Source: Rhodopirellula sp. SM50 (GTDB taxonomy: Bacteria > Planctomycetota > Planctomycetia > Pirellulales > Pirellulaceae). Taken from it: a DNA stretch of 64,000 nucleotides. The DNA lies in the NCBI RefSeq assembly GCF_002289565.1, contig NZ_NTFY01000030.1:1-64000 (forward strand). Reading direction: 5' to 3'. Within the stretch, counting starts at the first letter, position 1. Each line of letters opens with the position of its first letter. Of the stretch, positions 1 through 64,000 are shown in pieces. The notes beneath the pieces were generated by a model. That model searched no databases. It worked only from the letters and a program-made list of their open reading frames with translations, and had not been told where the DNA came from. A program made the position numbers and the translations under genes.

Positions 1-110
1 CATTTTTGGTACCTGACCCCTTTTCCGCGGCACCCCAAGTTTAAAAGTTGACGAAGCACTAGTGTGTTTTCTTCGTGCTACAGGCCCGTACGCTCGCGCG
101 AAAGGGCCGA
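1..110. repeat. Patch of dispersed repeat fragments at window start
   Basis: Two repeat families lie side by side. Positions 17-60 carry a CCCCTTTTCCGCGGCACC core followed by an AAAAGTTGA segment, seen again in altered form at 52558-52600 and 62097-62131. Positions 62-94 are nearly the exact reverse complement of 10676-10708 (core GTGTGTTTTCTTCGTGCTAC). Positions 9-22 also hold a GGTACCTGACCCC motif whose complement GGGGTCAGG recurs at 35920 and 41079. No coding capacity is evident. Confidence 0.6.
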
Positions 111-394
111 TCCCATTTGCGATCGGATCGAATTGACAGGCCGGGCAACGATCCGGGAGGGGTTTCCCGCCATGCCAATGCACCGAACACCGGTCGTTGC
201 CTCTTTCGATGGGACTGCTGACCAGAAAACTTGCCGTTGTCACCGCAAAATCCTTGCTCTGCTGGAACCGAGTCCGGACAATGACTGGTCCTCCGGAGGT
301 GTCATGATCTTGTCGATCTGCGGGACGCCAAGTTTGATCCCGATCAACGCAAACAATTCGTCGCCAGCGGGGCGATCTTGGATGACTAAGTGAC
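111..394. other. Intergenic region before alkC, no clear gene
   Basis: No convincing gene begins here. One plus-strand frame is open from 285 to a TAA at 387-389 and ends in a protein-like tail (FDPDQRKQFVASGAILDD), five bases before the alkC start. It has no start codon and could be the end of a lost upstream gene. I cannot assign it to a family. Confidence 0.35.
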
Positions 395-1537
395 ATGCCA
401 ACTGAGAAGGGCTCGGCCGGATTCAGCCTCAAAGACCAACTGTTCAACCGTGAACGCATTGAGTATCTCGCCGGTTTGTTTGCCGCTGCGGATTCCCGGT
501 TCGACCGCGGCGGATTTGTCCGCGAGTCGATGAAGGGGCTTTCGCGGTTGGAGTTGAAAGAACGGATCGTCCACCTCGCCGAGCATCTGGAAAACCAACT
601 TTCGCCGGATTTTTCAGTCGCCGCAAAACAGATCACCGACGCAATGCCGCCGCCGTTGGATCCCCGCAAAACGGACGATGATTTTGGCGACTTCATTTTT
701 GCTCCGTTGGGCGAATTTGTCGTTCGCAACGGACTGGAGAAGAAGCACGTCAATCGATCGCTGCGGACACTCAAGGCACTGACCCAGCGGTTTTCGATGG
801 AGGATGCGATTCGCGCGTTTCTCAACGAGCATCCCGAACGGACACTGAACGAGCTGCAAAAGTGGTCGACCCACAAGAATTATCATGTGCGACGCTTGGT
901 CAGCGAAGGGACTCGTCCGAAACTGCCATGGTCCAAGCGGCTGTCGATTCCTGTGACCACTCCGCTGCCGCTGCTCGAGCAGTTGCATGCCGATCCGACA
1001 CGTTACGTCACACGCTCGGTTGCCAATCATTTGAACGACTTGACCAAGTCCCATCCGGACTTGGTCTTGGAAATGCTTCAGCGTTGGAAACAAGCGGCCA
1101 AGCAGGACGAGAAAGAGCTCCGCTGGATCAGCAAGCATGCACTGCGCACGCTGGTCAAACAAGGTTCCGCTGAGGCACTCGCCTTCTTGGGGTATCGGCC
1201 CGATCCGCAGATCGAAGTCACCGGATACAAGCTCAAGCGATCGAAGATCCGACCGGGCGAAGCGATCGAAATGTCCTTCGACGTCGCGGCGCGGCGTGAT
1301 GAATCGCTGATGGTGGACTACGTGATCGATTTCGTGAAGGCCAGCGGAAAGCACTCGCCGAAAGTCCACAAGCTCAAACAATTGGAACTGAAATCGGGGG
1401 CGTCCCTATCACTGCGAAAGCGGCATGTTTTGCGGGCCAACGCGACCACCTACACGCTCTATCCGGGGATGCATCACGTCACGCTGCAGATCAACGGAAA
1501 GCCGTTCGGGACGCAATCTTTTGAGCTGCTGCCCTGA
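395..1537 (+). CDS. alkC: AlkC-like DNA alkylation repair glycosylase with C-terminal Ig-like domain
   Basis: This 380-aa protein resembles the AlkC branch of the AlkC/AlkD superfamily of HEAT-like-repeat DNA glycosylases, which excise N3-methylated purines from cytoplasmic DNA. Residues about 1-265 are helical and include the family-like stretch LNELQKWSTHKNYHVRRLVSEG, which I recognise as a HEAT unit, followed by VTRSVANHLNDLTKSHPDLVLEML. Residues about 268-380 change to a beta-rich, Ig-like segment ending in YPGMHHVTLQINGKPFG; a C-terminal Ig-like domain is typical of many AlkC proteins. No signal peptide is seen. It stands alone, and a dispersed repeat begins at the base after its stop codon. 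AlkD-like or general HEAT-repeat function is a less likely alternative. Confidence 0.85.
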   Translation: MPTEKGSAGFSLKDQLFNRERIEYLAGLFAAADSRFDRGGFVRESMKGLSRLELKERIVHLAEHLENQLSPDFSVAAKQITDAMPPPLDPRKTDDDFGDFIFAPLGEFVVRNGLEKKHVNRSLRTLKALTQRFSMEDAIRAFLNEHPERTLNELQKWSTHKNYHVRRLVSEGTRPKLPWSKRLSIPVTTPLPLLEQLHADPTRYVTRSVANHLNDLTKSHPDLVLEMLQRWKQAAKQDEKELRWISKHALRTLVKQGSAEALAFLGYRPDPQIEVTGYKLKRSKIRPGEAIEMSFDVAARRDESLMVDYVIDFVKASGKHSPKVHKLKQLELKSGASLSLRKRHVLRANATTYTLYPGMHHVTLQINGKPFGTQSFELLP

Positions 1538-1800
1538 CCGTTGGTGTTTAGCCTTGAGGCGATTCCCGGTCGCTGTTACGCAGCGACAGTGGGCGGCTCA
1601 AGCCCAATACCGTTAAGCGAAGCGTGGTTTCCTCAGGTCGGGGCCCGTAGGCTCGCGCCAAACGGCTGATAAACGATTGATATCAGCCGGTTCGCGCCAG
1701 CGTCCGGGCCTCCCCGTCGAGCTTAACTTAGCGGTATTGGGCTAAAGCCTGCACACCAGCAACCGTTGGTGTCCAGCCTTCAGGCGTCCCCACTCGCTGC
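1538..1800. repeat. Composite inverted-repeat element (MITE-like)
   Basis: The segment starts directly after the alkC stop with CCGTTGGTGT plus an AGCCTT.AGGCG block, and that block recurs at 1763. Between them, AAGCCCAATACCGTTAAG (1600-1617) has an inverted partner at 1722-1743. Nested inside, GGCCCGTAGGCTCGCGCC (from 1642) pairs imperfectly with the complement at 1682-1710. The nesting makes a long potential hairpin. Pieces recur at 4001, 10628 and 48792. It has no ORF, so it would have to be a non-autonomous element. Confidence 0.65.
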
Positions 1801-1859
1801 AGAGCAGCGACACCTCCTAATCACGACAGACCGCCTCACCAACGTCCAGCATTGATTAG

Positions 1860-2348
1860 ACTGGGGCAGCGATCGGCAATCTCCGCTACGGTGGGGACGA
1901 CAACAAAAACAAGACCAGTGAGAGTGTCACGCACGATGCCAAAGGCAATATGACGGTAATCCCGGCGGTCCTCCGTCCCGGCAGCGATCCGCTGACGCTC
2001 ACCTGGGACTTCGACAATCGTTTGGTTTCGGCCGATGTCGACAACGACAGCACCGACGACGTCTTTTACGAATGGGACGCACTTGGTCGCCGAGTCGCGC
2101 GCGACGATGGCACGACGGACAGCATCTATGTCCAGAATGGTCAGCAGACCGTCGCGGACTACACCTCAGGAACCGCGGCAACCAACCCCACCTACAACGA
2201 CGTCTACGCCAGCTACATCGACGAACCCGTCGTACGCGACGGCACCGGCGGACTGCGTTACTATAATCGTTCGCCGACCGGAGTGAGGGAGGGATCGACC
2301 GAGCGGAGCCGACGGCCCGCGGAGGTGGTGACAGCGACCGAAGGATGA
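1860..2348 (+). pseudogene. RHS/YD-repeat protein fragment
   Basis: The frame is open after a TAG at 1857 and encodes typical RHS/YD-repeat sequence: LTWDFDNRLVSADVD, then FYEWDALGRRVARDDG, then YIDEPVVRDGTGGLRYYNR. RHS proteins are large secreted or surface proteins, often toxin carriers. Here only about 135 residues of the shell region before the core boundary remain. The N-terminal bulk is absent, and just after YYNR the frame runs into a dispersed repeat (from 2269) that supplies the last 25 or so residues (GVREGSTERSRR). It is therefore a remnant cut at both ends, probably not expressed. An internal ATG at 1950 exists but is unlikely to be a genuine start. Confidence 0.75.
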
Positions 2349-2388
2349 GGGTAGCGCCGAGCGAAGCGAGCAGCACCGACGCCGAGGG
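2269..2388 (+). repeat. Dispersed repeat, copy 1 (about 120 bp)
   Basis: This copy begins GTTCGCCGACCG and contains GAGGGAGGGATCGACCGAGC and a GACAGCGACCGAAGGA block, ending GACGCCGAGGG. A second copy with the same order of blocks lies at 3692-3801. This copy terminates the RHS remnant and precedes the Rpn gene; the second follows the Rpn gene, so the two flank it in direct orientation. Confidence 0.8.
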
Positions 2389-2487
2389 GAGAGATGATCA
2401 AAAGTCGTGAGTTGCCAAAACGGCTCCCTCAATTCATCATAAGGAAAGATTTTTGCTCGCTTCTACTTCGAAAGTGGACGGTCCAAA

Positions 2488-3348
2488 ATGGTGATTGGTA
2501 TTGATCCGACGGTCGACTTTGCGTGCAAGCGACTTTTAGGAAGTCCTGATCATCCGGCGATTACGCTTCATTTTCTCAATGCGGTCTTGGGTGGAGAACC
2601 GCCGATCACCACCGTGCAGATCCTGAACCCAATCATCGGCAAAAGCTTTGACGATGACAAAGCTTCGATTCTCGATGTCTTGGCGACCGATGATCACGGG
2701 CGGTTCATCGACATTGAAATTCAGACGACGCTGCCCGCAGGGCTCTCCGAGCGACTGACCTATTACGCTGCCAGCCAGTTGGTTGAACAACTCGGTGAGG
2801 GAGACAGCTACCGGGAATTGCGTCCCTCGATCGGAATCTGCATCCTTGATGCGATCCGGTTCCGCGAATCGTCCGCCCTGCATCTCGACTTCCAACTTCG
2901 ATCTCCGAGCGGTGAATTGCTGACAGATTGCCTGCAAATCCACCTTTTAGAGTTGCCGAAGTACGATCCCGATGCGGATAATGGCGTCATCGCCGCCCCG
3001 ATCCTTCAGTGGATTCACTTTTTCCGATTCGCTGCAACGTCGAGTGCCGAAGATCTGCGGCAACAACTACCCGATCCGGTCTTTGTCGAAGCAGTAGGAG
3101 TATTGGAGATGATTGCCCGAAATCCCGAAGAAAAGCGATTCTACGAATCACGCTTGAAAATGCAGCGTGATGAAAAGGCGCGTCTGGAAGCGGCTGAGGA
3201 ACGTGGTGAGGCAATTGGCCGGGTGAGAGTGCTTCAATCGCTTGCGGGCGTTGCAGAATCAACGATCGAAGACCTGCGAATGCGTTCATCAGAGGAACTT
3301 GCGGCGATGGAAGTCGCGTTGAAACATCAGCTTCGTGAGCGCAGCTAG
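2488..3348 (+). CDS. Rpn/PD-(D/E)XK nuclease-family protein (transposase-like)
   Basis: A 286-aa protein of the Rpn (recombination-promoting nuclease) or PD-(D/E)XK nuclease transposase family. These are cytoplasmic DNA endonucleases linked to RecA-independent gene transfer. The N-terminus (IDPTVDFACKRLLGSPDH) fits the family opening. The likely catalytic set is D63 (ILDVLATDD) and D75-x-E77-x-Q79 in FIDIEIQ. Residues 90-200 include the conserved LLELPKY block. The C-terminus (about 215-280) is charged and helical, as is common in this family. It sits alone between two direct copies of a 110-120 bp repeat, consistent with accessory or mobile history. No partner transposon gene is visible. Confidence 0.85.
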   Translation: MVIGIDPTVDFACKRLLGSPDHPAITLHFLNAVLGGEPPITTVQILNPIIGKSFDDDKASILDVLATDDHGRFIDIEIQTTLPAGLSERLTYYAASQLVEQLGEGDSYRELRPSIGICILDAIRFRESSALHLDFQLRSPSGELLTDCLQIHLLELPKYDPDADNGVIAAPILQWIHFFRFAATSSAEDLRQQLPDPVFVEAVGVLEMIARNPEEKRFYESRLKMQRDEKARLEAAEERGEAIGRVRVLQSLAGVAESTIEDLRMRSSEELAAMEVALKHQLRERS

Positions 3349-3691
3349 AAACCTCAGCCGCAATCCACGGATAAATCAAAGGGGACGGGGGTTGGATCCC
3401 GCAAATCAGCGGCGGACGATTGATGCGATCACAGGACCGAGTTGACTTCCGCCGCAATGGGAGGCCGCTTGGTCTTGCCACACGACCGACCGCGCACATC
3501 TCGCGCACATCTCGCGCACAAAGAACGCCGAAGGCACGGCGGGTAGGATGCCCGTCGACTGAAACCCGTCGGGGACAGGATGTCAGTCGGAGAACGATGG
3601 CAGGAAGCGGGAGCACAGTTTCAGGTTTCAAGTTCCATGCTCCATGTTGAAAGAGATGAAGTTGGAAGTTGAACAAGGTGAGCAGGCCATT
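3349..3691. other. Intergenic, no gene seen
   Basis: No plausible ORF with family similarity. There is a short direct duplication CATCTCGCGCA at about 3498-3520. The rest is unremarkable GC-rich spacer. Confidence 0.5.
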
Positions 3692-3801
3692 GTTCGCCGA
3701 CCGCAGTGAGGGAGGGATCGACCGAGCGGAGCCGACGGTTGACGGAGGTGCTGACAGCGACCGAAGGACCGAGCGCGAGCGAGCATCGCCGACGCCGAGG
3801 G
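3692..3801 (+). repeat. Dispersed repeat, copy 2 (about 110 bp)
   Basis: Second direct copy of the element at 2269-2388, with the same 5' block GTTCGCCGACCG, the same GAGGGAGGGATCGACCGAGC core and the same 3' GACGCCGAGGG. Small substitutions and a short deletion separate the copies. Confidence 0.8.
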
Positions 3802-4000
3802 CGGAGCCCGATAAGAACGGTGCGAGGCAGGATGCCGAGTTCGTTATCAAGAAAGGCGAAAGTGACCGCGTCCGAGCCCAAGCGAGGTAAGCCGGGAACG
3901 AGACACTCGGTCAACCCTCAACCGACAGCTTGTCTGTTCGGCCAAAGCCCTTTGCGAATCTCCGACAGGCTCCCCGGCAGTCACAGGCATGGCCTCCGAA

Positions 4001-4091
4001 CCGTTGGTGTGCAGCCTTCAGGCGCTCTTCCACGACGCCTTCGGCGCCCGCATAGCTGAACAAAGATCGGCTAAAGCCTAGACACCAACGG
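4001..4091. repeat. Inverted repeat element CCGTTGGTGT...ACACCAACGG
   Basis: Ten-base perfect terminal inverted repeats (4001-4010 and 4082-4091) bound a 91-bp element with the internal AGCCTTCAGGCG block also seen at 1538 and 1763. This is the most complete copy of the family in the window and looks like a small MITE. Confidence 0.65.
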
Positions 4092-4164
4092 CTCGTACCC
4101 GCCGGTCGCCCCAGCGAGCAGGGCACACCTGGGCAGATGGAACGGTTACCTTCAATTCATCTTA

Positions 4165-4302
4165 TCATTCCGGATCGACACGCTCAGCCTCCCCCGCATC
4201 GGCGAACAGCCGATGCTTTCGGAGCCTGCCTTCGATGAATTTGGCCAACATCGAGCACGAGACGGCGATCAGCGACGGTATCAATGCGTCTTCCCAGGTC
4301 AT
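4165..4302 (-). CDS. Putative 45-aa single-helix membrane protein
   Basis: A short minus-strand ORF not obvious from length alone. It encodes 45 residues starting MTWEDALIPSLIAVSCSMLA, giving one hydrophobic helix (about 7-20), then a basic stretch (EGRLRKHRL) and an acidic tail. AAGGA lies nine bases before the ATG, a good ribosome binding site for this genome. The basic residues after the helix suggest a small inner-membrane protein with N-out or loosely inserted topology. I recognise no family. It could be chance, but the ribosome binding site together with the helix makes that less likely. Confidence 0.4.
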   Translation of the reverse strand: MTWEDALIPSLIAVSCSMLAKFIEGRLRKHRLFADAGEAERVDPE

Positions 4303-4739
4303 GTTAAACGTTCCTTGAGTGAAAATCGGATCCAGCGAAAGCCTAGCTCGACGGAGGCTCCCATCCGCTCACCAGACGTCTGATGTCGCCCAGTCCTAAT
4401 GAGACGCGTGCGGTTCAGGTGGACTTTGCAGAATGCACGCCTTCGGTCGACCGATCGATCGCCGCCAGGACAGAGATCAACGGGGCATGGCGGGCGATCC
4501 GACCGAGACGGCGGGCGGACGCGCTGCCAATGCGTGTCGCGGGGATCGGGATGGGGTATAAAGATGAGACGCGGGTGTGATCGTGTCGATCGCGCGCTGC
4601 GAGACACATCCCATTGCCCAACGGTGCGAATTCACTGCCAAAACTTGAATCTCGGCATCGAGCATTGCGGTGGCGCGAATGTTGCAGGCAAGCGGTGTTC
4701 CAAAAGCAAGCTAAGTTCCCTCACGCAAGGGGCCACCCG
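4303..4739. other. Intergenic between small ORF and Hint-domain gene
   Basis: Overlapping ORFs in several frames are GC-rich artefacts without recognisable protein character. The segment presumably holds the divergent promoters for the small minus-strand ORF and the plus-strand Hint gene. No clear promoter boxes were identified. Confidence 0.4.
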
Positions 4740-6527
4740 ATGGACCGCAGACGTTGCCATTCTCTCTTCCAGGCGTCGTGTCTTCTGACCGCCTTGACGC
4801 TGTCCCTAGCGTTTTGTGCCTCAAGCCGTCTTTTCGCTGGGGACGGCGAATTGGATTCCGGCTCGCTGGTGCAACAGGCCTTGCGGGCCGAGTTGGACGG
4901 CGACAATGAAAAGCGCGAGATGTATTTGGTCAGCGCGATCAAGCAAAACCCCAACGATCCGGCTGCGCGAGGACTGGCCGGGTATCTCAAACAGGATGAC
5001 CGATGGATGCCGGCCCAGCGATCGGCATCACTCAATGCGTCAGACGATCTTCTTTATCAATACAGTTTCCTGAGGGATCGATACGCCGGAACGATGTCCG
5101 GCGAGATTGCGTTGGCGCGTTGGTGTCGCGTCAACGAGATGGAAGATCGCGAGCAGCTGCACTGGAGAAACGTCATCGCAAGCGATCCCACCCATGACGA
5201 AGCACGGAAACGACTCAAACTGCGGGAATTCCGTGGCACATTGATGACCAAGGAAGAAGTCGACGCCTACAAGCAATCGCTAATCGATGACAAGCGGGCA
5301 CTTCGCAAGTGGGAACCGACGCTCAATCGATTGCGAAGAGAACTGGATGCGTCTGCATCGGACCGGGAATCGGATGCCTGGAAGGGGTTCGCCGCGATCG
5401 AGGACCCCGAGGCTGTTCCTGCCATGGAAAAACTGGTACGACGTGTCGACACGGACTTGCAGTATCGTCTCGTCGACACGATCGGCAGCATCCCGGCCCA
5501 AGTCTCCGCCGACGCGTTGGTTCGACTTTCGTTGGACTTGAAAGACGCCGACGCCAGACAAGCCGCGGCACAAAAGTTGTCTGAGCATCCGATCCATGCC
5601 TATGCACCGCAGTATCTGAATCAATTGGTCTCACCGATCCAAGCGGTGTCCAGCCTCAACGCGATCGGCGACACGGTCATCAGCCATACGCGGTTGCGAC
5701 AAGAGCGGCCCGACGACGCGATCAATCTGTTCCAATCGACCAACGCCGGCTTGACCGTCCAAGACCCGCGATTCCGCGCCACCCCCGCCTATCGGCAGAT
5801 TGTTGCCCGTGAAGTGGCCTTGCATCGCCGCAAGATTGCCGCAACCGAACGCGTCGTGGCGCAGAAGAATGCTCAGACCAAGAAACTCAATGGTCGCATC
5901 TTTAGCGCCCTACGCATCGCAACGGGTGAAGAGATGGACGATGTTCCGAGCCTGTGGTGGGATTGGTGGAAGCACTACAACGAGTACTTGGTCGCCGATC
6001 ACAAACGAGAATACTACTTTACCAACACGGATTATCGTCGGCGTACCATTCGCGCGCCTCGACCGCGTCGCTGTGAGTGTTTTCCGGCGGGCACCTTGGT
6101 CCACACCGAAACGGGCAAACGTGCCATCGAGGGGATTCGTCCGGGCGACAAGGTGCTTTCCCAGGATCTGGAGACGGGAGAGCTGTCGTATCGGTTGGTG
6201 CTTCAAACAAGTATTCGACCGCCGAGCGACACGATGCAGATCACGGTCGGCGGGGAGCAGATCACCGCAACGGTTGGCCATCCGTTTTGGGTCGTCGGTC
6301 GCGGGTGGACGATGGCGAAAGAACTCAATCCAGGCGATCGCTTGCGTGAGATTCTCCGCTCAACTCCGATCGACGTCACCGAGGGAGGTGTGGACAGCGA
6401 AGCCCACAATCTGATCGTCGACCAGACCCATTCGTATTTTGTCGGGGACGCAGGCTTTCTCGTCCACGACAACATCATTCGCGAAGCATCGAGATCCCCA
6501 CTGCCCGGATGGAACGCACACGATTAG
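4740..6527 (+). CDS. Secreted TPR/HEAT-like protein ending in a Hint (pretoxin-type) domain
   Basis: Starting at the ATG at 4740 (AAGGGG seven bases upstream) gives 595 aa with a signal peptide (MDRRRCHSLFQASCLLTALT...) ending near residue 30-35. Residues about 38-90 look TPR-like, and about 200-300 HEAT-like (DPEAVPAMEKLVRRVD). Residues 447-578 form a Hint domain: nucleophile Cys447 in CFPAGT, the TVGHPFWV block with its His, and the closing THSYFVGDAGFLVHDN. Hint domains self-cleave at the N-terminal side and in polymorphic toxins release a following toxin. Here only 17 residues follow (IIREASRSPLPGWNAHD), so no toxin is attached. An upstream in-frame ATG at 4614 would place 42 residues before the signal peptide and is unlikely. 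Confidence 0.8.
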   Translation: MDRRRCHSLFQASCLLTALTLSLAFCASSRLFAGDGELDSGSLVQQALRAELDGDNEKREMYLVSAIKQNPNDPAARGLAGYLKQDDRWMPAQRSASLNASDDLLYQYSFLRDRYAGTMSGEIALARWCRVNEMEDREQLHWRNVIASDPTHDEARKRLKLREFRGTLMTKEEVDAYKQSLIDDKRALRKWEPTLNRLRRELDASASDRESDAWKGFAAIEDPEAVPAMEKLVRRVDTDLQYRLVDTIGSIPAQVSADALVRLSLDLKDADARQAAAQKLSEHPIHAYAPQYLNQLVSPIQAVSSLNAIGDTVISHTRLRQERPDDAINLFQSTNAGLTVQDPRFRATPAYRQIVAREVALHRRKIAATERVVAQKNAQTKKLNGRIFSALRIATGEEMDDVPSLWWDWWKHYNEYLVADHKREYYFTNTDYRRRTIRAPRPRRCECFPAGTLVHTETGKRAIEGIRPGDKVLSQDLETGELSYRLVLQTSIRPPSDTMQITVGGEQITATVGHPFWVVGRGWTMAKELNPGDRLREILRSTPIDVTEGGVDSEAHNLIVDQTHSYFVGDAGFLVHDNIIREASRSPLPGWNAHD

Positions 6528-6540
6528 ACCTGGCCGATCG

Positions 6541-7770
6541 TTACTTCAGCAGTTTGTCGCCACCGCTGCGTTTCATCAGTTCGATTAGCTGTTGCTCATC
6601 GACTTCGATGCCCAGGCCGGGTCCGGTCGGGACGTGGGCTTGATCCTTTTCGATTCGCAGCGGCACCTTGAGGACATTGGCGGTGAGGAATTGTTCTCCG
6701 TTGAGTGCGGCGGGCTTGTTCAGCCCGTAAGCTCCGTACAGTCCCAAGGTTGCCGCCAGCGAGATGTCGGGATCGGTCAACCCGCTGCCCAGCCATATCA
6801 AGTCGTGTTGCTGACAGAATTCAATTTGTTGCCGCGCCGATTGCAAGCCTCCGCATCGAGACGGTTTCATCGCGACGCCATCGCACATTCCCGCTTGGTA
6901 GAACTCGCGCAGATCGGTCGGGCTGACCACCCCTTCGTCCACCAGGATCGGCAACGCGGCCTGCCGTTTGAGTTTCTGATAACCGCTGATCTGATTCGGT
7001 TTCAGCGGTGCCTCCAGCACATCGACACCGGCATCTGCCAACCGCGGTGCGGTGACCAACGCGGTAGCCGGATCGTAGCCACCATTGGCGTCGGCCCACA
7101 GAAATCCCTCGGGGGCGTTTTTCCGCACGCGCCGGGCCAACGGGATGTCAAATTCAGGATCGGGCGCCACTTTGATGTTGAAATTGCGGTAGCCGCGACG
7201 ACGGCCCTCCTCCATCACTCGATCCACCTCGGCCAGCTGCTGCACGTTGACGGTCCAGCTGAGCGTGATCGGCCCACCGGGTTCTCGTCCCCACATCTGC
7301 GCGAGCGACTGACCGCGCACCTTGCCCATCAAGTCATGCAGCGCCAGGTCCACGCCGGCTCGGGTGATCGGCATGCCGGTGGTGAAACCCGCCGCGATCA
7401 CCGAGTCCATCGCCGCCAGGGCACCGTCGATGTCGGTCGGATCGCGACCGACCAACGCCGGTGCGTAGTAGTCGCGCAGCACGATCGTTGCCGTCTCGAG
7501 GGTTTCGTAACTCCATTTTGCGATCGGAATGCTTTGTCCCCAACCCACCGTTCCGTCGTCTGCGGTGATTTTGACCACGACGGCTGCACGCCCCAGCGAA
7601 CCGTGCGGCCCGGTAAAGAACTTGAAGTATCCGGTCAACGGATAGCGCAGGGGGAACAACTCGATGCGGTCGATCGTCATGTTGGCGGGTTCCTGCCCAC
7701 GGGCGAATCGGACCAGCGGGGCAGTCACCGCTGCAACAGCCCCCGCGAACTGGCGTCGATTAACTTTCAC
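6541..7770 (-). CDS. Mandelate racemase/muconate lactonizing enzyme-family protein
   Basis: A 409-aa enolase-superfamily member with an N-terminal Tat-like signal (NRRQFAGAVAAVTAPL), so probably periplasmic or membrane-held. These enzymes abstract a proton alpha to a carboxylate, typically dehydrating or racemising sugar acids. Barrel metal ligands are visible: D227 (LWADANGG), E253 (VLEAPL) and E279 (VDEG). The distal catalytic lysine is K302 (AMKPSRCGG). In the usual KxK motif on strand two only the second lysine, K200 in NIK, is present, with Asn198 at the first position. It is the last gene of a minus-strand operon, 31 bases after the Gfo/Idh gene. The substrate is unknown. Confidence 0.85.
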   Translation of the reverse strand: MKVNRRQFAGAVAAVTAPLVRFARGQEPANMTIDRIELFPLRYPLTGYFKFFTGPHGSLGRAAVVVKITADDGTVGWGQSIPIAKWSYETLETATIVLRDYYAPALVGRDPTDIDGALAAMDSVIAAGFTTGMPITRAGVDLALHDLMGKVRGQSLAQMWGREPGGPITLSWTVNVQQLAEVDRVMEEGRRRGYRNFNIKVAPDPEFDIPLARRVRKNAPEGFLWADANGGYDPATALVTAPRLADAGVDVLEAPLKPNQISGYQKLKRQAALPILVDEGVVSPTDLREFYQAGMCDGVAMKPSRCGGLQSARQQIEFCQQHDLIWLGSGLTDPDISLAATLGLYGAYGLNKPAALNGEQFLTANVLKVPLRIEKDQAHVPTGPGLGIEVDEQQLIELMKRSGGDKLLK

Positions 7771-7801
7771 GGTTGGTCACCATTGAGCTTGTTCCAGTGT
7801 G

Positions 7802-9136
7802 TTAAACGGTCCACGGTTTACGGTGATCGTAATCGAGCAGAGCGTTGGCCGCTTGGTCATCGATGAACCGCTCCGTCACCGGGTTCCAGCGAAGCTTGCG
7901 TCCCAGCTTCATGGCCAGATGTGCGATCACACAAATGCTGTTTGATCGATGTCCGACTTCGACCGGACAAATGGGCTCTTCGTGTGTCCGCATGCACTGT
8001 AGAAAATTCTGCATGTGGTTGTCACTTTGGTAGAGATGTACTTCCCCCTCACCGATCGGCTCTCGCAGAATGCCACCCGGCTCGGCGGTTAAACTGGAAC
8101 GCGTGACGGAGATCGATCCGGCATCGCCTTGGAACGTCACACCGGCCGGTGTGCCCGAACTGGCCAACAGTTTGACCCCGTCGGCATAACGTCCTTCGGC
8201 CTGAAACTCGGTGTGGACGTTGAACAATCCGCGGTTGGGGAATTCACCGCTGGCCTCCATCTCGACCGGTCCGGAATCGTCGGAGCCATGTCCCCACTGG
8301 GCGGTGTCAAACATGTGCGCGCCCCAGCCGGTGATCATTCCGCGGCAATAGGATTCGATCTGCAGCCAACCCGGTCGGCTGAAATCTGTCTGCGGATGCA
8401 CGCGATGCTCGGTGTAAGGCATCCGGGGTGTCGGGCCGAGCCACATGTCGTAGTTCAGCTGCTTGGGAACCGGCATCGTGACGTCCTCTCCCGTTCCATG
8501 GTCGGTCGGCAGTTGAACGCGAATCGTATGCAGCTTGCCGATACGTCCGCTGCGAACCAATTCACAGGCCAGACGAAATCGGCGATCGGAACGTTGCTGC
8601 GAACCGGTCTGCAAGACGACATTGTGTTTTCTCACTGCCGCGACCAGTTTTTGCCCTTCCGCAATCGTGTAGGTCAACGGTTTTTGCAAATACACGGCCT
8701 TGCCGGACTCGACCGCGGCGATCGCGTTGAGTGCATGCCAGTGGTCGGTCGTCGAGATCGTCACGCCGTCGATGTCCTCTCGCGAAAGCAACTCACGATA
8801 ATCCTCAAACCTCTCGATCGTCGGCGTGGGACGATCGGTCAACGTGTCTGCATAAATCTGGTCGCACTGTTGTTTTGCGTGCTCCACCCGCCGGCGATCG
8901 AGGTCACAGACGGCCACGATGTGGGCATTGGTCTGCGGGTCCAAACCGCTGCGCAAACAGGCATTCATGTCCCCATGCCCCATCCGTCCGGTACCGATAC
9001 AGCCGATCCGCAACGTATTGCTGGGCGCTTCCTTGCCCAAGACGTAGGACGGAACGATGGTCGGAACGCCGATCGAGGCGATCGACACGGCAGATGCTTT
9101 GAGAAAGCCGCGACGGCGGATCGATGTCGTGCCCAT
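7802..9136 (-). CDS. Gfo/Idh/MocA-family oxidoreductase, Tat-exported
   Basis: A 444-aa NAD(P)-dependent oxidoreductase of the glucose-fructose oxidoreductase/inositol dehydrogenase family. The N-terminus carries a Tat motif (RRRGFLKASAVSIASIG). The Rossmann dinucleotide loop is GCIGTGRMGHGD (residues about 44-55), and the catalytic-lysine motif appears as LQKPLTYT in place of the classical EKP. The second half contains the WLGPTPRMPYTEHRVHP stretch typical of the planctomycete branch. It probably oxidises or epimerises a sugar or sugar acid in the periplasm. It lies 13 bases after the DUF6807 gene and upstream of the MR/MLE gene in one operon, a common pairing in planctomycete carbohydrate loci. 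Confidence 0.9.
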   Translation of the reverse strand: MGTTSIRRRGFLKASAVSIASIGVPTIVPSYVLGKEAPSNTLRIGCIGTGRMGHGDMNACLRSGLDPQTNAHIVAVCDLDRRRVEHAKQQCDQIYADTLTDRPTPTIERFEDYRELLSREDIDGVTISTTDHWHALNAIAAVESGKAVYLQKPLTYTIAEGQKLVAAVRKHNVVLQTGSQQRSDRRFRLACELVRSGRIGKLHTIRVQLPTDHGTGEDVTMPVPKQLNYDMWLGPTPRMPYTEHRVHPQTDFSRPGWLQIESYCRGMITGWGAHMFDTAQWGHGSDDSGPVEMEASGEFPNRGLFNVHTEFQAEGRYADGVKLLASSGTPAGVTFQGDAGSISVTRSSLTAEPGGILREPIGEGEVHLYQSDNHMQNFLQCMRTHEEPICPVEVGHRSNSICVIAHLAMKLGRKLRWNPVTERFIDDQAANALLDYDHRKPWTV

Positions 9137-9149
9137 GGGAATCTGACTC

Positions 9150-10124
9150 TCAAAATGAAAGGGAAGATTGCTGAAAGCTTGTTTGTTCCGTTTTCAGACG
9201 CGCCGCATCCCAGCGGAGCGGATGCACGATCACTCGGTAACGCAGCGTCATACTCCTGCCCGGTTCGAGCGTCATCGACTCATCATTGAGCAGAGCCGCG
9301 TTCACGTAGCTCGTCACGGGGCTGCGGATGACGTACCACGGCGTGGGATGTCGGGGATTCTCGGGATGATCCAGAAACGCCAATCCAACCAGTTCGCCTT
9401 CGATGGTGCCGCTGTAATCGATCGACGTCGCTCGGCTGCGATGCCGGTCCCCAGGTCCGAATTCGACGGGGCCTCGATCGCTGGTCGCTTGACGATCAAC
9501 CAGTTCTTTCGCGAAACGCACCGACAGCCCCGCATAGCCGCCCCACGATTGTTCCTTCGGAGGCGTGCGATCCAATTCCACACTGCGGTTACCGGCGGTG
9601 AATTCGGCAAACCAATCCAAGCTGGTTTCGTCGTGGGCATTCGGCGCGGAAATGTCAATCCGCCGTCGTTCGCGGAGCACGACGGCACCATTGCCGTCGG
9701 GACGGTAGGCCAACGATAGCGAAATGCGTGCGGAATGATCGTCTCGCGTTTCCACCCTGACGTCAGTCGTCTCGGTACGCCCGGCCGGCCGGCCCGTCTG
9801 CCGGTCATGTTCCCAGTAATTGACACCGTTGATGTATTTCCAACTGAACCACAACCCGTGATGCCAGGCATGATCGGGCGGGCGATCCCAGGTCAGCACG
9901 CGCCCGCCCTTGGTACTCAACGGGTGAAAATACGGAACATCCAACGTGGCGCCGTGATGGAATCGCCAAATGACCTGTGGGCCACGAACGAGCGCGACCG
10001 AAGACTCCGATCGATCCCACCGCAGCGGTGCCGGCTCGGCGGCCAGGGTGTTGGTGCCCAGCAACAGAAGCAGCGGCATTGCCAGTGTCAGCAACAGAGC
10101 ATGGAAGACGATCGCGCGCGGCAT
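9150..10124 (-). CDS. DUF6807 (PmoA-like) secreted protein
   Basis: A 324-aa protein with a signal peptide (FHALLLTLAMPLLLLLGTNTLAA). The mature part has the conserved family blocks VPYFHPLSTKGG and DHAWHHGLWFSWKYINGVNYWE, rich in His and Trp, as expected for DUF6807, which databases often label methane oxygenase PmoA. That label is misleading: nothing here suggests methane oxidation, and in planctomycetes the family accompanies Gfo/Idh sugar enzymes. It is the first gene of the minus-strand operon with the Gfo/Idh and MR/MLE genes, so a role in the same carbohydrate pathway is inferred. Confidence 0.8.
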   Translation of the reverse strand: MPRAIVFHALLLTLAMPLLLLLGTNTLAAEPAPLRWDRSESSVALVRGPQVIWRFHHGATLDVPYFHPLSTKGGRVLTWDRPPDHAWHHGLWFSWKYINGVNYWEHDRQTGRPAGRTETTDVRVETRDDHSARISLSLAYRPDGNGAVVLRERRRIDISAPNAHDETSLDWFAEFTAGNRSVELDRTPPKEQSWGGYAGLSVRFAKELVDRQATSDRGPVEFGPGDRHRSRATSIDYSGTIEGELVGLAFLDHPENPRHPTPWYVIRSPVTSYVNAALLNDESMTLEPGRSMTLRYRVIVHPLRWDAARLKTEQTSFQQSSLSF

Positions 10125-10239
10125 GGACGACTCCTCTCGAGGTGGGCGTCACGAAGAGGTCCTCAACAGCGGCAAATGATGTGCCGTTAGGAACGCCTGC
10201 ACTCGCTCAGTTCAATAGGTCGTGTCGTTTACGAAGCAA

Positions 10240-10293
10240 CCTTCCTGGCAGGAGGGACGAGCGCAGCGAGGGGAGGTCGAACGGTGAATCGCG
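10240..10293 (+). repeat. Dispersed repeat CCTGGCAGGAGGG, copy 1
   Basis: About 54 bp shared with 35952-36005 in the same orientation and order of blocks: CCTGGCAGGAGGG, then GAGCG.AGCGAGGGGAGGTC, then GAACGGT.AATCGC. The 5' end contains a small CCTNCTGGCAGGAGG hairpin. This copy sits in the long spacer upstream of pyrB; the other follows a small membrane protein gene. Confidence 0.75.
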
Positions 10294-10627
10294 AGTTATT
10301 CTTCAGCTGCCAGATTCGCGTCCCCAAGCTTGCCGGACGACTACTGCTCCACGGGAAAGGCGAGAAAAGGAAAAAAATGTCGTCGCATCGGAGCCGTCCC
10401 CTGGCACTGTGCTGCGTCCAGCCTCCCGATCGTGCGGATACGCTCGGCCGGGCTGCCGACGGAATTCGAGTTGCATGCCCCGGACGCGCAACGTTGTGAT
10501 GCATTTTCCGCCCGCGTTTGGCAAGGTCATCGCGGCAGGGCGTTTGCCCAATGCCATGTCTCTTGGCGACGATGGTGTTAGCGGAACGGCGCATGCGGCC
10601 TGTCGAATTAATCTGATCACACATGGG
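10294..10627. other. Intergenic upstream of pyrB, no gene seen
   Basis: Part of an 865-bp spacer between the DUF6807 gene start and pyrB. ORFs here in several frames have no family character. Apart from the flanking repeats nothing stands out. Confidence 0.45.
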
Positions 10628-10728
10628 ATCAGCCGTTTCGCGCTAGCGTACGGGCCTGTAGCGTACGGGCCTGTAGCGTACGGGCCTGTAGCACGAAGAA
10701 AACACACCAGGGCCCGTAGGCTCGCGCC
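10628..10728 (+). repeat. Repeat with three tandem 15-bp units and flanking inverted arms
   Basis: An ATCAGCCGTTTCGCGC arm leads into three tandem units TAGCGTACGGGCCTG (10644-10688), then TAGCACGAAGAAAACACAC, then GGCCCGTAGGCTCGCGCC. The outer arms match the pair at 1642-1710, and the middle part is the reverse complement of 62-94. It appears to be an expanded member of the same dispersed hairpin family. Confidence 0.7.
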
Positions 10729-10768
10729 CAATGCCACCTACTTTGACGCCTCGCGGGGTGTTTTTGTT

Positions 10769-10842
10769 AGCGGTAGGGCGCGAGCCCTCCGGTCTTTCAC
10801 GGTGTTTTTGAAGCGCGACCGGAGGGCTCGCGCCCTACCGCA
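10769..10842. repeat. Perfect inverted repeat with GGTAGGGCGCGAGCCCTCC arms, copy 1
   Basis: A 25-nt left arm (10769-10793) pairs with a 24-nt right arm (10818-10841) with no mismatches, separated by a 24-nt loop. The same arms with a different loop occur at 25873-25941. It lies 150 bp upstream of pyrB. As a transcript it would form a very stable hairpin. Confidence 0.85.
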
Positions 10843-10989
10843 AAAAATGATTCACAGGCAGCGGCGGTTCGACGAATAACCGAAACAGCTTGTTTTCCGC
10901 CCGCTCGCGGATTTGCCATCAATTCATTAGGCTAACGCTCCGTAGCCCCTGGGAACAAGAAATCGGCTGGTCACGGAGAAAGGTGCTTG

Positions 10990-11973
10990 ATGAGCGTGCC
11001 TGATTTGACATCGTTTGCGGAGCGTTGGGATCGCCGGCACTTATTGGATTTGGAATCCCTTTCCGCTGAAGAAATCACGATCTTGCTGGACGTCGCGAGT
11101 CGGTTGAAGGAAGCGACCGAAGGTTGTCGCCGCAAACTATCGCTGCTGAGCGGCAAGACGTGTGCGAACCTGTTTTTCGAAAACAGCACGCGGACGCGGA
11201 ACAGTTTTTCGTTGGCGGCCAAGCGACTCGGCGCCGACACGGTCGAATTCGGTTCGAGCGGTTCCAGCACCGCCAAGGGCGAGACGTTCGCCGACACCGC
11301 CAAGACGATCGAAGCGATGGGCGTCGACTGGGTGGTCACCCGCCATGGGACGCCCGGAACCCCGAACCTGCTGGCCCGAGAATTGGGCTGTTGTGTGTTG
11401 AATGCCGGCGACGGTCCGCACGAACACCCGACCCAGGGTTTGTTGGATCTGTTGACGATTCGCCAACATCGCGGAAGCCTGGAGGGATTGACGGTTGCCT
11501 TGGTCGGGGACATCGCCCACAGTCGCACCGCGCGCAGCAATATCTGGGGGCTCAAACGGATGGGGGCGCACGTGATCATTTGCGGGCCGCCGACTCTGGT
11601 CAGCCCCCGCTGGCAGGAATTGGGTTTCGAAGTGGCCCACCACTTGGACGAGATTCTGCCCCGCTGTGACGTCTTGAATCTGCTGCGAATTCAATTTGAA
11701 CGCCAGCACGCGCGACCGTTTCCGAGTGTCCGCGAGTACGCGGCACTGTATGCGATGAACGCCGCTCGAATGCGTCAGGCGAAAGAGAACATCCTGATCA
11801 TGGCACCGGGCCCGATCAACCGCGGCGTCGAAATCACTCCGGAGGTCGCCGATGGTCCACACTCGGTGATCCTGGAACAGGTCACCAATGGAATCGCCGT
11901 CCGCATGTCGGCCCTGTACTTGTTGTCCGCGGCCGATGATCGATACCGCAACGCCAACAAAGCCTCCGCTTAG
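10990..11973 (+). CDS. pyrB: Aspartate carbamoyltransferase catalytic subunit
   Basis: A 327-aa cytoplasmic ATCase that joins carbamoyl phosphate and aspartate to N-carbamoyl-aspartate, the first committed step of pyrimidine synthesis. Signature motifs are intact: the carbamoyl phosphate loop [12 protein letters not shown], the [17 protein letters not shown] block and [12 protein letters not shown] near the C-terminus. The start is ATG 10990 (GAGAAAGG upstream); an in-frame TTG directly before it is a less likely start. Only 23 bases separate it from the dihydroorotase-like gene, so they are co-transcribed. No pyrI regulatory subunit is nearby, which fits an ATCase that assembles with a dihydroorotase-like partner. 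Confidence 0.95.
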
Positions 11974-11996
11974 GAATTGAAGAGATCGTTCAACCG

Positions 11997-13283
11997 ATGA
12001 ACAAGCCCCTGCTGATCGAAAACGGTACTTTGATCGACCCCAGCCAGAACTTGAATCGTGGCGGTCGAATCCTGATGGTCGACGGCGTCTTCGCGACGGT
12101 TGACCCGAGTGACGGCGACATCCCACAGGACTGCGAGGTCATTGACGCCGGCGGATGCCTAGTCACGCCGGGTTTGGTGGATTTGGGAGTCGAACTCAGA
12201 GAGCCGGGGTTCGAAGAAGACGAAACCGTCCTCAGTGGATCACACGCCGCATTGGCCGGCGGCTTCACGTCGATCTTGGCCGCATCGAGCACCGACCCGG
12301 TGATCGATTCGCATGGCGCCGTTGAGTTTGTTCGCCAAAAAGCGACGGAGGCAAGAGGCGCGCGGGTTTACGTCGTCGGTTGCTTGAGCAAGGGGCGTTC
12401 CGGAAAACAAATGGCGGAACTGGGCCTGTTGTCCGAAGCCGGTGCGGTCGCGTTCAGCGATGCACCGCGTGCCGCGCCGAGCGACGCGTTGTTGAAACGG
12501 GCGCTCGAATACTGCCGCATGCTCGGCCGTCCGATTTTTGATTCGCCCGAAGTCCCCGAGTTGGCAAGCGGCGGCGTGATGCATGACGGACAGGTTTCCC
12601 TGGTGCTGGGATTAAAAGGGTTACCGACCGAGGCGGAAGATTTGGCGGTGGCGCGCGATGTCCGCCTGGCCGAAGCCACCGACGGTCGGCTGCATGTCGG
12701 CCCGGTCAGCACGATGGGGGCCGTCGACATGTTGCGGCGAGTCAAATCGCGCGGCGTTGTCGTGACCGCTTCAGTGTGCCCGCACAATTTGATGCTGAGC
12801 GATGCGGCGATGCGGTCGTACGAGTCCCGCTTTAAGGTCCACCCGCCGCTGCGCAGCCCTCGTCACGTCGCGACGCTCTGCCAGGCGGTCAAAGACAAAA
12901 CGATCGATGCGATTCAGTCCGGTCACATGCCGCGCAGTCGCGAAAAGATGATGAACGATCTGGATCAATCGCCGTTCGGAATCTCTTCGCTGGAAACCGC
13001 CTTGGCCACGGCCGCGACGGCGCTGGTGCGAACCGGCACTTTGGATTGGATCGAATTGATCGAACGCATGTCGACGCGTCCGGCACAGATCGCCAGCCTG
13101 GACGCCGGCACGCTCGGCATCGGCCGCCCGGCCGATGTCACCATCATCGATCCCAACGCGGGATGGAAGGTCGACCCGAGTCAGTTTCGATCGACCTGTA
13201 TCAGCACCCCGTTTGCCGGGATGGAACTGATCGGCCGGGTCCGACACACGATTGTCGGCGGCGAGTTACGTTTTAGTGGTTGA
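11997..13283 (+). CDS. Dihydroorotase-like protein without metal ligands (PyrC'-type)
   Basis: A 428-aa amidohydrolase-fold protein clearly homologous to type I dihydroorotase: VTPGLVDLGVELREPGFEE, AGAVAFSDA, HPPLRSPRH and LGIGRPADVTIID are all recognisable. The catalytic residues are not. The HxH of PGxxDxHxHLREPG is G64/E66; the HCED-type His position is S183 (FDSPEV); the HVST-type His is P236 (HVGPVST); the Asp of TDHAPH is G309 (QSGHMPR). The MPNT substrate-binding block is ASST. It therefore cannot hold the usual zinc pair and is probably non-catalytic. In Pseudomonas an inactive homologue (PyrC') is a structural partner of ATCase, and the position next to pyrB supports the same role. 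An active dihydroorotase should exist elsewhere in the genome. The stop overlaps the convergent DUF1549 gene by 11 bases. Confidence 0.85.
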   Translation: MNKPLLIENGTLIDPSQNLNRGGRILMVDGVFATVDPSDGDIPQDCEVIDAGGCLVTPGLVDLGVELREPGFEEDETVLSGSHAALAGGFTSILAASSTDPVIDSHGAVEFVRQKATEARGARVYVVGCLSKGRSGKQMAELGLLSEAGAVAFSDAPRAAPSDALLKRALEYCRMLGRPIFDSPEVPELASGGVMHDGQVSLVLGLKGLPTEAEDLAVARDVRLAEATDGRLHVGPVSTMGAVDMLRRVKSRGVVVTASVCPHNLMLSDAAMRSYESRFKVHPPLRSPRHVATLCQAVKDKTIDAIQSGHMPRSREKMMNDLDQSPFGISSLETALATAATALVRTGTLDWIELIERMSTRPAQIASLDAGTLGIGRPADVTIIDPNAGWKVDPSQFRSTCISTPFAGMELIGRVRHTIVGGELRFSG

Positions 13284-15789
13284 ACGTAAACTCGGTACTC
13301 GTCAACACGCTCCAGGCGACGTCTTGCAGCCCGGTCATTCGATCCTCTTGGCCGTATTCTGACAGCACACCGAGCAAGGTGTCCATTTCCGATTCCTGGG
13401 GCTCACGAGAGAGCCCGCGAAGAAACAATGCACGGATGATGGCTTCGTCATCGAGGCCTTGCTCGACCGCTTCGGTGATGACGTTTCGCTCGGCGGCCAA
13501 TTTCGGATTCAGCGTGTCGCCGTTGGACAAGTGCAGAACCTGAACCATACTCGGTTCGTCACTGCGTTCACATTCACAGGTGATTTCGCGGGGGTTGCGA
13601 CCGAAGGTTTTCAGGAAGTACGAATTGACCGACGCGTCAAACAATTCGATCGCACGGGTGCCGGATTCATAGAAATCGGTTTTTTGACGGTCCGCCCCGG
13701 GAAACGCCACCTCGTTGAAGGTCGTCGAAGTGCCCAGGACCTGGTCGATCGAATCCAGCATGACTTCGGCCATCAAGCGTTGGGGATAGTACCGACTGTG
13801 ATACTTTCTTTCACTGCCGTTCTCCGGCAACGCAACGCTGCTCCGCTGGTACGTTTCGCTTTGCAAAATCGTCCGCATCAGTTGCTTTAAATCAAAGTCG
13901 ACGTCGACGACGTGATCGCTGAGCGCGGTCAGCAGCGATTCATTGGACGCCGGATTGCTGAGGCGTAAATCGTCGACTTGCTCGACCAACCCGCGGCCGA
14001 AGAAGTTGGCCCAGATACGATTGCTGATCGAGCGGGCGAAATACGGGTTGTCCGGATCGGTCATCCAAGCCGCCAGGACCTGTCGCCGGTCGTCTGGATC
14101 ATCAAACGCAATCGGTGGGGCATCCAGCGGGGCGGGCGGCTGGGGTTGCCCTCGGTTGGGTTGAATCAATTCACCCGACGTCGAAACGTACAGCGTGCGC
14201 AAGCCGTCGCCGTTGCGACCGTCACCGCCCCAGCCCTTGGCACGGACACGGGCGAACAGGTTGGCCATCGCGTAGTATTGATCGTTGGTCCACTTTTCGA
14301 GCGGATGGTTGTGACACTTGGCGCAGCCGATCGAAAGCCCCAGAAAAGCCTGGCATGCGTTTTCGGTCATCTCCTCGGGCGATTGATGCAGCGCGTAGAA
14401 ATTGGTGGCGCCGTTTTCATCGCTGCGTCCGGTCGCGGTCAAGATCTCGCGGACGAATTCGTCCCACGGCTGGTTGCGCCCGACGCGGTCACGCACCCAC
14501 GCGTAGTACGTCTTCACGGCGATCGGTCGCAAACGCGTGCCGTTGATCAGCAACATGTCGGACCACTTGTACGCCCAATAGGAAACAAAGTCGTCGCTGG
14601 CCAACAGCCGTTCGATCCAGTCGTCGCGTCGATCGCGGGGGTCGGACTGGAGGAACTGTTGGCGTTCCTCCGGCGTGGGCAGTCGCCCGATCGTGTCCAG
14701 GGTGGAACGTCGCAAGAAGGTTTCATCGCTACAGCGCTGCGATGGCAGTAGATTCAGCGTTCGCAGCTGCGCCAAGTTTTCTTGGTCGATGAAGTTTCGT
14801 CGCGGCGCGTCCTGGTAGAGTTCCGCCGGCACGTCGTGTTCGTAAGGGACCGTCATCCGGGCCAGCACGACCTTGCTTCCGAACCAGACCAGAACGGCCG
14901 CTTCGCCGCTTCCTCGCACCAGCGCCAAACCGTCATCATCGACGCTGGCGACGGCTTCATCGGTGGCGGTGAATTTCGCCCAGTGGGTGACATCGACGAC
15001 GCGTCCGTCATCGTAGTGGGCGCTGACCAAAACCTGGGACGTGTCTCCCGGCGACAACATCGCGTTTTCGGGCATCACGCTGATGCGTTGGAGCGTCGGA
15101 TCGTCGTCGCTGGGACCTTCGGCACCGTCGGCGATCCATTGGCTGATCACCCGATAGTCATGCGAATCCACATCCAGACGCAGTCCGCCTTTGTGCGGCA
15201 GGGCTCCGGTCGGCTTGGCCAGCAACAAGCTACGTCCCGGGTCGGCCATTTCGATCCGCCGGCCGCGCGCCTGACGCGTGATCGACAAGAAATCGCTGTG
15301 GCTGTCGTAGCCGCGCAGCGAGAGACGAAACCCGCCCTTGCCGGCCAGCGCGCCATGACATGACCCCATGTTGCATCCGGCTTTTGCGAGCACCGACTGC
15401 ACCTCATTGCGGAAATTCCAACGATGCGCCGACTCGGCTCCCGAGACGACGACGGGGACATCGATCACTTGTGCGCCGACCTGACACCGCAGCGTGGTTT
15501 CCCCATCGGCCAGCGCCGTCACGACACCGTCCTGGATGGTGGCGATCGTGGGATCTTCGATGGTGATGGAGTACGATTCTCGATCGAGTACCGCCGACGG
15601 CATCTGATCGCGGACGCCGACGATCGACACACGCTGGCGGGCTTCGCTTCTCTGCAACTCGATCGTCGCCGGCAGCACGGCGAAATCGGCTTCGTCGGCT
15701 GGTGCGGCGGCGGAAACGATGCCGTCGCCGAGCAACGCAATCACGACAACGAGCAACAGCGAACGGAATGACTTCAGGCGTGGTCGCAT
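13273..15789 (-). CDS. Secreted planctomycete cytochrome-like protein, DUF1549/DUF1553
   Basis: Starting at ATG 15789 gives 838 aa with a signal peptide (LKSFRSLLLVVVIALLGDGIVSA). The N-terminal third has a BIG2-like Ig segment, then AGCNMGSCHGALAGKGGFRLSL, a CX4CH site, and a second BIG2-like segment. The DUF1549 part carries a canonical CAKCHNHPLEKW site, and the C-terminal DUF1553 part includes NRIWANFFGRGLVEQVDD. Such proteins are exported, probably haem-binding, and almost always paired with a DUF1501 gene, as here. Function is unknown; roles in polysaccharide handling or electron transfer have been inferred. A longer frame reaches 15879 but runs through an intergenic hairpin, so I reject that start. 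Confidence 0.85.
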   Translation of the reverse strand: MRPRLKSFRSLLLVVVIALLGDGIVSAAAPADEADFAVLPATIELQRSEARQRVSIVGVRDQMPSAVLDRESYSITIEDPTIATIQDGVVTALADGETTLRCQVGAQVIDVPVVVSGAESAHRWNFRNEVQSVLAKAGCNMGSCHGALAGKGGFRLSLRGYDSHSDFLSITRQARGRRIEMADPGRSLLLAKPTGALPHKGGLRLDVDSHDYRVISQWIADGAEGPSDDDPTLQRISVMPENAMLSPGDTSQVLVSAHYDDGRVVDVTHWAKFTATDEAVASVDDDGLALVRGSGEAAVLVWFGSKVVLARMTVPYEHDVPAELYQDAPRRNFIDQENLAQLRTLNLLPSQRCSDETFLRRSTLDTIGRLPTPEERQQFLQSDPRDRRDDWIERLLASDDFVSYWAYKWSDMLLINGTRLRPIAVKTYYAWVRDRVGRNQPWDEFVREILTATGRSDENGATNFYALHQSPEEMTENACQAFLGLSIGCAKCHNHPLEKWTNDQYYAMANLFARVRAKGWGGDGRNGDGLRTLYVSTSGELIQPNRGQPQPPAPLDAPPIAFDDPDDRRQVLAAWMTDPDNPYFARSISNRIWANFFGRGLVEQVDDLRLSNPASNESLLTALSDHVVDVDFDLKQLMRTILQSETYQRSSVALPENGSERKYHSRYYPQRLMAEVMLDSIDQVLGTSTTFNEVAFPGADRQKTDFYESGTRAIELFDASVNSYFLKTFGRNPREITCECERSDEPSMVQVLHLSNGDTLNPKLAAERNVITEAVEQGLDDEAIIRALFLRGLSREPQESEMDTLLGVLSEYGQEDRMTGLQDVAWSVLTSTEFTFNH

Positions 15790-15850
15790 GATGAGAGGTT
15801 TCAATGTGGAATCAATGGAAGAGAATTTCATCGGTGGCAGAGGCGTAAGA

Positions 15851-15886
15851 TTCCAGCTTGCGGTTGCTGGTGTTCGCAAGCTGGAA
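15851..15886. repeat. Perfect hairpin between DUF1501 and DUF1549 genes
   Basis: TTCCAGCTTGCG (15851-15862) and its exact complement (15875-15886) with a 12-nt loop. It lies between two co-directional minus-strand genes and could modulate relative expression or stabilise mRNA ends. It is not followed by a T-run, so it is not a classical terminator. Confidence 0.7.
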
Positions 15887-15904
15887 GCTCACGCCACGGA
15901 CCCG

Positions 15905-17281
15905 CTACGCGAACAGCTCTTTGACTTCGCGCATGCCGAAGTCGACCAAGGGGAACGGGCGGCCGCCGGGGCCGGGGATTTCGGCGTGCAAATCCAACCC
16001 CAGGGAATGAAAGACCGTGGCGATCAGTTCGCCGGGTTGCGTCGGTCGGTCGGCGGGGACCGCACCGATCGGGTCGCTCGCGCCGATCGCCCGCCCGCCT
16101 TGCACGCCGCCGCCGGCAAACGTGGTGGAAAAACATTGCGGCCAATGATCCCTGCCGCCGGCAGGATTGACCTTGGGCGTCCGCCCGAATTCGGCCAAGC
16201 CACAAACCAGCGTGTCGTCCAACATGCCCCGTTCGTCCAAGTCGCTCAGCAGCGCCGAGTAGCCCTGGTCATACATCGGTGCGACGATGTTCTTCATCCC
16301 TTCGATGGTGGTGAACGGTTTGCTGCCGTGGATGTCCCAGGTGACTTCATTGAACACGGTCAGGAAGGTGTTGATGGTGACAAATCGGACACCCGCCTCG
16401 ATCAATCGCCGCGATAACAGGCAGCATTGTCCGAACCGGTTCATCCCGTAACGCTCACGGACCTTGGTCGGCTCCTTGGTCAAATCAAAGGCTTCGCGAG
16501 CTTGCGTGCTGTTCATCAAGCGATAGGCGGCTTCGAAATTCTTGTCCAGCATCTTGGCCGACTCGGTGGATTCCAGTTCGTTCATCCGGCCTTCGATCGC
16601 CGCCCGCATCCGTCGCCGCCGATCGATCCGCACGTCTCCCAACGTCGGCGGCGGCAACAAGTCGGGGACTTTAAAATTCTCTTTACTGGGATCGGCCATC
16701 AAGGCGAACGGATCATAGGTCTTGCCCAAGAACCCGCCGGCTTGGCCGTTGGGCAAGTTACCGCCGCCGCGTCCCATGGTTTCGGGCAAAACGACATGGG
16801 CCGGTAGATCGCTGCGGCGTCCGCGCATGTATTGCAACACGGCACCGGCGTGCGGGTAATTCACGCCACCGGTGAATTGGCGACCGGTTTGCAGCATCTG
16901 CCAGCCCGCATCGTGCACGGCCGCCGCAGTGTGGTAACAGGACCGAATGATCGAAAACTTGTCTGCGATCTCGGCGTGGCGCGGCAAGATTTCCGAAAGC
17001 TGGAAATCGCCCTTGGTCGCGATCGCTTTGAACGGTCCGCGCACTTCGGCCGGGGCCTCCGGCTTCATGTCGAAGGTGTCCAACTGGCTGGGCGCACCCA
17101 GGTTGAAAATCATGATGCAGGAGCGATTGTCCTTGTGGGGATCGACCACGCCGCGCTCGGCGGCGGCAAGGTATTGCGGCAGCCCGAGTCCGAGAGCGCC
17201 CAAGGTTCCGATTTGCAGGAAATCGCGTCGGGGCGTGCCGTTGCACGTGTGCGAGGTTCCGCGAGCGGTCAGATTTAACAT
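15905..17281 (-). CDS. DUF1501 family protein, Tat-exported
   Basis: A 458-aa member of the DUF1501 family, whose fold is related to sulfatases/alkaline phosphatases. The N-terminus has a Tat-like signal (TPRRDFLQIGTLGALGLGLP). Family blocks include CIMIFNLGAPSQLDTFDMKPEAP, FSIIRSCYHTAAAVHDAGWQ, GVRFVTINTF and LVCGLAEFGRTPKVNPAGGRDHWP. No enzymatic activity is established for the family. It precedes the DUF1549/DUF1553 gene on the same strand, the opposite of the 26-30 kb pair, where the cytochrome gene comes first. Confidence 0.9.
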   Translation of the reverse strand: MLNLTARGTSHTCNGTPRRDFLQIGTLGALGLGLPQYLAAAERGVVDPHKDNRSCIMIFNLGAPSQLDTFDMKPEAPAEVRGPFKAIATKGDFQLSEILPRHAEIADKFSIIRSCYHTAAAVHDAGWQMLQTGRQFTGGVNYPHAGAVLQYMRGRRSDLPAHVVLPETMGRGGGNLPNGQAGGFLGKTYDPFALMADPSKENFKVPDLLPPPTLGDVRIDRRRRMRAAIEGRMNELESTESAKMLDKNFEAAYRLMNSTQAREAFDLTKEPTKVRERYGMNRFGQCCLLSRRLIEAGVRFVTINTFLTVFNEVTWDIHGSKPFTTIEGMKNIVAPMYDQGYSALLSDLDERGMLDDTLVCGLAEFGRTPKVNPAGGRDHWPQCFSTTFAGGGVQGGRAIGASDPIGAVPADRPTQPGELIATVFHSLGLDLHAEIPGPGGRPFPLVDFGMREVKELFA

Positions 17282-17444
17282 GGCGAATCCAATGACGGAT
17301 TGGGAGGGTCGGCGAGGGGGAGAATCGAGGAAAGATCAGCGTCGGAAAGCTCGATTCCGCCGACGGAGGGACCTTCATTCTATTAGATTGAAACGCCAAA
17401 CGGAAAATCGAATTTCGAATTCATGGCATCGCAGGGGCTTTTTC

Positions 17445-18215
17445 TTGGACGCAACGCATTTCAATCGCGAGGCCTGGGACAAGATCGCGACCAGTCGGCG
17501 AAAGTGGTTCACCCCGGCAACGGCTGACCAAATCGATGCGGCCCGTCGCGGCGATTTTTCGATCCGTCTGACGGCGACCCAACCGATCCCCGCCTCGTGG
17601 ATCGGGGATGTGCGAGACCGATCGATCCTGGCCTTGGCCGCGGGGGGCGGGCACCAAGGCCCCGTGTTAGCCGCCGCCGGGGCGCACGTGACGGTGGTCG
17701 ATTTTAGCGCCGGCCAACTGGCGATCGATCAACGACTGGCCCGCGAACATGGTCTGGCGATCGAGACGATTCAGGCCGACATGGCGGATCTGGCCCCCCT
17801 CGCGGCCGAGCAGTTTGACCTGGTGATCAATCCCTGTTCGGTCAACTTCGTCCCAGACGTGCGGCCGGTTTGGAGGGAGGCGGCGCGGGTGTTGAAACCC
17901 GGTGGGGCACTGATCTGCGGAGTGATCCAGCCGGTGAATTTTCTGTTCGATGCGGTCAAACGCGATCGCGGCAAGTTGAAAGTGCGATTCAAAATCCCCT
18001 ACAGCGATCTCGACTTGCCGCCCGAGGAACTCGATCAAACCATCGGACCGGAACGCCCGATCGATTTCGGACATTCCTTGACCGATTTGCTGGGCGGACA
18101 ACTCGACGCCGGGTTCATGCTGACAGATATAATGGAGGACGGCTGGGGAGGTGACGATGTGTTATCCGACCGAATCGCCACCTTCATGGCGACCCGAGCA
18201 GTGAAACGAACCTGA
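17445..18215 (+). CDS. Class I SAM-dependent methyltransferase
   Basis: Predicted 256 aa from a TTG start at 17445 with AGGGG seven bases upstream; the longer frame from 16947 overlaps the opposite-strand DUF1501 gene and lacks protein character before this point. The Rossmann SAM loop is ILALAAGGGHQGPVLAAAGA, followed by the acidic VTVVDFSAGQL and the motif-IV-like FDLVINPCSVNFVPD. ARVLKPGGALICG matches motif VI. The substrate is unknown; small-molecule or lipid methylation is plausible. It is divergent from the DUF1501 gene and ends just before a tandem repeat array that may terminate its transcript. Confidence 0.85.
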   Translation: MDATHFNREAWDKIATSRRKWFTPATADQIDAARRGDFSIRLTATQPIPASWIGDVRDRSILALAAGGGHQGPVLAAAGAHVTVVDFSAGQLAIDQRLAREHGLAIETIQADMADLAPLAAEQFDLVINPCSVNFVPDVRPVWREAARVLKPGGALICGVIQPVNFLFDAVKRDRGKLKVRFKIPYSDLDLPPEELDQTIGPERPIDFGHSLTDLLGGQLDAGFMLTDIMEDGWGGDDVLSDRIATFMATRAVKRT

Positions 18216-18220
18216 CGCAA

Positions 18221-18455
18221 GTGGGATAGGCTTCCAGCCTGTCATCCCCCGTGGGATAGGCTTCCAGCCTGTCATCCCCCGCGGGATAGGCTTCCAGCCT
18301 GTCATCCACCGTGGGATAGGCTTCCAGCCTGTCATCCCCGTGGGATAGGCTTCCAGCCTGTCATCCCCGTGGGATAGGCTTCCAGCCTGTCATCCCCGTG
18401 GGATAGGCTTCCAGCCTGTCATCCCGGCATCGACAGGCTGGAAGCCTATCCCACA
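18221..18455 (+). repeat. Seven tandem 29-30 bp units plus one inverted copy
   Basis: Units beginning GTGGGATAGGCTTCCAGCCT start at 18221, 18251, 18281, 18311, 18340, 18369 and 18398, the first four 29-30 nt apart and the later ones exactly 29. An inverted copy (GACAGGCTGGAAGCCTATCC) at 18432-18451 closes the array and can pair with any unit. It begins six bases after the methyltransferase stop. There are no unique spacers, so it is not CRISPR. It may be an expanded intergenic hairpin element acting as a terminator. Confidence 0.9.
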
Positions 18456-18563
18456 GGTGTCCTGCTCGTCCCTTAGAAGCACGCAACACATGTCAGCAGC
18501 TGGCCGGCGACGCCCCCACCCGCTCGCCCGTTCTGCCGGCCTTCCTTCGAAATCGAATTCGCA

Positions 18564-19790
18564 ATGAAATCACAGCTTGCAATCGGAATGATCCTCGCCT
18601 GGGCCATCACCACGTCGGCTGCCGACCGCTTTCAAGCGGCACGTGATCGGTTGGTCGACACGCGTGTGGCGACGGCCGGGGTCACCGACACGCGTGTGCT
18701 CGATGCGATTCGCCGCACGCCGCGTCATGAATTCGTGCCCCGCAGTCAATGGCCGCGGGCGTACTATGACATGGCGCTTCCGATCGGGCATTCGCAAACG
18801 ATCAGCAGCCCCTTTATCGTCGCGTCGATGACCGAAGCGCTGCAGCCGCAATCGACGGACAAGGTGTTGGAGATCGGGACCGGCAGCGGCTACCAGGCGG
18901 CCGTTTTAAGCCCGCTGGTCGAGCATGTTTACACGATCGAGATCGTGCGTGAACTCGGCGAACGGGCCGCCGAAACGCTGGCCCGACTGGATTACGGAAA
19001 CGTCTCCACCCGCATCGGGGACGGTTTTTTGGGTTGGCCCGATGCCGCACCGTTCGACAAGATCATCGTCACCTGCAGCCCCGAGTCCGTCCCGACGCCG
19101 TTGGTCGACCAGTTGCGCGAAGGTGGCGTGATGATCATCCCGGTCGGCCAGCGCTACCAGCAAACGCTGTATCGGTTGATCAAGACCGATGGCAAATTGA
19201 TCCGCGAAGCGCTGCGTCCGACGCTGTTCGTACCGATGACGGGTGAAGCGGAAGAAAACCGCCAGACGCTTCCCGATCCGGCCAACCCCGTCGCCGTCAA
19301 TGGCGATTTTGAATTCGCGGCGACCGGTGACGAAGCGACGTTGTTGGAATTTGTCCCTGGCTGGTACTACGGTCGCCAAGTCACCCACACCGAATCGACT
19401 TCCGGCGACCCCGCCCCCCAAGGCAAACGTTACGCCAGTTTTCGCAACGAAACGCCCGGCCGCAATTCACACCTGTTGCAGGGGATCGCGATCGATGGTC
19501 GCGAGGTGTCACAGATCCGGCTGAGCGGACAGGTCCGCACCGAAGGCATCCAGAAGGGGCCAGGGTCCGACGCGATGCCGATGATTGCGATCTCGCTGTA
19601 TGACGAACAGAGAAGCGATTTGGGCACGTTTTACTTGGGGCCGTTTCGCGGCACACGCGACTGGAGAAGCCACAGCCGGCTGATTCGGGTGCCGATCAAG
19701 ACCCGTGAAGCCATTCTCCGCGTCGGCCTGTTCGGGGCCACCGGCAAAGCCGACTTCGACGCCATCGAGCTGGAAAAGATCGACCGTTAA
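18564..19790 (+). CDS. pcm: Secreted protein-L-isoaspartate O-methyltransferase with C-terminal extension
   Basis: A 408-aa protein with a signal peptide (LAIGMILAWAITTSAA). Residues about 23-230 are a PCMT domain that methylates isoaspartyl residues in damaged proteins: YYDMALPIGHSQTISSPFIV, the SAM loop VLEIGTGSGYQAAVL (101-115) and DKIIVTC. Bacterial PCMT is usually cytosolic and about 210 aa. Here an export signal and about 170 extra C-terminal residues are added (NGDFEF..., SGQVRTEGIQ, KADFDAIELEKID), which look like a beta-sandwich carbohydrate-binding-type domain. Export raises the question of the SAM source outside the cytoplasm. It is monocistronic. Confidence 0.85.
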   Translation: MKSQLAIGMILAWAITTSAADRFQAARDRLVDTRVATAGVTDTRVLDAIRRTPRHEFVPRSQWPRAYYDMALPIGHSQTISSPFIVASMTEALQPQSTDKVLEIGTGSGYQAAVLSPLVEHVYTIEIVRELGERAAETLARLDYGNVSTRIGDGFLGWPDAAPFDKIIVTCSPESVPTPLVDQLREGGVMIIPVGQRYQQTLYRLIKTDGKLIREALRPTLFVPMTGEAEENRQTLPDPANPVAVNGDFEFAATGDEATLLEFVPGWYYGRQVTHTESTSGDPAPQGKRYASFRNETPGRNSHLLQGIAIDGREVSQIRLSGQVRTEGIQKGPGSDAMPMIAISLYDEQRSDLGTFYLGPFRGTRDWRSHSRLIRVPIKTREAILRVGLFGATGKADFDAIELEKIDR

Positions 19791-20015
19791 TTGGCGGAGC
19801 TTCGCCGAGCGACAGCCGGAAAAGCTTCGCCGACCCGAACCACCGGTCACCCGGATCGTGTTGGAGGTGCATTCTGAGGCCGCTTTGAAGTAGACCCCAG
19901 CGGCCGAAGCGGCTATTTTTTCGGTTGATTCTTTGGGCGACAGTGACGGGGCGCCAGACGCCGCCCCACCGGAACTCCGCCCCCCATCACCAACATCATC
20001 GGAAACCCACCGCCC

Positions 20016-23000
20016 ATGCCAAACCCCCAGCAAGACAACGGCCCGACGGAGCGGCCATTGCTGGAGCGTCGGACTCTGTTCGGAGTTTCGTTCGCACTGG
20101 TTGTGCTTTTCGGCTTCTTCTTCTTGATGCCGTTCGCGTTTCGCGCCGCGCGGTTGAGCCTGAATAAGAAGGAAAACGATATCAAGGACTGGCTTCCGTC
20201 GGATTTCGTCGAGACCGCGGAACTGGAATGGTTCGCCGACCATTTCGCCGGCGAAAGCTTCGTCATCGCCACCTGGCCGGGCTGTACCGAAGACGACCAG
20301 CGATTGAAATTGCTCGAATCCAAGCTGCGGCATGAATCCAGCAAAACGGATCCCGGTGCCGGAATCGCAGACCCCAAGCTGGCCGAGGACTATCGCTCGG
20401 CCAAGGAATACGGGATCCGCTTGGGATTGCTGCCCGCCTCACGCAAGCTCGACAATTGGGGCGGTGAGAACGAAAAGTGGTTCGCGACCGCCGACGGCAA
20501 GTGGTACTACATCAAACCCAACGGGCATCTGCATCGCTGGGAAGGAAAATCGAACGGCCCCGCGGCACTGATCCGCGACATCAAACAATCCATGGGCACG
20601 CACGAATTGCAGGGGACCTTCGTCGCCGCGTTCGGCTCCCCAGACGACGAACGCGCCAACCCGTTCCACAACGACCCCTCGCTGCTGTGCGCCCCGATGT
20701 TCCGCTCGGTCGAAACCGGAGTGTCGCTGGTCAACGAATTGTCCAAAGAGGGCGGATTGCTGTGGCCGGTTGACTTCACCGATCAATCACGGCGTCCGAT
20801 CATTGCCCGCCGACGCGCGATGGAACGATTGACCGGTTCGCTGTTCGCCCCGGCAGTCCCACAGGACTTTGACTGGACGGCGGAAGAGTTTCGCGCGGCC
20901 GTCCCGAGCGATCGACGCTCTGCCATCCCCGAAAACTTTGACGATCTGGTGGAGAACGCGCTCAGCACCTTCGCCGACGAAAACTTAGAGGGTGACCGCC
21001 AGCGGCTGGCGACCGCCAGCACCGAGACACAAACCAACGCTTGGTATGCGGTCTATGATGCGGCCGGCCTCGAGCCACCACCGCGCCAGACCTGCTTGCT
21101 GATCACGCTGACCGACATCGCCCAGGACAACTTGGCCTACGCGCTCGGGCGCGGCGTGATGGGCGCCCCGCGTGGCCGGCTGTTGGAATTGGCAAACGAC
21201 TCGGGGGTGCAACCCGCGGCACCTCCCTCGATGGCTCCGCCGCCGTTTAACCGTACCGAAGTCGAATCGATCGCCGGGGCTCCCCCGCTGCGGCTCGGTG
21301 GCCCACCGGTCGACAACATCGCGATCGACGAAGAGGGCACCGTGACGTTGGTGCGTCTGGTCGGCTACAGCATCCTCGTCGGCGCCTTGCTGTCCTACCT
21401 CTGTTTCGCCAGCGTCAAGATCACGTTGATGGTGTTTATCGTCGGCGGCTCGGCGGCGATGCTCAGCATGGCGGTGGTCGGTTGGACCAACGGCAGTGTG
21501 GATGCGATTTTGATGAGCATGCCATCGCTGGTCTACGTGCTGGGGCTTTCCGGCGCGATCCACGTGATCAATTACTACCGCGACGAAGTCCGTCAACGCG
21601 GACGTGGCGGTGCGGCCGGCCGTGCCCTGCAGCACGCGCTTTTCCCTTGTTCCCTCGCGGCGCTCACCACGGCGATCGGACTCGGGTCGCTGTACACCAG
21701 CAATTTGGCACCGATCAGCAATTTCGGGCTGTACTCCGCGATCGGCGTGATCGCCACGCTCGCGATCCTGTTTTCCTACCTGCCCGCGGCGCTGCAAATC
21801 TTTATCACCGAATCGCACGCCGAACCGGAATCGCCGGCACCGACGCGTGGTGACGAAAAAGAATCGTGGCTCTCGGACCGCTGGGCAGCCGCCGGGGCGT
21901 GGATCTGCCGACGACACCTGTTGGTGACCAGCGGGTGCTTGATCGCGTTGATCGCCGCCGGACTGGGGCTTTCCAAAATCAAGACGTCCGTTCAATTGCT
22001 GAAGCTGTTCGACGAGAACGCCAGAATCATTCGCGATTACGCGTGGTTGGAAAGCAACTTTGGAAAACTGGTCCCGATGGAACTGGTGCTGCGTGTCCCA
22101 CCGTCAATGCAGTTGGAAACCATCGCCAAGGCATCTCCCGAGGCGCGACAAGACGGTCCGTTGGAATCCGCGACGCCGGAGTCGGCCTTGCCGCTGAACG
22201 TCTTGGAGCGGGTCGAAGCGGTCGCCCGTATCAATGAGGTCGTTCGTCGAACACTCGGCGAACCAGGGCTGGATATCGTCGGATCGACGACCGCGGTCAA
22301 CACCTTCTTGAAACCCCTACCCGGCGTGACCAACAGCTGGAATCCGGTTCGGTCCCAATACATCACGGAACTGAACGAGGGTCGAGAGGAGTTGCTGGCC
22401 AACGATTACGTTCGGTTGGAAAAGAATGGCCCCTACGCAGGCAGCGAACTGTGGCGGATCAGTCTTCGCGTCGGTGCACTGGCCGATGTCGACTACGGAG
22501 AATTCATCAAGACGCTGCGTGTCTCGGTTGAACCGGTGCTCCGCGCTTACGACATGCGCGACGAATTGCTGAAACAAATCGCTGCGGCGGCGGCGTCGTC
22601 GTCGTCGGGTCAAAGCAAACAGCCGGTCATCGTCATGATGGGGGCGGCTCGCCCGAGCCCGTTGGCGGAAACGGAACTGGTTGATCTGAGCGATGACGTC
22701 GATCTCGCCAGTGAAGACCGCATTCGAACCCGATCGATCTATTTGTCGATTCTAGAAGAATTGCTTCGCGGCGAACGGCTGCGTGAACCGATTTGGGTGG
22801 ACCACCGGTCGGCAGAAAACCCGATCGAGATCGGCGGCGATCTTTGGAACAAAGTCATCGGCAAAGCCGACGTGCTGGTCTGGGTCGGTGACCAACCGGC
22901 GCCCGAAGCGGCGTTGGCCAACGCCAAGACGTTGATCGACGCGCAAGCGATCTTCACCAAACCGATCAGCCATGACTTGGTCGGCGACGGCATCCCCGAA

Positions 23001-23825
23001 GTGACCGGTGCCGGATCGATGCAGGTCGTTTACACGGGAGTGGTCCCGGTCGTTTACAAAGCACAGCGGACCCTGCTGGGTAGCCTGGTGGAATCCATCG
23101 CGTTGGCGTTTGTGCTGATCTCCGTCGTGATGATCATTTTGCTCAACCCCGCCCGTACACCGCTGCGGATGCTGGGCCCGGTGAACCTTGGCTCCGGCTT
23201 GGGTGCAGGCGCCGTCTCGATGATTCCCAATATGTTCCCGGTTCTGCTGGTGTTTGGACTGATGGGCCACTTCGGCCGCCTGGTCGATATCGGAACCATG
23301 ATGACCGCATCGGTCGCGATGGGCGTGGCGGTTGACGACACGATCCACTTCCTCAGCTGGTTTCGGTCGTATTTGGATCGTGGCTACGATCGCATCAAGG
23401 CGGTGGAATTGACCTACCGCCGTGTCGGTCCGGCGATGACGCAAACGACCATCGTCGGTGGACTGGGTTTGTTTGTCTTTGCCTTGTCGACGTTTACGCC
23501 GACGCAGCGTTTCGGAACGCTGATGTTGGTGCTGTTGGTCGCCGCTCTGGTCGGCGACCTGGTACTGCTTCCGGCACTGTTGGCCGGCCCCTTGGGAAAA
23601 CTCTTTCGACCGCGTGTCGGTTCTCGTGGTGCAAGCGGAGCGGAGCCGTTGGAAGACTTGGCGCTGGTGCAACCCGACGATGGCGGCCCCGACGGCGGTT
23701 CGTCCCAAGTTGACGATGAAGAGGCCGCTGCAACCTTGGTGATCGACAAAGAATCGCTGCCGAGTTTGAAGGTCCATTCTCCGTCGCGTCGCAGCGATCA
23801 ACCACACCGGATGAAAGGCCGTTAG
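20016..23825 (+). CDS. RND/MMPL-family transporter
   Basis: A 1269-aa inner-membrane protein with two six-helix halves separated by large periplasmic loops, as in RND/MMPL exporters of lipids or hydrophobic compounds. TM1 is VSFALVVLFGFFFLMPFAF; the first SSD-like bundle follows the long loop (about 445-600, SLVYVLGLSGAIHVINYYRDE). The second half ends with the proton-relay-type motif GVAVDDTIHFLSWFRSYLDRGYDR and a last bundle LMLVLLVAALVGDLVLLPALLAG. A cytoplasmic tail of about 80 acidic residues follows. A low-complexity AAAAASSSSG stretch lies in the second periplasmic loop. No membrane-fusion or outer-membrane partner gene is adjacent. Substrate unknown. Confidence 0.85.
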   Translation: MPNPQQDNGPTERPLLERRTLFGVSFALVVLFGFFFLMPFAFRAARLSLNKKENDIKDWLPSDFVETAELEWFADHFAGESFVIATWPGCTEDDQRLKLLESKLRHESSKTDPGAGIADPKLAEDYRSAKEYGIRLGLLPASRKLDNWGGENEKWFATADGKWYYIKPNGHLHRWEGKSNGPAALIRDIKQSMGTHELQGTFVAAFGSPDDERANPFHNDPSLLCAPMFRSVETGVSLVNELSKEGGLLWPVDFTDQSRRPIIARRRAMERLTGSLFAPAVPQDFDWTAEEFRAAVPSDRRSAIPENFDDLVENALSTFADENLEGDRQRLATASTETQTNAWYAVYDAAGLEPPPRQTCLLITLTDIAQDNLAYALGRGVMGAPRGRLLELANDSGVQPAAPPSMAPPPFNRTEVESIAGAPPLRLGGPPVDNIAIDEEGTVTLVRLVGYSILVGALLSYLCFASVKITLMVFIVGGSAAMLSMAVVGWTNGSVDAILMSMPSLVYVLGLSGAIHVINYYRDEVRQRGRGGAAGRALQHALFPCSLAALTTAIGLGSLYTSNLAPISNFGLYSAIGVIATLAILFSYLPAALQIFITESHAEPESPAPTRGDEKESWLSDRWAAAGAWICRRHLLVTSGCLIALIAAGLGLSKIKTSVQLLKLFDENARIIRDYAWLESNFGKLVPMELVLRVPPSMQLETIAKASPEARQDGPLESATPESALPLNVLERVEAVARINEVVRRTLGEPGLDIVGSTTAVNTFLKPLPGVTNSWNPVRSQYITELNEGREELLANDYVRLEKNGPYAGSELWRISLRVGALADVDYGEFIKTLRVSVEPVLRAYDMRDELLKQIAAAAASSSSGQSKQPVIVMMGAARPSPLAETELVDLSDDVDLASEDRIRTRSIYLSILEELLRGERLREPIWVDHRSAENPIEIGGDLWNKVIGKADVLVWVGDQPAPEAALANAKTLIDAQAIFTKPISHDLVGDGIPEVTGAGSMQVVYTGVVPVVYKAQRTLLGSLVESIALAFVLISVVMIILLNPARTPLRMLGPVNLGSGLGAGAVSMIPNMFPVLLVFGLMGHFGRLVDIGTMMTASVAMGVAVDDTIHFLSWFRSYLDRGYDRIKAVELTYRRVGPAMTQTTIVGGLGLFVFALSTFTPTQRFGTLMLVLLVAALVGDLVLLPALLAGPLGKLFRPRVGSRGASGAEPLEDLALVQPDDGGPDGGSSQVDDEEAAATLVIDKESLPSLKVHSPSRRSDQPHRMKGR

Positions 23826-23885
23826 CGGTTCGGCTACACTACCGTTGCGGGCCGCCAGACCATTCAGCTTCGGGAGACGCAATCG

Positions 23886-24521
23886 GTGAGTCTAGTCCAT
23901 CGTGTAGAACATCCACTGATCGACCATCATCTGTGCAGAATTCGTGATGCGGCGACCCCGCCGAGTGAATTCCGTGCCGCCGTCAATCGCCTGTCAATGA
24001 TCCTGGGGGTCTCGGCAACGGTCGATCTGGCGACACGCCCGAGAAAGATCACCACGCCGATTTGCGAGACGACGGGATACGAACTCTCGGTCCATGTGGG
24101 CATCGTTCCGATCTTGCGCGCCGGGCTGGGGATGGTCGACCCAATCCTGGAACTGTTGCCCGACGCGTCGGTCTGGCACCTGGGGCTGTATCGCAACGAG
24201 GAGACCGCCGAACCGGTCGGATACTACGATAAACTGCCTCACGAGAACGCGCCCAACATCGCGATGGTCGTCGATCCGATGCTGGCGACCGGCGGCAGCA
24301 TCGACTTGGTGATTCGGCGACTGCAACGCTGGGGCGTCGATGAAATTCGAGTGCTCAGTCTGATCGCGTCGCAGCCGGGGATCGATCGAGTCGGACGTGA
24401 CTTTCCGGACGTCAAATTATTCGTCGCGGCGATCGACCCGGAGTTGAATGAACGTTCCTTTATCGTGCCGGGACTCGGCGATGCGGGCGACCGAATTTTT
24501 GACACCCCGCAAAACGGCTAG
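23886..24521 (+). CDS. upp: Uracil phosphoribosyltransferase
   Basis: A 211-aa cytoplasmic salvage enzyme making UMP from uracil and PRPP. Family motifs are complete: VGIVPILRAGLGMVDPILELLPDASVWHLGLYRNEET, the PRPP loop VVDPMLATGGSIDL, and the uracil-binding tail IDPELNERSFIVPGLGDAGDRIF. Translation starts at GTG 23886, with GGGAG about ten bases upstream. The next gene, a nucleoside transporter, begins eight bases after the stop, so uptake and salvage are co-expressed. Confidence 0.95.
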   Translation: MSLVHRVEHPLIDHHLCRIRDAATPPSEFRAAVNRLSMILGVSATVDLATRPRKITTPICETTGYELSVHVGIVPILRAGLGMVDPILELLPDASVWHLGLYRNEETAEPVGYYDKLPHENAPNIAMVVDPMLATGGSIDLVIRRLQRWGVDEIRVLSLIASQPGIDRVGRDFPDVKLFVAAIDPELNERSFIVPGLGDAGDRIFDTPQNG

Positions 24522-24529
24522 CCCGGATC

Positions 24530-25804
24530 ATGGAACGACTCATCTGCGTGCTGGGACTGGTGGTCTTCATCGCCGTCGCGTGGCTGATCAGTAGTGATCG
24601 CAAACGTTTTCCGATTCGAATTGTGATTGGCGGTCTGACGTTGCAGATCCTGCTCGCCTTTTTGGTTCTGGGGACGTCGTGGGGGCAACGCTTTTTTCAG
24701 TCCATCGGCGGTGCGTTCACGTTGGTGATGGATTCGGTGACCGCCGGCAGCGGTTTTCTGTTTTCCGCCCAGGCGCCGACGATCGGCGATTCGATGCTGG
24801 GAACGTTCGCCTTTGGGGTGCTGCCCACGGTGATTTTCTTTTCCGCGCTGATGAGCATTCTGTATCACCTCCGCATCATGCAGTGGGTGGTTTGGGCGAT
24901 GGCCTGGGTGATGCGTTTCACCCTGAAGACGAGTGGTCCGGAAACGTTGGCCGCGGCGGCCAATGTGTTTGTCGGCCACACCGAAGCGCCACTGGTGGTC
25001 CGCCCGTATTTGGCCACCATGACGCGCAGCGAACTCAATGCGATGATGACCGGCGGTTTTGCGACCGTGACCGGCGGATTGCTGGGAGCCTACGCCGGGA
25101 TGGGAATCGACATCTCACACCTGTTGACCGCCTCGGTGATCAGCGCACCGGCTGCCTTGTTGATCGCCAAAGTCATGGAACCGGAAGCGGAGGGTGCCCA
25201 AGTGTCTTCGTCGCTGCAGATGAATCTTGGTGCGTCGGAGCCGGATGTTGAGGACGTCGGACACGTCAATGTGATCGCCGCCGCCGTCGCCGGTGCCAGC
25301 GACGGCTTGAAACTGGCGCTGAACGTCGGCGCGATGCTGATCGCGTTTTTGGCGATCTTGAAACTGATCGATGTGCTGCTGGGGCTCGGTTGTGAGCAAC
25401 TCGGCTGGGTCGATTTGACCGGCACACCATTGATCAGCCTGGGTGTGATCCTCGGCTATGCCTGTTGGCCGATCGCCTGGTTGCTGGGAATCCCGGCGGC
25501 GGAGTGCGCCGAAGCGGGCCGCTTGATCGGGCTAAAAACGGTCGCCAACGAATTCATCGCCTACCAATCGCTGGGTGAGATGATGCGGTCGAGCGATCCG
25601 GCGATTTCCCAGCGGACGGCCGTCATTTTGACCTACGCGTTGGCCGGATTCAGCAATTTCGGCGCGATCGGGATCCAAGTGGGCGGCATCGGCGGCCTGG
25701 AACCGTCGCGAAAGCAAGACCTGGCCCGACTCGGGTTGCGGGCCATGTTCGGGGGGCTATTGGCCTGCTGCATGACGGGGGCCGTCGCGGGACTGCTGCT
25801 GTAA
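24530..25804 (+). CDS. Concentrative nucleoside transporter (CNT/NupC family)
   Basis: A 424-aa polytopic inner-membrane protein of the NupC/CNT family, which symports nucleosides with H+ or Na+. Family blocks include GVLPTVIFFSALMSILYHLRIMQ, NVFVGHTEAPLVVRPYL, MTGGFATVTGGLLGAYAGMGI and the C-terminal TYALAGFSNFGAIGIQVGGIGGLEPSRK. The HTEAPL and AGFSNF motifs line the substrate site in characterised members. Its operon with upp points to pyrimidine nucleoside or base salvage. Confidence 0.95.
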   Translation: MERLICVLGLVVFIAVAWLISSDRKRFPIRIVIGGLTLQILLAFLVLGTSWGQRFFQSIGGAFTLVMDSVTAGSGFLFSAQAPTIGDSMLGTFAFGVLPTVIFFSALMSILYHLRIMQWVVWAMAWVMRFTLKTSGPETLAAAANVFVGHTEAPLVVRPYLATMTRSELNAMMTGGFATVTGGLLGAYAGMGIDISHLLTASVISAPAALLIAKVMEPEAEGAQVSSSLQMNLGASEPDVEDVGHVNVIAAAVAGASDGLKLALNVGAMLIAFLAILKLIDVLLGLGCEQLGWVDLTGTPLISLGVILGYACWPIAWLLGIPAAECAEAGRLIGLKTVANEFIAYQSLGEMMRSSDPAISQRTAVILTYALAGFSNFGAIGIQVGGIGGLEPSRKQDLARLGLRAMFGGLLACCMTGAVAGLLL

Positions 25805-25872
25805 GCAGTTCCCGTCGGTGACGCTGTGCGTCACGATGGGACCACACATGGCTACGCTGTGAAGCACTTTTT

Positions 25873-25941
25873 AGCGGTAGGGCGCGAGCCCTCCGGTGTT
25901 TTGGCCGAGATGAAGAACCGGAGGGCTCGCGCCCTACCGCT
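25873..25941. repeat. Perfect inverted repeat with GGTAGGGCGCGAGCCCTCC arms, copy 2
   Basis: Perfect 25-bp arms at 25873-25897 and 25917-25941 around a 19-nt loop; the arms match the copy at 10769-10842. It lies 70 bp after the nucleoside transporter stop and could end that transcript. The rest of the spacer to 26211 shows no gene. Confidence 0.85.
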
Positions 25942-26211
25942 AAAACCTCAAGTCCCCAACGGGAACACCGTGGGAACAATGCCGTGGGAACAATGCTCAG
26001 CCGTTTTGAACCAATTCTCATTGGAATCGGGCGGGGGCTTGGGGCACAATGGTAAACTGAACAGCCCACCTGAACCGAGCGTGTTTGTTTGCGGCTCGTT
26101 TTGCCCGGACGAATCGTGCCGGAAACAAACGAGCGGCGCTCACCCGCCTCCCGCCGCACGCTTCGAACCGTTCGACTGCTGGCCCAATGACCCGCCTCCG
26201 GCAACACCACC

Positions 26212-28650
26212 ATGATGCCCCATTCTGAGCACGTCTTGAAAAAAAGCATTCTGATCGCCGCCGCCTTGATCTGCCTGTGGGGCCAAGCGACTTTCGCCAC
26301 CACGGAGATCGACTTTCAAAAACAAATCCAACCGATCCTGGCAAAAAAATGTTACGCCTGTCACGGACCGGATGTGGCCGAAAGTGGGTTGCAGTTCACC
26401 AGTCGCGACGCCGCGTTGGCGGAGACCGAATCGGGCAGCTTCGCGATCGTGCCGGGTGACCTGGAGGCGAGCTTATTGATCGAGCGGATCACGACCGACG
26501 ATGAATTCGAACGGATGCCGCCCGAAGGCGATCCGGTCACCGAGCAAGAAGCGGCATTGCTCAGCGCTTGGATCGCCGAAGGCGCCGCTTGGCAAAATCA
26601 TTGGGCGTTTGAACCGCTATCCAATCCGACCCCGCCGACGGTCGCGTCGGCCGATTGGCAATCCCACCCGATCGATGCCTTCGTCTATGATTCGCTTTCC
26701 GAGGCCGGTTTAAAACCCAACGGTCCGGCGGGCAAACGCGAATTGATCCGGCGCGTCTATTACGACCTGACGGGGCTGCCGCCGAGCAAGGCCGAAGTGG
26801 ACGCCTTCATCGCCGACGAATCGCCCGACGCCTTCAAACGGGTGACCGAACGTTTGCTCGATTCACCGCACTACGGCGAACGTTGGGGACGCCATTGGCT
26901 GGATCTCGTTCGCTTTGCCGAAACCAATTCGTTTGAACGCGACGGCCCCAAGGACAACGCGTGGAAGTTCCGCGACTATGTCATCCGGTCGTTCAATGAA
27001 GACAAACCGTATGATCAGTTCATCCGCGAACAACTCGCCGGTGACGAATTGGACGAAGTCACCAAAGAAACGTTGACGGCGACCGGTTACTATCGTTTGG
27101 GGATTTGGGATGACGAACCCGCTGATGTGTTGCAGGCACGTTTTGACGGCCTGGACGACATCATCCTGACGACCGGCCAGGTGTTCTTGGGATTGACCAT
27201 GAATTGTGCTCGTTGCCACGACCACAAGATCGATCCGATCCCACAGAAAGACTACTACAGCATGTTGTCGTTCTTTGAGGACGTGACTCCCTACGCCCGT
27301 CGCGGCGATCTGACGTCCTTCAGCCAGGTCGACGTCAGCTCCGACGAACTGCGGGCACGCTATGCCGCCAACGACCAGCAACGACGATCGATCGAGCAGG
27401 AGATGCATGACATCGAACAGGCCGGGATCGCCAAGATGTCCGCCCCCGATCAACGCGCCACCGAAGGGGCCAAACGTGATCGCAATCGCGTGCTGGGCGA
27501 AAAACTGAAGGCCAATCTGAGCGAGGAGCAGTGGAGCCGATACAAGGAACTCAAATCGCAACTGAAACAGAACGCCGAAGCGCTCAAGGCACTGCCCCAG
27601 CGGGAACGTGTGATGGGGTTGGCGATGTATCGCAAAGTCGACGAGCCGACGTACGTGCTCTATCGCGGCAGCCCGCATTCGCCCAGCGATGAAGTCTCGC
27701 CCGCGTTTCCAACCTTGTTTGAAGACGAACCGCCGGCGTTGCCCCAGACCGAATCGACGACCGATCAATCCACCGGTCGCCGTCGCGTCTTGGCCGATTG
27801 GATCGCCAGCGATGACAACCGTTTGACTGCCCGCGTGATCGTCAATCGCATTTGGCAATTCCACTTCGGCCGCGGTGTCGTTCGCAGCAGCAACAATTTC
27901 GGCCAACTCGGTACGCCACCGACCCACCCCGAGCTACTCGACTATCTGGCCAACCGTTTCATCGCAGACGGTTGGAGTCTCAAGTCGATGCACCGGCTGA
28001 TCCTGTCCAGCCGCGCTTATCAGATGTCATCCCAAGGCAATGAAATCTCCTTGGCCACCGACCCCGACAACGATTTATTCTGGCGATTTGATCCGCGACG
28101 ATTAAGTGCCGAAGAGGTACGCGATTCGATCCTGGCCGCCAACGGTTCGCTGAACACGGCGGTTTACGGACCGAGTGTCTACCCGACACTTTCACCCGAA
28201 GTCCTGGCCGGTCAATCCAAACCGGGCAGCGGTTGGGGGAAATCCAGTCAGAGCGATCAGAATCGGCGCAGCGTTTACATCTATGTCAAACGCTCGCTGC
28301 TGACGCCGATGCTGTCCGCGTTCGACTTTCCGGATCCGGATCAGACGTGCGAAGCCAGGTTCATGACGTTGCAGCCCGCGCAAGCTCTGTCGCTGCTCAA
28401 CGGAGACTTCGCCGCCGAGCAGGCCGCCAAGCTTGCCGACAGCGTCGATGCCGGAGAAATCGACAATCGCGAATTGGTCCGCCGCGTCATCGCCGCGGTC
28501 CTGGCTCGCCCGGCGACCGCAGCGGAAATGGAAGACGGTGATCGATTGATCGCCGGCCTTCAAACGAAACATCATCTCGATGCCGGGCAGGCCAAAACGC
28601 TGTACTGCCTGAGCGTGATGAATTGGAACGAATTCTTGTTTGTAGACTGA
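26212..28650 (+). CDS. Planctomycete cytochrome c, DUF1549/DUF1553 protein
   Basis: An 812-aa exported protein. Following the signal (KKSILIAAALICLWGQATFA) is a PSCyt1-type cytochrome domain with IQPILAKKCYACHGPD, a canonical CX2CH haem site. DUF1549 covers about residues 155-360 and has a second site, MNCARCHDHKIDPIPQKDYY. DUF1553 covers about 515-780 (RVIVNRIWQFHFGRGVVRSSNNFG). A helical insert near 375-470 separates the two. It heads an operon with the DUF1501 gene ten bases downstream and the sulfatase next, which suggests a role tied to sulfated polysaccharide use; this is context only. Confidence 0.9.
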   Translation: MMPHSEHVLKKSILIAAALICLWGQATFATTEIDFQKQIQPILAKKCYACHGPDVAESGLQFTSRDAALAETESGSFAIVPGDLEASLLIERITTDDEFERMPPEGDPVTEQEAALLSAWIAEGAAWQNHWAFEPLSNPTPPTVASADWQSHPIDAFVYDSLSEAGLKPNGPAGKRELIRRVYYDLTGLPPSKAEVDAFIADESPDAFKRVTERLLDSPHYGERWGRHWLDLVRFAETNSFERDGPKDNAWKFRDYVIRSFNEDKPYDQFIREQLAGDELDEVTKETLTATGYYRLGIWDDEPADVLQARFDGLDDIILTTGQVFLGLTMNCARCHDHKIDPIPQKDYYSMLSFFEDVTPYARRGDLTSFSQVDVSSDELRARYAANDQQRRSIEQEMHDIEQAGIAKMSAPDQRATEGAKRDRNRVLGEKLKANLSEEQWSRYKELKSQLKQNAEALKALPQRERVMGLAMYRKVDEPTYVLYRGSPHSPSDEVSPAFPTLFEDEPPALPQTESTTDQSTGRRRVLADWIASDDNRLTARVIVNRIWQFHFGRGVVRSSNNFGQLGTPPTHPELLDYLANRFIADGWSLKSMHRLILSSRAYQMSSQGNEISLATDPDNDLFWRFDPRRLSAEEVRDSILAANGSLNTAVYGPSVYPTLSPEVLAGQSKPGSGWGKSSQSDQNRRSVYIYVKRSLLTPMLSAFDFPDPDQTCEARFMTLQPAQALSLLNGDFAAEQAAKLADSVDAGEIDNRELVRRVIAAVLARPATAAEMEDGDRLIAGLQTKHHLDAGQAKTLYCLSVMNWNEFLFVD

Positions 28651-28660
28651 CGGAAAGGTA

Positions 28661-30112
28661 ATGAAGAATCAAAAGCGAAACTTTTGCGGCCGCACTCGTC
28701 GTGAGTTCCTGTGGCAAACCGGCGGCGGCTTCGGCGCCGCGGCGCTGTCATCGATGCTCTCACAAGACGGGTTTCTCTCCGCCGCAGATTCCGTCGGCGA
28801 CGCCAATCCCTTGGCCGCCAAACTCCCACATTTCGCCCCCAAAGCGAAGAGTGTGATCTTCTTGTTCATGTATGGCGGGCCGAGCCACATCGACACGTTT
28901 GATTACAAACCCAAGATGGTCGGCATGGACGGCAAGACGGTGGACGTCAAAACGTTCGGCCGCGGCGGGCGAAAGAACGGCGGCCGCATCGTCGAACCAC
29001 GCTGGGAATTTTCGCAGTACGGGCAATGTGGCAAGTACGTCAGTACGCTGTTCCCGCACGTGGCCAAACACGTCGACGACATCGCGTTCTTGCATTCGAT
29101 GACCGCCGACTCGCCGATTCACGGTTCGGCCATGCTGATGATGAACAGCGGCAAAATCCTGTCCGGCAGCCCCGCACTCGGTTCCTGGGCAACCTACGGC
29201 CTCGGTTCGGTCAACGAAAACCTGCCCGGCTACGTCGTCATGCTGGATCCCAAAGCCGGCCCAATCAGCGGCGCGAAAAACTGGAGCAGCGGTTACATGC
29301 CGGCGACCTACGCCGGAACCGTTTTCCGCACCAAAGGCGCACCGATTCTGAACCTGGATCGTCCCGACGGGATGACCGAATCCGTGCAGCGAGAATTAAT
29401 CGATTCGATTCAACAGGCGAACCATCGTCATATGGAATCTCGCAGCGACAACGACGATCTGGCGTCGCGGATCGCCAGCTACGAACTGGCCTTCAAGATG
29501 CAATCGGCCGCCCCCGAAGCGGTCGATCTGTCGACCGAAGACGAGCGCACGTTGTCGATGTACGGAATCGATCGCGAGGAAACCAATGACTTTGGGACTC
29601 GCTGCTTGATCGCCCGACGTCTCGTCGATCGCGGCGTCCGCTTCGTCCAACTTTATAGTGGCGGGGCACACAACGATGACAATTGGGACGCCCACGGCGA
29701 CTTGGAACTCAATCACAATCGCCACGCCGGTCGAACCGATCTTCCCATCGCGGCCTTGCTGACCGACTTGAAACAACGTGGCATGTTGGACGAAACCTTG
29801 GTGGTCTGGGGCGGCGAATTCGGACGCCAACCGACGGCCGAATACGCCAAGGGTTCCGGTCGCGACCACAACTCCTTCGGCTTCACCATGTGGATGGCCG
29901 GCGGAGGCATCAAGGGCGGCGTGTCCTTCGGCACCACCGACGAACTCGGGTCGGCCGCCGTGGAAAACCCGCTGCACGTCAAGAACATGCACGCGACTGT
30001 GTTGCACCAGTTGGGACTCGATCCGAATCATCTGTCGTACTTCTACGGCGGACTGGACCAAAAACTCGTCGGCGTCGAACACGTCGAACCGATCCACGAA
30101 ATCATCGCCTGA
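28661..30112 (+). CDS. DUF1501 family protein, Tat-exported
   Basis: A 483-aa DUF1501 protein with a Tat-type N-terminus (RTRREFLWQTGGGFGAAALSSM). Conserved blocks: SVIFLFMYGGPSHIDTFDYKPKM, DIAFLHSMTADSPIHGSAMLMMNSG, GVRFVQLYSGGAHNDDNWDAHG and LVVWGGEFGRQPTAEYAKGSGRDHN. The family shares the alkaline-phosphatase fold, but its activity is not established. It lies ten bases after the cytochrome gene and 35 before the sulfatase on the same strand. Confidence 0.92.
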   Translation: MKNQKRNFCGRTRREFLWQTGGGFGAAALSSMLSQDGFLSAADSVGDANPLAAKLPHFAPKAKSVIFLFMYGGPSHIDTFDYKPKMVGMDGKTVDVKTFGRGGRKNGGRIVEPRWEFSQYGQCGKYVSTLFPHVAKHVDDIAFLHSMTADSPIHGSAMLMMNSGKILSGSPALGSWATYGLGSVNENLPGYVVMLDPKAGPISGAKNWSSGYMPATYAGTVFRTKGAPILNLDRPDGMTESVQRELIDSIQQANHRHMESRSDNDDLASRIASYELAFKMQSAAPEAVDLSTEDERTLSMYGIDREETNDFGTRCLIARRLVDRGVRFVQLYSGGAHNDDNWDAHGDLELNHNRHAGRTDLPIAALLTDLKQRGMLDETLVVWGGEFGRQPTAEYAKGSGRDHNSFGFTMWMAGGGIKGGVSFGTTDELGSAAVENPLHVKNMHATVLHQLGLDPNHLSYFYGGLDQKLVGVEHVEPIHEIIA

Positions 30113-30147
30113 TCCCACCACGCCAACCTTCCCCTCGACGACATCTC

Positions 30148-31569
30148 ATGAAACTCGTTACGCTTTTCTCGCTCGTCGCTTTGCTCACCTCGCTGGTCGT
30201 GGGCACCGGCAACGCCGCACCGCCGAACGTGTTGATCATCTTGGCCGACGACTGCACCTACAACGATCTGCCGTTGTACGGTGGGGAGAATGCGAAGACA
30301 CCGAACCTGGATCGTTTGGCCAGCCAAGGCTTGACCTTCAATCGGGCGTTTCTGTCCGAAGCGATGTGCCAACCCTGTCGCGCGGAGCTTTACTCGGGCC
30401 TATACCCGATGCGAAACGGCTGTGCCTGGAACCACTCGTCCAGCCACAGCGACATCGAAAGCATGCCGCATCACTTGGCCGCGGCGGGGTATCGAGTCGG
30501 CTTGGCCGGCAAGGTGCACGTTCTGCCACGACAGGCGTTTCCCTTTGAACCGGTCGGTGGCTTCGACAAAAACTGCGTCCGCGATCCGACGCAGCAGCAC
30601 CAGATCGATCCCGCGGCCGAATTCATGTCGCGGAGCGAAGATCCGTTTTGTTTGGTCGTCGCACTGGTCGAACCCCACGTGCCATGGGTGATGGGCGACG
30701 CCAGTGCGTATCCTCCCAAGTCGCTGAAGCTGCCACCGAACATTGCTGACACGCCGGAAACGCGGCGGGCATTCGGCGCCTATTTGGCCGAAATCACCTA
30801 CATGGACTCCCAAGTCGGCGAATTGCTCGACACCCTCGAAGCGAGTGGCAAGACGGACGAGACGCTGGTGCTGTTCTCGTCCGAACAAGGGTCACAGTAT
30901 CCCGGCAACAAGTGGACCAATTACAACACCGGCGTCCACACCGCCTTGATCGCCCGATTGCCGGGCGTCGTCGCGGCCGGCCGGCGGACCGACGCCTTGG
31001 TCCAATACGCCGATGTGTTGCCGACGTTGATGGACCTCGCCGGATTGGAACACGATGCCCTACGGTTCGACGGCAAGAGCTTTGCAGACGTCCTGCGTGG
31101 CCGATCCGATCAACACCGCCAATACGTCTACGGTGTTCACAACAACGTCCCCGAAGGTCCCCCGTATCCGATCCGATCGATCAGCGACGGACGCTACCAT
31201 TACATCCGAAACCTGCAGAACCAAAATCTGTACATCGAAAAGCACTTGATGGGCGTTAAGGGCAACGGAAAACTGAACAATCACTATTGGCAAACTTGGG
31301 TCTTCGAGTCGTTCGACAATCCCAAAGCGTTGCGATTGATTCAACGCTACCAATTGCGTCCGACGGAAGAACTGTTCGATCTGCAGGATGATCCGTACGA
31401 GATGAATAATCTGGCCGGCAGCGCGAGTGTCGCGGCGATCCAATCCAAGCTCAGCGGCGAACTCGATCGCTGGCTCGTCGAACAAGCCGATCCGGGGATC
31501 GAGCAAGACACCGTCCAAACGCATCAAGCCGCCAAGCAGGGCCGGCATCGATTCCGCCCCAAACACTGA
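30148..31569 (+). CDS. Sulfatase, arylsulfatase A-type, with CQPCR activation motif
   Basis: A 473-aa exported sulfatase from ATG 30148, where the signal peptide begins (MKLVTLFSLVALLTSLVVGT). Metal ligands are in ILADDC (D34, D35). The formylglycine site is C74-Q-P-C-R78 followed by AELYSGLYP; the usual motif is CxPSR, so the Ser is replaced by Cys, which still fits a minimal CxPxR. GLAGKVHVLP and ALVEPHVPW match other catalytic blocks. It resembles the heparan-type sulfamidases of planctomycetes. An open frame extends back to 29683 but overlaps the DUF1501 gene. Substrate is likely a sulfated polysaccharide. Confidence 0.9.
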   Translation: MKLVTLFSLVALLTSLVVGTGNAAPPNVLIILADDCTYNDLPLYGGENAKTPNLDRLASQGLTFNRAFLSEAMCQPCRAELYSGLYPMRNGCAWNHSSSHSDIESMPHHLAAAGYRVGLAGKVHVLPRQAFPFEPVGGFDKNCVRDPTQQHQIDPAAEFMSRSEDPFCLVVALVEPHVPWVMGDASAYPPKSLKLPPNIADTPETRRAFGAYLAEITYMDSQVGELLDTLEASGKTDETLVLFSSEQGSQYPGNKWTNYNTGVHTALIARLPGVVAAGRRTDALVQYADVLPTLMDLAGLEHDALRFDGKSFADVLRGRSDQHRQYVYGVHNNVPEGPPYPIRSISDGRYHYIRNLQNQNLYIEKHLMGVKGNGKLNNHYWQTWVFESFDNPKALRLIQRYQLRPTEELFDLQDDPYEMNNLAGSASVAAIQSKLSGELDRWLVEQADPGIEQDTVQTHQAAKQGRHRFRPKH

Positions 31570-31656
31570 TCGCACGCGTTACCGCTAGTGCTCTGGCATA
31601 TTTGATTTTGACGTAGCACTCCAGCAATCTTACCGGGCTATTCATCGAGAATAATC

Positions 31657-31729
31657 CCCACGGATAGCAGCGCGAACCCACGGATGACAGGGTGCAAGAA
31701 ATCCGTGGGTTCGCGCTGCCATCCGTGGG
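31657..31729. repeat. 29-bp inverted repeat (GGTTCGCGCTGCCATCCGTG arms), copy 1
   Basis: Arms at 31657-31685 and 31701-31729 pair with one mismatch around a 15-nt loop. The same arms, perfectly paired, are at 52444-52515. Each arm itself contains the CCCACGGAT motif twice, so alternative foldings are possible. It lies after the sulfatase gene; the remaining 390-bp spacer to the next gene shows no ORF of note. Confidence 0.85.
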
Positions 31730-31959
31730 TCAAGTAATCGAGCGGAATTCTATTCGTCCATTTGAAGAAGTGTGGGATCTGTTCTTCCGCGAATAGACTA
31801 ACCGGGGTGTCTTGATTAGCATGTGCCCCCCGGCAGCATCGCGTGCGACGCCGGTCACAGGCGATGGTTTTCTCCGTACTCTCGGCTGTCCGGGGAAGGT
31901 GCACGCCAGAGTCGCGTGTTCGTACTGAATCGCATTCCTGAAGCCCCAAGTACAATCTG

Positions 31960-33573
31960 TTGATCAGCACCTCCCGTCGTAATTTAGGTGTCGAGTCACT
32001 CGAAAGGAGGGCTTTACTGGCGGCATCGATCCTGCCGGTCAGCGAGATATCGCAGGCTGTGCCGGAAACCGATTCTTTTGTCGCGAATGATTTCGGTGCG
32101 GAAAGCCTGCCGGTCGCGACGGCGGCCGAGCCCGAAATCTTGGTGGCGTTTAACGGCCGAGACGTGGGAGCGGCGGGCGATTCCGCCGAGCCGACGGGCA
32201 TGTATTTCGGTTGGATGGAACGAGGAGAGGACCGCCCGGTCCGCGAATTTGAGATCTACAATTCCGGCGACAGCGATCTGGTGCTCGGCGATGTCGAAGT
32301 GCCCGATGGATTCCGCCTGGTGCATGAGGGGTCCGCATGGCCGGGCGCCAACGTGACCCAAATCGTTCGCCCGGGTCATTGGTTATCGCTGAAGATCGAA
32401 ATGCTGACGAATCAAGTCGGCGCCAAACGCGGGACGGTCACGATTGGATCAAACGATTCCAGTGAACCGCTGACCTCTTTCGTGATCCGCGGGGACGTCG
32501 GATCGGACGGGGCGGAAGATTCAATTGGACTGTTCAATCAGGTCTCGTCGACGTTCGAATTGAAGGGGTCCAAATATGACGATAGCATTGATCAGTCGAC
32601 GACATTTGGCCCCGGCCGTTCTACCGAGTGGTTGCCCGTCACGGGTGATTGGGATGGCGATGGGTTCGATACCGTCGGTTTGTATAACAGCCGGACAGGC
32701 GTGTTTCATTTGAAAAACTCGATCGCTCCGGGGAACGCGGATCATCTCTTCGCCTTCGGCCCATCTGGCAACGCGGGTTGGATTCCGCTTTCCGGCGACT
32801 GGGATGGTGACGGCGTGGACACCGTGGGTCTTTATCAGCCGGGCGCGTCACGCTTTCATTTGATTGATTCGTTGCGCGGCGGCGCAGCGGACCACTTTTT
32901 CTCGTTCGGCCCCAGTGGTGCTACAGGCTGGAAACCACTCGCCGGCGACTGGGACGGCGATGCCATCGATACCGTCGGATTGTTCCAGCAGGACGGCTCT
33001 CAGTTCCATCTCAAAAACGATCTCTCCGGTGGCGCAGCCGACCACTATTTCACCTTCGGCCCTGCGAGTTCCGATTGGCAGCCCCTGGTTGGTGATTGGT
33101 ACAGTACGGGGATCGACAAGATCGGGTTGTACCAGCCCGATGCGTCCTTGTTTCACTTGAAAGGTTCATTTTCCGGTGGAGCCGCTGACCACTACGTCCA
33201 GTACGGCCAGCCGAGTCACTACGGCGAATGGATCCCGCTCTCGGGAGAGTGGAATGGGCGTCATAACTCCGGTTCGCGCTATCCCCTCATCTGCTTTTGC
33301 GTCACGACCGGTCCGATTCAAACTCCCAACATAGTACTACTTTATCAGGGGGTTCCGTTCATCCAGGAGACGACGCCCGCAACCGTCCATCCGCCGAGCG
33401 GCAGTTTCGATGTGATGTCGTCTCAATCGTTTGGCAGCGACCATACGTCGCCGTCGGCGCGGTCCGAGTTTTGGGAATCGAAATCGCCAGCCGGTGCCGA
33501 GGCAGAGCAGGAAAGTGCCGGCCGAGAAGGGCTGGTGGATCAACTTCTCACAAATTGGAGCGAGGACATTTAG
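31960..33573 (+). CDS. Secreted protein with five VCBS/FG-GAP-like repeats
   Basis: A 537-aa protein from a TTG start. The N-terminus RRNLGVESLERRALLAASI is the planctomycete extracellular-protein type seen before many giant surface proteins, here instead of a clear signal peptide. Residues about 85-185 form a choice-of-anchor or ASPM-like beta domain (IYNSGDSDLVLGDVEVP). Residues about 187-433 are five repeats of about 49 aa, each with GDWDGDG.DTVGLY then FHLK and ADH.F.FGP; the DxDGD loops should bind calcium, although the fourth and fifth are degraded (GDWYSTG, GEWNG). The C-terminal 100 residues are low-complexity. Likely cell-surface or secreted; role unknown. Confidence 0.75.
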   Translation: MISTSRRNLGVESLERRALLAASILPVSEISQAVPETDSFVANDFGAESLPVATAAEPEILVAFNGRDVGAAGDSAEPTGMYFGWMERGEDRPVREFEIYNSGDSDLVLGDVEVPDGFRLVHEGSAWPGANVTQIVRPGHWLSLKIEMLTNQVGAKRGTVTIGSNDSSEPLTSFVIRGDVGSDGAEDSIGLFNQVSSTFELKGSKYDDSIDQSTTFGPGRSTEWLPVTGDWDGDGFDTVGLYNSRTGVFHLKNSIAPGNADHLFAFGPSGNAGWIPLSGDWDGDGVDTVGLYQPGASRFHLIDSLRGGAADHFFSFGPSGATGWKPLAGDWDGDAIDTVGLFQQDGSQFHLKNDLSGGAADHYFTFGPASSDWQPLVGDWYSTGIDKIGLYQPDASLFHLKGSFSGGAADHYVQYGQPSHYGEWIPLSGEWNGRHNSGSRYPLICFCVTTGPIQTPNIVLLYQGVPFIQETTPATVHPPSGSFDVMSSQSFGSDHTSPSARSEFWESKSPAGAEAEQESAGREGLVDQLLTNWSEDI

Positions 33574-33727
33574 CCGCGTAGGGCATGCTGTGCATGCCGC
33601 TGTGTATGCCAACCGTGCCGTCAGGCACAGCCTGACCTACTGTTCCGGCGAAACGGACTGGCAGAATGATCAGGTAGCCGTATCATTCTGCCCCGAATGA
33701 TTCTGCCACTTCAAAATCCATTGCAGC

Positions 33728-34621
33728 TCATTCGCGCAGCGCCATCACCCAGGCGATCGACACCATCACGATCGCGACCAGTCCGGCCAACCATTGGACT
33801 TTTTCGTCGGCCAGCCAGTGCGCCGGCAGGCGACTGCTGATGGCACCCAACAGCAGTCCTGCCAAAAACCCGGTCACATGAGCGGTGACATCGGTCCGCT
33901 CGCCACCAACGCCGACCAGGCCGAGCAGCATTAATCCGCCGACAAGGGGTCGCCAGCGGCGCAGCAGACTTTCGTGGCTGGACACTCTCGGCCGCAAGGC
34001 GTTGGCAACCAGCAATCCGAGCGCGGCAAAGACGGCGGTCGAAGCGCCCACCGAAGTGTGTTCGGGTTGCTGGACCAGCGCGTTGAGCAGATTGCCCAGG
34101 GCTCCGGCCAACACGATCGTCAGCCAGCTGACGCCGCCACCGACGGCACGACCGGCGAGGAATCCGAACAGGATCCCGAACAACAGGTTTGAAGCCACGT
34201 GCCCTTCGTCGACGTGTAGGGTCAACGCCGTCACCGTCCGCCATCCGTCTCCGGCCAACACCTTTTCGGCCCGCATCTCGCCCGGCGTGAAGAGGTCCAG
34301 CCCCAACCCCCACGGCAGCGTCGCCAGGGCGATCAGCGTGACCAACGCCGCATAAGCAATCACTCCCGCGGTCGCACCGTCATAGACCGGCGCGACCGGT
34401 ATCGCTGCGGTGGAACGCGACTCGTTCTCGCGGCGGTAGGCGTCCAGTTCCGCTTCCGCGTCGGCCAGATCCCCAGCCCCGACGATCAACAACCATTGTC
34501 CGTGCTGCACCTCCACTCGGGCCGCTATCCCGGCGGCCTCGAGCACGAATCGCAGTTCCATGCACTCGGCGCGATCCGCCGATTGGAACGCCACCGTCGG
34601 GTCTCGATGTAATCCATTCAC
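33728..34621 (-). CDS. Rhomboid-family intramembrane serine protease
   Basis: A 297-aa inner-membrane protein. The N-terminal 70 residues form a soluble DUF2007-like domain (RAECMELRFVLEAAGIAARVEV). Six or seven helices follow. The catalytic dyad is Ser194 in VGASTAVFAALG and His248 in TAHVTGFLAGLLLG, with HVDEGHVASNLLFG (H141, N145) supplying the conserved helix-2 residues. Rhomboids cut membrane proteins inside the bilayer. The gene is isolated, converging with the secreted repeat-protein gene. Confidence 0.9.
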   Translation of the reverse strand: MNGLHRDPTVAFQSADRAECMELRFVLEAAGIAARVEVQHGQWLLIVGAGDLADAEAELDAYRRENESRSTAAIPVAPVYDGATAGVIAYAALVTLIALATLPWGLGLDLFTPGEMRAEKVLAGDGWRTVTALTLHVDEGHVASNLLFGILFGFLAGRAVGGGVSWLTIVLAGALGNLLNALVQQPEHTSVGASTAVFAALGLLVANALRPRVSSHESLLRRWRPLVGGLMLLGLVGVGGERTDVTAHVTGFLAGLLLGAISSRLPAHWLADEKVQWLAGLVAIVMVSIAWVMALRE

Positions 34622-34660
34622 GCTATTGTCGGCATCCCGTTCCGGTCGACCATTGGCTCG

Positions 34661-35200
34661 TCATTTCTGCTTCATTTCGTAAGTCAAGACGAAGGACTTC
34701 ACCCAATCATCCGTCGTGTCATCCTTTTTGTACATCGTCATCGTCGAGGGCTCGCCAGGAACATCCTTTATGACAGACTTCATTTTCTCTGGCTGGTTGG
34801 TCGCCGGATCGATGTCGTTAAAGAACATCGTTAATTCGTGCTTCGCTTCATCGTACGTCCCCTCCATCACCGCCAAATAGGGCGACATGTTGTTGGCCCA
34901 CGTTCCGATGTACTTTTTCTTGATGGGATCGTACCCGTTCATCCCATGTCCCTTGTAGGGCCCCGCCTGAAATTCGGTCTCCACCCAGTTGCCACCGAGA
35001 ACCACGGTGTTGGTTTCGGTGAACGGGAATTCCATCGCGTCGCTGGTAGGCCCCTGCGGCCAAACTTTCATCGTGCCGCTTCGCGTACCGGCAATCTTCG
35101 CCAAGTAAGCGTGCTCCTTCGAAGGAGTCGGCGCTGCATCCTGGGCCCGGACCGTGGGGCTCACCACACAAATCAATACCATCAAGAAAAGAAGTCTCAT
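34661..35200 (-). CDS. DUF1579 family secreted protein
   Basis: A 179-aa protein from ATG 35200, which begins a signal peptide (MRLLFLMVLICVVSPTVRAQ). The mature part matches the DUF1579 lipocalin-like family: LAKIAGTRSGTMKVWP, NWVETEFQAGPYKGHGMNGYDPIKKKYIGTWAN and LTYEM. Family function is unknown. It is 39 bases from the rhomboid gene on the same strand, possibly co-transcribed. Confidence 0.8.
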   Translation of the reverse strand: MRLLFLMVLICVVSPTVRAQDAAPTPSKEHAYLAKIAGTRSGTMKVWPQGPTSDAMEFPFTETNTVVLGGNWVETEFQAGPYKGHGMNGYDPIKKKYIGTWANNMSPYLAVMEGTYDEAKHELTMFFNDIDPATNQPEKMKSVIKDVPGEPSTMTMYKKDDTTDDWVKSFVLTYEMKQK

Positions 35201-35492
35201 CACTCGCTCCGAGGCTGGCTGATAGTGGTCAATCACGTATCTGATCAATCTGTGTTAGCACAAAATGTCCCGCAGATCGATCACGAGGTGGCAAAAATCT
35301 GGGAAAGTCCCAACGGCATGCCGAGATTGCCTTTCGCCGAACCGGCCGACTTCTTGGCATCGTCTCGATTGCCGATCACGAAAACACCAAGGATTGACAG
35401 CGTCCATCGAATCCCCGATCAATACGATTTCCCCGCCACGGGAACGGTCATCACCCGCGGCATTCTTTCCCCGCATCCCAGAACGGTTCAGC

Positions 35493-35921
35493 TTGATCGC
35501 CTTCCTGCAGGATCACAAGGTTGCGATGGCCTGGATCGCCGCGGTCTCCGGCGTGCTGTTCTTCGGCTGCTTGCTGATTGCACCGTGGCTGGTTCTGAAA
35601 ATCCCCGCGGACTACTTCGTCGGTGATCATCGGCCACGAACACTTTTTGCCGATCGGCATCCCGTATTGCGTTGGACGGGATTGCTGGCCAAGAACCTCA
35701 TCGGTGGCATTCTGATCGTCGCGGGGCTGGTGATGCTGGTCCTTCCCGGGCAGGGGCTGTTGACCATTCTGGTCGGCATTTTGATGCTCAATTTTCCCGG
35801 CAAGCATCATCTGGAAAAAAAGCTTGCCGGCATCCCACCCGTTTTCAAATCGATCAACTGGATCCGACGTCGCTGGAACGTTGCCCCAATCAAATTGACG
35901 CGACACCCGCTGGACGAATAA
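35493..35921 (+). CDS. PGPGW-like small transmembrane protein
   Basis: About 142 aa with two or three membrane segments: AMAWIAAVSGVLFFGCLLIAPWLVL, then IGGILIVAGLVMLVLPGQGLLTILVGILMLNF, whose LPGQGLLT matches the PGPGW-type signature of a family of putative transmembrane proteins. The C-terminal tail is basic (INWIRRRWNVAPIKL). The start is uncertain: TTG 35493 or ATG 35526 fit, while the open frame to 35265 looks non-coding at its 5' end. Its stop codon overlaps the dispersed AAGGGGTCAGGC motif. Function unknown. Confidence 0.65.
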   Translation: MIAFLQDHKVAMAWIAAVSGVLFFGCLLIAPWLVLKIPADYFVGDHRPRTLFADRHPVLRWTGLLAKNLIGGILIVAGLVMLVLPGQGLLTILVGILMLNFPGKHHLEKKLAGIPPVFKSINWIRRRWNVAPIKLTRHPLDE

Positions 35922-35931
35922 GGGGTCAGGC
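35920..35931 (+). repeat. AAGGGGTCAGGC dispersed motif overlapping a stop codon
   Basis: The motif begins inside the TAA of the upstream gene. The same 12-mer occurs at 41079 and its complement core (CCTGACCCCTT) at 13-23. In planctomycetes GGGGTCAGGTACC-like motifs are frequent intergenic repeats, possibly REP sequences; no transposase accompanies them here. Confidence 0.6.
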
Positions 35932-35951
35932 GTCTTCGATCAATAAAGTCA

Positions 35952-36005
35952 CCCTCCTGGCAGGAGGGTCGAGCGAAGCGAGGGGAGGTCGAACGGTCAA
36001 TCGCG
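35952..36005 (+). repeat. Dispersed repeat CCTGGCAGGAGGG, copy 2
   Basis: Second copy of the element at 10240-10293, differing by a few bases. It lies between the convergent small membrane protein gene and the beta-helix gene. Confidence 0.75.
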
Positions 36006-36063
36006 GCGTTCACTTCACTCCTGTGTCCCGAATAAAACCCCCTTCCCCTTTTTGCGAGAGCAC

Positions 36064-37230
36064 TCAGTTCGATTCCAGTTCTTGCAATCCGTTGCCGTGA
36101 ACGAGAACTTTGGTGCAATTCCCCTCCTGCCGCACCGCTTCGCCGGTCAGCCCGGAGAAGAGGTTGCCGGAAATCACGACGGCCGTGCAGTCTTCGAGCA
36201 GAATGCCAGCCGCTTCGTTCGGGTTTTGTTCCGTCTTGCTGGGCTCGGGATCGCGTTTCCTGAGCGGCTTGCCGTTCTCGTCGTTGCCGACCCAGGTGTC
36301 GCTGAAATTGTTCGCGCTGATCGTGATGCTGCCGGATTCCTTGCGAACCGCCACGCCCACTTGTTTGACGATAGTGAAGGTGTTGGCCGAGATCGCGCAT
36401 CCGTGTGCGTCGCGCAAATCAATTCCACCGGTGAACTCGTGCGCGATCACGTTGGCGGACAGGGTGATCCCGTAACAATCTCGGTCCAGCACGATCGCCC
36501 AACCCTGGCACTCCTCGATCATGTTGCTGGCGACGACGGATCCGTAGGTATTTTCAATCACGACTCCGTCCCCGAGATGGTCGTCCAGGTTGTTGCCACT
36601 CATCGTCAAATTGAACGCATCGATGCAACGCAAACCGTCTTGGTTCTCTTCGAATTGATTGGCCGAGACGATGATGTCGTGGCAACCTTCGATCGAAACA
36701 CCGCAACGTTTGTTGTAGGTGAACAAACAATCGCTGACGCGTGGGTCTTCGTAACAGAAGTGCAACCGCAATCCGTCGCCGCCGTGATAGCTGCTGCTGA
36801 CACCCTGCACCAAAATCTCTTCGATGTAACGGGCCTCGATTCCGGCACCGCTGTGTTCGTTGCCGGTCACCCGAAAATTGGCCAAGTTGACCCGCCACAG
36901 TCGATCTGCAGAAGGGACTTTTTTCCCGACCCAATCCGGATGCTCGATCAGGATCGCCGGTTTCCCCTCCGTGTTCTTGTTGACCAGATGGGTCGCCGTC
37001 CCGGAACCTTCGATGCGGGTGTCTCCGGTCTTGATGTGAAGCGGTTCACTGAGCTCATACGTCCCCGGCGGAATCTTCAGCACGCCCCCGGATGGCGGAA
37101 TCGCGTCGACGGCCTGCTGCAACGTCGCAAATGCGGCGGCATCAATGATCGCGTCTCCGCCGCGGCTTTGCTCAACGTCCCCCAGCAAGCAAGAAACCAG
37201 GATGGTCAGAAAGCAGATGCGTCGATTCAT
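36064..37230 (-). CDS. Secreted right-handed beta-helix (NosD-like) protein
   Basis: A 388-aa protein from ATG 37230, where a signal peptide begins (MNRRICFLTILVSCLLGDVEQSRG); the frame upstream of that is not coding. Residues about 35-65 have the start typical of pectate-lyase-fold proteins (LQQAVDAIPPSGGVLKIPPGTYELSEPLHI). Then come about ten coils with recurring ISANxF or xVSANQFEEN units. No catalytic residues of a named lyase family are identifiable. It may bind or cleave polysaccharide outside the cell. Confidence 0.8.
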   Translation of the reverse strand: MNRRICFLTILVSCLLGDVEQSRGGDAIIDAAAFATLQQAVDAIPPSGGVLKIPPGTYELSEPLHIKTGDTRIEGSGTATHLVNKNTEGKPAILIEHPDWVGKKVPSADRLWRVNLANFRVTGNEHSGAGIEARYIEEILVQGVSSSYHGGDGLRLHFCYEDPRVSDCLFTYNKRCGVSIEGCHDIIVSANQFEENQDGLRCIDAFNLTMSGNNLDDHLGDGVVIENTYGSVVASNMIEECQGWAIVLDRDCYGITLSANVIAHEFTGGIDLRDAHGCAISANTFTIVKQVGVAVRKESGSITISANNFSDTWVGNDENGKPLRKRDPEPSKTEQNPNEAAGILLEDCTAVVISGNLFSGLTGEAVRQEGNCTKVLVHGNGLQELESN

Positions 37231-37790
37231 AGCGGCGTGTTTGTCGTGGGAGGGAGGATGCGGCGGGCGGTGGGCCAATCGCCGAGCGTGGTCGTGATTG
37301 CCCTCGGGCAAAGCATCATGATAACCCCAAAGGAGTCCCCGACCAAACTGCGAGACAGGTGTCGTTTCGCTCGCGTCGTCAAGACGATCGTGGTGAATGT
37401 GCTCCGAAAGCACGGCTTGAAATCCCGTCTCTTTACCGACTGTCGCTTCAAGCCCGCACGCGATTGCAGCGGCCACGCACCGCCCCTCGCTGAGGCCCCG
37501 CAGCTGACGTGATCGCGTTGGACTGGGCAGCTTGGAGAAGCACATTTCGGCTCGGTTGCCTTTGTGACGTTTTGCCGCAACGTCGATTGCAAACCGCGGT
37601 CGGTCGCGCCGTTTCGCGGAATGTGCAGCAACGCCGCCTCTCCGCGGGCGAAGCCCTGGACGCCTACTACCACGAAATCCGGCTGAACAACAACGTACAC
37701 CTTGACGTAAACATTTATTTCTATACCTTTTGGTGCACGTTTAAGAGTCCACCGCGGGCTCCCTCCAAACTCCCTGCAGAAACCACCGAC
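37231..37790. other. 560-bp spacer before the NO-defence locus
   Basis: ORFs in both strands lack family character. An AT-rich patch (37702-37740, ACATTTATTTCTATACC) contrasts with the GC-rich surroundings and may contain the promoter of the following flavohaemoglobin remnant and norB. No clear NsrR, FNR or NorR site was recognised. Confidence 0.4.
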
Positions 37791-37932
37791 ATGCTGAGCG
37801 ACAAGACCATCCGAATCGTCAAGGAAGCCGTTCATGCAGAACATTCATGCCTGCTTGCAAGAACTCGGCGTCGACGAGACTCGCGTGCGTTACGAGTTCT
37901 TTGGCCCCAAAGAAGAATTACAACCGGCATAG
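37791..37932 (+). pseudogene. hmp: Flavohaemoglobin remnant: N-terminus and C-terminus joined by internal deletion
   Basis: ATG 37791 starts [14 protein letters not shown], the usual opening of flavohaemoglobin (NO dioxygenase, Hmp). At about 37833 the reading shifts by one base, and a second frame starting at ATG 37834 gives [20 protein letters not shown] followed by [12 protein letters not shown] and a TAG at 37930-37932, which closely fits the end of Hmp's FAD/NAD domain. A normal Hmp is about 400 aa, so some 350 residues are missing. The locus is a dead gene left immediately upstream of norB, 48 bases away. Confidence 0.8.
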
Positions 37933-37980
37933 AGTCATGATTGCACCCAAATCCTTCGCCACCTCGGAAAACTCAACACG

Positions 37981-40326
37981 ATGAAACGTTTATGGATGGC
38001 CTTCGCGGCCGTGATGATTGTCTCGTTCCTCATCCTCGGTTGGATCGGGACACGCATCTTCCAAGAAATGCCTCCGATCCCTGACAAGTTCGTCACGACC
38101 GACGGCGTCACGCTGGTGGACAGCGGCGAGATTGGCGAAGGTCAAAATGTTTGGCAGTCGATGGGCGGAATGCAAGTCGGCAGCGTATGGGGGCACGGCA
38201 GCTACGTCGCACCCGACTGGACCGCGGATTGGCTACACCGCGAAGCCGTATTCATCCTGGACAACTGGGCGGACGCGGAATTCGGCAAGCCGTTTGACGA
38301 ACTCAGCGCCGAACATCAAGGCCAATTGACCGGTCGATTGGCCGAGCAGTTCCATGCGAATACGTATGACGAGTCGTCCGGCGTTGTCACGATTTCGCCG
38401 ATTCGCGCCGCAGCGTTCGCGACGAACGTCGAGCACTACAAGACGGTCTTCATGGACGGCAACGCCGACTACGCGATCCCCGCTGGTGCGATCTCCAGTG
38501 AAGAGCGACTTCGCAAGCTCTCCGCCTTCTATTTCTGGACCGCTTGGGCGTCGGTGACCACTCGCCCCGGCGACATCGCCAGCTACACGAACAATTGGCC
38601 ACACGAACCGCTCGTCGGCAACCGCCCCACCGGTGACAACATCGTCTGGACCGGCGTCAGCGTGATCGTGTTGCTGGCCGGGATCTCAGCGATGGCGTGG
38701 TGGTATGCGTCACGCAAAGAGGAAGAGGAGGAAGGCCATCATCACGCCTCCGATCCCTTGGCACTCTGGGAAGCCACTCCTTCGCAAAAAGCCACCATCA
38801 AATACTTCTGGGTGGTCGCCGCACTGATCTTAGTACAAATGACACTCGGCATCATTACGGCCCACTACGGCGTCGAAGGTGACGGGTTCTATGGCTTACC
38901 GCTTGCCGAATGGTTGCCCTACAGCGTCTCGCGAACATGGCATGTTCAAATCGGCCTGTTCTGGATCGCCACGGCGTGGCTTGCGGCAGGCCTGTTCATC
39001 GGGCCGCTGGTCAGTCACCACGAACCCAAGTTCCAGCGACTCGGTGTGAACGTGTTGTTCGGCGCCTTGTTGTTGGTGGTGGTCGGTTCGCTGGCCGGTG
39101 AATGGCTGAGTGTTCAAAACCATCTGACCGACACGGTTTCCTTCTACTTCGGCCACCAAGGCTACGAATACGTCGAACTGGGCCGATTCTGGCAGATGTT
39201 GTTGATGGTCGGATTGCTATTGTGGTTGGCGTTGATGATCCGCGTGTTGCTACCGGCGCTTCGCAAGAATGGCGTCGGCAATTTGCCCGCGGCTCCAACG
39301 GCGGATCCCAAGGCGGATCCATTCGACACCCACTCGTCAACATCGTCGGTGAACGAATTGACGCAGTCCGAATCGGGCAATCAACGTCACCTCGTCATTC
39401 TGTTGGCCGTCGCCACCGCCGCGATTGCGTTGTTCTACGGAGCCGGCCTGACCTGGGGACAGCACTCGCACCTGACGATGGTCGAGTATTGGCGTTGGTG
39501 GGTCGTTCACCTGTGGGTCGAAGGGTTCTTTGAAGTCTTCGCCACCACCGTCATCGCATTCGTGTTCATGCGGTTGAACTTGGTGAAACCAGGCGTGGCC
39601 GCGGCGGCGGCCCTGCTGGCCGCGACGATCTTTCTCTCCGGCGGCATCATCGGAACGCTGCACCACCTGTACTTCTCGGGGACTCCGACAGTCGCTTTGG
39701 CGTGGGGATCCGTGTTCAGTGCGTTGGAAGTTGTGCCGTTGACCCTGATCGGCTTCGATGCAATGGAAGACTTGCGGCGCAGCAAGGCGACACCGTGGGT
39801 GCAGCGCTACAAGTGGCCGATCTATTTCTTCGTCGCCGTGGCGTTCTGGAACATGGTCGGTGCGGGATTGTTCGGATTCATGATCAATCCGCCGATCGCC
39901 CTCTACTACATGCAAGGGTTGAACACGACGCCACTACACGGACATGCCGCACTGTTCGGCGTCTACGGGATGCTCGGCATGGGATTGATGCTGATGTGCT
40001 TGCGGGTGCTGATTCCGGCTCGCGAGTGGAAAGACGGACTGCTGCGAATCGGTTTCTGGGGCATGAACATCGGGCTGTTCGCCATGTGCGTGCTGAGTTT
40101 GCTGCCGGTCGGACTGCTGCAAACCAAAGCCTCGGTCGAAACCGGTTACTGGTACGCCCGCAGCAGCGAGTTCATGCAAACCGATTTGATGCAAACCCTG
40201 CGGTGGATGCGAGTCCCCGGCGACACGATCTTTTTCATCGGTGCCGTCGCGCTCGTGATCTTCGTCGCCGGACTGAAAACAGGTCACTCGTTTAAGAAGA
40301 CGGTGGTCGAAACACCGTCACCGTAG
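37981..40326 (+). CDS. norB: Quinol-dependent nitric oxide reductase
   Basis: A 781-aa single-subunit qNOR (NorZ type) that reduces NO to N2O in the cytoplasmic membrane using quinol. The N-terminal helix and extended periplasmic region (about 30-210, GQNVWQSMGGMQVGSVWGHG) are typical of qNOR and replace the separate cytochrome c subunit NorC; there is no CXXCH. The catalytic part has about 12 helices with haem and FeB ligands in SRTWHVQIGLFW, HLWVEGFFEVF (His plus Glu), GTLHHLYFSG and TTPLHGHAALFGVYG. It lies 44 bases before the RIC gene and after the hmp remnant, forming an NO-detoxification locus. Confidence 0.95.
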   Translation: MKRLWMAFAAVMIVSFLILGWIGTRIFQEMPPIPDKFVTTDGVTLVDSGEIGEGQNVWQSMGGMQVGSVWGHGSYVAPDWTADWLHREAVFILDNWADAEFGKPFDELSAEHQGQLTGRLAEQFHANTYDESSGVVTISPIRAAAFATNVEHYKTVFMDGNADYAIPAGAISSEERLRKLSAFYFWTAWASVTTRPGDIASYTNNWPHEPLVGNRPTGDNIVWTGVSVIVLLAGISAMAWWYASRKEEEEEGHHHASDPLALWEATPSQKATIKYFWVVAALILVQMTLGIITAHYGVEGDGFYGLPLAEWLPYSVSRTWHVQIGLFWIATAWLAAGLFIGPLVSHHEPKFQRLGVNVLFGALLLVVVGSLAGEWLSVQNHLTDTVSFYFGHQGYEYVELGRFWQMLLMVGLLLWLALMIRVLLPALRKNGVGNLPAAPTADPKADPFDTHSSTSSVNELTQSESGNQRHLVILLAVATAAIALFYGAGLTWGQHSHLTMVEYWRWWVVHLWVEGFFEVFATTVIAFVFMRLNLVKPGVAAAAALLAATIFLSGGIIGTLHHLYFSGTPTVALAWGSVFSALEVVPLTLIGFDAMEDLRRSKATPWVQRYKWPIYFFVAVAFWNMVGAGLFGFMINPPIALYYMQGLNTTPLHGHAALFGVYGMLGMGLMLMCLRVLIPAREWKDGLLRIGFWGMNIGLFAMCVLSLLPVGLLQTKASVETGYWYARSSEFMQTDLMQTLRWMRVPGDTIFFIGAVALVIFVAGLKTGHSFKKTVVETPSP

Positions 40327-40370
40327 AAATTGAACCGTTTTATCACTTCAACACTCTCTGGAAGAATCTC

Positions 40371-41120
40371 ATGCAAACCATTGACCTTCAAGCCACCGTC
40401 GGCGAACTCGTTCGCGAAGCCCCCAGTCGTGCTCGCGTCTTTGAGTCGATGAAGATCGACTATTGCTGCGGCGGAAAAATCCCACTGGCGGACGCTTGTG
40501 CGAAGAAAAAGATTGATCCAACCAGCGTTGTCGATCAATTGCAACAGTGCGATGCCAAGCTGAGTGATGACAACAGCGTCGATGCCAACGCGATGAGCCT
40601 GACAGAGCTGGCTGATCACATCGAATCCACGCACCACGCGTACTTGAGGGAAGAGTTGCCGCGTTTGGAATTCATGACCGAGAAAGTCGCCCGCGTTCAC
40701 GGCGACAAGGAGCCGCGACTGCTGAAGACTCGTGAAGCCTTTGTGGCTCTCAAAGCTGAATTGGAACCGCACATGTTGAAGGAGGAGAGGATTCTATTTC
40801 CGATCGTGCGTCAACTAGAAGCGTCCACCGAACGCCAGGAATTCCATTGCGGTAGCGTCGGTAATCCCATCCGTCAAATGGAACACGAGCACGATCAAGC
40901 CGGCAATGCATTGGCGATTTTGAACGAGACCACCGACGGCTACACGCCACCCGAGTGGGCCTGCAACACTTACCGCGCCATGCTCGATTCGCTGGCGCAG
41001 CTTGAACGTGACATGCACCAACACATTCACAAAGAGAACAACGTGTTGTTCCCCAAAGCCATTCAACTCGAAGCGAAAAAGGGGTCAGGCCACTATGATG
41101 CCTCACGGGCAGCCCCCTAA
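40371..41120 (+). CDS. ric: Iron-sulfur cluster repair di-iron protein (RIC/ScdA/YtfE)
   Basis: A 249-aa cytoplasmic protein that repairs Fe-S clusters damaged by NO or oxidants. It has the ScdA N-terminal domain with the conserved DYCCGG (residues 30-35), then a hemerythrin-like four-helix domain with His/Glu iron ligands in HIESTHHAYLREELPRL, EPHMLKEERILFP, MEHEHDQAG and MHQHIHKENNVLFPKA. The last 14 or so residues (KKGSGHYDASRAAP) do not look like family sequence: they are encoded by a GGGGTCAGGC repeat hairpin, so the original stop has probably been lost to a repeat insertion. It is co-transcribed with norB. Confidence 0.92.
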   Translation: MQTIDLQATVGELVREAPSRARVFESMKIDYCCGGKIPLADACAKKKIDPTSVVDQLQQCDAKLSDDNSVDANAMSLTELADHIESTHHAYLREELPRLEFMTEKVARVHGDKEPRLLKTREAFVALKAELEPHMLKEERILFPIVRQLEASTERQEFHCGSVGNPIRQMEHEHDQAGNALAILNETTDGYTPPEWACNTYRAMLDSLAQLERDMHQHIHKENNVLFPKAIQLEAKKGSGHYDASRAAP

Positions 41121-41139
41121 CAAAGAGGCCTAACCCCTT
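41079..41139. terminator. Hairpin of the GGGGTCAGGC repeat between convergent genes
   Basis: AAGGGGTCAGGC (41079-41090) pairs with GCCTAACCCCTT (41128-41139) with a single G-U-type mismatch. It overlaps the 3' end of ric and sits before the stop of the convergent sialidase gene, where it could end transcription from both sides. No strong T-run is present. Confidence 0.55.
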
Positions 41140-41141
41140 CG

Positions 41142-43067
41142 TTATTTCTGCTGCGGATCTTCGTTCGACTTGTACAGCCAACTGACCGGCAGGCGTGTGA
41201 TCTGAAGCGAATTCAAGCCGGGAAATTCACAGTGGGCTAGCAGCACATGGTCGTCGACAAACTCGATCGCGGTGTAGCAGTACCAGCCCTTCGGATCGGC
41301 ACCGATGTTTTGAATGTGCTGCCAAGTGGCTCCATCATCTTTGGAAATCGCGACGGTGAAAGGACGACGGCCGACCGGCTTGATGGCCGCCAGCGGATCA
41401 TTGCCGTTGTTCCACACAAGCAGCAGATCTCCCGTTTCAGGAATTCGCTCGATCGATGCGGGCGACACAGTGGGCTGGGCGATCGAGGATCGCGTCAGCG
41501 GCGACCAGGCGTCGCCGCCATCTTCGCTGCGCGCGACCAGCTGACAATCGTTGCTACGACAGAACATCAATAGCTTTCCGTCCTTCAATTCCACCACGCC
41601 CGGTTCCTGAGCCAGCAGTTCTGATTTCAGCGTGCTGGTGCCGGCCCGCCACGACGTCCCTTGATCATCTGACAAATAGCAAACCATTTCAGCGGAACGC
41701 TGAAACCCCGGCCAACCCGGCAGATAATGGACAGCCAGCGGCACGACCAAACGGCCGCTCTGGAGTTGAATGACTCGGTCGTTGTTTAGCACGCGATAAC
41801 CAGGCTGATTCTCCGGCACGACGTACGTCGGCTCGGACCAAGTCTGGCCTTCGTCGGTGCTGGTCCGCATCAGGATGTGATCGAGATACGGATACTTCGA
41901 GCCTTCCGGACTGTCGTACTTTCGAACGTAGAAGAGTGCGATTCGGCCATCGGCCAATCGCAGCAGCGAGACGGACATCAGATTCGCGTCGCGACCTGTT
42001 CGAGCGATGATCGGTACATCATCGCTGCTCCATGTCTTGCCGCCGTCAGACGAGTAACGCCCGACAAGTTCGGCGGGAGCGTGGTCGCCGGTACCGATGA
42101 ATTTCGAGTACACCAACAGAAGACGTCCGTCCTTGAGCTGGATGAAATCGCCTTCGCTGTTGCGGCCGTTCCCAGGCCGAGGAGCGATCAGCAGCGGCTT
42201 TTCGATTCCTGGCGCGACGCCTTGCGGTGGCCTCTGCTCAGGCCCGGCCGCCGTTGACACTTCCACAAGTCCCCGAGTTGCATCGGGACGCGCCAGATGC
42301 AGCGAACCCATGTGGCGGCCGGCGGCATTTTTTGGACCTTTGGCAAACAGCAACCGGTCTGGCCCGACCCCAATGATCCCCAACGAGCAATTGAACTCAT
42401 GACGCCCGATTAGACTGAAGCCGGGGTCGGTCTTCAACAGAATCGCCGGTGATCCGTAGCAGCCGAACCACCAGGCTCCGTCGTGAAACGTGGCGGTTTG
42501 AATGCCCAGATGTGTCCACTTACTTTGGATGGTGTGTTTCTTCACAAACTGAAATTCAGCGTCGTACTCGTAGACGTAGTTTTCTTGCACACCGTCGGGC
42601 AGCCCCCCCACCACATAGAAGTGGCCATCCGTCGTGCCAATCCCCCCCGCACCGTGAAACACTTCCTGCGTTTCGTGCTTGGCCACGAGATCCAGCGAAT
42701 CGGCGTCGTAGACATACACCCACGAGTCCGCGTTGCCTTTGGGATCGTTGAATCGTCCGAGATTTACCGCGACGTAGATCTTTCCGTCCTTGAAACACAG
42801 GTCGCCATGATGGTTCGCGACGGGGATTGATTTCAGGACTCGGCCCTGTCGGTCAGATTTCACCAGTGTGGTGGTGAAGGACCAGAAGATCGCCGCCGCG
42901 TCGTCGGTACAGACACCTTGTAAATGATGTTGATAGTCACCCTCGCATTTCACCGCGTCAAAGCTGAGATCCCCGGATCCGACATCCTGAGACACCGCGG
43001 GTGAGACCGAGAAAGAGAGCGCAAATCCGATGACGAGTGACGTGACGAAGTAGCATCGATGGAACAT
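41142..43067 (-). CDS. Two-domain secreted sialidase-family protein
   Basis: A 641-aa exported protein (signal peptide CYFVTSLVIGFALSFSVSPAVS). The first 280 or so residues resemble a six-bladed propeller (HHLQGVCTDDAAAIFWSFTTTLV). The rest is an exo-alpha-sialidase-type propeller starting near APRPGNGRNSEGDFIQLKDGRLLLVYSKF, with five Asp-box motifs: SSDGGKTWSS, STDEGQTWSE, SDDQGTSWRA, SEDGGDAWSP and SKDDGATWQH. Catalytic residues cannot be fully assigned by eye, so hydrolysis of sialic acid is not proven. A sialate O-acetylesterase remnant 3 kb away gives mild support. Confidence 0.85.
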   Translation of the reverse strand: MFHRCYFVTSLVIGFALSFSVSPAVSQDVGSGDLSFDAVKCEGDYQHHLQGVCTDDAAAIFWSFTTTLVKSDRQGRVLKSIPVANHHGDLCFKDGKIYVAVNLGRFNDPKGNADSWVYVYDADSLDLVAKHETQEVFHGAGGIGTTDGHFYVVGGLPDGVQENYVYEYDAEFQFVKKHTIQSKWTHLGIQTATFHDGAWWFGCYGSPAILLKTDPGFSLIGRHEFNCSLGIIGVGPDRLLFAKGPKNAAGRHMGSLHLARPDATRGLVEVSTAAGPEQRPPQGVAPGIEKPLLIAPRPGNGRNSEGDFIQLKDGRLLLVYSKFIGTGDHAPAELVGRYSSDGGKTWSSDDVPIIARTGRDANLMSVSLLRLADGRIALFYVRKYDSPEGSKYPYLDHILMRTSTDEGQTWSEPTYVVPENQPGYRVLNNDRVIQLQSGRLVVPLAVHYLPGWPGFQRSAEMVCYLSDDQGTSWRAGTSTLKSELLAQEPGVVELKDGKLLMFCRSNDCQLVARSEDGGDAWSPLTRSSIAQPTVSPASIERIPETGDLLLVWNNGNDPLAAIKPVGRRPFTVAISKDDGATWQHIQNIGADPKGWYCYTAIEFVDDHVLLAHCEFPGLNSLQITRLPVSWLYKSNEDPQQK

Positions 43068-43160
43068 GAAGCGAATGACCTATGAAGAAGTTGAAGTCGG
43101 AACGATGGGCCACTGGCTGGTGGCGGACTCTGTTTCAATTCGAACGTAAAACGGGCAAGG

Positions 43161-43913
43161 CTAACTCGACAGCACGAAGCGGTACAGCAGCGCGGCCAGC
43201 ACCGCCCCCAGTAATGGCCCCATCACGGGGACCCACGCGTAACTCCAGTCGCTGTTGCGTTTGTCCTTGATGGGCAGCAGGGCATGCACCAGACGTGGCC
43301 CCAGGTCACGAGCCGGGTTGATCGCATAGCCGGTCGTTCCACCGAGTGACAAACCGATTCCGAAAACGAGCAGCCCAACGGGCAGCAATCCGAGTGACCC
43401 AAGACCTAACACCGGATCGGAATCTGACGGTGCTTCGCCTTGAATCAGACTCGGTGTCGCCATCAGAAAAATGGGCAGGATCAACGCGAATGTGCCAACA
43501 ACTTCGCAGAAGAACGCTTGTCCCGACTTGCGAATGTTCGGGGCGGTGCAAAAGCACGCCAGTTTGGCATCAGCGTTTTCGGTGACGTTGAAGTGTTCGC
43601 GATAGAATAAATAGACCAGTGCCGCCCCGAGCATCGCACCAATGAATTGAGCTACGATGTAGAAACCAGCGTCAACGATGCTCAGTTTTCCGGCTGCCGC
43701 CATCGCGGCACTCACCGCCGGGTTGAGGTGTGCTCCACTGAACTCACTGGCACAAAATGCCCCGACGAACACGGCAATCCCCCAACCCGCAGCGATCACA
43801 ATCCAGCCGCCATCGTTACCCTTGGTGCGGGCAAGTACAACGTTCGCCACCACGCCGTTGCCAAACAGGATCAGCATCATGGTTCCGATCACTTCGGCAG
43901 TATAGGCAGACAT
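43161..43913 (-). CDS. glpF: MIP-family channel, aquaglyceroporin type
   Basis: A 250-aa six-helix inner-membrane channel. Both NPA motifs are present: HLNPAV (N64) and AINPARDLGPR (N199). The Asp after the second NPAR (D203) is the mark of glycerol facilitators rather than strict water channels. An extra loop (about 155-170, QGEAPSDSDP) separates helices 5 and 6. It probably conducts glycerol or small polyols. No glycerol kinase is adjacent, so the GlpF name is by family resemblance. Confidence 0.88.
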   Translation of the reverse strand: MSAYTAEVIGTMMLILFGNGVVANVVLARTKGNDGGWIVIAAGWGIAVFVGAFCASEFSGAHLNPAVSAAMAAAGKLSIVDAGFYIVAQFIGAMLGAALVYLFYREHFNVTENADAKLACFCTAPNIRKSGQAFFCEVVGTFALILPIFLMATPSLIQGEAPSDSDPVLGLGSLGLLPVGLLVFGIGLSLGGTTGYAINPARDLGPRLVHALLPIKDKRNSDWSYAWVPVMGPLLGAVLAALLYRFVLSS

Positions 43914-43976
43914 CAGCAGACTCCTTGTTCGTCATTGATTCGTGCGACTAACATAACCCACATCGGAGACGACAAC

Positions 43977-44195
43977 ATGCCTGCCCCGCTCGTCATCACT
44001 CAGCACGCGTTTGCAGCCATCATGGTAGCAACTTGTCTGCTCAGCATTGCGCACCAGCGAAGTGTCGCCGGCGAAGGATCCCGCGACCAAGTTGGACAGC
44101 GGATGTGCGGCGACACGAGTGTCAGTATCATGATGCATCGAAGTCTTTTCGAATACAATTACATCCTACCGAAGCGATTTAGCTCTCTTTTTTGA
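43977..44195 (+). CDS. Small hypothetical exported protein
   Basis: A 72-aa ORF with GGAG eight bases before its ATG. The N-terminus has a signal-like segment (HAFAAIMVATCLLSIAHQ) ending at VAG, and the rest has no recognisable domain. It could equally be the 5' remnant of a longer secreted-protein gene, because the stop comes in an AT-rich patch just before the DUF3500 gene. Confidence 0.3.
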   Translation: MPAPLVITQHAFAAIMVATCLLSIAHQRSVAGEGSRDQVGQRMCGDTSVSIMMHRSLFEYNYILPKRFSSLF

Positions 44196-44220
44196 GACCA
44201 AGCTCCAAGGAACTCCGAAG

Positions 44221-45300
44221 ATGAAACTGCTTTCCGTCGTCGCATGCCTGTTACTCAGCATTACCGTCGCACATGCTCAGGAGACAAAGGAAAAACACCA
44301 GGCTCCCGTCACCGAGATGCGTCAGTCTGCGGTTGCCTTCCTGGAAGGTCTCAGCCCGGAACTGCGAGAGCAGGCCATGTTCCCGCTCGACGACAAAGAA
44401 CGTCGAGCATGGAGCAATCTCCCGTCCACTTCGTTTAAACGGGAAGGTGTCAGTTTCAAGGAGATGTCACCGGAACAACGGACGCTCGCACATCAATTGC
44501 TGCAAAGCACCCTTAGTAGCCAGGGCTATCTGAAAACAACCGGGATCATGCATCTTGATGAAATTCTCAGGAGTCTGGCTGAGAAACGCCGCCCCAACAA
44601 TACACCGATGTTTGGGCATGACCTTTACTGGATCGGTATCTTCGGCGATCCCGCGAAGGACGATTCGTGGGGGTGGCAATTAGACGGCCATCACCTCGCG
44701 CTCAACATCACGGTCGTTGGCGATGAAGTTTCAGTCCGACCTGCATTCATGGGCTCGGATCCTGCCAGGCTGCCCGAGGGAACGTACTCGGGCTGGATGG
44801 TCCAAAACGCGGAAGATGAAAAAGGAAAACGGCTTTTCGCCTCGCTAAACGACAAGCAGCGAGCCAAAGCAATCATCGACAATGTGGCCCCCCGTGACGT
44901 GATCACCGGCCCGACGCGCGGGGATCAGTTAAAGACACCGACGGGCTTGCCGGCTTCAGAACTGAACGCCGCCCAGCAACGCCTGTTGATGTCACTGATT
45001 GACGAATACGTTCACAACTACGAGCACAACATCGCTCACATCCAACTGGATCGAATCTTGAAATCCGGCTTGGACAAGATTCATTTCGCCTGGGCCGGCA
45101 CGACCGAGGGCAAGCCCTATTACTACCGAATCCACGGCCCCACCGTGATCATCGAGTTTGACAATCACTTTCCTCCAGGACGCAATTCCGGTCCCGTCAA
45201 CCATATTCACACCGTGTTTCGCGAGCCAGGTAACGACTACGGTGACGATCTGTTGAAGAAGCACTTAATGGAAAGCCCGCACCACCAGAACGAACGGTAA
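44221..45300 (+). CDS. DUF3500 family secreted protein
   Basis: A 359-aa exported protein (LLSVVACLLLSITVAHAQ). DUF3500 blocks are complete: QAMFPLDDKERRAWSNLPST, DLYWIGIFGDPAKDDSWGWQLDGHHLALNITV, and near the end IHGPTVIIEFDN with NHIHTVFREPGNDYG. The many His residues suggest a metal or haem site, but the family's biochemical activity is not known to me. It is isolated, in an accessory stretch with remnants downstream. Confidence 0.88.
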   Translation: MKLLSVVACLLLSITVAHAQETKEKHQAPVTEMRQSAVAFLEGLSPELREQAMFPLDDKERRAWSNLPSTSFKREGVSFKEMSPEQRTLAHQLLQSTLSSQGYLKTTGIMHLDEILRSLAEKRRPNNTPMFGHDLYWIGIFGDPAKDDSWGWQLDGHHLALNITVVGDEVSVRPAFMGSDPARLPEGTYSGWMVQNAEDEKGKRLFASLNDKQRAKAIIDNVAPRDVITGPTRGDQLKTPTGLPASELNAAQQRLLMSLIDEYVHNYEHNIAHIQLDRILKSGLDKIHFAWAGTTEGKPYYYRIHGPTVIIEFDNHFPPGRNSGPVNHIHTVFREPGNDYGDDLLKKHLMESPHHQNER

Positions 45301-45478
45301 CTCGCCAGCCTCGGTTGCGTCACGCCTCTTGTTGGAAATCCTCATCTCAATCCTTCCAACGCATCTTGCTTCACATGAAAGCTCTGCGGACGTCTGTACT
45401 ACCCAACGCGATCCTTCGCTGGTTGTTCGTGTTGTCGGCAGGCTTCCATGTGTATCGCGATGGGGATATCTCAGTTTC

Positions 45479-45853
45479 GAATGGGTGCCCGTGACCGGCT
45501 CAAAGGTCTATCGCAACATCATCATTTCTCATTCGGATGGTGGAAACGCCCACGCGGCCAGGCCTCGAGACGGAGGCCGCAGTGGAGGCGGCGGTCCGAA
45601 GCTCGAGCAGGTCGACATGGACTCGAATCTCTATTTTCATCCGACAGACCCGCGATGGATGGACGAACATCTGAGTGAGATGCGTGCGATTGGCAAAGAG
45701 AAAGCCAGTCTATTTGGCGATCCTCTGTTCACAGATCCGGACGGCGGCGATTTCAGCTTCCAGCCAGGCAGCCCGGCGTTGAAGCTGGGCATTGAGCCAT
45801 TGGATGTGTCCAAAATGGGTCGACAAAATCAACATCCAATCACGGGTAAATGA
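45479..45853 (+). pseudogene. C-terminal fragment of a secreted beta-helix protein
   Basis: From about 45479 the plus frame reads EWVPVTGSKVYRNIIISHSD ... DMDSNLYFHPTDPRWMDEHL ... KASLFGDPLFTDPDGGDFSF, ending at SPALKLGIEPLDVSKMG. This is the usual tail of planctomycete right-handed beta-helix proteins of about 600-900 aa. Upstream sequence in the same frame is unrelated, so the 5' majority has been deleted. No signal peptide or start fits. Confidence 0.75.
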
Positions 45854-45980
45854 AACGCTGCCACGAAAACCTGACAGTCTCTTACGGACTTCCGGTTCAA
45901 GAAGACTGAGCAACGTCAATGGAAACGTCAGCACACTGAATCCGCAAGCACGCCGGTTCTCGAAACAACAAAGATTCAAC

Positions 45981-46186
45981 ATGGTTCAGACTTTCTCAAC
46001 AGCCTCGGCTCATGCGGCCTTGGCTTGTGTTGTATTGGCTTTTGCGTCCGTCTGCTCGGCCGACGACTACGACGTTTATTTGCTCGCAGGGCAATCCAAT
46101 ATGGACGGCACCATTGGCGAAATGCGATCAAAAAACAACATGCCGAGTGGATTGATCGGCTGACCGAAGGCGAGAAACTCGATTGA
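45981..46186 (+). pseudogene. Sialate O-acetylesterase (SASA) N-terminal remnant
   Basis: ATG 45981 starts a signal peptide (ALACVVLAFASVCSA) and then DDYDVYLLAGQSNMDG, the nucleophile block (GQSN) of SASA/SGNH-type carbohydrate esterases. After about 48 residues homology ends and the frame stops at 46163. A neighbouring frame gives a protein-like tail (QHAEWIDRLTEGEKLD) ending in TGA at 46184, which suggests an internal deletion that joined the start of one gene to the end of the same or another gene. Confidence 0.7.
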
Positions 46187-46222
46187 GTCGCCAGGTCCAT
46201 GTTTCCATGTCACTTCGGGACA

Positions 46223-48385
46223 TCATTTCGAGACGCACCAGCGGATGAGCGGTTCGACGTCGACCTTCCCCGTCTCGACTCGCAACGTTTTCATCGCGTG
46301 CCGTTCGACGAAGCCGAGCGATGAAGCGATCTGGTCCCTTGTGGCAGCGGTTCGCAAGTGGGTTCTGGGTTGCAACAAGGCGACTCGTCGCGGCGTGATG
46401 CTGGCCAGCAAATCGGGCAAGTCGTACTCCGACAATGCCCCCGCCACCAGCGAGTTGGCGTTCACGTCGTAGTGAGGGTGCATGACAATGCTCTGATAGT
46501 CCAGCAGTGACTCGACGAGTACCAGCCAACGAATCTGGGGCTCAAATGCGGCAGCGTGCAACATCGCCGGAGCGACATCACCGAAGCCCACGGCGCCGAT
46601 CTCGTCTGCCTTCACATCGTCGCGATTCTGCAAGAACGCCAACACCCCAATCGCACCTCCTGCGTTAATACCCGCTACGCTCCTTCCAGACATCAGGGCG
46701 TTGAAAAAGGGTTGTACTGGAGCGTGGCCTTTCGTCAGCTCGTAGGCCGTTTCGCCATATCCCAACAGATCTGGAGCTGCGACGACGAAACCGCTTCGAA
46801 CAATCGCCTCGATCGTTCCGCCCACAGCGGCGTCGGTCGTCTTGCCCTGGTCGTGTGCATAGATGATGGCCGGCCATGCGGTCACTTGGTCAGCGGGCTG
46901 ATCCGGGGCAAATACCAGCGTGGGAATGATTGTATCGCCCTCTCCCGGCAGCCCCCATTTTTCGACACGGTAACCATCTCGCTGATACTGTCCCCGAAAG
47001 ATCGGGGCCATGTTCGGGTTGGGGCTGCGGAAGCCGGATAGCTGTTTCGCCTGATTTACCGCACGCGGAAGGTGTTGGGAGAGATTCTGGCGACTCTCTT
47101 CTAGCTTCTGCAGCAGCGGTCCTGCTTCCTGACGGTTGATACTGAAAACGGTCTCACTTTGCAGCGAGGTCGAAATCTGCCCCGTCTGAGTGACCGTCAG
47201 CTCCTGTTCGGTCAAAAACGGATAGGTGGTTTCTTGGGAGCTGCCAGGCAGGTCCAACGATTCTTGAAAGAATGCGTAAGTGGCTTCGTTGTTTTTCTTC
47301 GTGAAGCCGTGTTCGTAATCGTCTTCAATTTGATCGAAGTGCTCAGGATGACCCAGGATCTCAAAAACCTGCCGCACTTCGGCAGCCGTTTCACGCGCGC
47401 CTTGGATGCTGAAAAAATCCCGCGTGGTGGTCACTTGAAGTGTTGGTTTTGGCGCTCGCACTTCCAGGAGATCCGCATGGTCGATGCCCAGCAGCGGGCC
47501 ACGATAAAAAACCTGTTCCGCGTCCTGCGGTCCGATGGACCCCAGCAGCCGACTGATACTGGTGATGAATCCGGTGGGTGCGGCTGCGAGGACTCGCTGA
47601 TCGATGGCACCGACGTAGCTGCTTTGGGTTCCCCCTCCAGACAAACCGGTCACGCCGATGCGATTCGGATCGACCTCAGAGCGGGTCAACAAGTAATCAA
47701 TCGCGCGAATTCCATCCCAGGTGAAGTATCGGGCAATGGACCGTCCGGTCAGAAAACACTGAAGTCCGGCATGCGAGTGCTCCTGGGTTGAAGAGCCCAC
47801 GGTCGATTTGCCATTCTGGGGATCAAAGTACTGCAACCGCTCGCCTTGTCCAAGCGGGTCGATGGTGAACACCACGAACCCTTTGTGGACCAAATTAAGA
47901 ATCACGTTTTGGTAAATGTCGCGCCGAAATGCTTGAGCGGAATGCCCGATGACATTCAAAATGGCCGGGCCACGACCCGAATGCCCCTCAGGAATAAAAA
48001 GTGCCCCCGTTACATGAAAATTTGGCATCGACTCAAAGACAATTTTTTCCACGCGATAGCCCTCGTTACGAATGATCCCGGTGATGCGCGGGTTGAGTGG
48101 AGATCGGGCGGGCCAAGGTCCAAGAATTTGATCGAGAGTTTGTCGGACCTTTGCCTGCCGTTTCTCCCAAGCTTCCGGTGTCTTCAACTCACCAATTTCT
48201 TCTTCGCGTGTCGCGAGGCAATCACGAGTCAAGTCATTCAGGTGATGCACCAGCATCAGACCTGGATCACTCCAATCGATCCATCGCGCGGTACCGGCGG
48301 GGCCACCGTCCAGCACAGTCAAGTCTTCCCTTGATTGAGCGCCGACGACCGACAGTAACAGAAGCAAAGAGGTGGTATTGAACAT
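46223..48385 (-). CDS. Tandem alpha/beta-hydrolase (acetylxylan esterase-like), second domain degenerate
   Basis: A 720-aa exported protein with two alpha/beta-hydrolase domains. Domain one (about 95-370) has nucleophile Ser249 in GVTGLSGGGTQSSYVG and an Asp-/His-bearing end (HPEHFDQIEDDYEHGF); it resembles planctomycete acetyl xylan esterase-type enzymes that deacylate polysaccharides. Domain two (about 465-715) keeps the fold (AWPAIIYAHDQGKT, VVAAPDLLGYGE) but the elbow is VGFGDVAPA, with Gly602 where the serine belongs, so it is probably inactive. The start lies in MFNTTSLLLLLSVVGAQS, a short signal peptide. Confidence 0.8.
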   Translation of the reverse strand: MFNTTSLLLLLSVVGAQSREDLTVLDGGPAGTARWIDWSDPGLMLVHHLNDLTRDCLATREEEIGELKTPEAWEKRQAKVRQTLDQILGPWPARSPLNPRITGIIRNEGYRVEKIVFESMPNFHVTGALFIPEGHSGRGPAILNVIGHSAQAFRRDIYQNVILNLVHKGFVVFTIDPLGQGERLQYFDPQNGKSTVGSSTQEHSHAGLQCFLTGRSIARYFTWDGIRAIDYLLTRSEVDPNRIGVTGLSGGGTQSSYVGAIDQRVLAAAPTGFITSISRLLGSIGPQDAEQVFYRGPLLGIDHADLLEVRAPKPTLQVTTTRDFFSIQGARETAAEVRQVFEILGHPEHFDQIEDDYEHGFTKKNNEATYAFFQESLDLPGSSQETTYPFLTEQELTVTQTGQISTSLQSETVFSINRQEAGPLLQKLEESRQNLSQHLPRAVNQAKQLSGFRSPNPNMAPIFRGQYQRDGYRVEKWGLPGEGDTIIPTLVFAPDQPADQVTAWPAIIYAHDQGKTTDAAVGGTIEAIVRSGFVVAAPDLLGYGETAYELTKGHAPVQPFFNALMSGRSVAGINAGGAIGVLAFLQNRDDVKADEIGAVGFGDVAPAMLHAAAFEPQIRWLVLVESLLDYQSIVMHPHYDVNANSLVAGALSEYDLPDLLASITPRRVALLQPRTHLRTAATRDQIASSLGFVERHAMKTLRVETGKVDVEPLIRWCVSK

Positions 48386-48947
48386 CGGTGTCTCTCTCGG
48401 TCGGCATGTTGGATTGCATGGCCGTTGAATTTGGTCAGATAAAAATGCCTCAAGTCTCTTGAGACTTCAGCATGCCGCACATGGGGAAGAAAGCGACGGC
48501 ATTAGGCCTTTCGCGAGTCATCTTACTCTATCGCCATCGCCATTGAAGCGGATCACGTCGGGCCATTGCATGCCACAGCCGGCCTCCCAGACTTTTTGGG
48601 TCACTCCACATCGTGAGTCTGTTGGGCAGCTGCGTCATTCCCGCTGGACTGGATTGCATTTTGTTGACCGCGACTTGCCCTGAAATGAAACTGTGCCGAA
48701 CTTCTTCGGTTAAGATGCTGGAACGCTCGGGCTGACCTGCTTGGGATCCGTCCCTAAATAGGTGACCTGATTGATTTGTAACGACAGCCCGCAAGCCCAA
48801 TACCGCTAAACCGGCAACTTATTTGTGGGCGGTCCCTTCGCGATGTGGGTGAGTGTCGCTTGACGGTCCTCCCTGACGAGGGGAAAATTTGCGAGGACCA
48901 GGATACAGCTTCTCCGATCTCCAGTTCCACATTTCAGAGAAACAACG
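48386..48947. other. Intergenic, fragment of AAGCCCAATACCGCTAA repeat
   Basis: No gene is supported across this 560-bp spacer between divergent genes. A single-arm copy of the AAGCCCAATACCG repeat occurs at 48792-48809. Short ORFs in both strands show no protein family character. Confidence 0.45.
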
Positions 48948-50234
48948 ATGAGAGTTCTTTTTGTAGCGACGATGGTGATCGGGCTTTTAGCGCCGACGAG
49001 TTTGCCCGCGGCGGCGGTCGAGGATGGATTTGTTTCCCTGTTCAACGGCGTCGACCTGGCCGGCTGGATCAAACGCGGTGGGTCGGCGGAGTACGCAGTC
49101 GAAGACGGGTCGATCGTTGGGAAATGCGTTCCGAACACACCGGGCAACACGTTCCTCTGTTCGGAACAAGCATTTGGAAACTTTGTGCTGAAGCTGCAAT
49201 ACAAGTTCCTTGAAGACGGCAATTCGGGCGTCCAGTTTCGCTCGGCCGCACGCCCGGAAGGCGATGGCCAACGTGTTTACGGCTATCAGTATGAAATGCG
49301 TCCCGGCGGCGACATGACCGGTCGCATCTACGACGAAGGGCGTCGCGGCCACAAGCATGGCATTATCTGGCTCGATGCTTACACCCCGCAGGATCGCCTG
49401 GACGCTGCCCAGGCGAGCTGCCGGGAAGGTGAATGGAACGACGTGGAAATCCAGTGCGTCGGACCGTCCATCAAGACCTGGTTGAACGGCAAGCTGGTCG
49501 TCGATCTGTTCGACAGCTTCTCGATGAAGGGTTTTCTGGGACTGCAGATTCACGCTGGGAAATCCGGGTCGGTTGCCTGGAGAAATATCCGCATCAAGGA
49601 TTTGGGCGAGAGCAAGTGGGAACCGTTCTTCGTCAAAGCGGACGACGGAAGTTACCAGCTCACTGATGCCAAGTTCGTTCTCCCCGAAGAATGGTCCTTC
49701 ACCGAGGACGGCGTTCTGCACGGCGTCCACTCCAAGAGCCAGGGCAAGGACGGGCTTGTCATTTCCACCAAGAACTACGACAACTTCATCGCCCGCGTCA
49801 CGTATCGGATGCACGGCGGCAACAGCGCCTTGTATTTCCGCGCCGAAGAAACGAGCGCCCCGTGGGTCCTGCGTGGATTTCAAAATGAAATCGCCAACAA
49901 CGGCAAAGACTCTGCCCTCTGGCACACCGCCGGCATCATCGACGGCAAGACGATTCCCGGTCGCGGCTGGATCGTGACGAACGACGAGTTCGTCGAAAAG
50001 GTCCGCAACAAAGACGGCCAGTGGAACACGACCTGTACCGCTGCGTACGGCGACCGCCTGGTTCAGACACTCAACGGTTTCTGCACGTCGGATCTCATCG
50101 ACCAAGCGTGCGAGAAGACGGGCAAGCTCGGCTTGCAAATGCACGGTGGCACCGACTGCGAAATGTTCTTCAAAGATTTTGAAGTCATGCCCATCACCGA
50201 GGACATGATGAAGCTCATCGATCGAACACCTTGA
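48948..50234 (+). CDS. Secreted tandem DUF1080 (3-keto-disaccharide hydrolase) protein
   Basis: A 428-aa exported protein (signal LFVATMVIGLLAPTSLPAAA). Two DUF1080 lamin-G-like domains follow. The first (about 25-225) has GFVSLFNGVDLAGWIKRGG and the usual EMRPGGDMTGRIYDEGRRG block, and ends VAWRNIRIKDLG. The second (about 240-420) is less regular: YDNFIARVTYRMHGGNSALYFRAE and KLGLQMHGGTDCEMFFKDFEV. The family acts on or binds oligosaccharides, with 3-keto-glycoside hydrolysis shown for some members. It heads a probable operon with the next two genes. Confidence 0.88.
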   Translation: MRVLFVATMVIGLLAPTSLPAAAVEDGFVSLFNGVDLAGWIKRGGSAEYAVEDGSIVGKCVPNTPGNTFLCSEQAFGNFVLKLQYKFLEDGNSGVQFRSAARPEGDGQRVYGYQYEMRPGGDMTGRIYDEGRRGHKHGIIWLDAYTPQDRLDAAQASCREGEWNDVEIQCVGPSIKTWLNGKLVVDLFDSFSMKGFLGLQIHAGKSGSVAWRNIRIKDLGESKWEPFFVKADDGSYQLTDAKFVLPEEWSFTEDGVLHGVHSKSQGKDGLVISTKNYDNFIARVTYRMHGGNSALYFRAEETSAPWVLRGFQNEIANNGKDSALWHTAGIIDGKTIPGRGWIVTNDEFVEKVRNKDGQWNTTCTAAYGDRLVQTLNGFCTSDLIDQACEKTGKLGLQMHGGTDCEMFFKDFEVMPITEDMMKLIDRTP

Positions 50235-50338
50235 AACCACTCGGCTCCGTCCCTACGTCAATCACCTTCGGCTTGATGCAGAAATGGGGTCATCCGCCGG
50301 GTGACCAAACCAGGCCAATTTCTTCTTGCGGCATCAGC

Positions 50339-51148
50339 ATGGTTCAACAATCGATCGGTCGATTCTCTCTCACGCTCGCTTGGGCAGTCTTGCAAGCGAA
50401 CCTCTCAGCGGCCGATCTTTCGGTCCAGCCGCTGCGACGCGTGAGCATCCCCGAAGCGCACCAAGCGGTGGCCGTCGATGCGTCGTCGTTTTACGCCATT
50501 TCAAACCGCACGATCGCTCGCTATGACAAGCAGTCGGCGAAGCAACTTGTTCGCTGGCAGGCACCTGAAAACTCCGGGATCCAGCATCTCAACAGCGGCG
50601 TCGTCGTCGCGGGGCGTCTGTATTGCGCGAATTCCAACTGGCCAACCAAACCCCTCAAAAACACGATCGAGATCTTTGATGCCGAGACTTTGAAACACCT
50701 CGAATCAAAGCTGTTTTCCGAAACACAGGGAGCGATCAATTGGATCGATCGGCATCAGGGAGCGTGGTGGATCGTGTTCGCCTTTTATGGTGATGCCGAA
50801 GTCCGCCACACCAAGCTGGTTCGCTATGACGACGATTGGACCGAGACAGGCGAGTGGTCGTTCCCCGAATCTGTGGTTCAACGCTTTCTACCCAATAGCA
50901 ATTCCGGTGGCGCGTTCGGACCTGATGGACGACTGTTCGTGACCGGACATGACCACGGGGAACTCTATGTCCTGGACGTATCGGCCGACGAGAGCGAACT
51001 CAAGCATATCGTCACGGTGCCAGCACCGATTGCGGGCCAGGGAATCGCCTGGGACCACGATGATTCGGGTATCTTGTTGGGAATCGTTCGCGCCCGTCAT
51101 GAGGTCGTCTTCATGCGGGTTTTACATTCAAACCGAGACGTCCCATGA
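50339..51148 (+). CDS. Exported propeller-like hypothetical protein
   Basis: From ATG 50339 (start of a signal peptide, FSLTLAWAVLQANLSAA) the protein has 269 aa. It contains repeated beta-rich segments of propeller type (AVAVDASSFYAISNRTIARYDK, GRLYCANSNWP, GRLFVTGHDHGELYVLDV) but no family I can name with confidence. The frame continues upstream to 50231 without protein character. Its stop overlaps the ATG of the M14 peptidase gene by four bases, so translation is coupled. Confidence 0.7.
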   Translation: MVQQSIGRFSLTLAWAVLQANLSAADLSVQPLRRVSIPEAHQAVAVDASSFYAISNRTIARYDKQSAKQLVRWQAPENSGIQHLNSGVVVAGRLYCANSNWPTKPLKNTIEIFDAETLKHLESKLFSETQGAINWIDRHQGAWWIVFAFYGDAEVRHTKLVRYDDDWTETGEWSFPESVVQRFLPNSNSGGAFGPDGRLFVTGHDHGELYVLDVSADESELKHIVTVPAPIAGQGIAWDHDDSGILLGIVRARHEVVFMRVLHSNRDVP

Positions 51149-52419
51149 ATCATCGAGCGTTTGTTGTCTTGCTGGCAGTCGCTTGCCTTTCGCATGCATC
51201 TCATCGATGTCGAGCCCATGAACCACTGGTCGTTGTCGCCGATTTCGAAGGCGCTTCGGTTCGCGACGTTGAAATTGATGAACGAGAGCGGAGTGTAAGC
51301 TTCACGCCGGGGGGAGATCCCGAACGTGGTTGGCCCTGTTGGTGGTACTTCCGGATTGACGGGATCGCAGTCGACGAAGAGATCACGTTGCGGTTGCGCG
51401 GATCGAATGCTGCGATTGAAGAGCAAAAACCGCTGGCAGCATCGTGGGCAATGCCGGCTCAGGCGACCTATTCGATTGATGGCGAGACTTGGCAACACAC
51501 AGCCCCGGGTGAACGCCAGGGCGAGTGGATGATCTACAAGATCAAACCGAATGCGGCGTCACTGTATGTCGCTTGGGGTCCGCCCTACACCCCGAAGACC
51601 GCTGAGAAGTTCGTGCGAGGCGTTGGCGAACGTTCGTCTCATGCAACTGCCACAGTGCTCTGTCGTTCGCGAGCCGGACGTCCGGTTCCCATGCTTCATG
51701 TGCGAGAGGGCCAGCGGGAGTCGCAAGACCGGTTCGGCGTCTGGGTCCAGGCTCGTCAACATGCCTGGGAGAGCGGTTCAAGCTGGGTGGCACAAGGGTT
51801 CGCTGAATGGATCATCGGTGATGACCCGAATGCAGCATGGCTGCGGCAGCATGCAGACGTCTTTGTCATCCCCATCATGGACGTGGACAACACCGCAACC
51901 GGCAACGGCGGCAAGAACGCACTTCCGCATGACCACAATCGCGACTGGTCACCCAAGCCGCATTGGAATGAGACCAGGGCGGCACTGCGAATGGTCACGG
52001 ACTTGATTGCAGAAGACCGCATGGATGTCTTTCTAGACCTGCACAATCCCGCTCCCGGCGACCCCAGTTTTTTCTACATCCTTCCGCGAGAGCTGATCGA
52101 CGAACCGATGATCAGTCTTCGCGACCAGTTCATCGATCTTGCCTATGCAAAAATCAGTCAGATCAAACCCATGATCCCGATGAGTCGACAGCCCAAAGTG
52201 ACCGGATCCAGTTATCATCCGCTTTGGCGACAGATCAGCGCCAATTGGGTCAGCATGAATGGAAACGCGGACACCGTGAGCTTGTGCTTGGAAACGATTT
52301 GGAATTCACCGAAGAGCACGACAACGGGTTATCGGGCGGTCGGCGCCAGCCTCGCCTCCGCGGTGCAGGAGTATCTCGCCGAGCGAACGGTGTCACCACC
52401 GAAGTTACCACAGCGGTAA
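51145..52419 (+). CDS. Secreted M14 carboxypeptidase of the cytosolic-carboxypeptidase type
   Basis: A 424-aa protein with an export signal (AFVVLLAVACLSHASHRCRA). An N-terminal beta domain has WPCWWYFRIDG, matching the N-domain of M14-type cytosolic carboxypeptidases. The zinc ligands are H206 and E209 (QARQHAWESGSS) and H300 (FLDLHNPAPG). NR (265-266, DHNRDW) binds substrate carboxylate and E383 (CLETIWN) is the general base. All key residues are intact, so it is probably an active peptidase, here outside the cytoplasm. It overlaps the preceding gene by ATGA. Confidence 0.85.
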   Translation: MNHRAFVVLLAVACLSHASHRCRAHEPLVVVADFEGASVRDVEIDERERSVSFTPGGDPERGWPCWWYFRIDGIAVDEEITLRLRGSNAAIEEQKPLAASWAMPAQATYSIDGETWQHTAPGERQGEWMIYKIKPNAASLYVAWGPPYTPKTAEKFVRGVGERSSHATATVLCRSRAGRPVPMLHVREGQRESQDRFGVWVQARQHAWESGSSWVAQGFAEWIIGDDPNAAWLRQHADVFVIPIMDVDNTATGNGGKNALPHDHNRDWSPKPHWNETRAALRMVTDLIAEDRMDVFLDLHNPAPGDPSFFYILPRELIDEPMISLRDQFIDLAYAKISQIKPMIPMSRQPKVTGSSYHPLWRQISANWVSMNGNADTVSLCLETIWNSPKSTTTGYRAVGASLASAVQEYLAERTVSPPKLPQR

Positions 52420-52443
52420 GCGGGCTAACGATCAAAAACAACA

Positions 52444-52515
52444 CCCACGGATGGCAGCGCGAACCCACGGATGACAGGGTGCCAAAATCCGTGGGTTCGC
52501 GCTGCCATCCGTGGG
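52444..52515. repeat. 29-bp inverted repeat (GGTTCGCGCTGCCATCCGTG arms), copy 2
   Basis: Perfect 29-bp arms (52444-52472 and 52487-52515) with a 14-nt loop. It lies between the convergent M14 and Gfo/Idh genes and could act as a bidirectional transcript end. It pairs with the copy at 31657-31729. Confidence 0.88.
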
Positions 52516-52557
52516 CTCACTGGTAACTTCATTGCTCCGTCAGTTCCAATCCGTCCC

Positions 52558-52600
52558 GCTTTTCTGCGGCTTCCTCAATCTAAATGTTGACGGAGCACTA
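52558..52600 (+). repeat. Degenerate TTTCTGCGGC...TTGACGGAGCACTAA repeat
   Basis: Related to 17-60 at the window start and 62097-62131: a TTTTCYGCGGC block, a CTCAATCTAAA block, then GTTGACGGAGCACTA. It overlaps the 3' end of the Gfo/Idh gene by three bases. Confidence 0.5.
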
Positions 52601-53947
52601 AATCCAGGTTGGTTCCCAGCCTTTTCGATAAGGCTTGGTGACCCACTCTTGTGCTTGAGCATGGTTTGTGATCGTGAGAGCGTCGGCATCCCAAGCAAGC
52701 TCTTGCCCCGGGAATCGAATGCCGATGGTTCCCAGCAACACGGTCTCGGTCAGCGGACCGGCGTAGTCGAAGTGTGACGTGGTGTTCCCGTTGCCCATGC
52801 AGGCATCGGCCCACTGCGTGTAGTGGTTGACTCCATCAATGACGGGCAGTTCCTTCGCAGGAAATTTTGCTTCGGGAAAAACCGTAGGCATCGCCACGTG
52901 CGGAATGACCAACGAACCTTTCTCGCCGACGAGAACCGAACCAGCTTTGGGGAGCTGATAGTCCGCGGGGACATCCCCCAGTTTCTCTCGCGGCGGCAAC
53001 ACCCCCGCCGCATCGTACCACGTGACGCGCAGCGTTGGCTCGGCCGTATATTCGGTGCCAGGAAACTCGTAATACACCGTCGCGCGATCCGTCCATGACT
53101 CCGGAAGCAGTGTCGGTGCCTGCACCGTGAGCTTGGTGGGCGAAGTGAGTTTGAGCGATTTGAAAACGGGATCCAAAATGTGGCAGCCGAAATCGCCAAG
53201 TTGTCCGGTCCCGTAAGCTTGCCAACCACGCCAATTGAACGGGTGGTACATGTCAAGCTTGAAGGGACGCTCCGGGGCAACGCCCTGCCAAAGATCCCAG
53301 CGGACATGCTCGGGCACAGGATCGCTGCCCTTTGGTCTGGGGATGTTCCTTGGCCAGGACGGTTGTCCTCCTTGCCACGAATGGACTTCCTTGACCTTTC
53401 CGATCAGACCGGAATGAACCATGTGCACCGCCGTGCGATAGGCGGAATGGGATTGAATCTGATTGCACATTTGCGTCGTGACGTTGAACTTCGCGGCGGC
53501 CTTTCGCATCTGCCTCGCCTCGTGGACGGTGTGCGTTAGAGGTTTCTGGCAGAACACATGTTTTCCGAGATGCATGGCAGCCATCGAAATCGGCGCATGC
53601 ATGAAATCGGGTGTCGAGACCAACACGCCGTGGATGTCACTTGAATCATCGAGAAGCTTTCGCCAGTCGTCGTATTGTCTTGCGGATCGATATTTCTCCG
53701 CCGCTTGACCAAGATGCTTGGCGGAACTGTCGATGTCGCACAGCGCGATGACTTCTACATCAGGACTGGCGGCCACACCGTTTAAGTCGCTCCAGCCTTT
53801 GCCGCCGGTTCCGACACTGGCGATCCCCAGTCGTCGATTCGCGCCGTACACGCGCGAGTATTGAAGGGCGTTCAGGCCGATTGCTGTGCTACCCGCGGTA
53901 GCTGACTTCAGGAAGGAGCGGCGGGTGGGAAAGGAGGGCATGGCCAT
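52598..53947 (-). CDS. Gfo/Idh/MocA-family oxidoreductase, Tat-exported
   Basis: A 449-aa NAD(P)-dependent oxidoreductase of the sugar type, with a Tat signal (TRRSFLKSATAGSTAIGLNAL). The dinucleotide loop is IASVGTGGKGWSD, and the EKP-like motif is CQKPLTHTVHEARQM. The blocks EVHSWQGGQPSWPRNIPRP and GQLGDFGCHILDPVFKSL identify the planctomycete subgroup. It is distinct from the copy at 7802-9136, sharing only fold-level motifs, and no MR/MLE or DUF6807 gene accompanies it. Confidence 0.9.
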   Translation of the reverse strand: MAMPSFPTRRSFLKSATAGSTAIGLNALQYSRVYGANRRLGIASVGTGGKGWSDLNGVAASPDVEVIALCDIDSSAKHLGQAAEKYRSARQYDDWRKLLDDSSDIHGVLVSTPDFMHAPISMAAMHLGKHVFCQKPLTHTVHEARQMRKAAAKFNVTTQMCNQIQSHSAYRTAVHMVHSGLIGKVKEVHSWQGGQPSWPRNIPRPKGSDPVPEHVRWDLWQGVAPERPFKLDMYHPFNWRGWQAYGTGQLGDFGCHILDPVFKSLKLTSPTKLTVQAPTLLPESWTDRATVYYEFPGTEYTAEPTLRVTWYDAAGVLPPREKLGDVPADYQLPKAGSVLVGEKGSLVIPHVAMPTVFPEAKFPAKELPVIDGVNHYTQWADACMGNGNTTSHFDYAGPLTETVLLGTIGIRFPGQELAWDADALTITNHAQAQEWVTKPYRKGWEPTWI

Positions 53948-54151
53948 TTTCCAAGGTGGGTTCGAAGGAGGGAATTACCTGGCGAAGGTGGGAGGCGGCA
54001 CGACTTCAGAACACGGCTTTGCAGAAGCTCTTCGGTCGCGCAGCCCACATCCTACCTCGCCCGCGCACGCGTCACAACAAAATAGAGGCTTTTGAAGCGG
54101 GGCGAATGAGCGAGTGTCTTTTGCGTTCCCTCGACGCAAAACTTGACACCG

Positions 54152-55672
54152 TCAACGCAGGAACAAACGATAGACCGGATTTTGGGTTTCTTCGGCGCAG
54201 CGGTAGCCGAGGTTGCAGATAAAGTCCTTGAATGCATCGCGATCGTTCTCGGGAACCTGGATCCCGACCAGAATGCGGCCGTAATCAGCGCCTTGATTGC
54301 GGTAGTGGAAAAGGCTGATATTCCAATTGGGGTGCATGCGGGACAGAAATCGCATCAGCGCACCGGGGCGTTCAGGAAACTCGAAACGGTACAACTGCTC
54401 ATCTTCGCTGTGGTGACTCCGCCCACCGACCATGTAACGAACGTGCTGCTTGGCAAGTTCATCGTCGACCAAGTTGATGGACGCGAATCCTTGGTCAGCG
54501 AGATCCGATCGGATCGCTTCGGCTTCGTTTCGGTCGGTGGTTGCAAGCCCCACCAGCACGTGAGCTTGTTCTGCATTGGCCATGCGGTAACTGAATTCCG
54601 TCACGCTGCGATGTCCGATGACTTCGCACAGTCGCTTGAAACTGCCGCGTTCTTCCGGGATCGTGACGACGAACAGGGCTTCCCGTTCTTCACCGACTTC
54701 CGCTCGCTCGGCGACGAACCGCAAGCGATCAAAATTCATGTTCGCACCACAGGTAATGGCGACAAGCGTTTCGTCGGTGAGTTGATGCTGAGCGACGTAC
54801 TTTTTCATGCCGGCAATCCCCATCGCTCCGGCGGGCTCCAAGATGCTGCGTGTATCCTCAAAAGCATCTTTGATCGCCGCACAGACAGAATCGCTATCGA
54901 CGGTGACAAAGTCATCGACCAACTTCCGGGTCAGCCGAAACGTTTCTTCACCGACGTGCTTCACCGCGGTGCCGTCGGAAAACAGTCCCACGTCGTCCAG
55001 CTTGATTCGCTTGCCCTCGCGAACCGAGCGAATCATCGCATCGGAGTCCTCCATTTGCACGCCGACGACATTGATTTCGGGCCGAACGGCTTTGATGTAC
55101 GCCGCGACACCCGAAATCAGCCCGCCACCCCCGATGGCAACAAACACCGAGTGGATCGGATGTTGATGCTGACGCAAGATCTCCATCCCGATGGTTCCCT
55201 GCCCGGCGATCACGTCGGGATCGTCGAACGGATGGACGAACACCAATTGCTGACGCTCGGCCAATTCGAGTGCGTGGGCGTGGGCATCAGAATAGCTCTC
55301 TCCGTGCAGCACCACGTTGCCGCCGAGTGCGTTGACCGCATCCGATTTCAGCTTCGGTGTCGTGACGGGCATCACGATCACGGTGCGGCACCCGAGTCGC
55401 CGAGCGCTGAACGCGACGCCTTGAGCGTGGTTTCCTGCGGAGGCACACACAACGCCTCGTTCTAGCTCCTCGGGCGACAGTCGTGCCATTTTGTTGTAGG
55501 CGCCGCGCAGTTTGAAACTGAACACAGGCTGGGTGTCCTCTCGTTTCAGCCAGACGTGGTTGGACAGCCGCGTGGACAGCTTTGCGGCACGTTCCAGCGG
55601 CGACTCCACCGCCACATCATAAACACGGGCGTTGAGAATACGTTGCAAGTAGTCGCGTAGAGTTTTCTGCAT
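54152..55672 (-). CDS. ilvA: Threonine ammonia-lyase, biosynthetic type
   Basis: A 506-aa PLP enzyme converting threonine to 2-oxobutanoate, the first step of isoleucine synthesis. The PLP lysine is in SFKLRGAYNKM and the phosphate loop in VAIGGGGLISG; ASAGNHAQGVAFSARRLG is also intact. Residues about 325-506 hold two ACT-like regulatory domains (EEREALFVVTIPEERGSF, YRFEFPERPGALMRFL), as in the isoleucine-inhibited long form. The start ATG 55672 fits the family N-terminus (MQKTLRDYLQRI). It is monocistronic, and no other branched-chain genes are nearby. Confidence 0.95.
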   Translation of the reverse strand: MQKTLRDYLQRILNARVYDVAVESPLERAAKLSTRLSNHVWLKREDTQPVFSFKLRGAYNKMARLSPEELERGVVCASAGNHAQGVAFSARRLGCRTVIVMPVTTPKLKSDAVNALGGNVVLHGESYSDAHAHALELAERQQLVFVHPFDDPDVIAGQGTIGMEILRQHQHPIHSVFVAIGGGGLISGVAAYIKAVRPEINVVGVQMEDSDAMIRSVREGKRIKLDDVGLFSDGTAVKHVGEETFRLTRKLVDDFVTVDSDSVCAAIKDAFEDTRSILEPAGAMGIAGMKKYVAQHQLTDETLVAITCGANMNFDRLRFVAERAEVGEEREALFVVTIPEERGSFKRLCEVIGHRSVTEFSYRMANAEQAHVLVGLATTDRNEAEAIRSDLADQGFASINLVDDELAKQHVRYMVGGRSHHSEDEQLYRFEFPERPGALMRFLSRMHPNWNISLFHYRNQGADYGRILVGIQVPENDRDAFKDFICNLGYRCAEETQNPVYRLFLR

Positions 55673-55900
55673 GACGCTCTTGATCGCGTTGGCCGGAAAT
55701 CCGCTCGCTGGTCGTGCCAACACGCGAAATCGAATGGATCAATCAGACTATACTGAAACACGGCCGCCAAACAACCAACCGTTCCACCGCCCCGCATCGG
55801 GCGAGCGTCAGAGTTGAACGAAACGACGGATGATCGCTTCGATGACGTGGGTTGTCTCGCCAGCTTTGACCGGGTCGTTTCGCAGCGGGCCGTCACCGCA

Positions 55901-56260
55901 CTATCGCGGTTCGTGGTCGTCGCTCGCATCGTTTGCCGAATCCGCGAGCGCTGATTCATCGACGACCGTGCCGCTCCATTTCGGTACCTTTTGTTGGTGT
56001 GCGGCGCGTCCGATCATGTGAGCGGCCACCGGCGTCGTCAGGAAGATGAACCCGATGACGAGAATGGCGACGGTCGTCGTTTCCATGTCGGCGAATTGAA
56101 CGGCGGCGGCAAGAATCGTGCACCCGACGCCCAGAGTGGCACTCTTGGTGGCACCGTGCATGCGTGTGTACAGGTCTGGCATTCGCACGATAGCAACCGA
56201 CGCCAGCAAGGCAAAGGCGGTGCCGGTGATCAGCAGCACGATCGTCACCACGTCATTCAT
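55901..56260 (-). CDS. mnhG: Mrp antiporter subunit G
   Basis: A 119-aa membrane protein with three helices and the family block [23 protein letters not shown]. It overlaps mnhF by four bases (ATGA), so translation is coupled. It is the last gene of the mrp operon. The hydrophilic tail after HMIGRAAH is longer than usual and acidic. Confidence 0.92.
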
Positions 56261-56586
56261 TGGCCAGTCCCTCGTTGCAGATACCAACAGAAGCCGATTG
56301 TCCCGACAAAGTTGAACAACGCCACCACCATCGCCACCCGCAGAAAAATCACGTCACCGGTTTCCACCGCACTGACGGCAATCAGCCCGACCAGCAGCGA
56401 CGCGACCAGATCAAGCGCAACGACGCGATCGGGAAGCGACGGCCCTAGCACCAGCCGCAGAAATGCGAGTCCGAGTGCGATCACCAGCACCACCAGCGAA
56501 ATCTGAGCGGTGAAATTCACCCCCGTCGCCGATGCCAACACGGAAAAGGCCGCAGCACCAGGATTTGCAGCGCAGTCCAACATCAT
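56257..56586 (-). CDS. mnhF: Mrp antiporter subunit F
   Basis: A 109-aa three-helix protein with [19 protein letters not shown] and the [17 protein letters not shown] block. It overlaps mnhE by four bases and mnhG by four. The N-terminal extension before ATGVNFTAQ is atypical and may not be structural. Confidence 0.92.
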
Positions 56587-57052
56587 CGGATCAACTCCAA
56601 TAAACGACGTTCGAAACCGTTCTTGATGCTGTCCCGGACACTGTCGGGGCTGTCCACAAACATCGCATGCACATACAGCGTGCGGCGATCCTCGGACAAA
56701 TCAAGACTCAGCGTGCCCGGCGTCAGCGTGATTAGATTCGCCAGCAAGGTGATTTCCCGATCGGTCGTCGCGTCCAGCGGCACCGCGATAATCCCCGGCC
56801 GCATGTACAGATGAGGCGTGATGACGTCATAGGCCACGCGGAGATTGGAAAGCAGCAATTGCCAAACAAAGAAACCCAAGAACCGAATGGCGATTGGCAG
56901 TTTCTGGAAGTATCGAGACGGCTCCATCAACGGTTGTGCAAACCACAAGACACCGTACCCCAGGACGAACCCGATCATCAGGCTGAGCAGAGAGATCCGT
57001 CCGCTGGCCAGTGCCCAGACCAGCGCCAGAAAGACATTGAAAAAGAAGTGCT

Positions 57053-57056
<4 letters not shown>
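56583..57056 (-). CDS. mnhE: Mrp antiporter subunit E
   Basis: A 157-aa protein with two N-terminal helices and the conserved cytoplasmic block [34 protein letters not shown]. The start ATG 57056 overlaps the mnhD stop by four bases; an open frame further upstream lies inside mnhD. MnhE is needed for assembly of the antiporter in studied systems. Confidence 0.92.
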
Positions 57057-58605
<1,549 letters not shown>

Positions 58606-58609
<4 letters not shown>

Positions 58610-58953
58610 GTGTCGGTCGCCTTCAGTTCGTCCAGATCTTCAGTCCCCAGCGTTTGGTAGGTCCGGTAAATCAGGACGAGCGCGAACGCCAGCACCGCAA
58701 AACTGATCACAATGGCAGTCAGGATAAGGGCCTGGGGCAACGGATCGGCGACGATCACCAGCGGCCACGCTCCCTCGTCCGGAACGACCGGGACACGACC
58801 GCGAACCAGCCCGCCCGCTGTGAAGAGCAGCAGATTGGCGGCGTGGCTGAGCAGGCCGAGTCCGATCAGCAGCTTCACAACATTTCGGCGCAGCATCATG
58901 TAAATGCCTGCCGCATAAAGTCCGCCGACGGTGATCGCTAAGAGAATGTCCAT
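58606..58953 (-). CDS. mnhC: Mrp antiporter subunit C
   Basis: A 115-aa three-helix NuoK-like protein with [29 protein letters not shown] and [23 protein letters not shown]. It overlaps mnhD by four bases and follows mnhB by five. Confidence 0.95.
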
Positions 58954-58958
58954 GCCGG

Positions 58959-59372
58959 TTATTCTTCAAGGAGTGAAAAGACGAAAACGAGCGTGACTCC
59001 CGTGACCACGCAATAAACGCCGAGGTCGAACAACAGCGGCGTTCCGATGTGCAGTTTCCCCAGGCCTTCGGTCGTGATTGTGGTCCACAACCCTGTCAGA
59101 AAAGGCCGGCCAACAAACAGAGGCGCCACTCCACTGACCAATGCAAACAGCAGCCCCGAACCAATCAGAATGCGAGGCGGCACCCGAACGACCTGCCGTG
59201 CGGCAGCCGCCCCGTGTGTCATCGCGTAAAGCGCAATGGCGCCGCTGGCCAACAGACCGCCCACGAAACCGCCTCCCGGCTCGTTGTGACCGCGAAGAAA
59301 CAGAAACACGGACGCCAACAACAGCAGCGGTAACAGGAATCGAATGGCGGTCTTCAGAATGACGGAATCCAT
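58959..59372 (-). CDS. mnhB: Mrp antiporter subunit B
   Basis: A 137-aa four-helix protein with the MnhB block [22 protein letters not shown] and [21 protein letters not shown]. It starts three bases after the mnhA stop. Confidence 0.95.
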
Positions 59373-59375
59373 CGG

Positions 59376-61802
59376 TCAAACTCCCTCCTGGTCAGCGGCG
59401 TGACCGGCCGTGCTGTCGAACTGCGTCCCGGGGACGCCTTTCCTCAAAGACACTTCCGTCCCTTCCGCAGCATCGCCCTCTCCGTCAGCCTGTTTGGACG
59501 GCCGCAGTGACAACAGCGAATACACACCGATCGCCGCAATCGCCAGCACGGTGATTTCGCCGAGTGTATCGAGCGCTCGGAAGTCCACCAGAATCACGTT
59601 CACCACATTGCGACCGTGTGCTTCGGAGACGCTGTGTGCGAGGTAATAATCCGAGATGGGATGACTGGAACGGACGGTCATGGCGAATAGCAATAACACC
59701 GTGATCGTCGCGCCCGCCACCACAGCGATCAAGGCGTCTCGGCCCCGCGTGGCGGAAGTTGACAGACGGCGGAATTCGGGCAACCGTGAAAACGCCATCA
59801 CAAACAGAACGACCGTCAGCGTTTCGATCACGAACTGCGTCATCGCCAGATCCGGGGCACCAAACAACACAAAGATCCCCGCGACGCAGTAACCCACGAC
59901 CCCAAGTGCCCCGACCGCCAGCAACCACGTCGTCGCTCGAACCGCCACGACCGCCGCGGCGAGAATCAGGCAAGCCAACAGGACTTCATGGCCGCGAACA
60001 TCGAATGGCATCGGCTTCAGATGCGATCGCAATTCACCCCCCAACGCCATCCACACACTGGCAACGGTGAGGCCGACCATCGTGAACAAGTAGAATCGCA
60101 AGTAGCCGTTTTGCAGCATCGCCGTTTGTCCGCGAGCGAACTGATTGACGGTACGAAGAAGCCAATGATAGAACCGCGATGGCCCATACTGAGTGACACC
60201 CTCGAAAAAGTAGAAGTACGGTTTCAGCCGATGCAGTTGTCCTTGACGCAGTATCCAGTACAGCGTGATCCCTCCCGCCAACGTCAGCAGCGACAACAGC
60301 AGCGTCACGTTGACTCCGTGCCACAACGCCAAATGCACGGGCACCGCTCGCCCCGCGATGGCACCACTTCCGGCGGCCAACAGTTCGCTGATCCGTGTCG
60401 GCAACAACCCCAACGCCAATCCAGCGATGCCCAGCACGACGGGTGGTCCCCACATCGCCAGACCACCCTCGTGCGCATGCCGGGTGCTTTCGGTTCGTCT
60501 TCCGAAAAACGGTTTGACACAAACGAATCCCACGGCCGCAACCAAACCGACGTTGGACAAGATCGACGCAGCCAGGAAACCGCTGCCGGCAACATGGCCG
60601 ACCGATTCGTACCACGTTTCCTTGGCAATAAAGCCGAACGTCGGCAAGACGCCCGCCATTGAACATCCAGCCAGACAGGCCGCAGCGAACGTGGCAGGCA
60701 TTGCCATCCTGAGTCCGCCGAGTTCACGAACATCGCGCTGATGCACAGAGTGATCGATCGCACCGGCCACCATGAACAAGCCGCCTTTGTAGAAGGCATG
60801 AGCCACCAGCACCGCCAAAGCGGCAACCAAAGTGGCTTCCGTCCCGATGCCCAACAACATGGTCAGCGTTCCCAGCACGCTGATGGTGGCATACGCCAGA
60901 ACTTGCTTCAGGTCAGTCGCCCGTAGCGCCAGCACCGCTCCGAGCACCATCGTGATCGCGCCGACCGAAGCAATCATCCAAAACCATTCCGCAGTCCCGC
61001 CCAAAATCGGATGCAGCCGCGCGATCAGATAGACACCCGCCTTCACCATCGTGGCCGAATGCAAGTAGGCGCTGATCGGCGTCGGAGCCGCCATCGCATT
61101 GGGCAACCAGAAATGAAACGGAAACTGCGCCGACTTTGTGAACGCTCCGACCAGAATCAGAAGCAACATCGGCAGATAGAACGCGTGCTCACGGATCGGT
61201 TCGGCGCTGGTCAGCAAGGTCGAGATTTCGAACGAGTTGCCTGCCAAACCCAGTAAGATCAGACCGGGAAGCAGCACCAATCCACCGCCGCCGGTCACCA
61301 GCAGCGCCTGCAAGGCGGATGCTCGTGATTCAGGACGGTCGCTGTTGAAACCGATCAGCAGGTACGACGTAATGCTGGTCAGTTCCCAGAAAATGAACAG
61401 CGTCAGTAGGTTGTCGGCTAGAACCAGCCCCAGCATGGCGGCCATGAACAACAGCAACAGCATCCACAACTGCCCCAGCCGATCGTCGCCTTTCAAATAG
61501 GCTCCCGCATACACCAGAATTAGCGCACCAATACCGGTGACCATCAGGCCGAACAGCAGACTCAGACCGTCCAACCGCAGCGACACGGCAAGATTAAGTG
61601 CCGGAACCCAATCCACAAAAACCGACACATCCTGTTGGTTGACAACCGACGGCCACAGCCTCAACAGCGCGATGAACACGCCCGCCGGGACAACGGCCAG
61701 AACCCATCCGCCCAATGAACCTCCGCCCAATGAACCAACGACTCGGTTCACCGTCGGCGCAACAGCGGCAGCGATCAGGATGGCCAACAACCACAAGAGC
61801 AT
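59376..61802 (-). CDS. mnhA: Mrp antiporter subunit A
   Basis: An 808-aa membrane protein, the largest Mrp subunit. It has the NuoL-type core ([75 protein letters not shown]) and the C-terminal DUF4040 and MnhB-like helices ([38 protein letters not shown]). It is first of seven genes (A to G), all on the minus strand with gaps of five or fewer bases. The complex gives alkali and salt tolerance by Na+/H+ exchange. An acidic tail of about 35 residues follows the last helix. Confidence 0.95.
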
Positions 61803-62096
61803 CAGTTCGCCTCTTGGGGCATCTTCGCAAGCTTTTCCCCGGATCCGGACAGAAGGAAAGCGACACCGCCGGTTGTCGCCGGCAACCAGAGTTCGGATCG
61901 GTGAGTGATCGGCCGAGTCACTGGATTATCGAGCATTGGTGTAGCAACATGAGGTTTGTACCTTGGTATCCGATTCGTATCCGATTCACAGCCACATCGC
62001 ACGCAAATTTCGGACCAATCCATCCAGATTGGGAGATCCGTTTCGAAAGAACCATCATGAAATCTTCGTTCGCGTGCTGTCGGCACGCGACGCCTG
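61803..62096. other. Spacer upstream of the mrp operon
   Basis: No gene is seen. It probably contains the mrp promoter. A short GCCGGTTGTCGCCGGC inverted motif lies at about 61871-61886. Confidence 0.4.
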
Positions 62097-62131
62097 CCCC
62101 CTTTTCCGCGGCACCCTCAATCTAAAAGTTG
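62097..62131 (+). repeat. Copy of CCCCTTTTCCGCGGCACC repeat
   Basis: Closely matches 17-52 at the window start: CCCCTTTTCCGCGGCACC then AATCTAAAAGTTG. It lies just downstream of the AraC gene. Confidence 0.65.
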
Positions 62132-62180
62132 CACATCAATGCCGGCAATCCACCGCGATGGCGGGGCGAAATCAGACCCA

Positions 62181-63062
62181 TCATACCGAGGTGCGAAAAC
62201 GGGTTCGGTATTCTCGTGGCGTCATCTGCCGAAGTTGCCGGAACCGGCGATTGAAGTTGGACAGATTGGAAAATCCCGCCTGATGGCAAATCGAGACAAC
62301 CGCAGCGTTCGTGTCACAGAGCAGTCGACAGGCGAGCCCGATGCGTAACTCGTTGATGTAGGCAGAGACCGTGCGGCCAGTCGACTGCTTAAAGAAGCGG
62401 CTGAAAGCGGACGGGTTCATGTCGGCCAAGTCCGCCAATTCATGATGGCTGAGATCAGGATTGGAAAGATTGCCGGCGATGTGATCGCAAATGGTCTGGA
62501 TGCGTGTTTCCATGGCATCGTTTGCGACGCCGACAGCAAGGTATCGATAGTGCTCACTGGCCAACATCTCAGCCGTTTCGCAGCGAGACAACCGATCCAG
62601 GATCGATAGCAGTCCGATCAATCGCTCAGGCCCCACCGCGGTGATCAGTGCTTCCATGCGGCGGCCCACCTCGACGGCGACGTCGTGAGGAAACCAAAGC
62701 CCTCGCTTGGCTCGCTCCAGAAGCCTTGCAATGACTTCCATTTCGACGCATGAAAAGAAATCGGGTCCAAGGAAATCTGGATGAAACTGGAGCACAATCG
62801 CCGCGTGTCGATCGTAGGGCTGGCCGCGATACTCGTCCGACGCCCAAGTGTGAGGTAGCTGCGAACCACTGAGCACCAGGTCGTGATCGCCATAGCTGCC
62901 AATGTGGTCGCCGACGATCCGAGAACCAGATCCATTGGCGATGTAGGTCAGCTCGACTTCGGGATGCCGGTGCCACTTCACGGGTGAACGCAGCGCAGAT
63001 CGGTCGAAGCACCGAAACGATTCCCCCGAAGACGGGACCAGCTTTTCGTAGGAGGGCTTCAT
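62181..63062 (-). CDS. AraC-family transcriptional regulator
   Basis: A 293-aa regulator. The N-terminal cupin part (HRHPEVELTYIANGSGSRIVGDHIGSY) should bind an effector, probably a sugar or related ligand. The C-terminus (about 190-290) has two helix-turn-helix motifs: LSHHELADLADMNPSAFSRFFKQSTGRT and AVVSICHQAGFSNLSNFNRRFR, typical of AraC/XylS. The start ATG 63062 fits the cupin N-terminus better than the frame to 63116. It is divergent from the PIG-L gene and the likely regulator of it, via the repeats in the shared spacer. Confidence 0.92.
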   Translation of the reverse strand: MKPSYEKLVPSSGESFRCFDRSALRSPVKWHRHPEVELTYIANGSGSRIVGDHIGSYGDHDLVLSGSQLPHTWASDEYRGQPYDRHAAIVLQFHPDFLGPDFFSCVEMEVIARLLERAKRGLWFPHDVAVEVGRRMEALITAVGPERLIGLLSILDRLSRCETAEMLASEHYRYLAVGVANDAMETRIQTICDHIAGNLSNPDLSHHELADLADMNPSAFSRFFKQSTGRTVSAYINELRIGLACRLLCDTNAAVVSICHQAGFSNLSNFNRRFRQLRQMTPREYRTRFRTSV

Positions 63063-63088
63063 GGGCACACTCTGGCATGCGTTTGGGC

Positions 63089-63160
63089 TGCGCACAAAAA
63101 GTACGCATTCGCGCAAAGATGCGCGTGCACACGCTAGTAAAAAACATCAATGCGCACAAA
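63089..63160. promoter_or_regulatory. Paired TGCGCACAAA direct repeats in the AraC/PIG-L spacer
   Basis: Identical 10-mers at 63089-63098 and 63151-63160, 62 bp apart (close to six helical turns), lie between the divergent AraC start and the PIG-L start. AraC-family proteins often bind direct repeats on one face of the helix, sometimes with looping. Binding by the adjacent regulator is inferred. Confidence 0.5.
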
Positions 63161-63255
63161 TCGTATCAGAACATGCGAACGAAGAGGAGGAAACGGTTGC
63201 TGAAAAATGGATCATTGGAGCGATCAAACACCCCGTTTCCAACCAGGATCACTTC

Positions 63256-64000
63256 GTGTCCCCCACAAATCACCGACCCGATCGTCGAGTTGCGTTGGCG
63301 CTGATGGCGCATCCCGACGACGCCGAATTCACTTGCGCAGGGACGTTGATCCGACTTGCCGAAACCGGCTGGGACGTCCACATCGCCACCACCACGGCCG
63401 GTGATTGCGGGGCACTGGAGGGGTCGCCCGAAGAAATTGCAAAAACACGGATCGCCGAAGGGACTCGCGCAGCCGAGTCTGCGGGACTGAGCTTTCATTG
63501 CCTGGGTCAACCCGACGGCCGAGTGGTCTATGACCGTGAATCGTTGCAGCAAACGATCGATCTGTTTCGTCAGATCGCGCCGTCGCTTGTGATCACGATG
63601 CCGTTGTCCGACTACCACGCCGACCATGAGGTCACCGGTCAGCTTGGACGGGCAGCGAGTTTCGTCTACGCGGCGCCGAACGCATCGGCGGTTCCATTGC
63701 AGGAAGGCTCTACCGTTCCGTACTTGTACTACTGCGACGGACACGGCGGCGTCGATCGAATGGGCAATCCGATCGAGCCGACGGTCTGCGTTGACATCAC
63801 TGAACAGCTAGACCGCAAGACCGAAATGTTGGCCTGTCACGCGAGTCAACGCGAATGGTTAAAAGCACACAACGGCATTGACGAGTACCTGTCGAAGATG
63901 CGTGACGATTGCATCGATCGAGGCCGCCAATTCGGAACCGAAGCCGCTGAGGTCTTTGTGCAGCATCGCGGGCATGGGCATCCCCATGAAGACCTTTTGG
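63256..64000 (+). CDS. PIG-L/LmbE-family deacetylase (partial, cut at window end)
   Basis: The plus frame is open to the window end, giving at least 248 residues. It starts at GTG 63256 with AGGA seven bases upstream; there is no ATG in the frame until LMAHPDD. The zinc-site motif MAHPDDAEFTCAGTL and the second block MPLSDYHADHEVTG are typical of PIG-L deacetylases, which remove acetyl groups from N-acetylglucosaminyl compounds. DGHGGVDRMGNPIEPTVCVDIT and ACHASQREWL continue the family pattern. It is divergent from an AraC regulator. The 3' end is missing only because the window stops. Confidence 0.88.
   Translation, partial: MSPTNHRPDRRVALALMAHPDDAEFTCAGTLIRLAETGWDVHIATTTAGDCGALEGSPEEIAKTRIAEGTRAAESAGLSFHCLGQPDGRVVYDRESLQQTIDLFRQIAPSLVITMPLSDYHADHEVTGQLGRAASFVYAAPNASAVPLQEGSTVPYLYYCDGHGGVDRMGNPIEPTVCVDITEQLDRKTEMLACHASQREWLKAHNGIDEYLSKMRDDCIDRGRQFGTEAAEVFVQHRGHGHPHEDLL

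Follow-up and report, generated by a model that had tools for sequence, protein, structure and literature searches.

A probable class A2-like aspartate carbamoyltransferase in Rhodopirellula sp. SM50, with a dihydroorotase homologue that lacks the metal centre

We analysed a stretch of 64,000 nucleotides from Rhodopirellula sp. SM50 (contig NZ_NTFY01000030.1, positions 1 to 64,000, referred to here as the window), and conclude, with a probability of about 0.86, that it encodes a class A2-like aspartate carbamoyltransferase (ATCase), composed of a working PyrB and a structural PyrC' that would carry out no dihydroorotase chemistry. Gene content, active-site residues, selection and co-occurrence suggest that PyrC' is inactive, that it is complexed with PyrB, and that an enzyme encoded on another contig of the genome (C56) is active. 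This lends support to the inference, made in a first-pass annotation of the window, of a PyrB-PyrC' complex together with a dihydroorotase encoded elsewhere.

The pyrB-pyrC' pair and the active site of PyrC'

The two genes are adjacent, with pyrB upstream and a spacing of 23 nt in the ORF list of the window:

10987..11973, + strand: pyrB, aspartate carbamoyltransferase catalytic chain (328 aa, TTG start with an ATG directly after)
11997..13283, + strand: pyrC', type I dihydroorotase (DHO) homologue without a metal centre (428 aa, ATG start)

PyrB scored 372 bits against PRK00856 (cut-off 263) and 303 bits against TIGR00670 (cut-off 237). The protein contains STRT, HPTQ, PGP and HSR, which we take to be the usual carbamoyltransferase motifs, and STRT, HPxQ and PGP were also found in 139 of the 141 pyrB proteins checked. 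PyrC' resembles the companion chain expected of a class A2 enzyme: it is 428 aa long, passes NCBIfam TIGR00857 (dihydroorotase) with 304.5 bits against a cut-off of 279.05, and has a predicted structure (mean pLDDT 81.7) closest to that of Aquifex aeolicus DHO in its complex with ATCase (3d6n, TM 0.87). Among the matches listed (25 of 38 families), it stayed under every finer equivalog cut-off. The best solved relative in sequence was again A. aeolicus DHO (273 bits), and proteins 99% identical to PyrC' were found in Stieleria sedimenti and strain TBK1r. A dihydroorotase homologue beside pyrB had been proposed in the first-pass annotation, and this was confirmed, with an ORF exactly at 11997-13283 (+) and an intact pyrB. 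A large ORF of 868 aa converges from the - strand (13273-15879) and shares 11 nt with the 3' end of pyrC'.

We compared ten site positions, which are, in A. aeolicus numbering, His61, His63, Arg65, Asn95, Asp153, His180, His232, Asn259, Asp305 and His309. PyrC' carries G, E, R, S, A, S, P, H, G and R at these positions, in that order. The codons of the altered residues, placed by alignment, are as follows:

12186..12188, + strand: codon for G64 (A. aeolicus His61, alpha-site ligand)
12192..12194, + strand: codon for E66 (A. aeolicus His63, alpha-site ligand)
12288..12290, + strand: codon for S98 (Asn95 of MPNT)
12462..12464, + strand: codon for A156 (A. aeolicus Asp153, alpha-site ligand)
12543..12545, + strand: codon for S183 (A. 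aeolicus His180, beta-site ligand)
12702..12704, + strand: codon for P236 (A. aeolicus His232, beta-site ligand)
12921..12923, + strand: codon for G309 (A. aeolicus Asp305)
12933..12935, + strand: codon for R313 (A. aeolicus His309)

All six ligands of the A. aeolicus metal centre are replaced (His61 by G64, His63 by E66, Asp153 by A156, His180 by S183, His232 by P236 and Asp305 by G309). Beyond the metal ligands, Asn95 is replaced by S98 (ASST in place of MPNT) and His309 by R313, and R68 (the equivalent of Arg65), D155, H263 and H310 are retained. Every residue on which the first-pass annotation had based its claim (G64, E66, S183, P236, G309 and ASST) stood in this alignment, which places no other His or Asp at the metal-ligand positions. 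Its statement that every metal ligand had been lost is literally true, and includes the change of Asp153 to A156, a ligand absent from its list. Passages of the A. aeolicus study place the working zinc on His61, His63 and Asp153, close to Asp305, and report that the metal-free enzyme is dead, that zinc or cobalt brings the activity back, and that an H180A/H232A mutant has normal kinetics (PMC3880350). The losses at S183 and P236 therefore prove little alone, and those at G64, E66, A156 and G309 are the decisive ones. PyrC' has none of the residues by which an active type I dihydroorotase is recognised, namely the alpha-site His61, His63 and Asp153, together with Asp305.

A search of contigs with PyrC' yielded 30 loci, of which 29 were Pirellulaceae-type relatives and the 30th was an intact Gracilibacillus enzyme. 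The metal centre was lost in all 29 Pirellulaceae-type loci, one of which (L019) keeps the His180 equivalent. E66, P236, G309 and R313 were each identical in 29/29 loci and G64 in 28/29, and the position of S183 varied (R in 24, S in 3, H in 1 and I in 1). Since the same residues recur across these loci, the losses are not due to chance or to assembly error. The gene for PyrB was located 2-115 nt upstream, as measured between homology ends, in 28 of the 29 loci, the 29th having a broken frame. The pyrC' frame was open and full-length in 28/29 loci, and was found in three pieces in the draft relative L042.

Estimates of dN/dS were 0.022-0.117 for pyrC' and 0.017-0.064 for pyrB (10/10 pairs in each case), 0.049-0.108 for intact DHOs (4 pairs) and 0.043-0.062 for the second enzyme described below (values from 3 of 4 pairs), all of these figures being rough, with many dS values above 1 and several saturated. 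pyrC' is thus under purifying selection and is therefore no remnant. Damage was then counted over 127 columns with at least 97% constancy among 63 intact relatives, using the window and 28 of the 29 loci, with the broken L042 omitted. The ten active-site columns were kept in 68 of 290 cells, and the other 117 columns in 2701 of 3393. By this count, the damage to PyrC' is centred on the active site. An earlier conservation figure, obtained on 33 rows, was dropped, as the rows had been chosen by three of the columns counted. The low-confidence stretches of the PyrC' model were residues 187-208, 273-284 and 324-328. In passages of PMC3880350, the free DHO of A. aeolicus is described as inactive and as having three disordered loops that become ordered only in the complex.

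A second dihydroorotase gene and its distribution across the order

The genome contains 13 Amidohydro_1 matches, six of which also match TIGR00857, three of them substantially, including the window gene. Besides PyrC', TIGR00857 matched C56:14876-16078 with 314.5 bits and a protein on C57 with 178.5 bits. The C57 protein was considered as a spare DHOase and rejected, being a dihydropyrimidinase (510 bits, cut-off 393). The C56 protein (482 aa) scored above the equivalog cut-off of PRK07575, 'dihydroorotase' (673 vs 529 bits). No type II DHOase was found in the genome, the best match (25 bits) falling inside the C56 gene. The first-pass annotation had predicted a second dihydroorotase with an intact HxH; a gene exists on C56 and passes PRK07575, but its first ligand is Gln and not His. 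The ligands of the C56 protein read Gln, His, Lys, His, His and Asp, with the Lys as the bridging residue, for whose role a passage on CAD and E. coli DHO provides an analogy (PMC3880350). Porphyromonas gingivalis DHO (2gwn), the best solved relative of the C56 protein, carries the same first-ligand Gln. Among 55 PRK07575-type rows, the first ligand was Gln in 43 and His in 12, and the lysine motif was present in all 55. A Pseudomonas paralogue without zinc residues that is reported to be active, discussed below, is presumably of this Gln type. We consider that the C56 enzyme very probably performs the dihydroorotase chemistry of the cell, as judged from its family and residues.

The 12 His-bearing rows of the PRK07575 type belong to genera g2 and g3 and to part of family f64, and the site thus switches within one enzyme family. 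In the presumed active DHOase (L009 1399-2847, - strand), Gln occupies the place of the first HxH His. Gene order around the second enzyme was of little help, a YceH-like neighbour occurring in 2/55 loci, one of them that of the genome studied here.

We surveyed 118 genomes of the order, each at least 90% complete, 115 of them with DHO genes readable at least in part. The pyrB-type DHO was intact in 64 (a class that takes in G245, with seven sites visible), all without a second DHOase, the best match to the second enzyme being no better than 1.2e-48. It was altered in 28 genomes with a second DHOase (known by fragments in two), altered without a second DHOase in one (G200), and absent in 22, all with a second DHOase. 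In none of the 118 genomes was an intact pyrB-type DHO seen together with a second DHOase, where 'altered' takes in family f63, of which G155 (second enzyme present, sites HHRDDHHHDL) keeps every metal ligand, lacks only Asn95 and His309, and would be scored as intact with a second enzyme under a metal-only rule. Another f63 genome, G170, also has the second enzyme and likewise retains most of the site, reading DDHHQDL, with the first three sites outside view. Of the remaining three genomes, G173 and G257 had fragments of a pyrB-type DHO with unread sites, and G196 had no match. When the 22 genomes with only the second enzyme were searched with an intact DHO query, matches of 26-35% identity alone were obtained, and the absence stands. 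Second matches of 172-227 bits in 13 intact-DHO genomes were considered as counter-examples; four of the 13 were scanned, and all four were dihydropyrimidinases.

All 17 genomes of the window's own family with an altered DHO hold the second enzyme. Family f57 is mixed, two genomes being altered with the second enzyme and two intact without it. Fisher's test of altered DHO against second enzyme gave p 6e-23, which treats related genomes as independent and is therefore no measure of the strength of the evidence. In G200 (family f67, 960 contigs), the lone pyrB-linked DHO (L260) reads FEMLLLLREPG, compared to IDMHVHLREPG in its relatives; this LxL is perhaps an assembly fault, or else a real exception to the rule.

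The occurrence of this DHO was tied to that of its pyrB, defined as a pyrB over the TIGR00670 cut-off. The two co-occurred in 93 of the 118 genomes and were jointly missing from 23 (116/118 concordant), and the DHO was found without a pyrB of this type in two (G227 and G173). The two genes lie on separate contigs in f64 and f69, where both are nevertheless retained. As a physical partnership predicts, pyrB and the DHO go missing together. These genomes show the pattern of occurrence that a PyrB-PyrC' complex would be expected to leave, and support the proposed complex. A divergent ATCase (194-212 bits against TIGR00670) was detected in 21 of the 22 second-enzyme-only genomes. Examples are G238:C36:113954-115006 and G258:C164:33144-34127, both below the equivalog cut-offs, and the f61 and f66 genomes; this ATCase stands in for classical pyrB in genomes without PyrC'.

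Of 41 genomes read from outside the order, 29 were intact and 12 altered, a ratio that is no sample because the intact rows came mostly from best-scoring matches. The altered genomes comprised ten of the 12 from f3, one from f20 and one from f37. The PRK07575 type was seen in six of the ten altered f3 genomes; the remaining four carry a different DHO-like gene, in which HxH and lysine are present. This other second enzyme was seen, where the PRK07575 type was not found, at L281, L282, L283, L285 and L286 (f3) and at L205 (f37); it is of the lysine type with HIHARDD or a similar motif, and scored about 252-254 bits against TIGR00857 in the two cases scanned. A further amidohydrolase type, with sites HHNN.. 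and no linkage to pyrB, occurs in f61, f62, f72 and f1 (L175, L177, L179, L181, L183, L185, L115, L113 and L161).

Comparison with known systems

The arrangement of PyrB with an inactive PyrC' is of a known kind, represented by Pseudomonas pDHO and Sinorhizobium PyrX. PMC7053772 describes the P. aeruginosa pDHO as a DHO-like chain that is itself inactive and on which PyrB depends for its activity, as the first-pass annotation stated for the Pseudomonas ATCase. As in this class A2 ATCase-pDHO, an active-type pyrB is combined in the window with a DHO homologue of the same size, here probably inactive. The Pseudomonas PyrC' is described, in part of PMC2770081, as being without zinc residues; our comparison is with this description and not with the sequence. 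The window differs from P. aeruginosa in its lineage and in having a separate DHOase of the PRK07575 type, and its complex is a predicted one.

In Sinorhizobium meliloti, smc01361 (PyrX) is likewise a DHO homologue beside pyrB, with another DHOase gene elsewhere in the genome; passages of PMC5929573 report that its disruption leads to pyrimidine auxotrophy and that the gene is needed for pyrimidine synthesis. Unlike the window, which reads GERSASPHGR at the ten sites, the S. meliloti relative (L210) reads RFGDGGENSQ. The class A1 DHO-ATCase reactor of A. aeolicus (3d6n, 4bjh; PMC3880350) is the closest solved system in both sequence and fold; its DHO has the zinc site that PyrC' lacks, and shows activity within the complex. 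The CAD-like pDHO domain of fungi (Ura2, Chaetomium) also keeps the DHO fold without zinc ligands, and is described in passages of PMC7053772 as missing the substrate residues and activity as well, within an ATCase assembly. Unlike PyrC', the fungal pDHO is a domain of a fused eukaryotic protein, and it is likened here by description and not by sequence. In the literature searched, judged by titles and the starts of abstracts, we found no planctomycete PyrC' or biochemistry of it. A series of DHO states within one bacterial order was also not found in print; Labedan et al., on the evolution of ATCase, may already treat the distribution of PyrC'.

Origin of the altered forms and alternative readings

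If the assembly resembles those of A. aeolicus and P. aeruginosa, two PyrB trimers would be joined by PyrC' dimers into a dodecamer, and PyrC' would make PyrB stable or active. Carbamoyl-aspartate would be converted to dihydroorotate by the separate PRK07575-type enzyme whose gene is found on C56. The ancestral pyrB-linked DHO of the order was very probably active. Lineages with the second enzyme would have lost the metal site and retained the protein because PyrB needs PyrC', and lineages with a replaced PyrB also dropped PyrC', a pattern that is observed and in which the order of events is conjectural. In the DHO tree (96 rows), the window was placed inside a 64-row clade of the order and f3 (SH-aLRT 100) that contains intact and altered forms. 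In the pyrB tree (85 rows), the altered rows fell into seven maximal groups, requiring six changes at the fewest, with G200 outside the tree, and only three contrasts fell on well-supported branches. An independent-pairs figure for this tree was discarded as no test, the two labels being identical in every row. A single clade for the order's 23 altered rows was not rejected by the AU test (p 0.236), and the second-enzyme tree was poorly resolved. Repeated loss across the phylum (the order, f3, f20 and f37) is likely on these sequences. It is very unlikely that PyrC' arrived by transfer from a proteobacterial PyrX and was not formed within the planctomycetes. Joining the family's rows to four pseudo-DHO rows of alphaproteobacteria was not rejected by the AU test (p 0.183; 0.084 for a wider group; 91 rows, five long ones omitted); however, the best tree keeps the window with intact enzymes of its own clade and sets the alphaproteobacterial pseudo-DHO rows apart, and the window's pyrB is placed among the order's pyrB genes, in a tree without proteobacteria.

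The pocket that remains in PyrC' could be a ligand-sensing site, in which case PyrC' would be mainly regulatory, binding a pathway acid or a nucleotide and tuning PyrB, with E66 and R313 as a structural tie instead of the metal; we regard this reading, which is compatible with a scaffold role, as unlikely. The 22 aligned sequences, 21 of which have no metal site, all share R68, D155, H263 and H310, and the residues identical in all 29 loci are re-fixed and not drifting. Glu or Gln in the place of His63 is paired with Arg in the place of His309 in 47 of 74 altered rows, many of which are close kin; seven of the 74 are from other phyla. A salt bridge between these two positions may have taken over from the metal. 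Against sensing, many different residues occupy these sites in other altered lineages. It is highly improbable that PyrC' continues to act as a dihydroorotase in the absence of the classical metal site. A Pseudomonas PyrC paralogue in which the zinc residues are not conserved is reported as active in a passage of PMC2770081, and missing ligands are therefore no proof that PyrC' is inactive; PyrC2 is reported to complement, in part of PMC10393844. Arg68 and part of the pocket do remain in PyrC', but the alpha site has been lost in full along with Asp305, the A. aeolicus apoenzyme is inactive until Zn or Co restores it (passage in PMC3880350), and the second enzyme accompanies every altered DHO of the window's family. 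That pyrC' is the gene of a redundant enzyme in decay is barely credible, for although a second DHOase is present and the L042 frame is in pieces, the frames of 28/29 loci are open and full-length, dN/dS is far below 1 in 10/10 pairs and the scaffold columns are kept. A wider proposal, which we find doubtful, is that the pyrB-linked and the stand-alone DHO of planctomycetes are mutually exclusive catalysts: in every lineage with the stand-alone enzyme, the bound active site dies by different routes while the body is kept, and the emptied pocket (E66, P236, G309 and R313, beside R68 and H310) has been re-fixed for a structural or sensing role in the control of PyrB.

A working PyrB with a structural, catalytically silent PyrC' thus remains our preferred reading, and it has a practical consequence. 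Because TIGR00857 names PyrC' a dihydroorotase, metabolic reconstructions of Rhodopirellula, Stieleria and their relatives likely put the dihydroorotase step on the wrong gene. The retention of a dead enzyme as a partner is a known but little-explained oddity. Within one order the subunit ranges from intact through partly altered to fully emptied forms, and some genomes are missing both the subunit and its partner; the oddity is therefore testable with closely related proteins, which show how it may arise.
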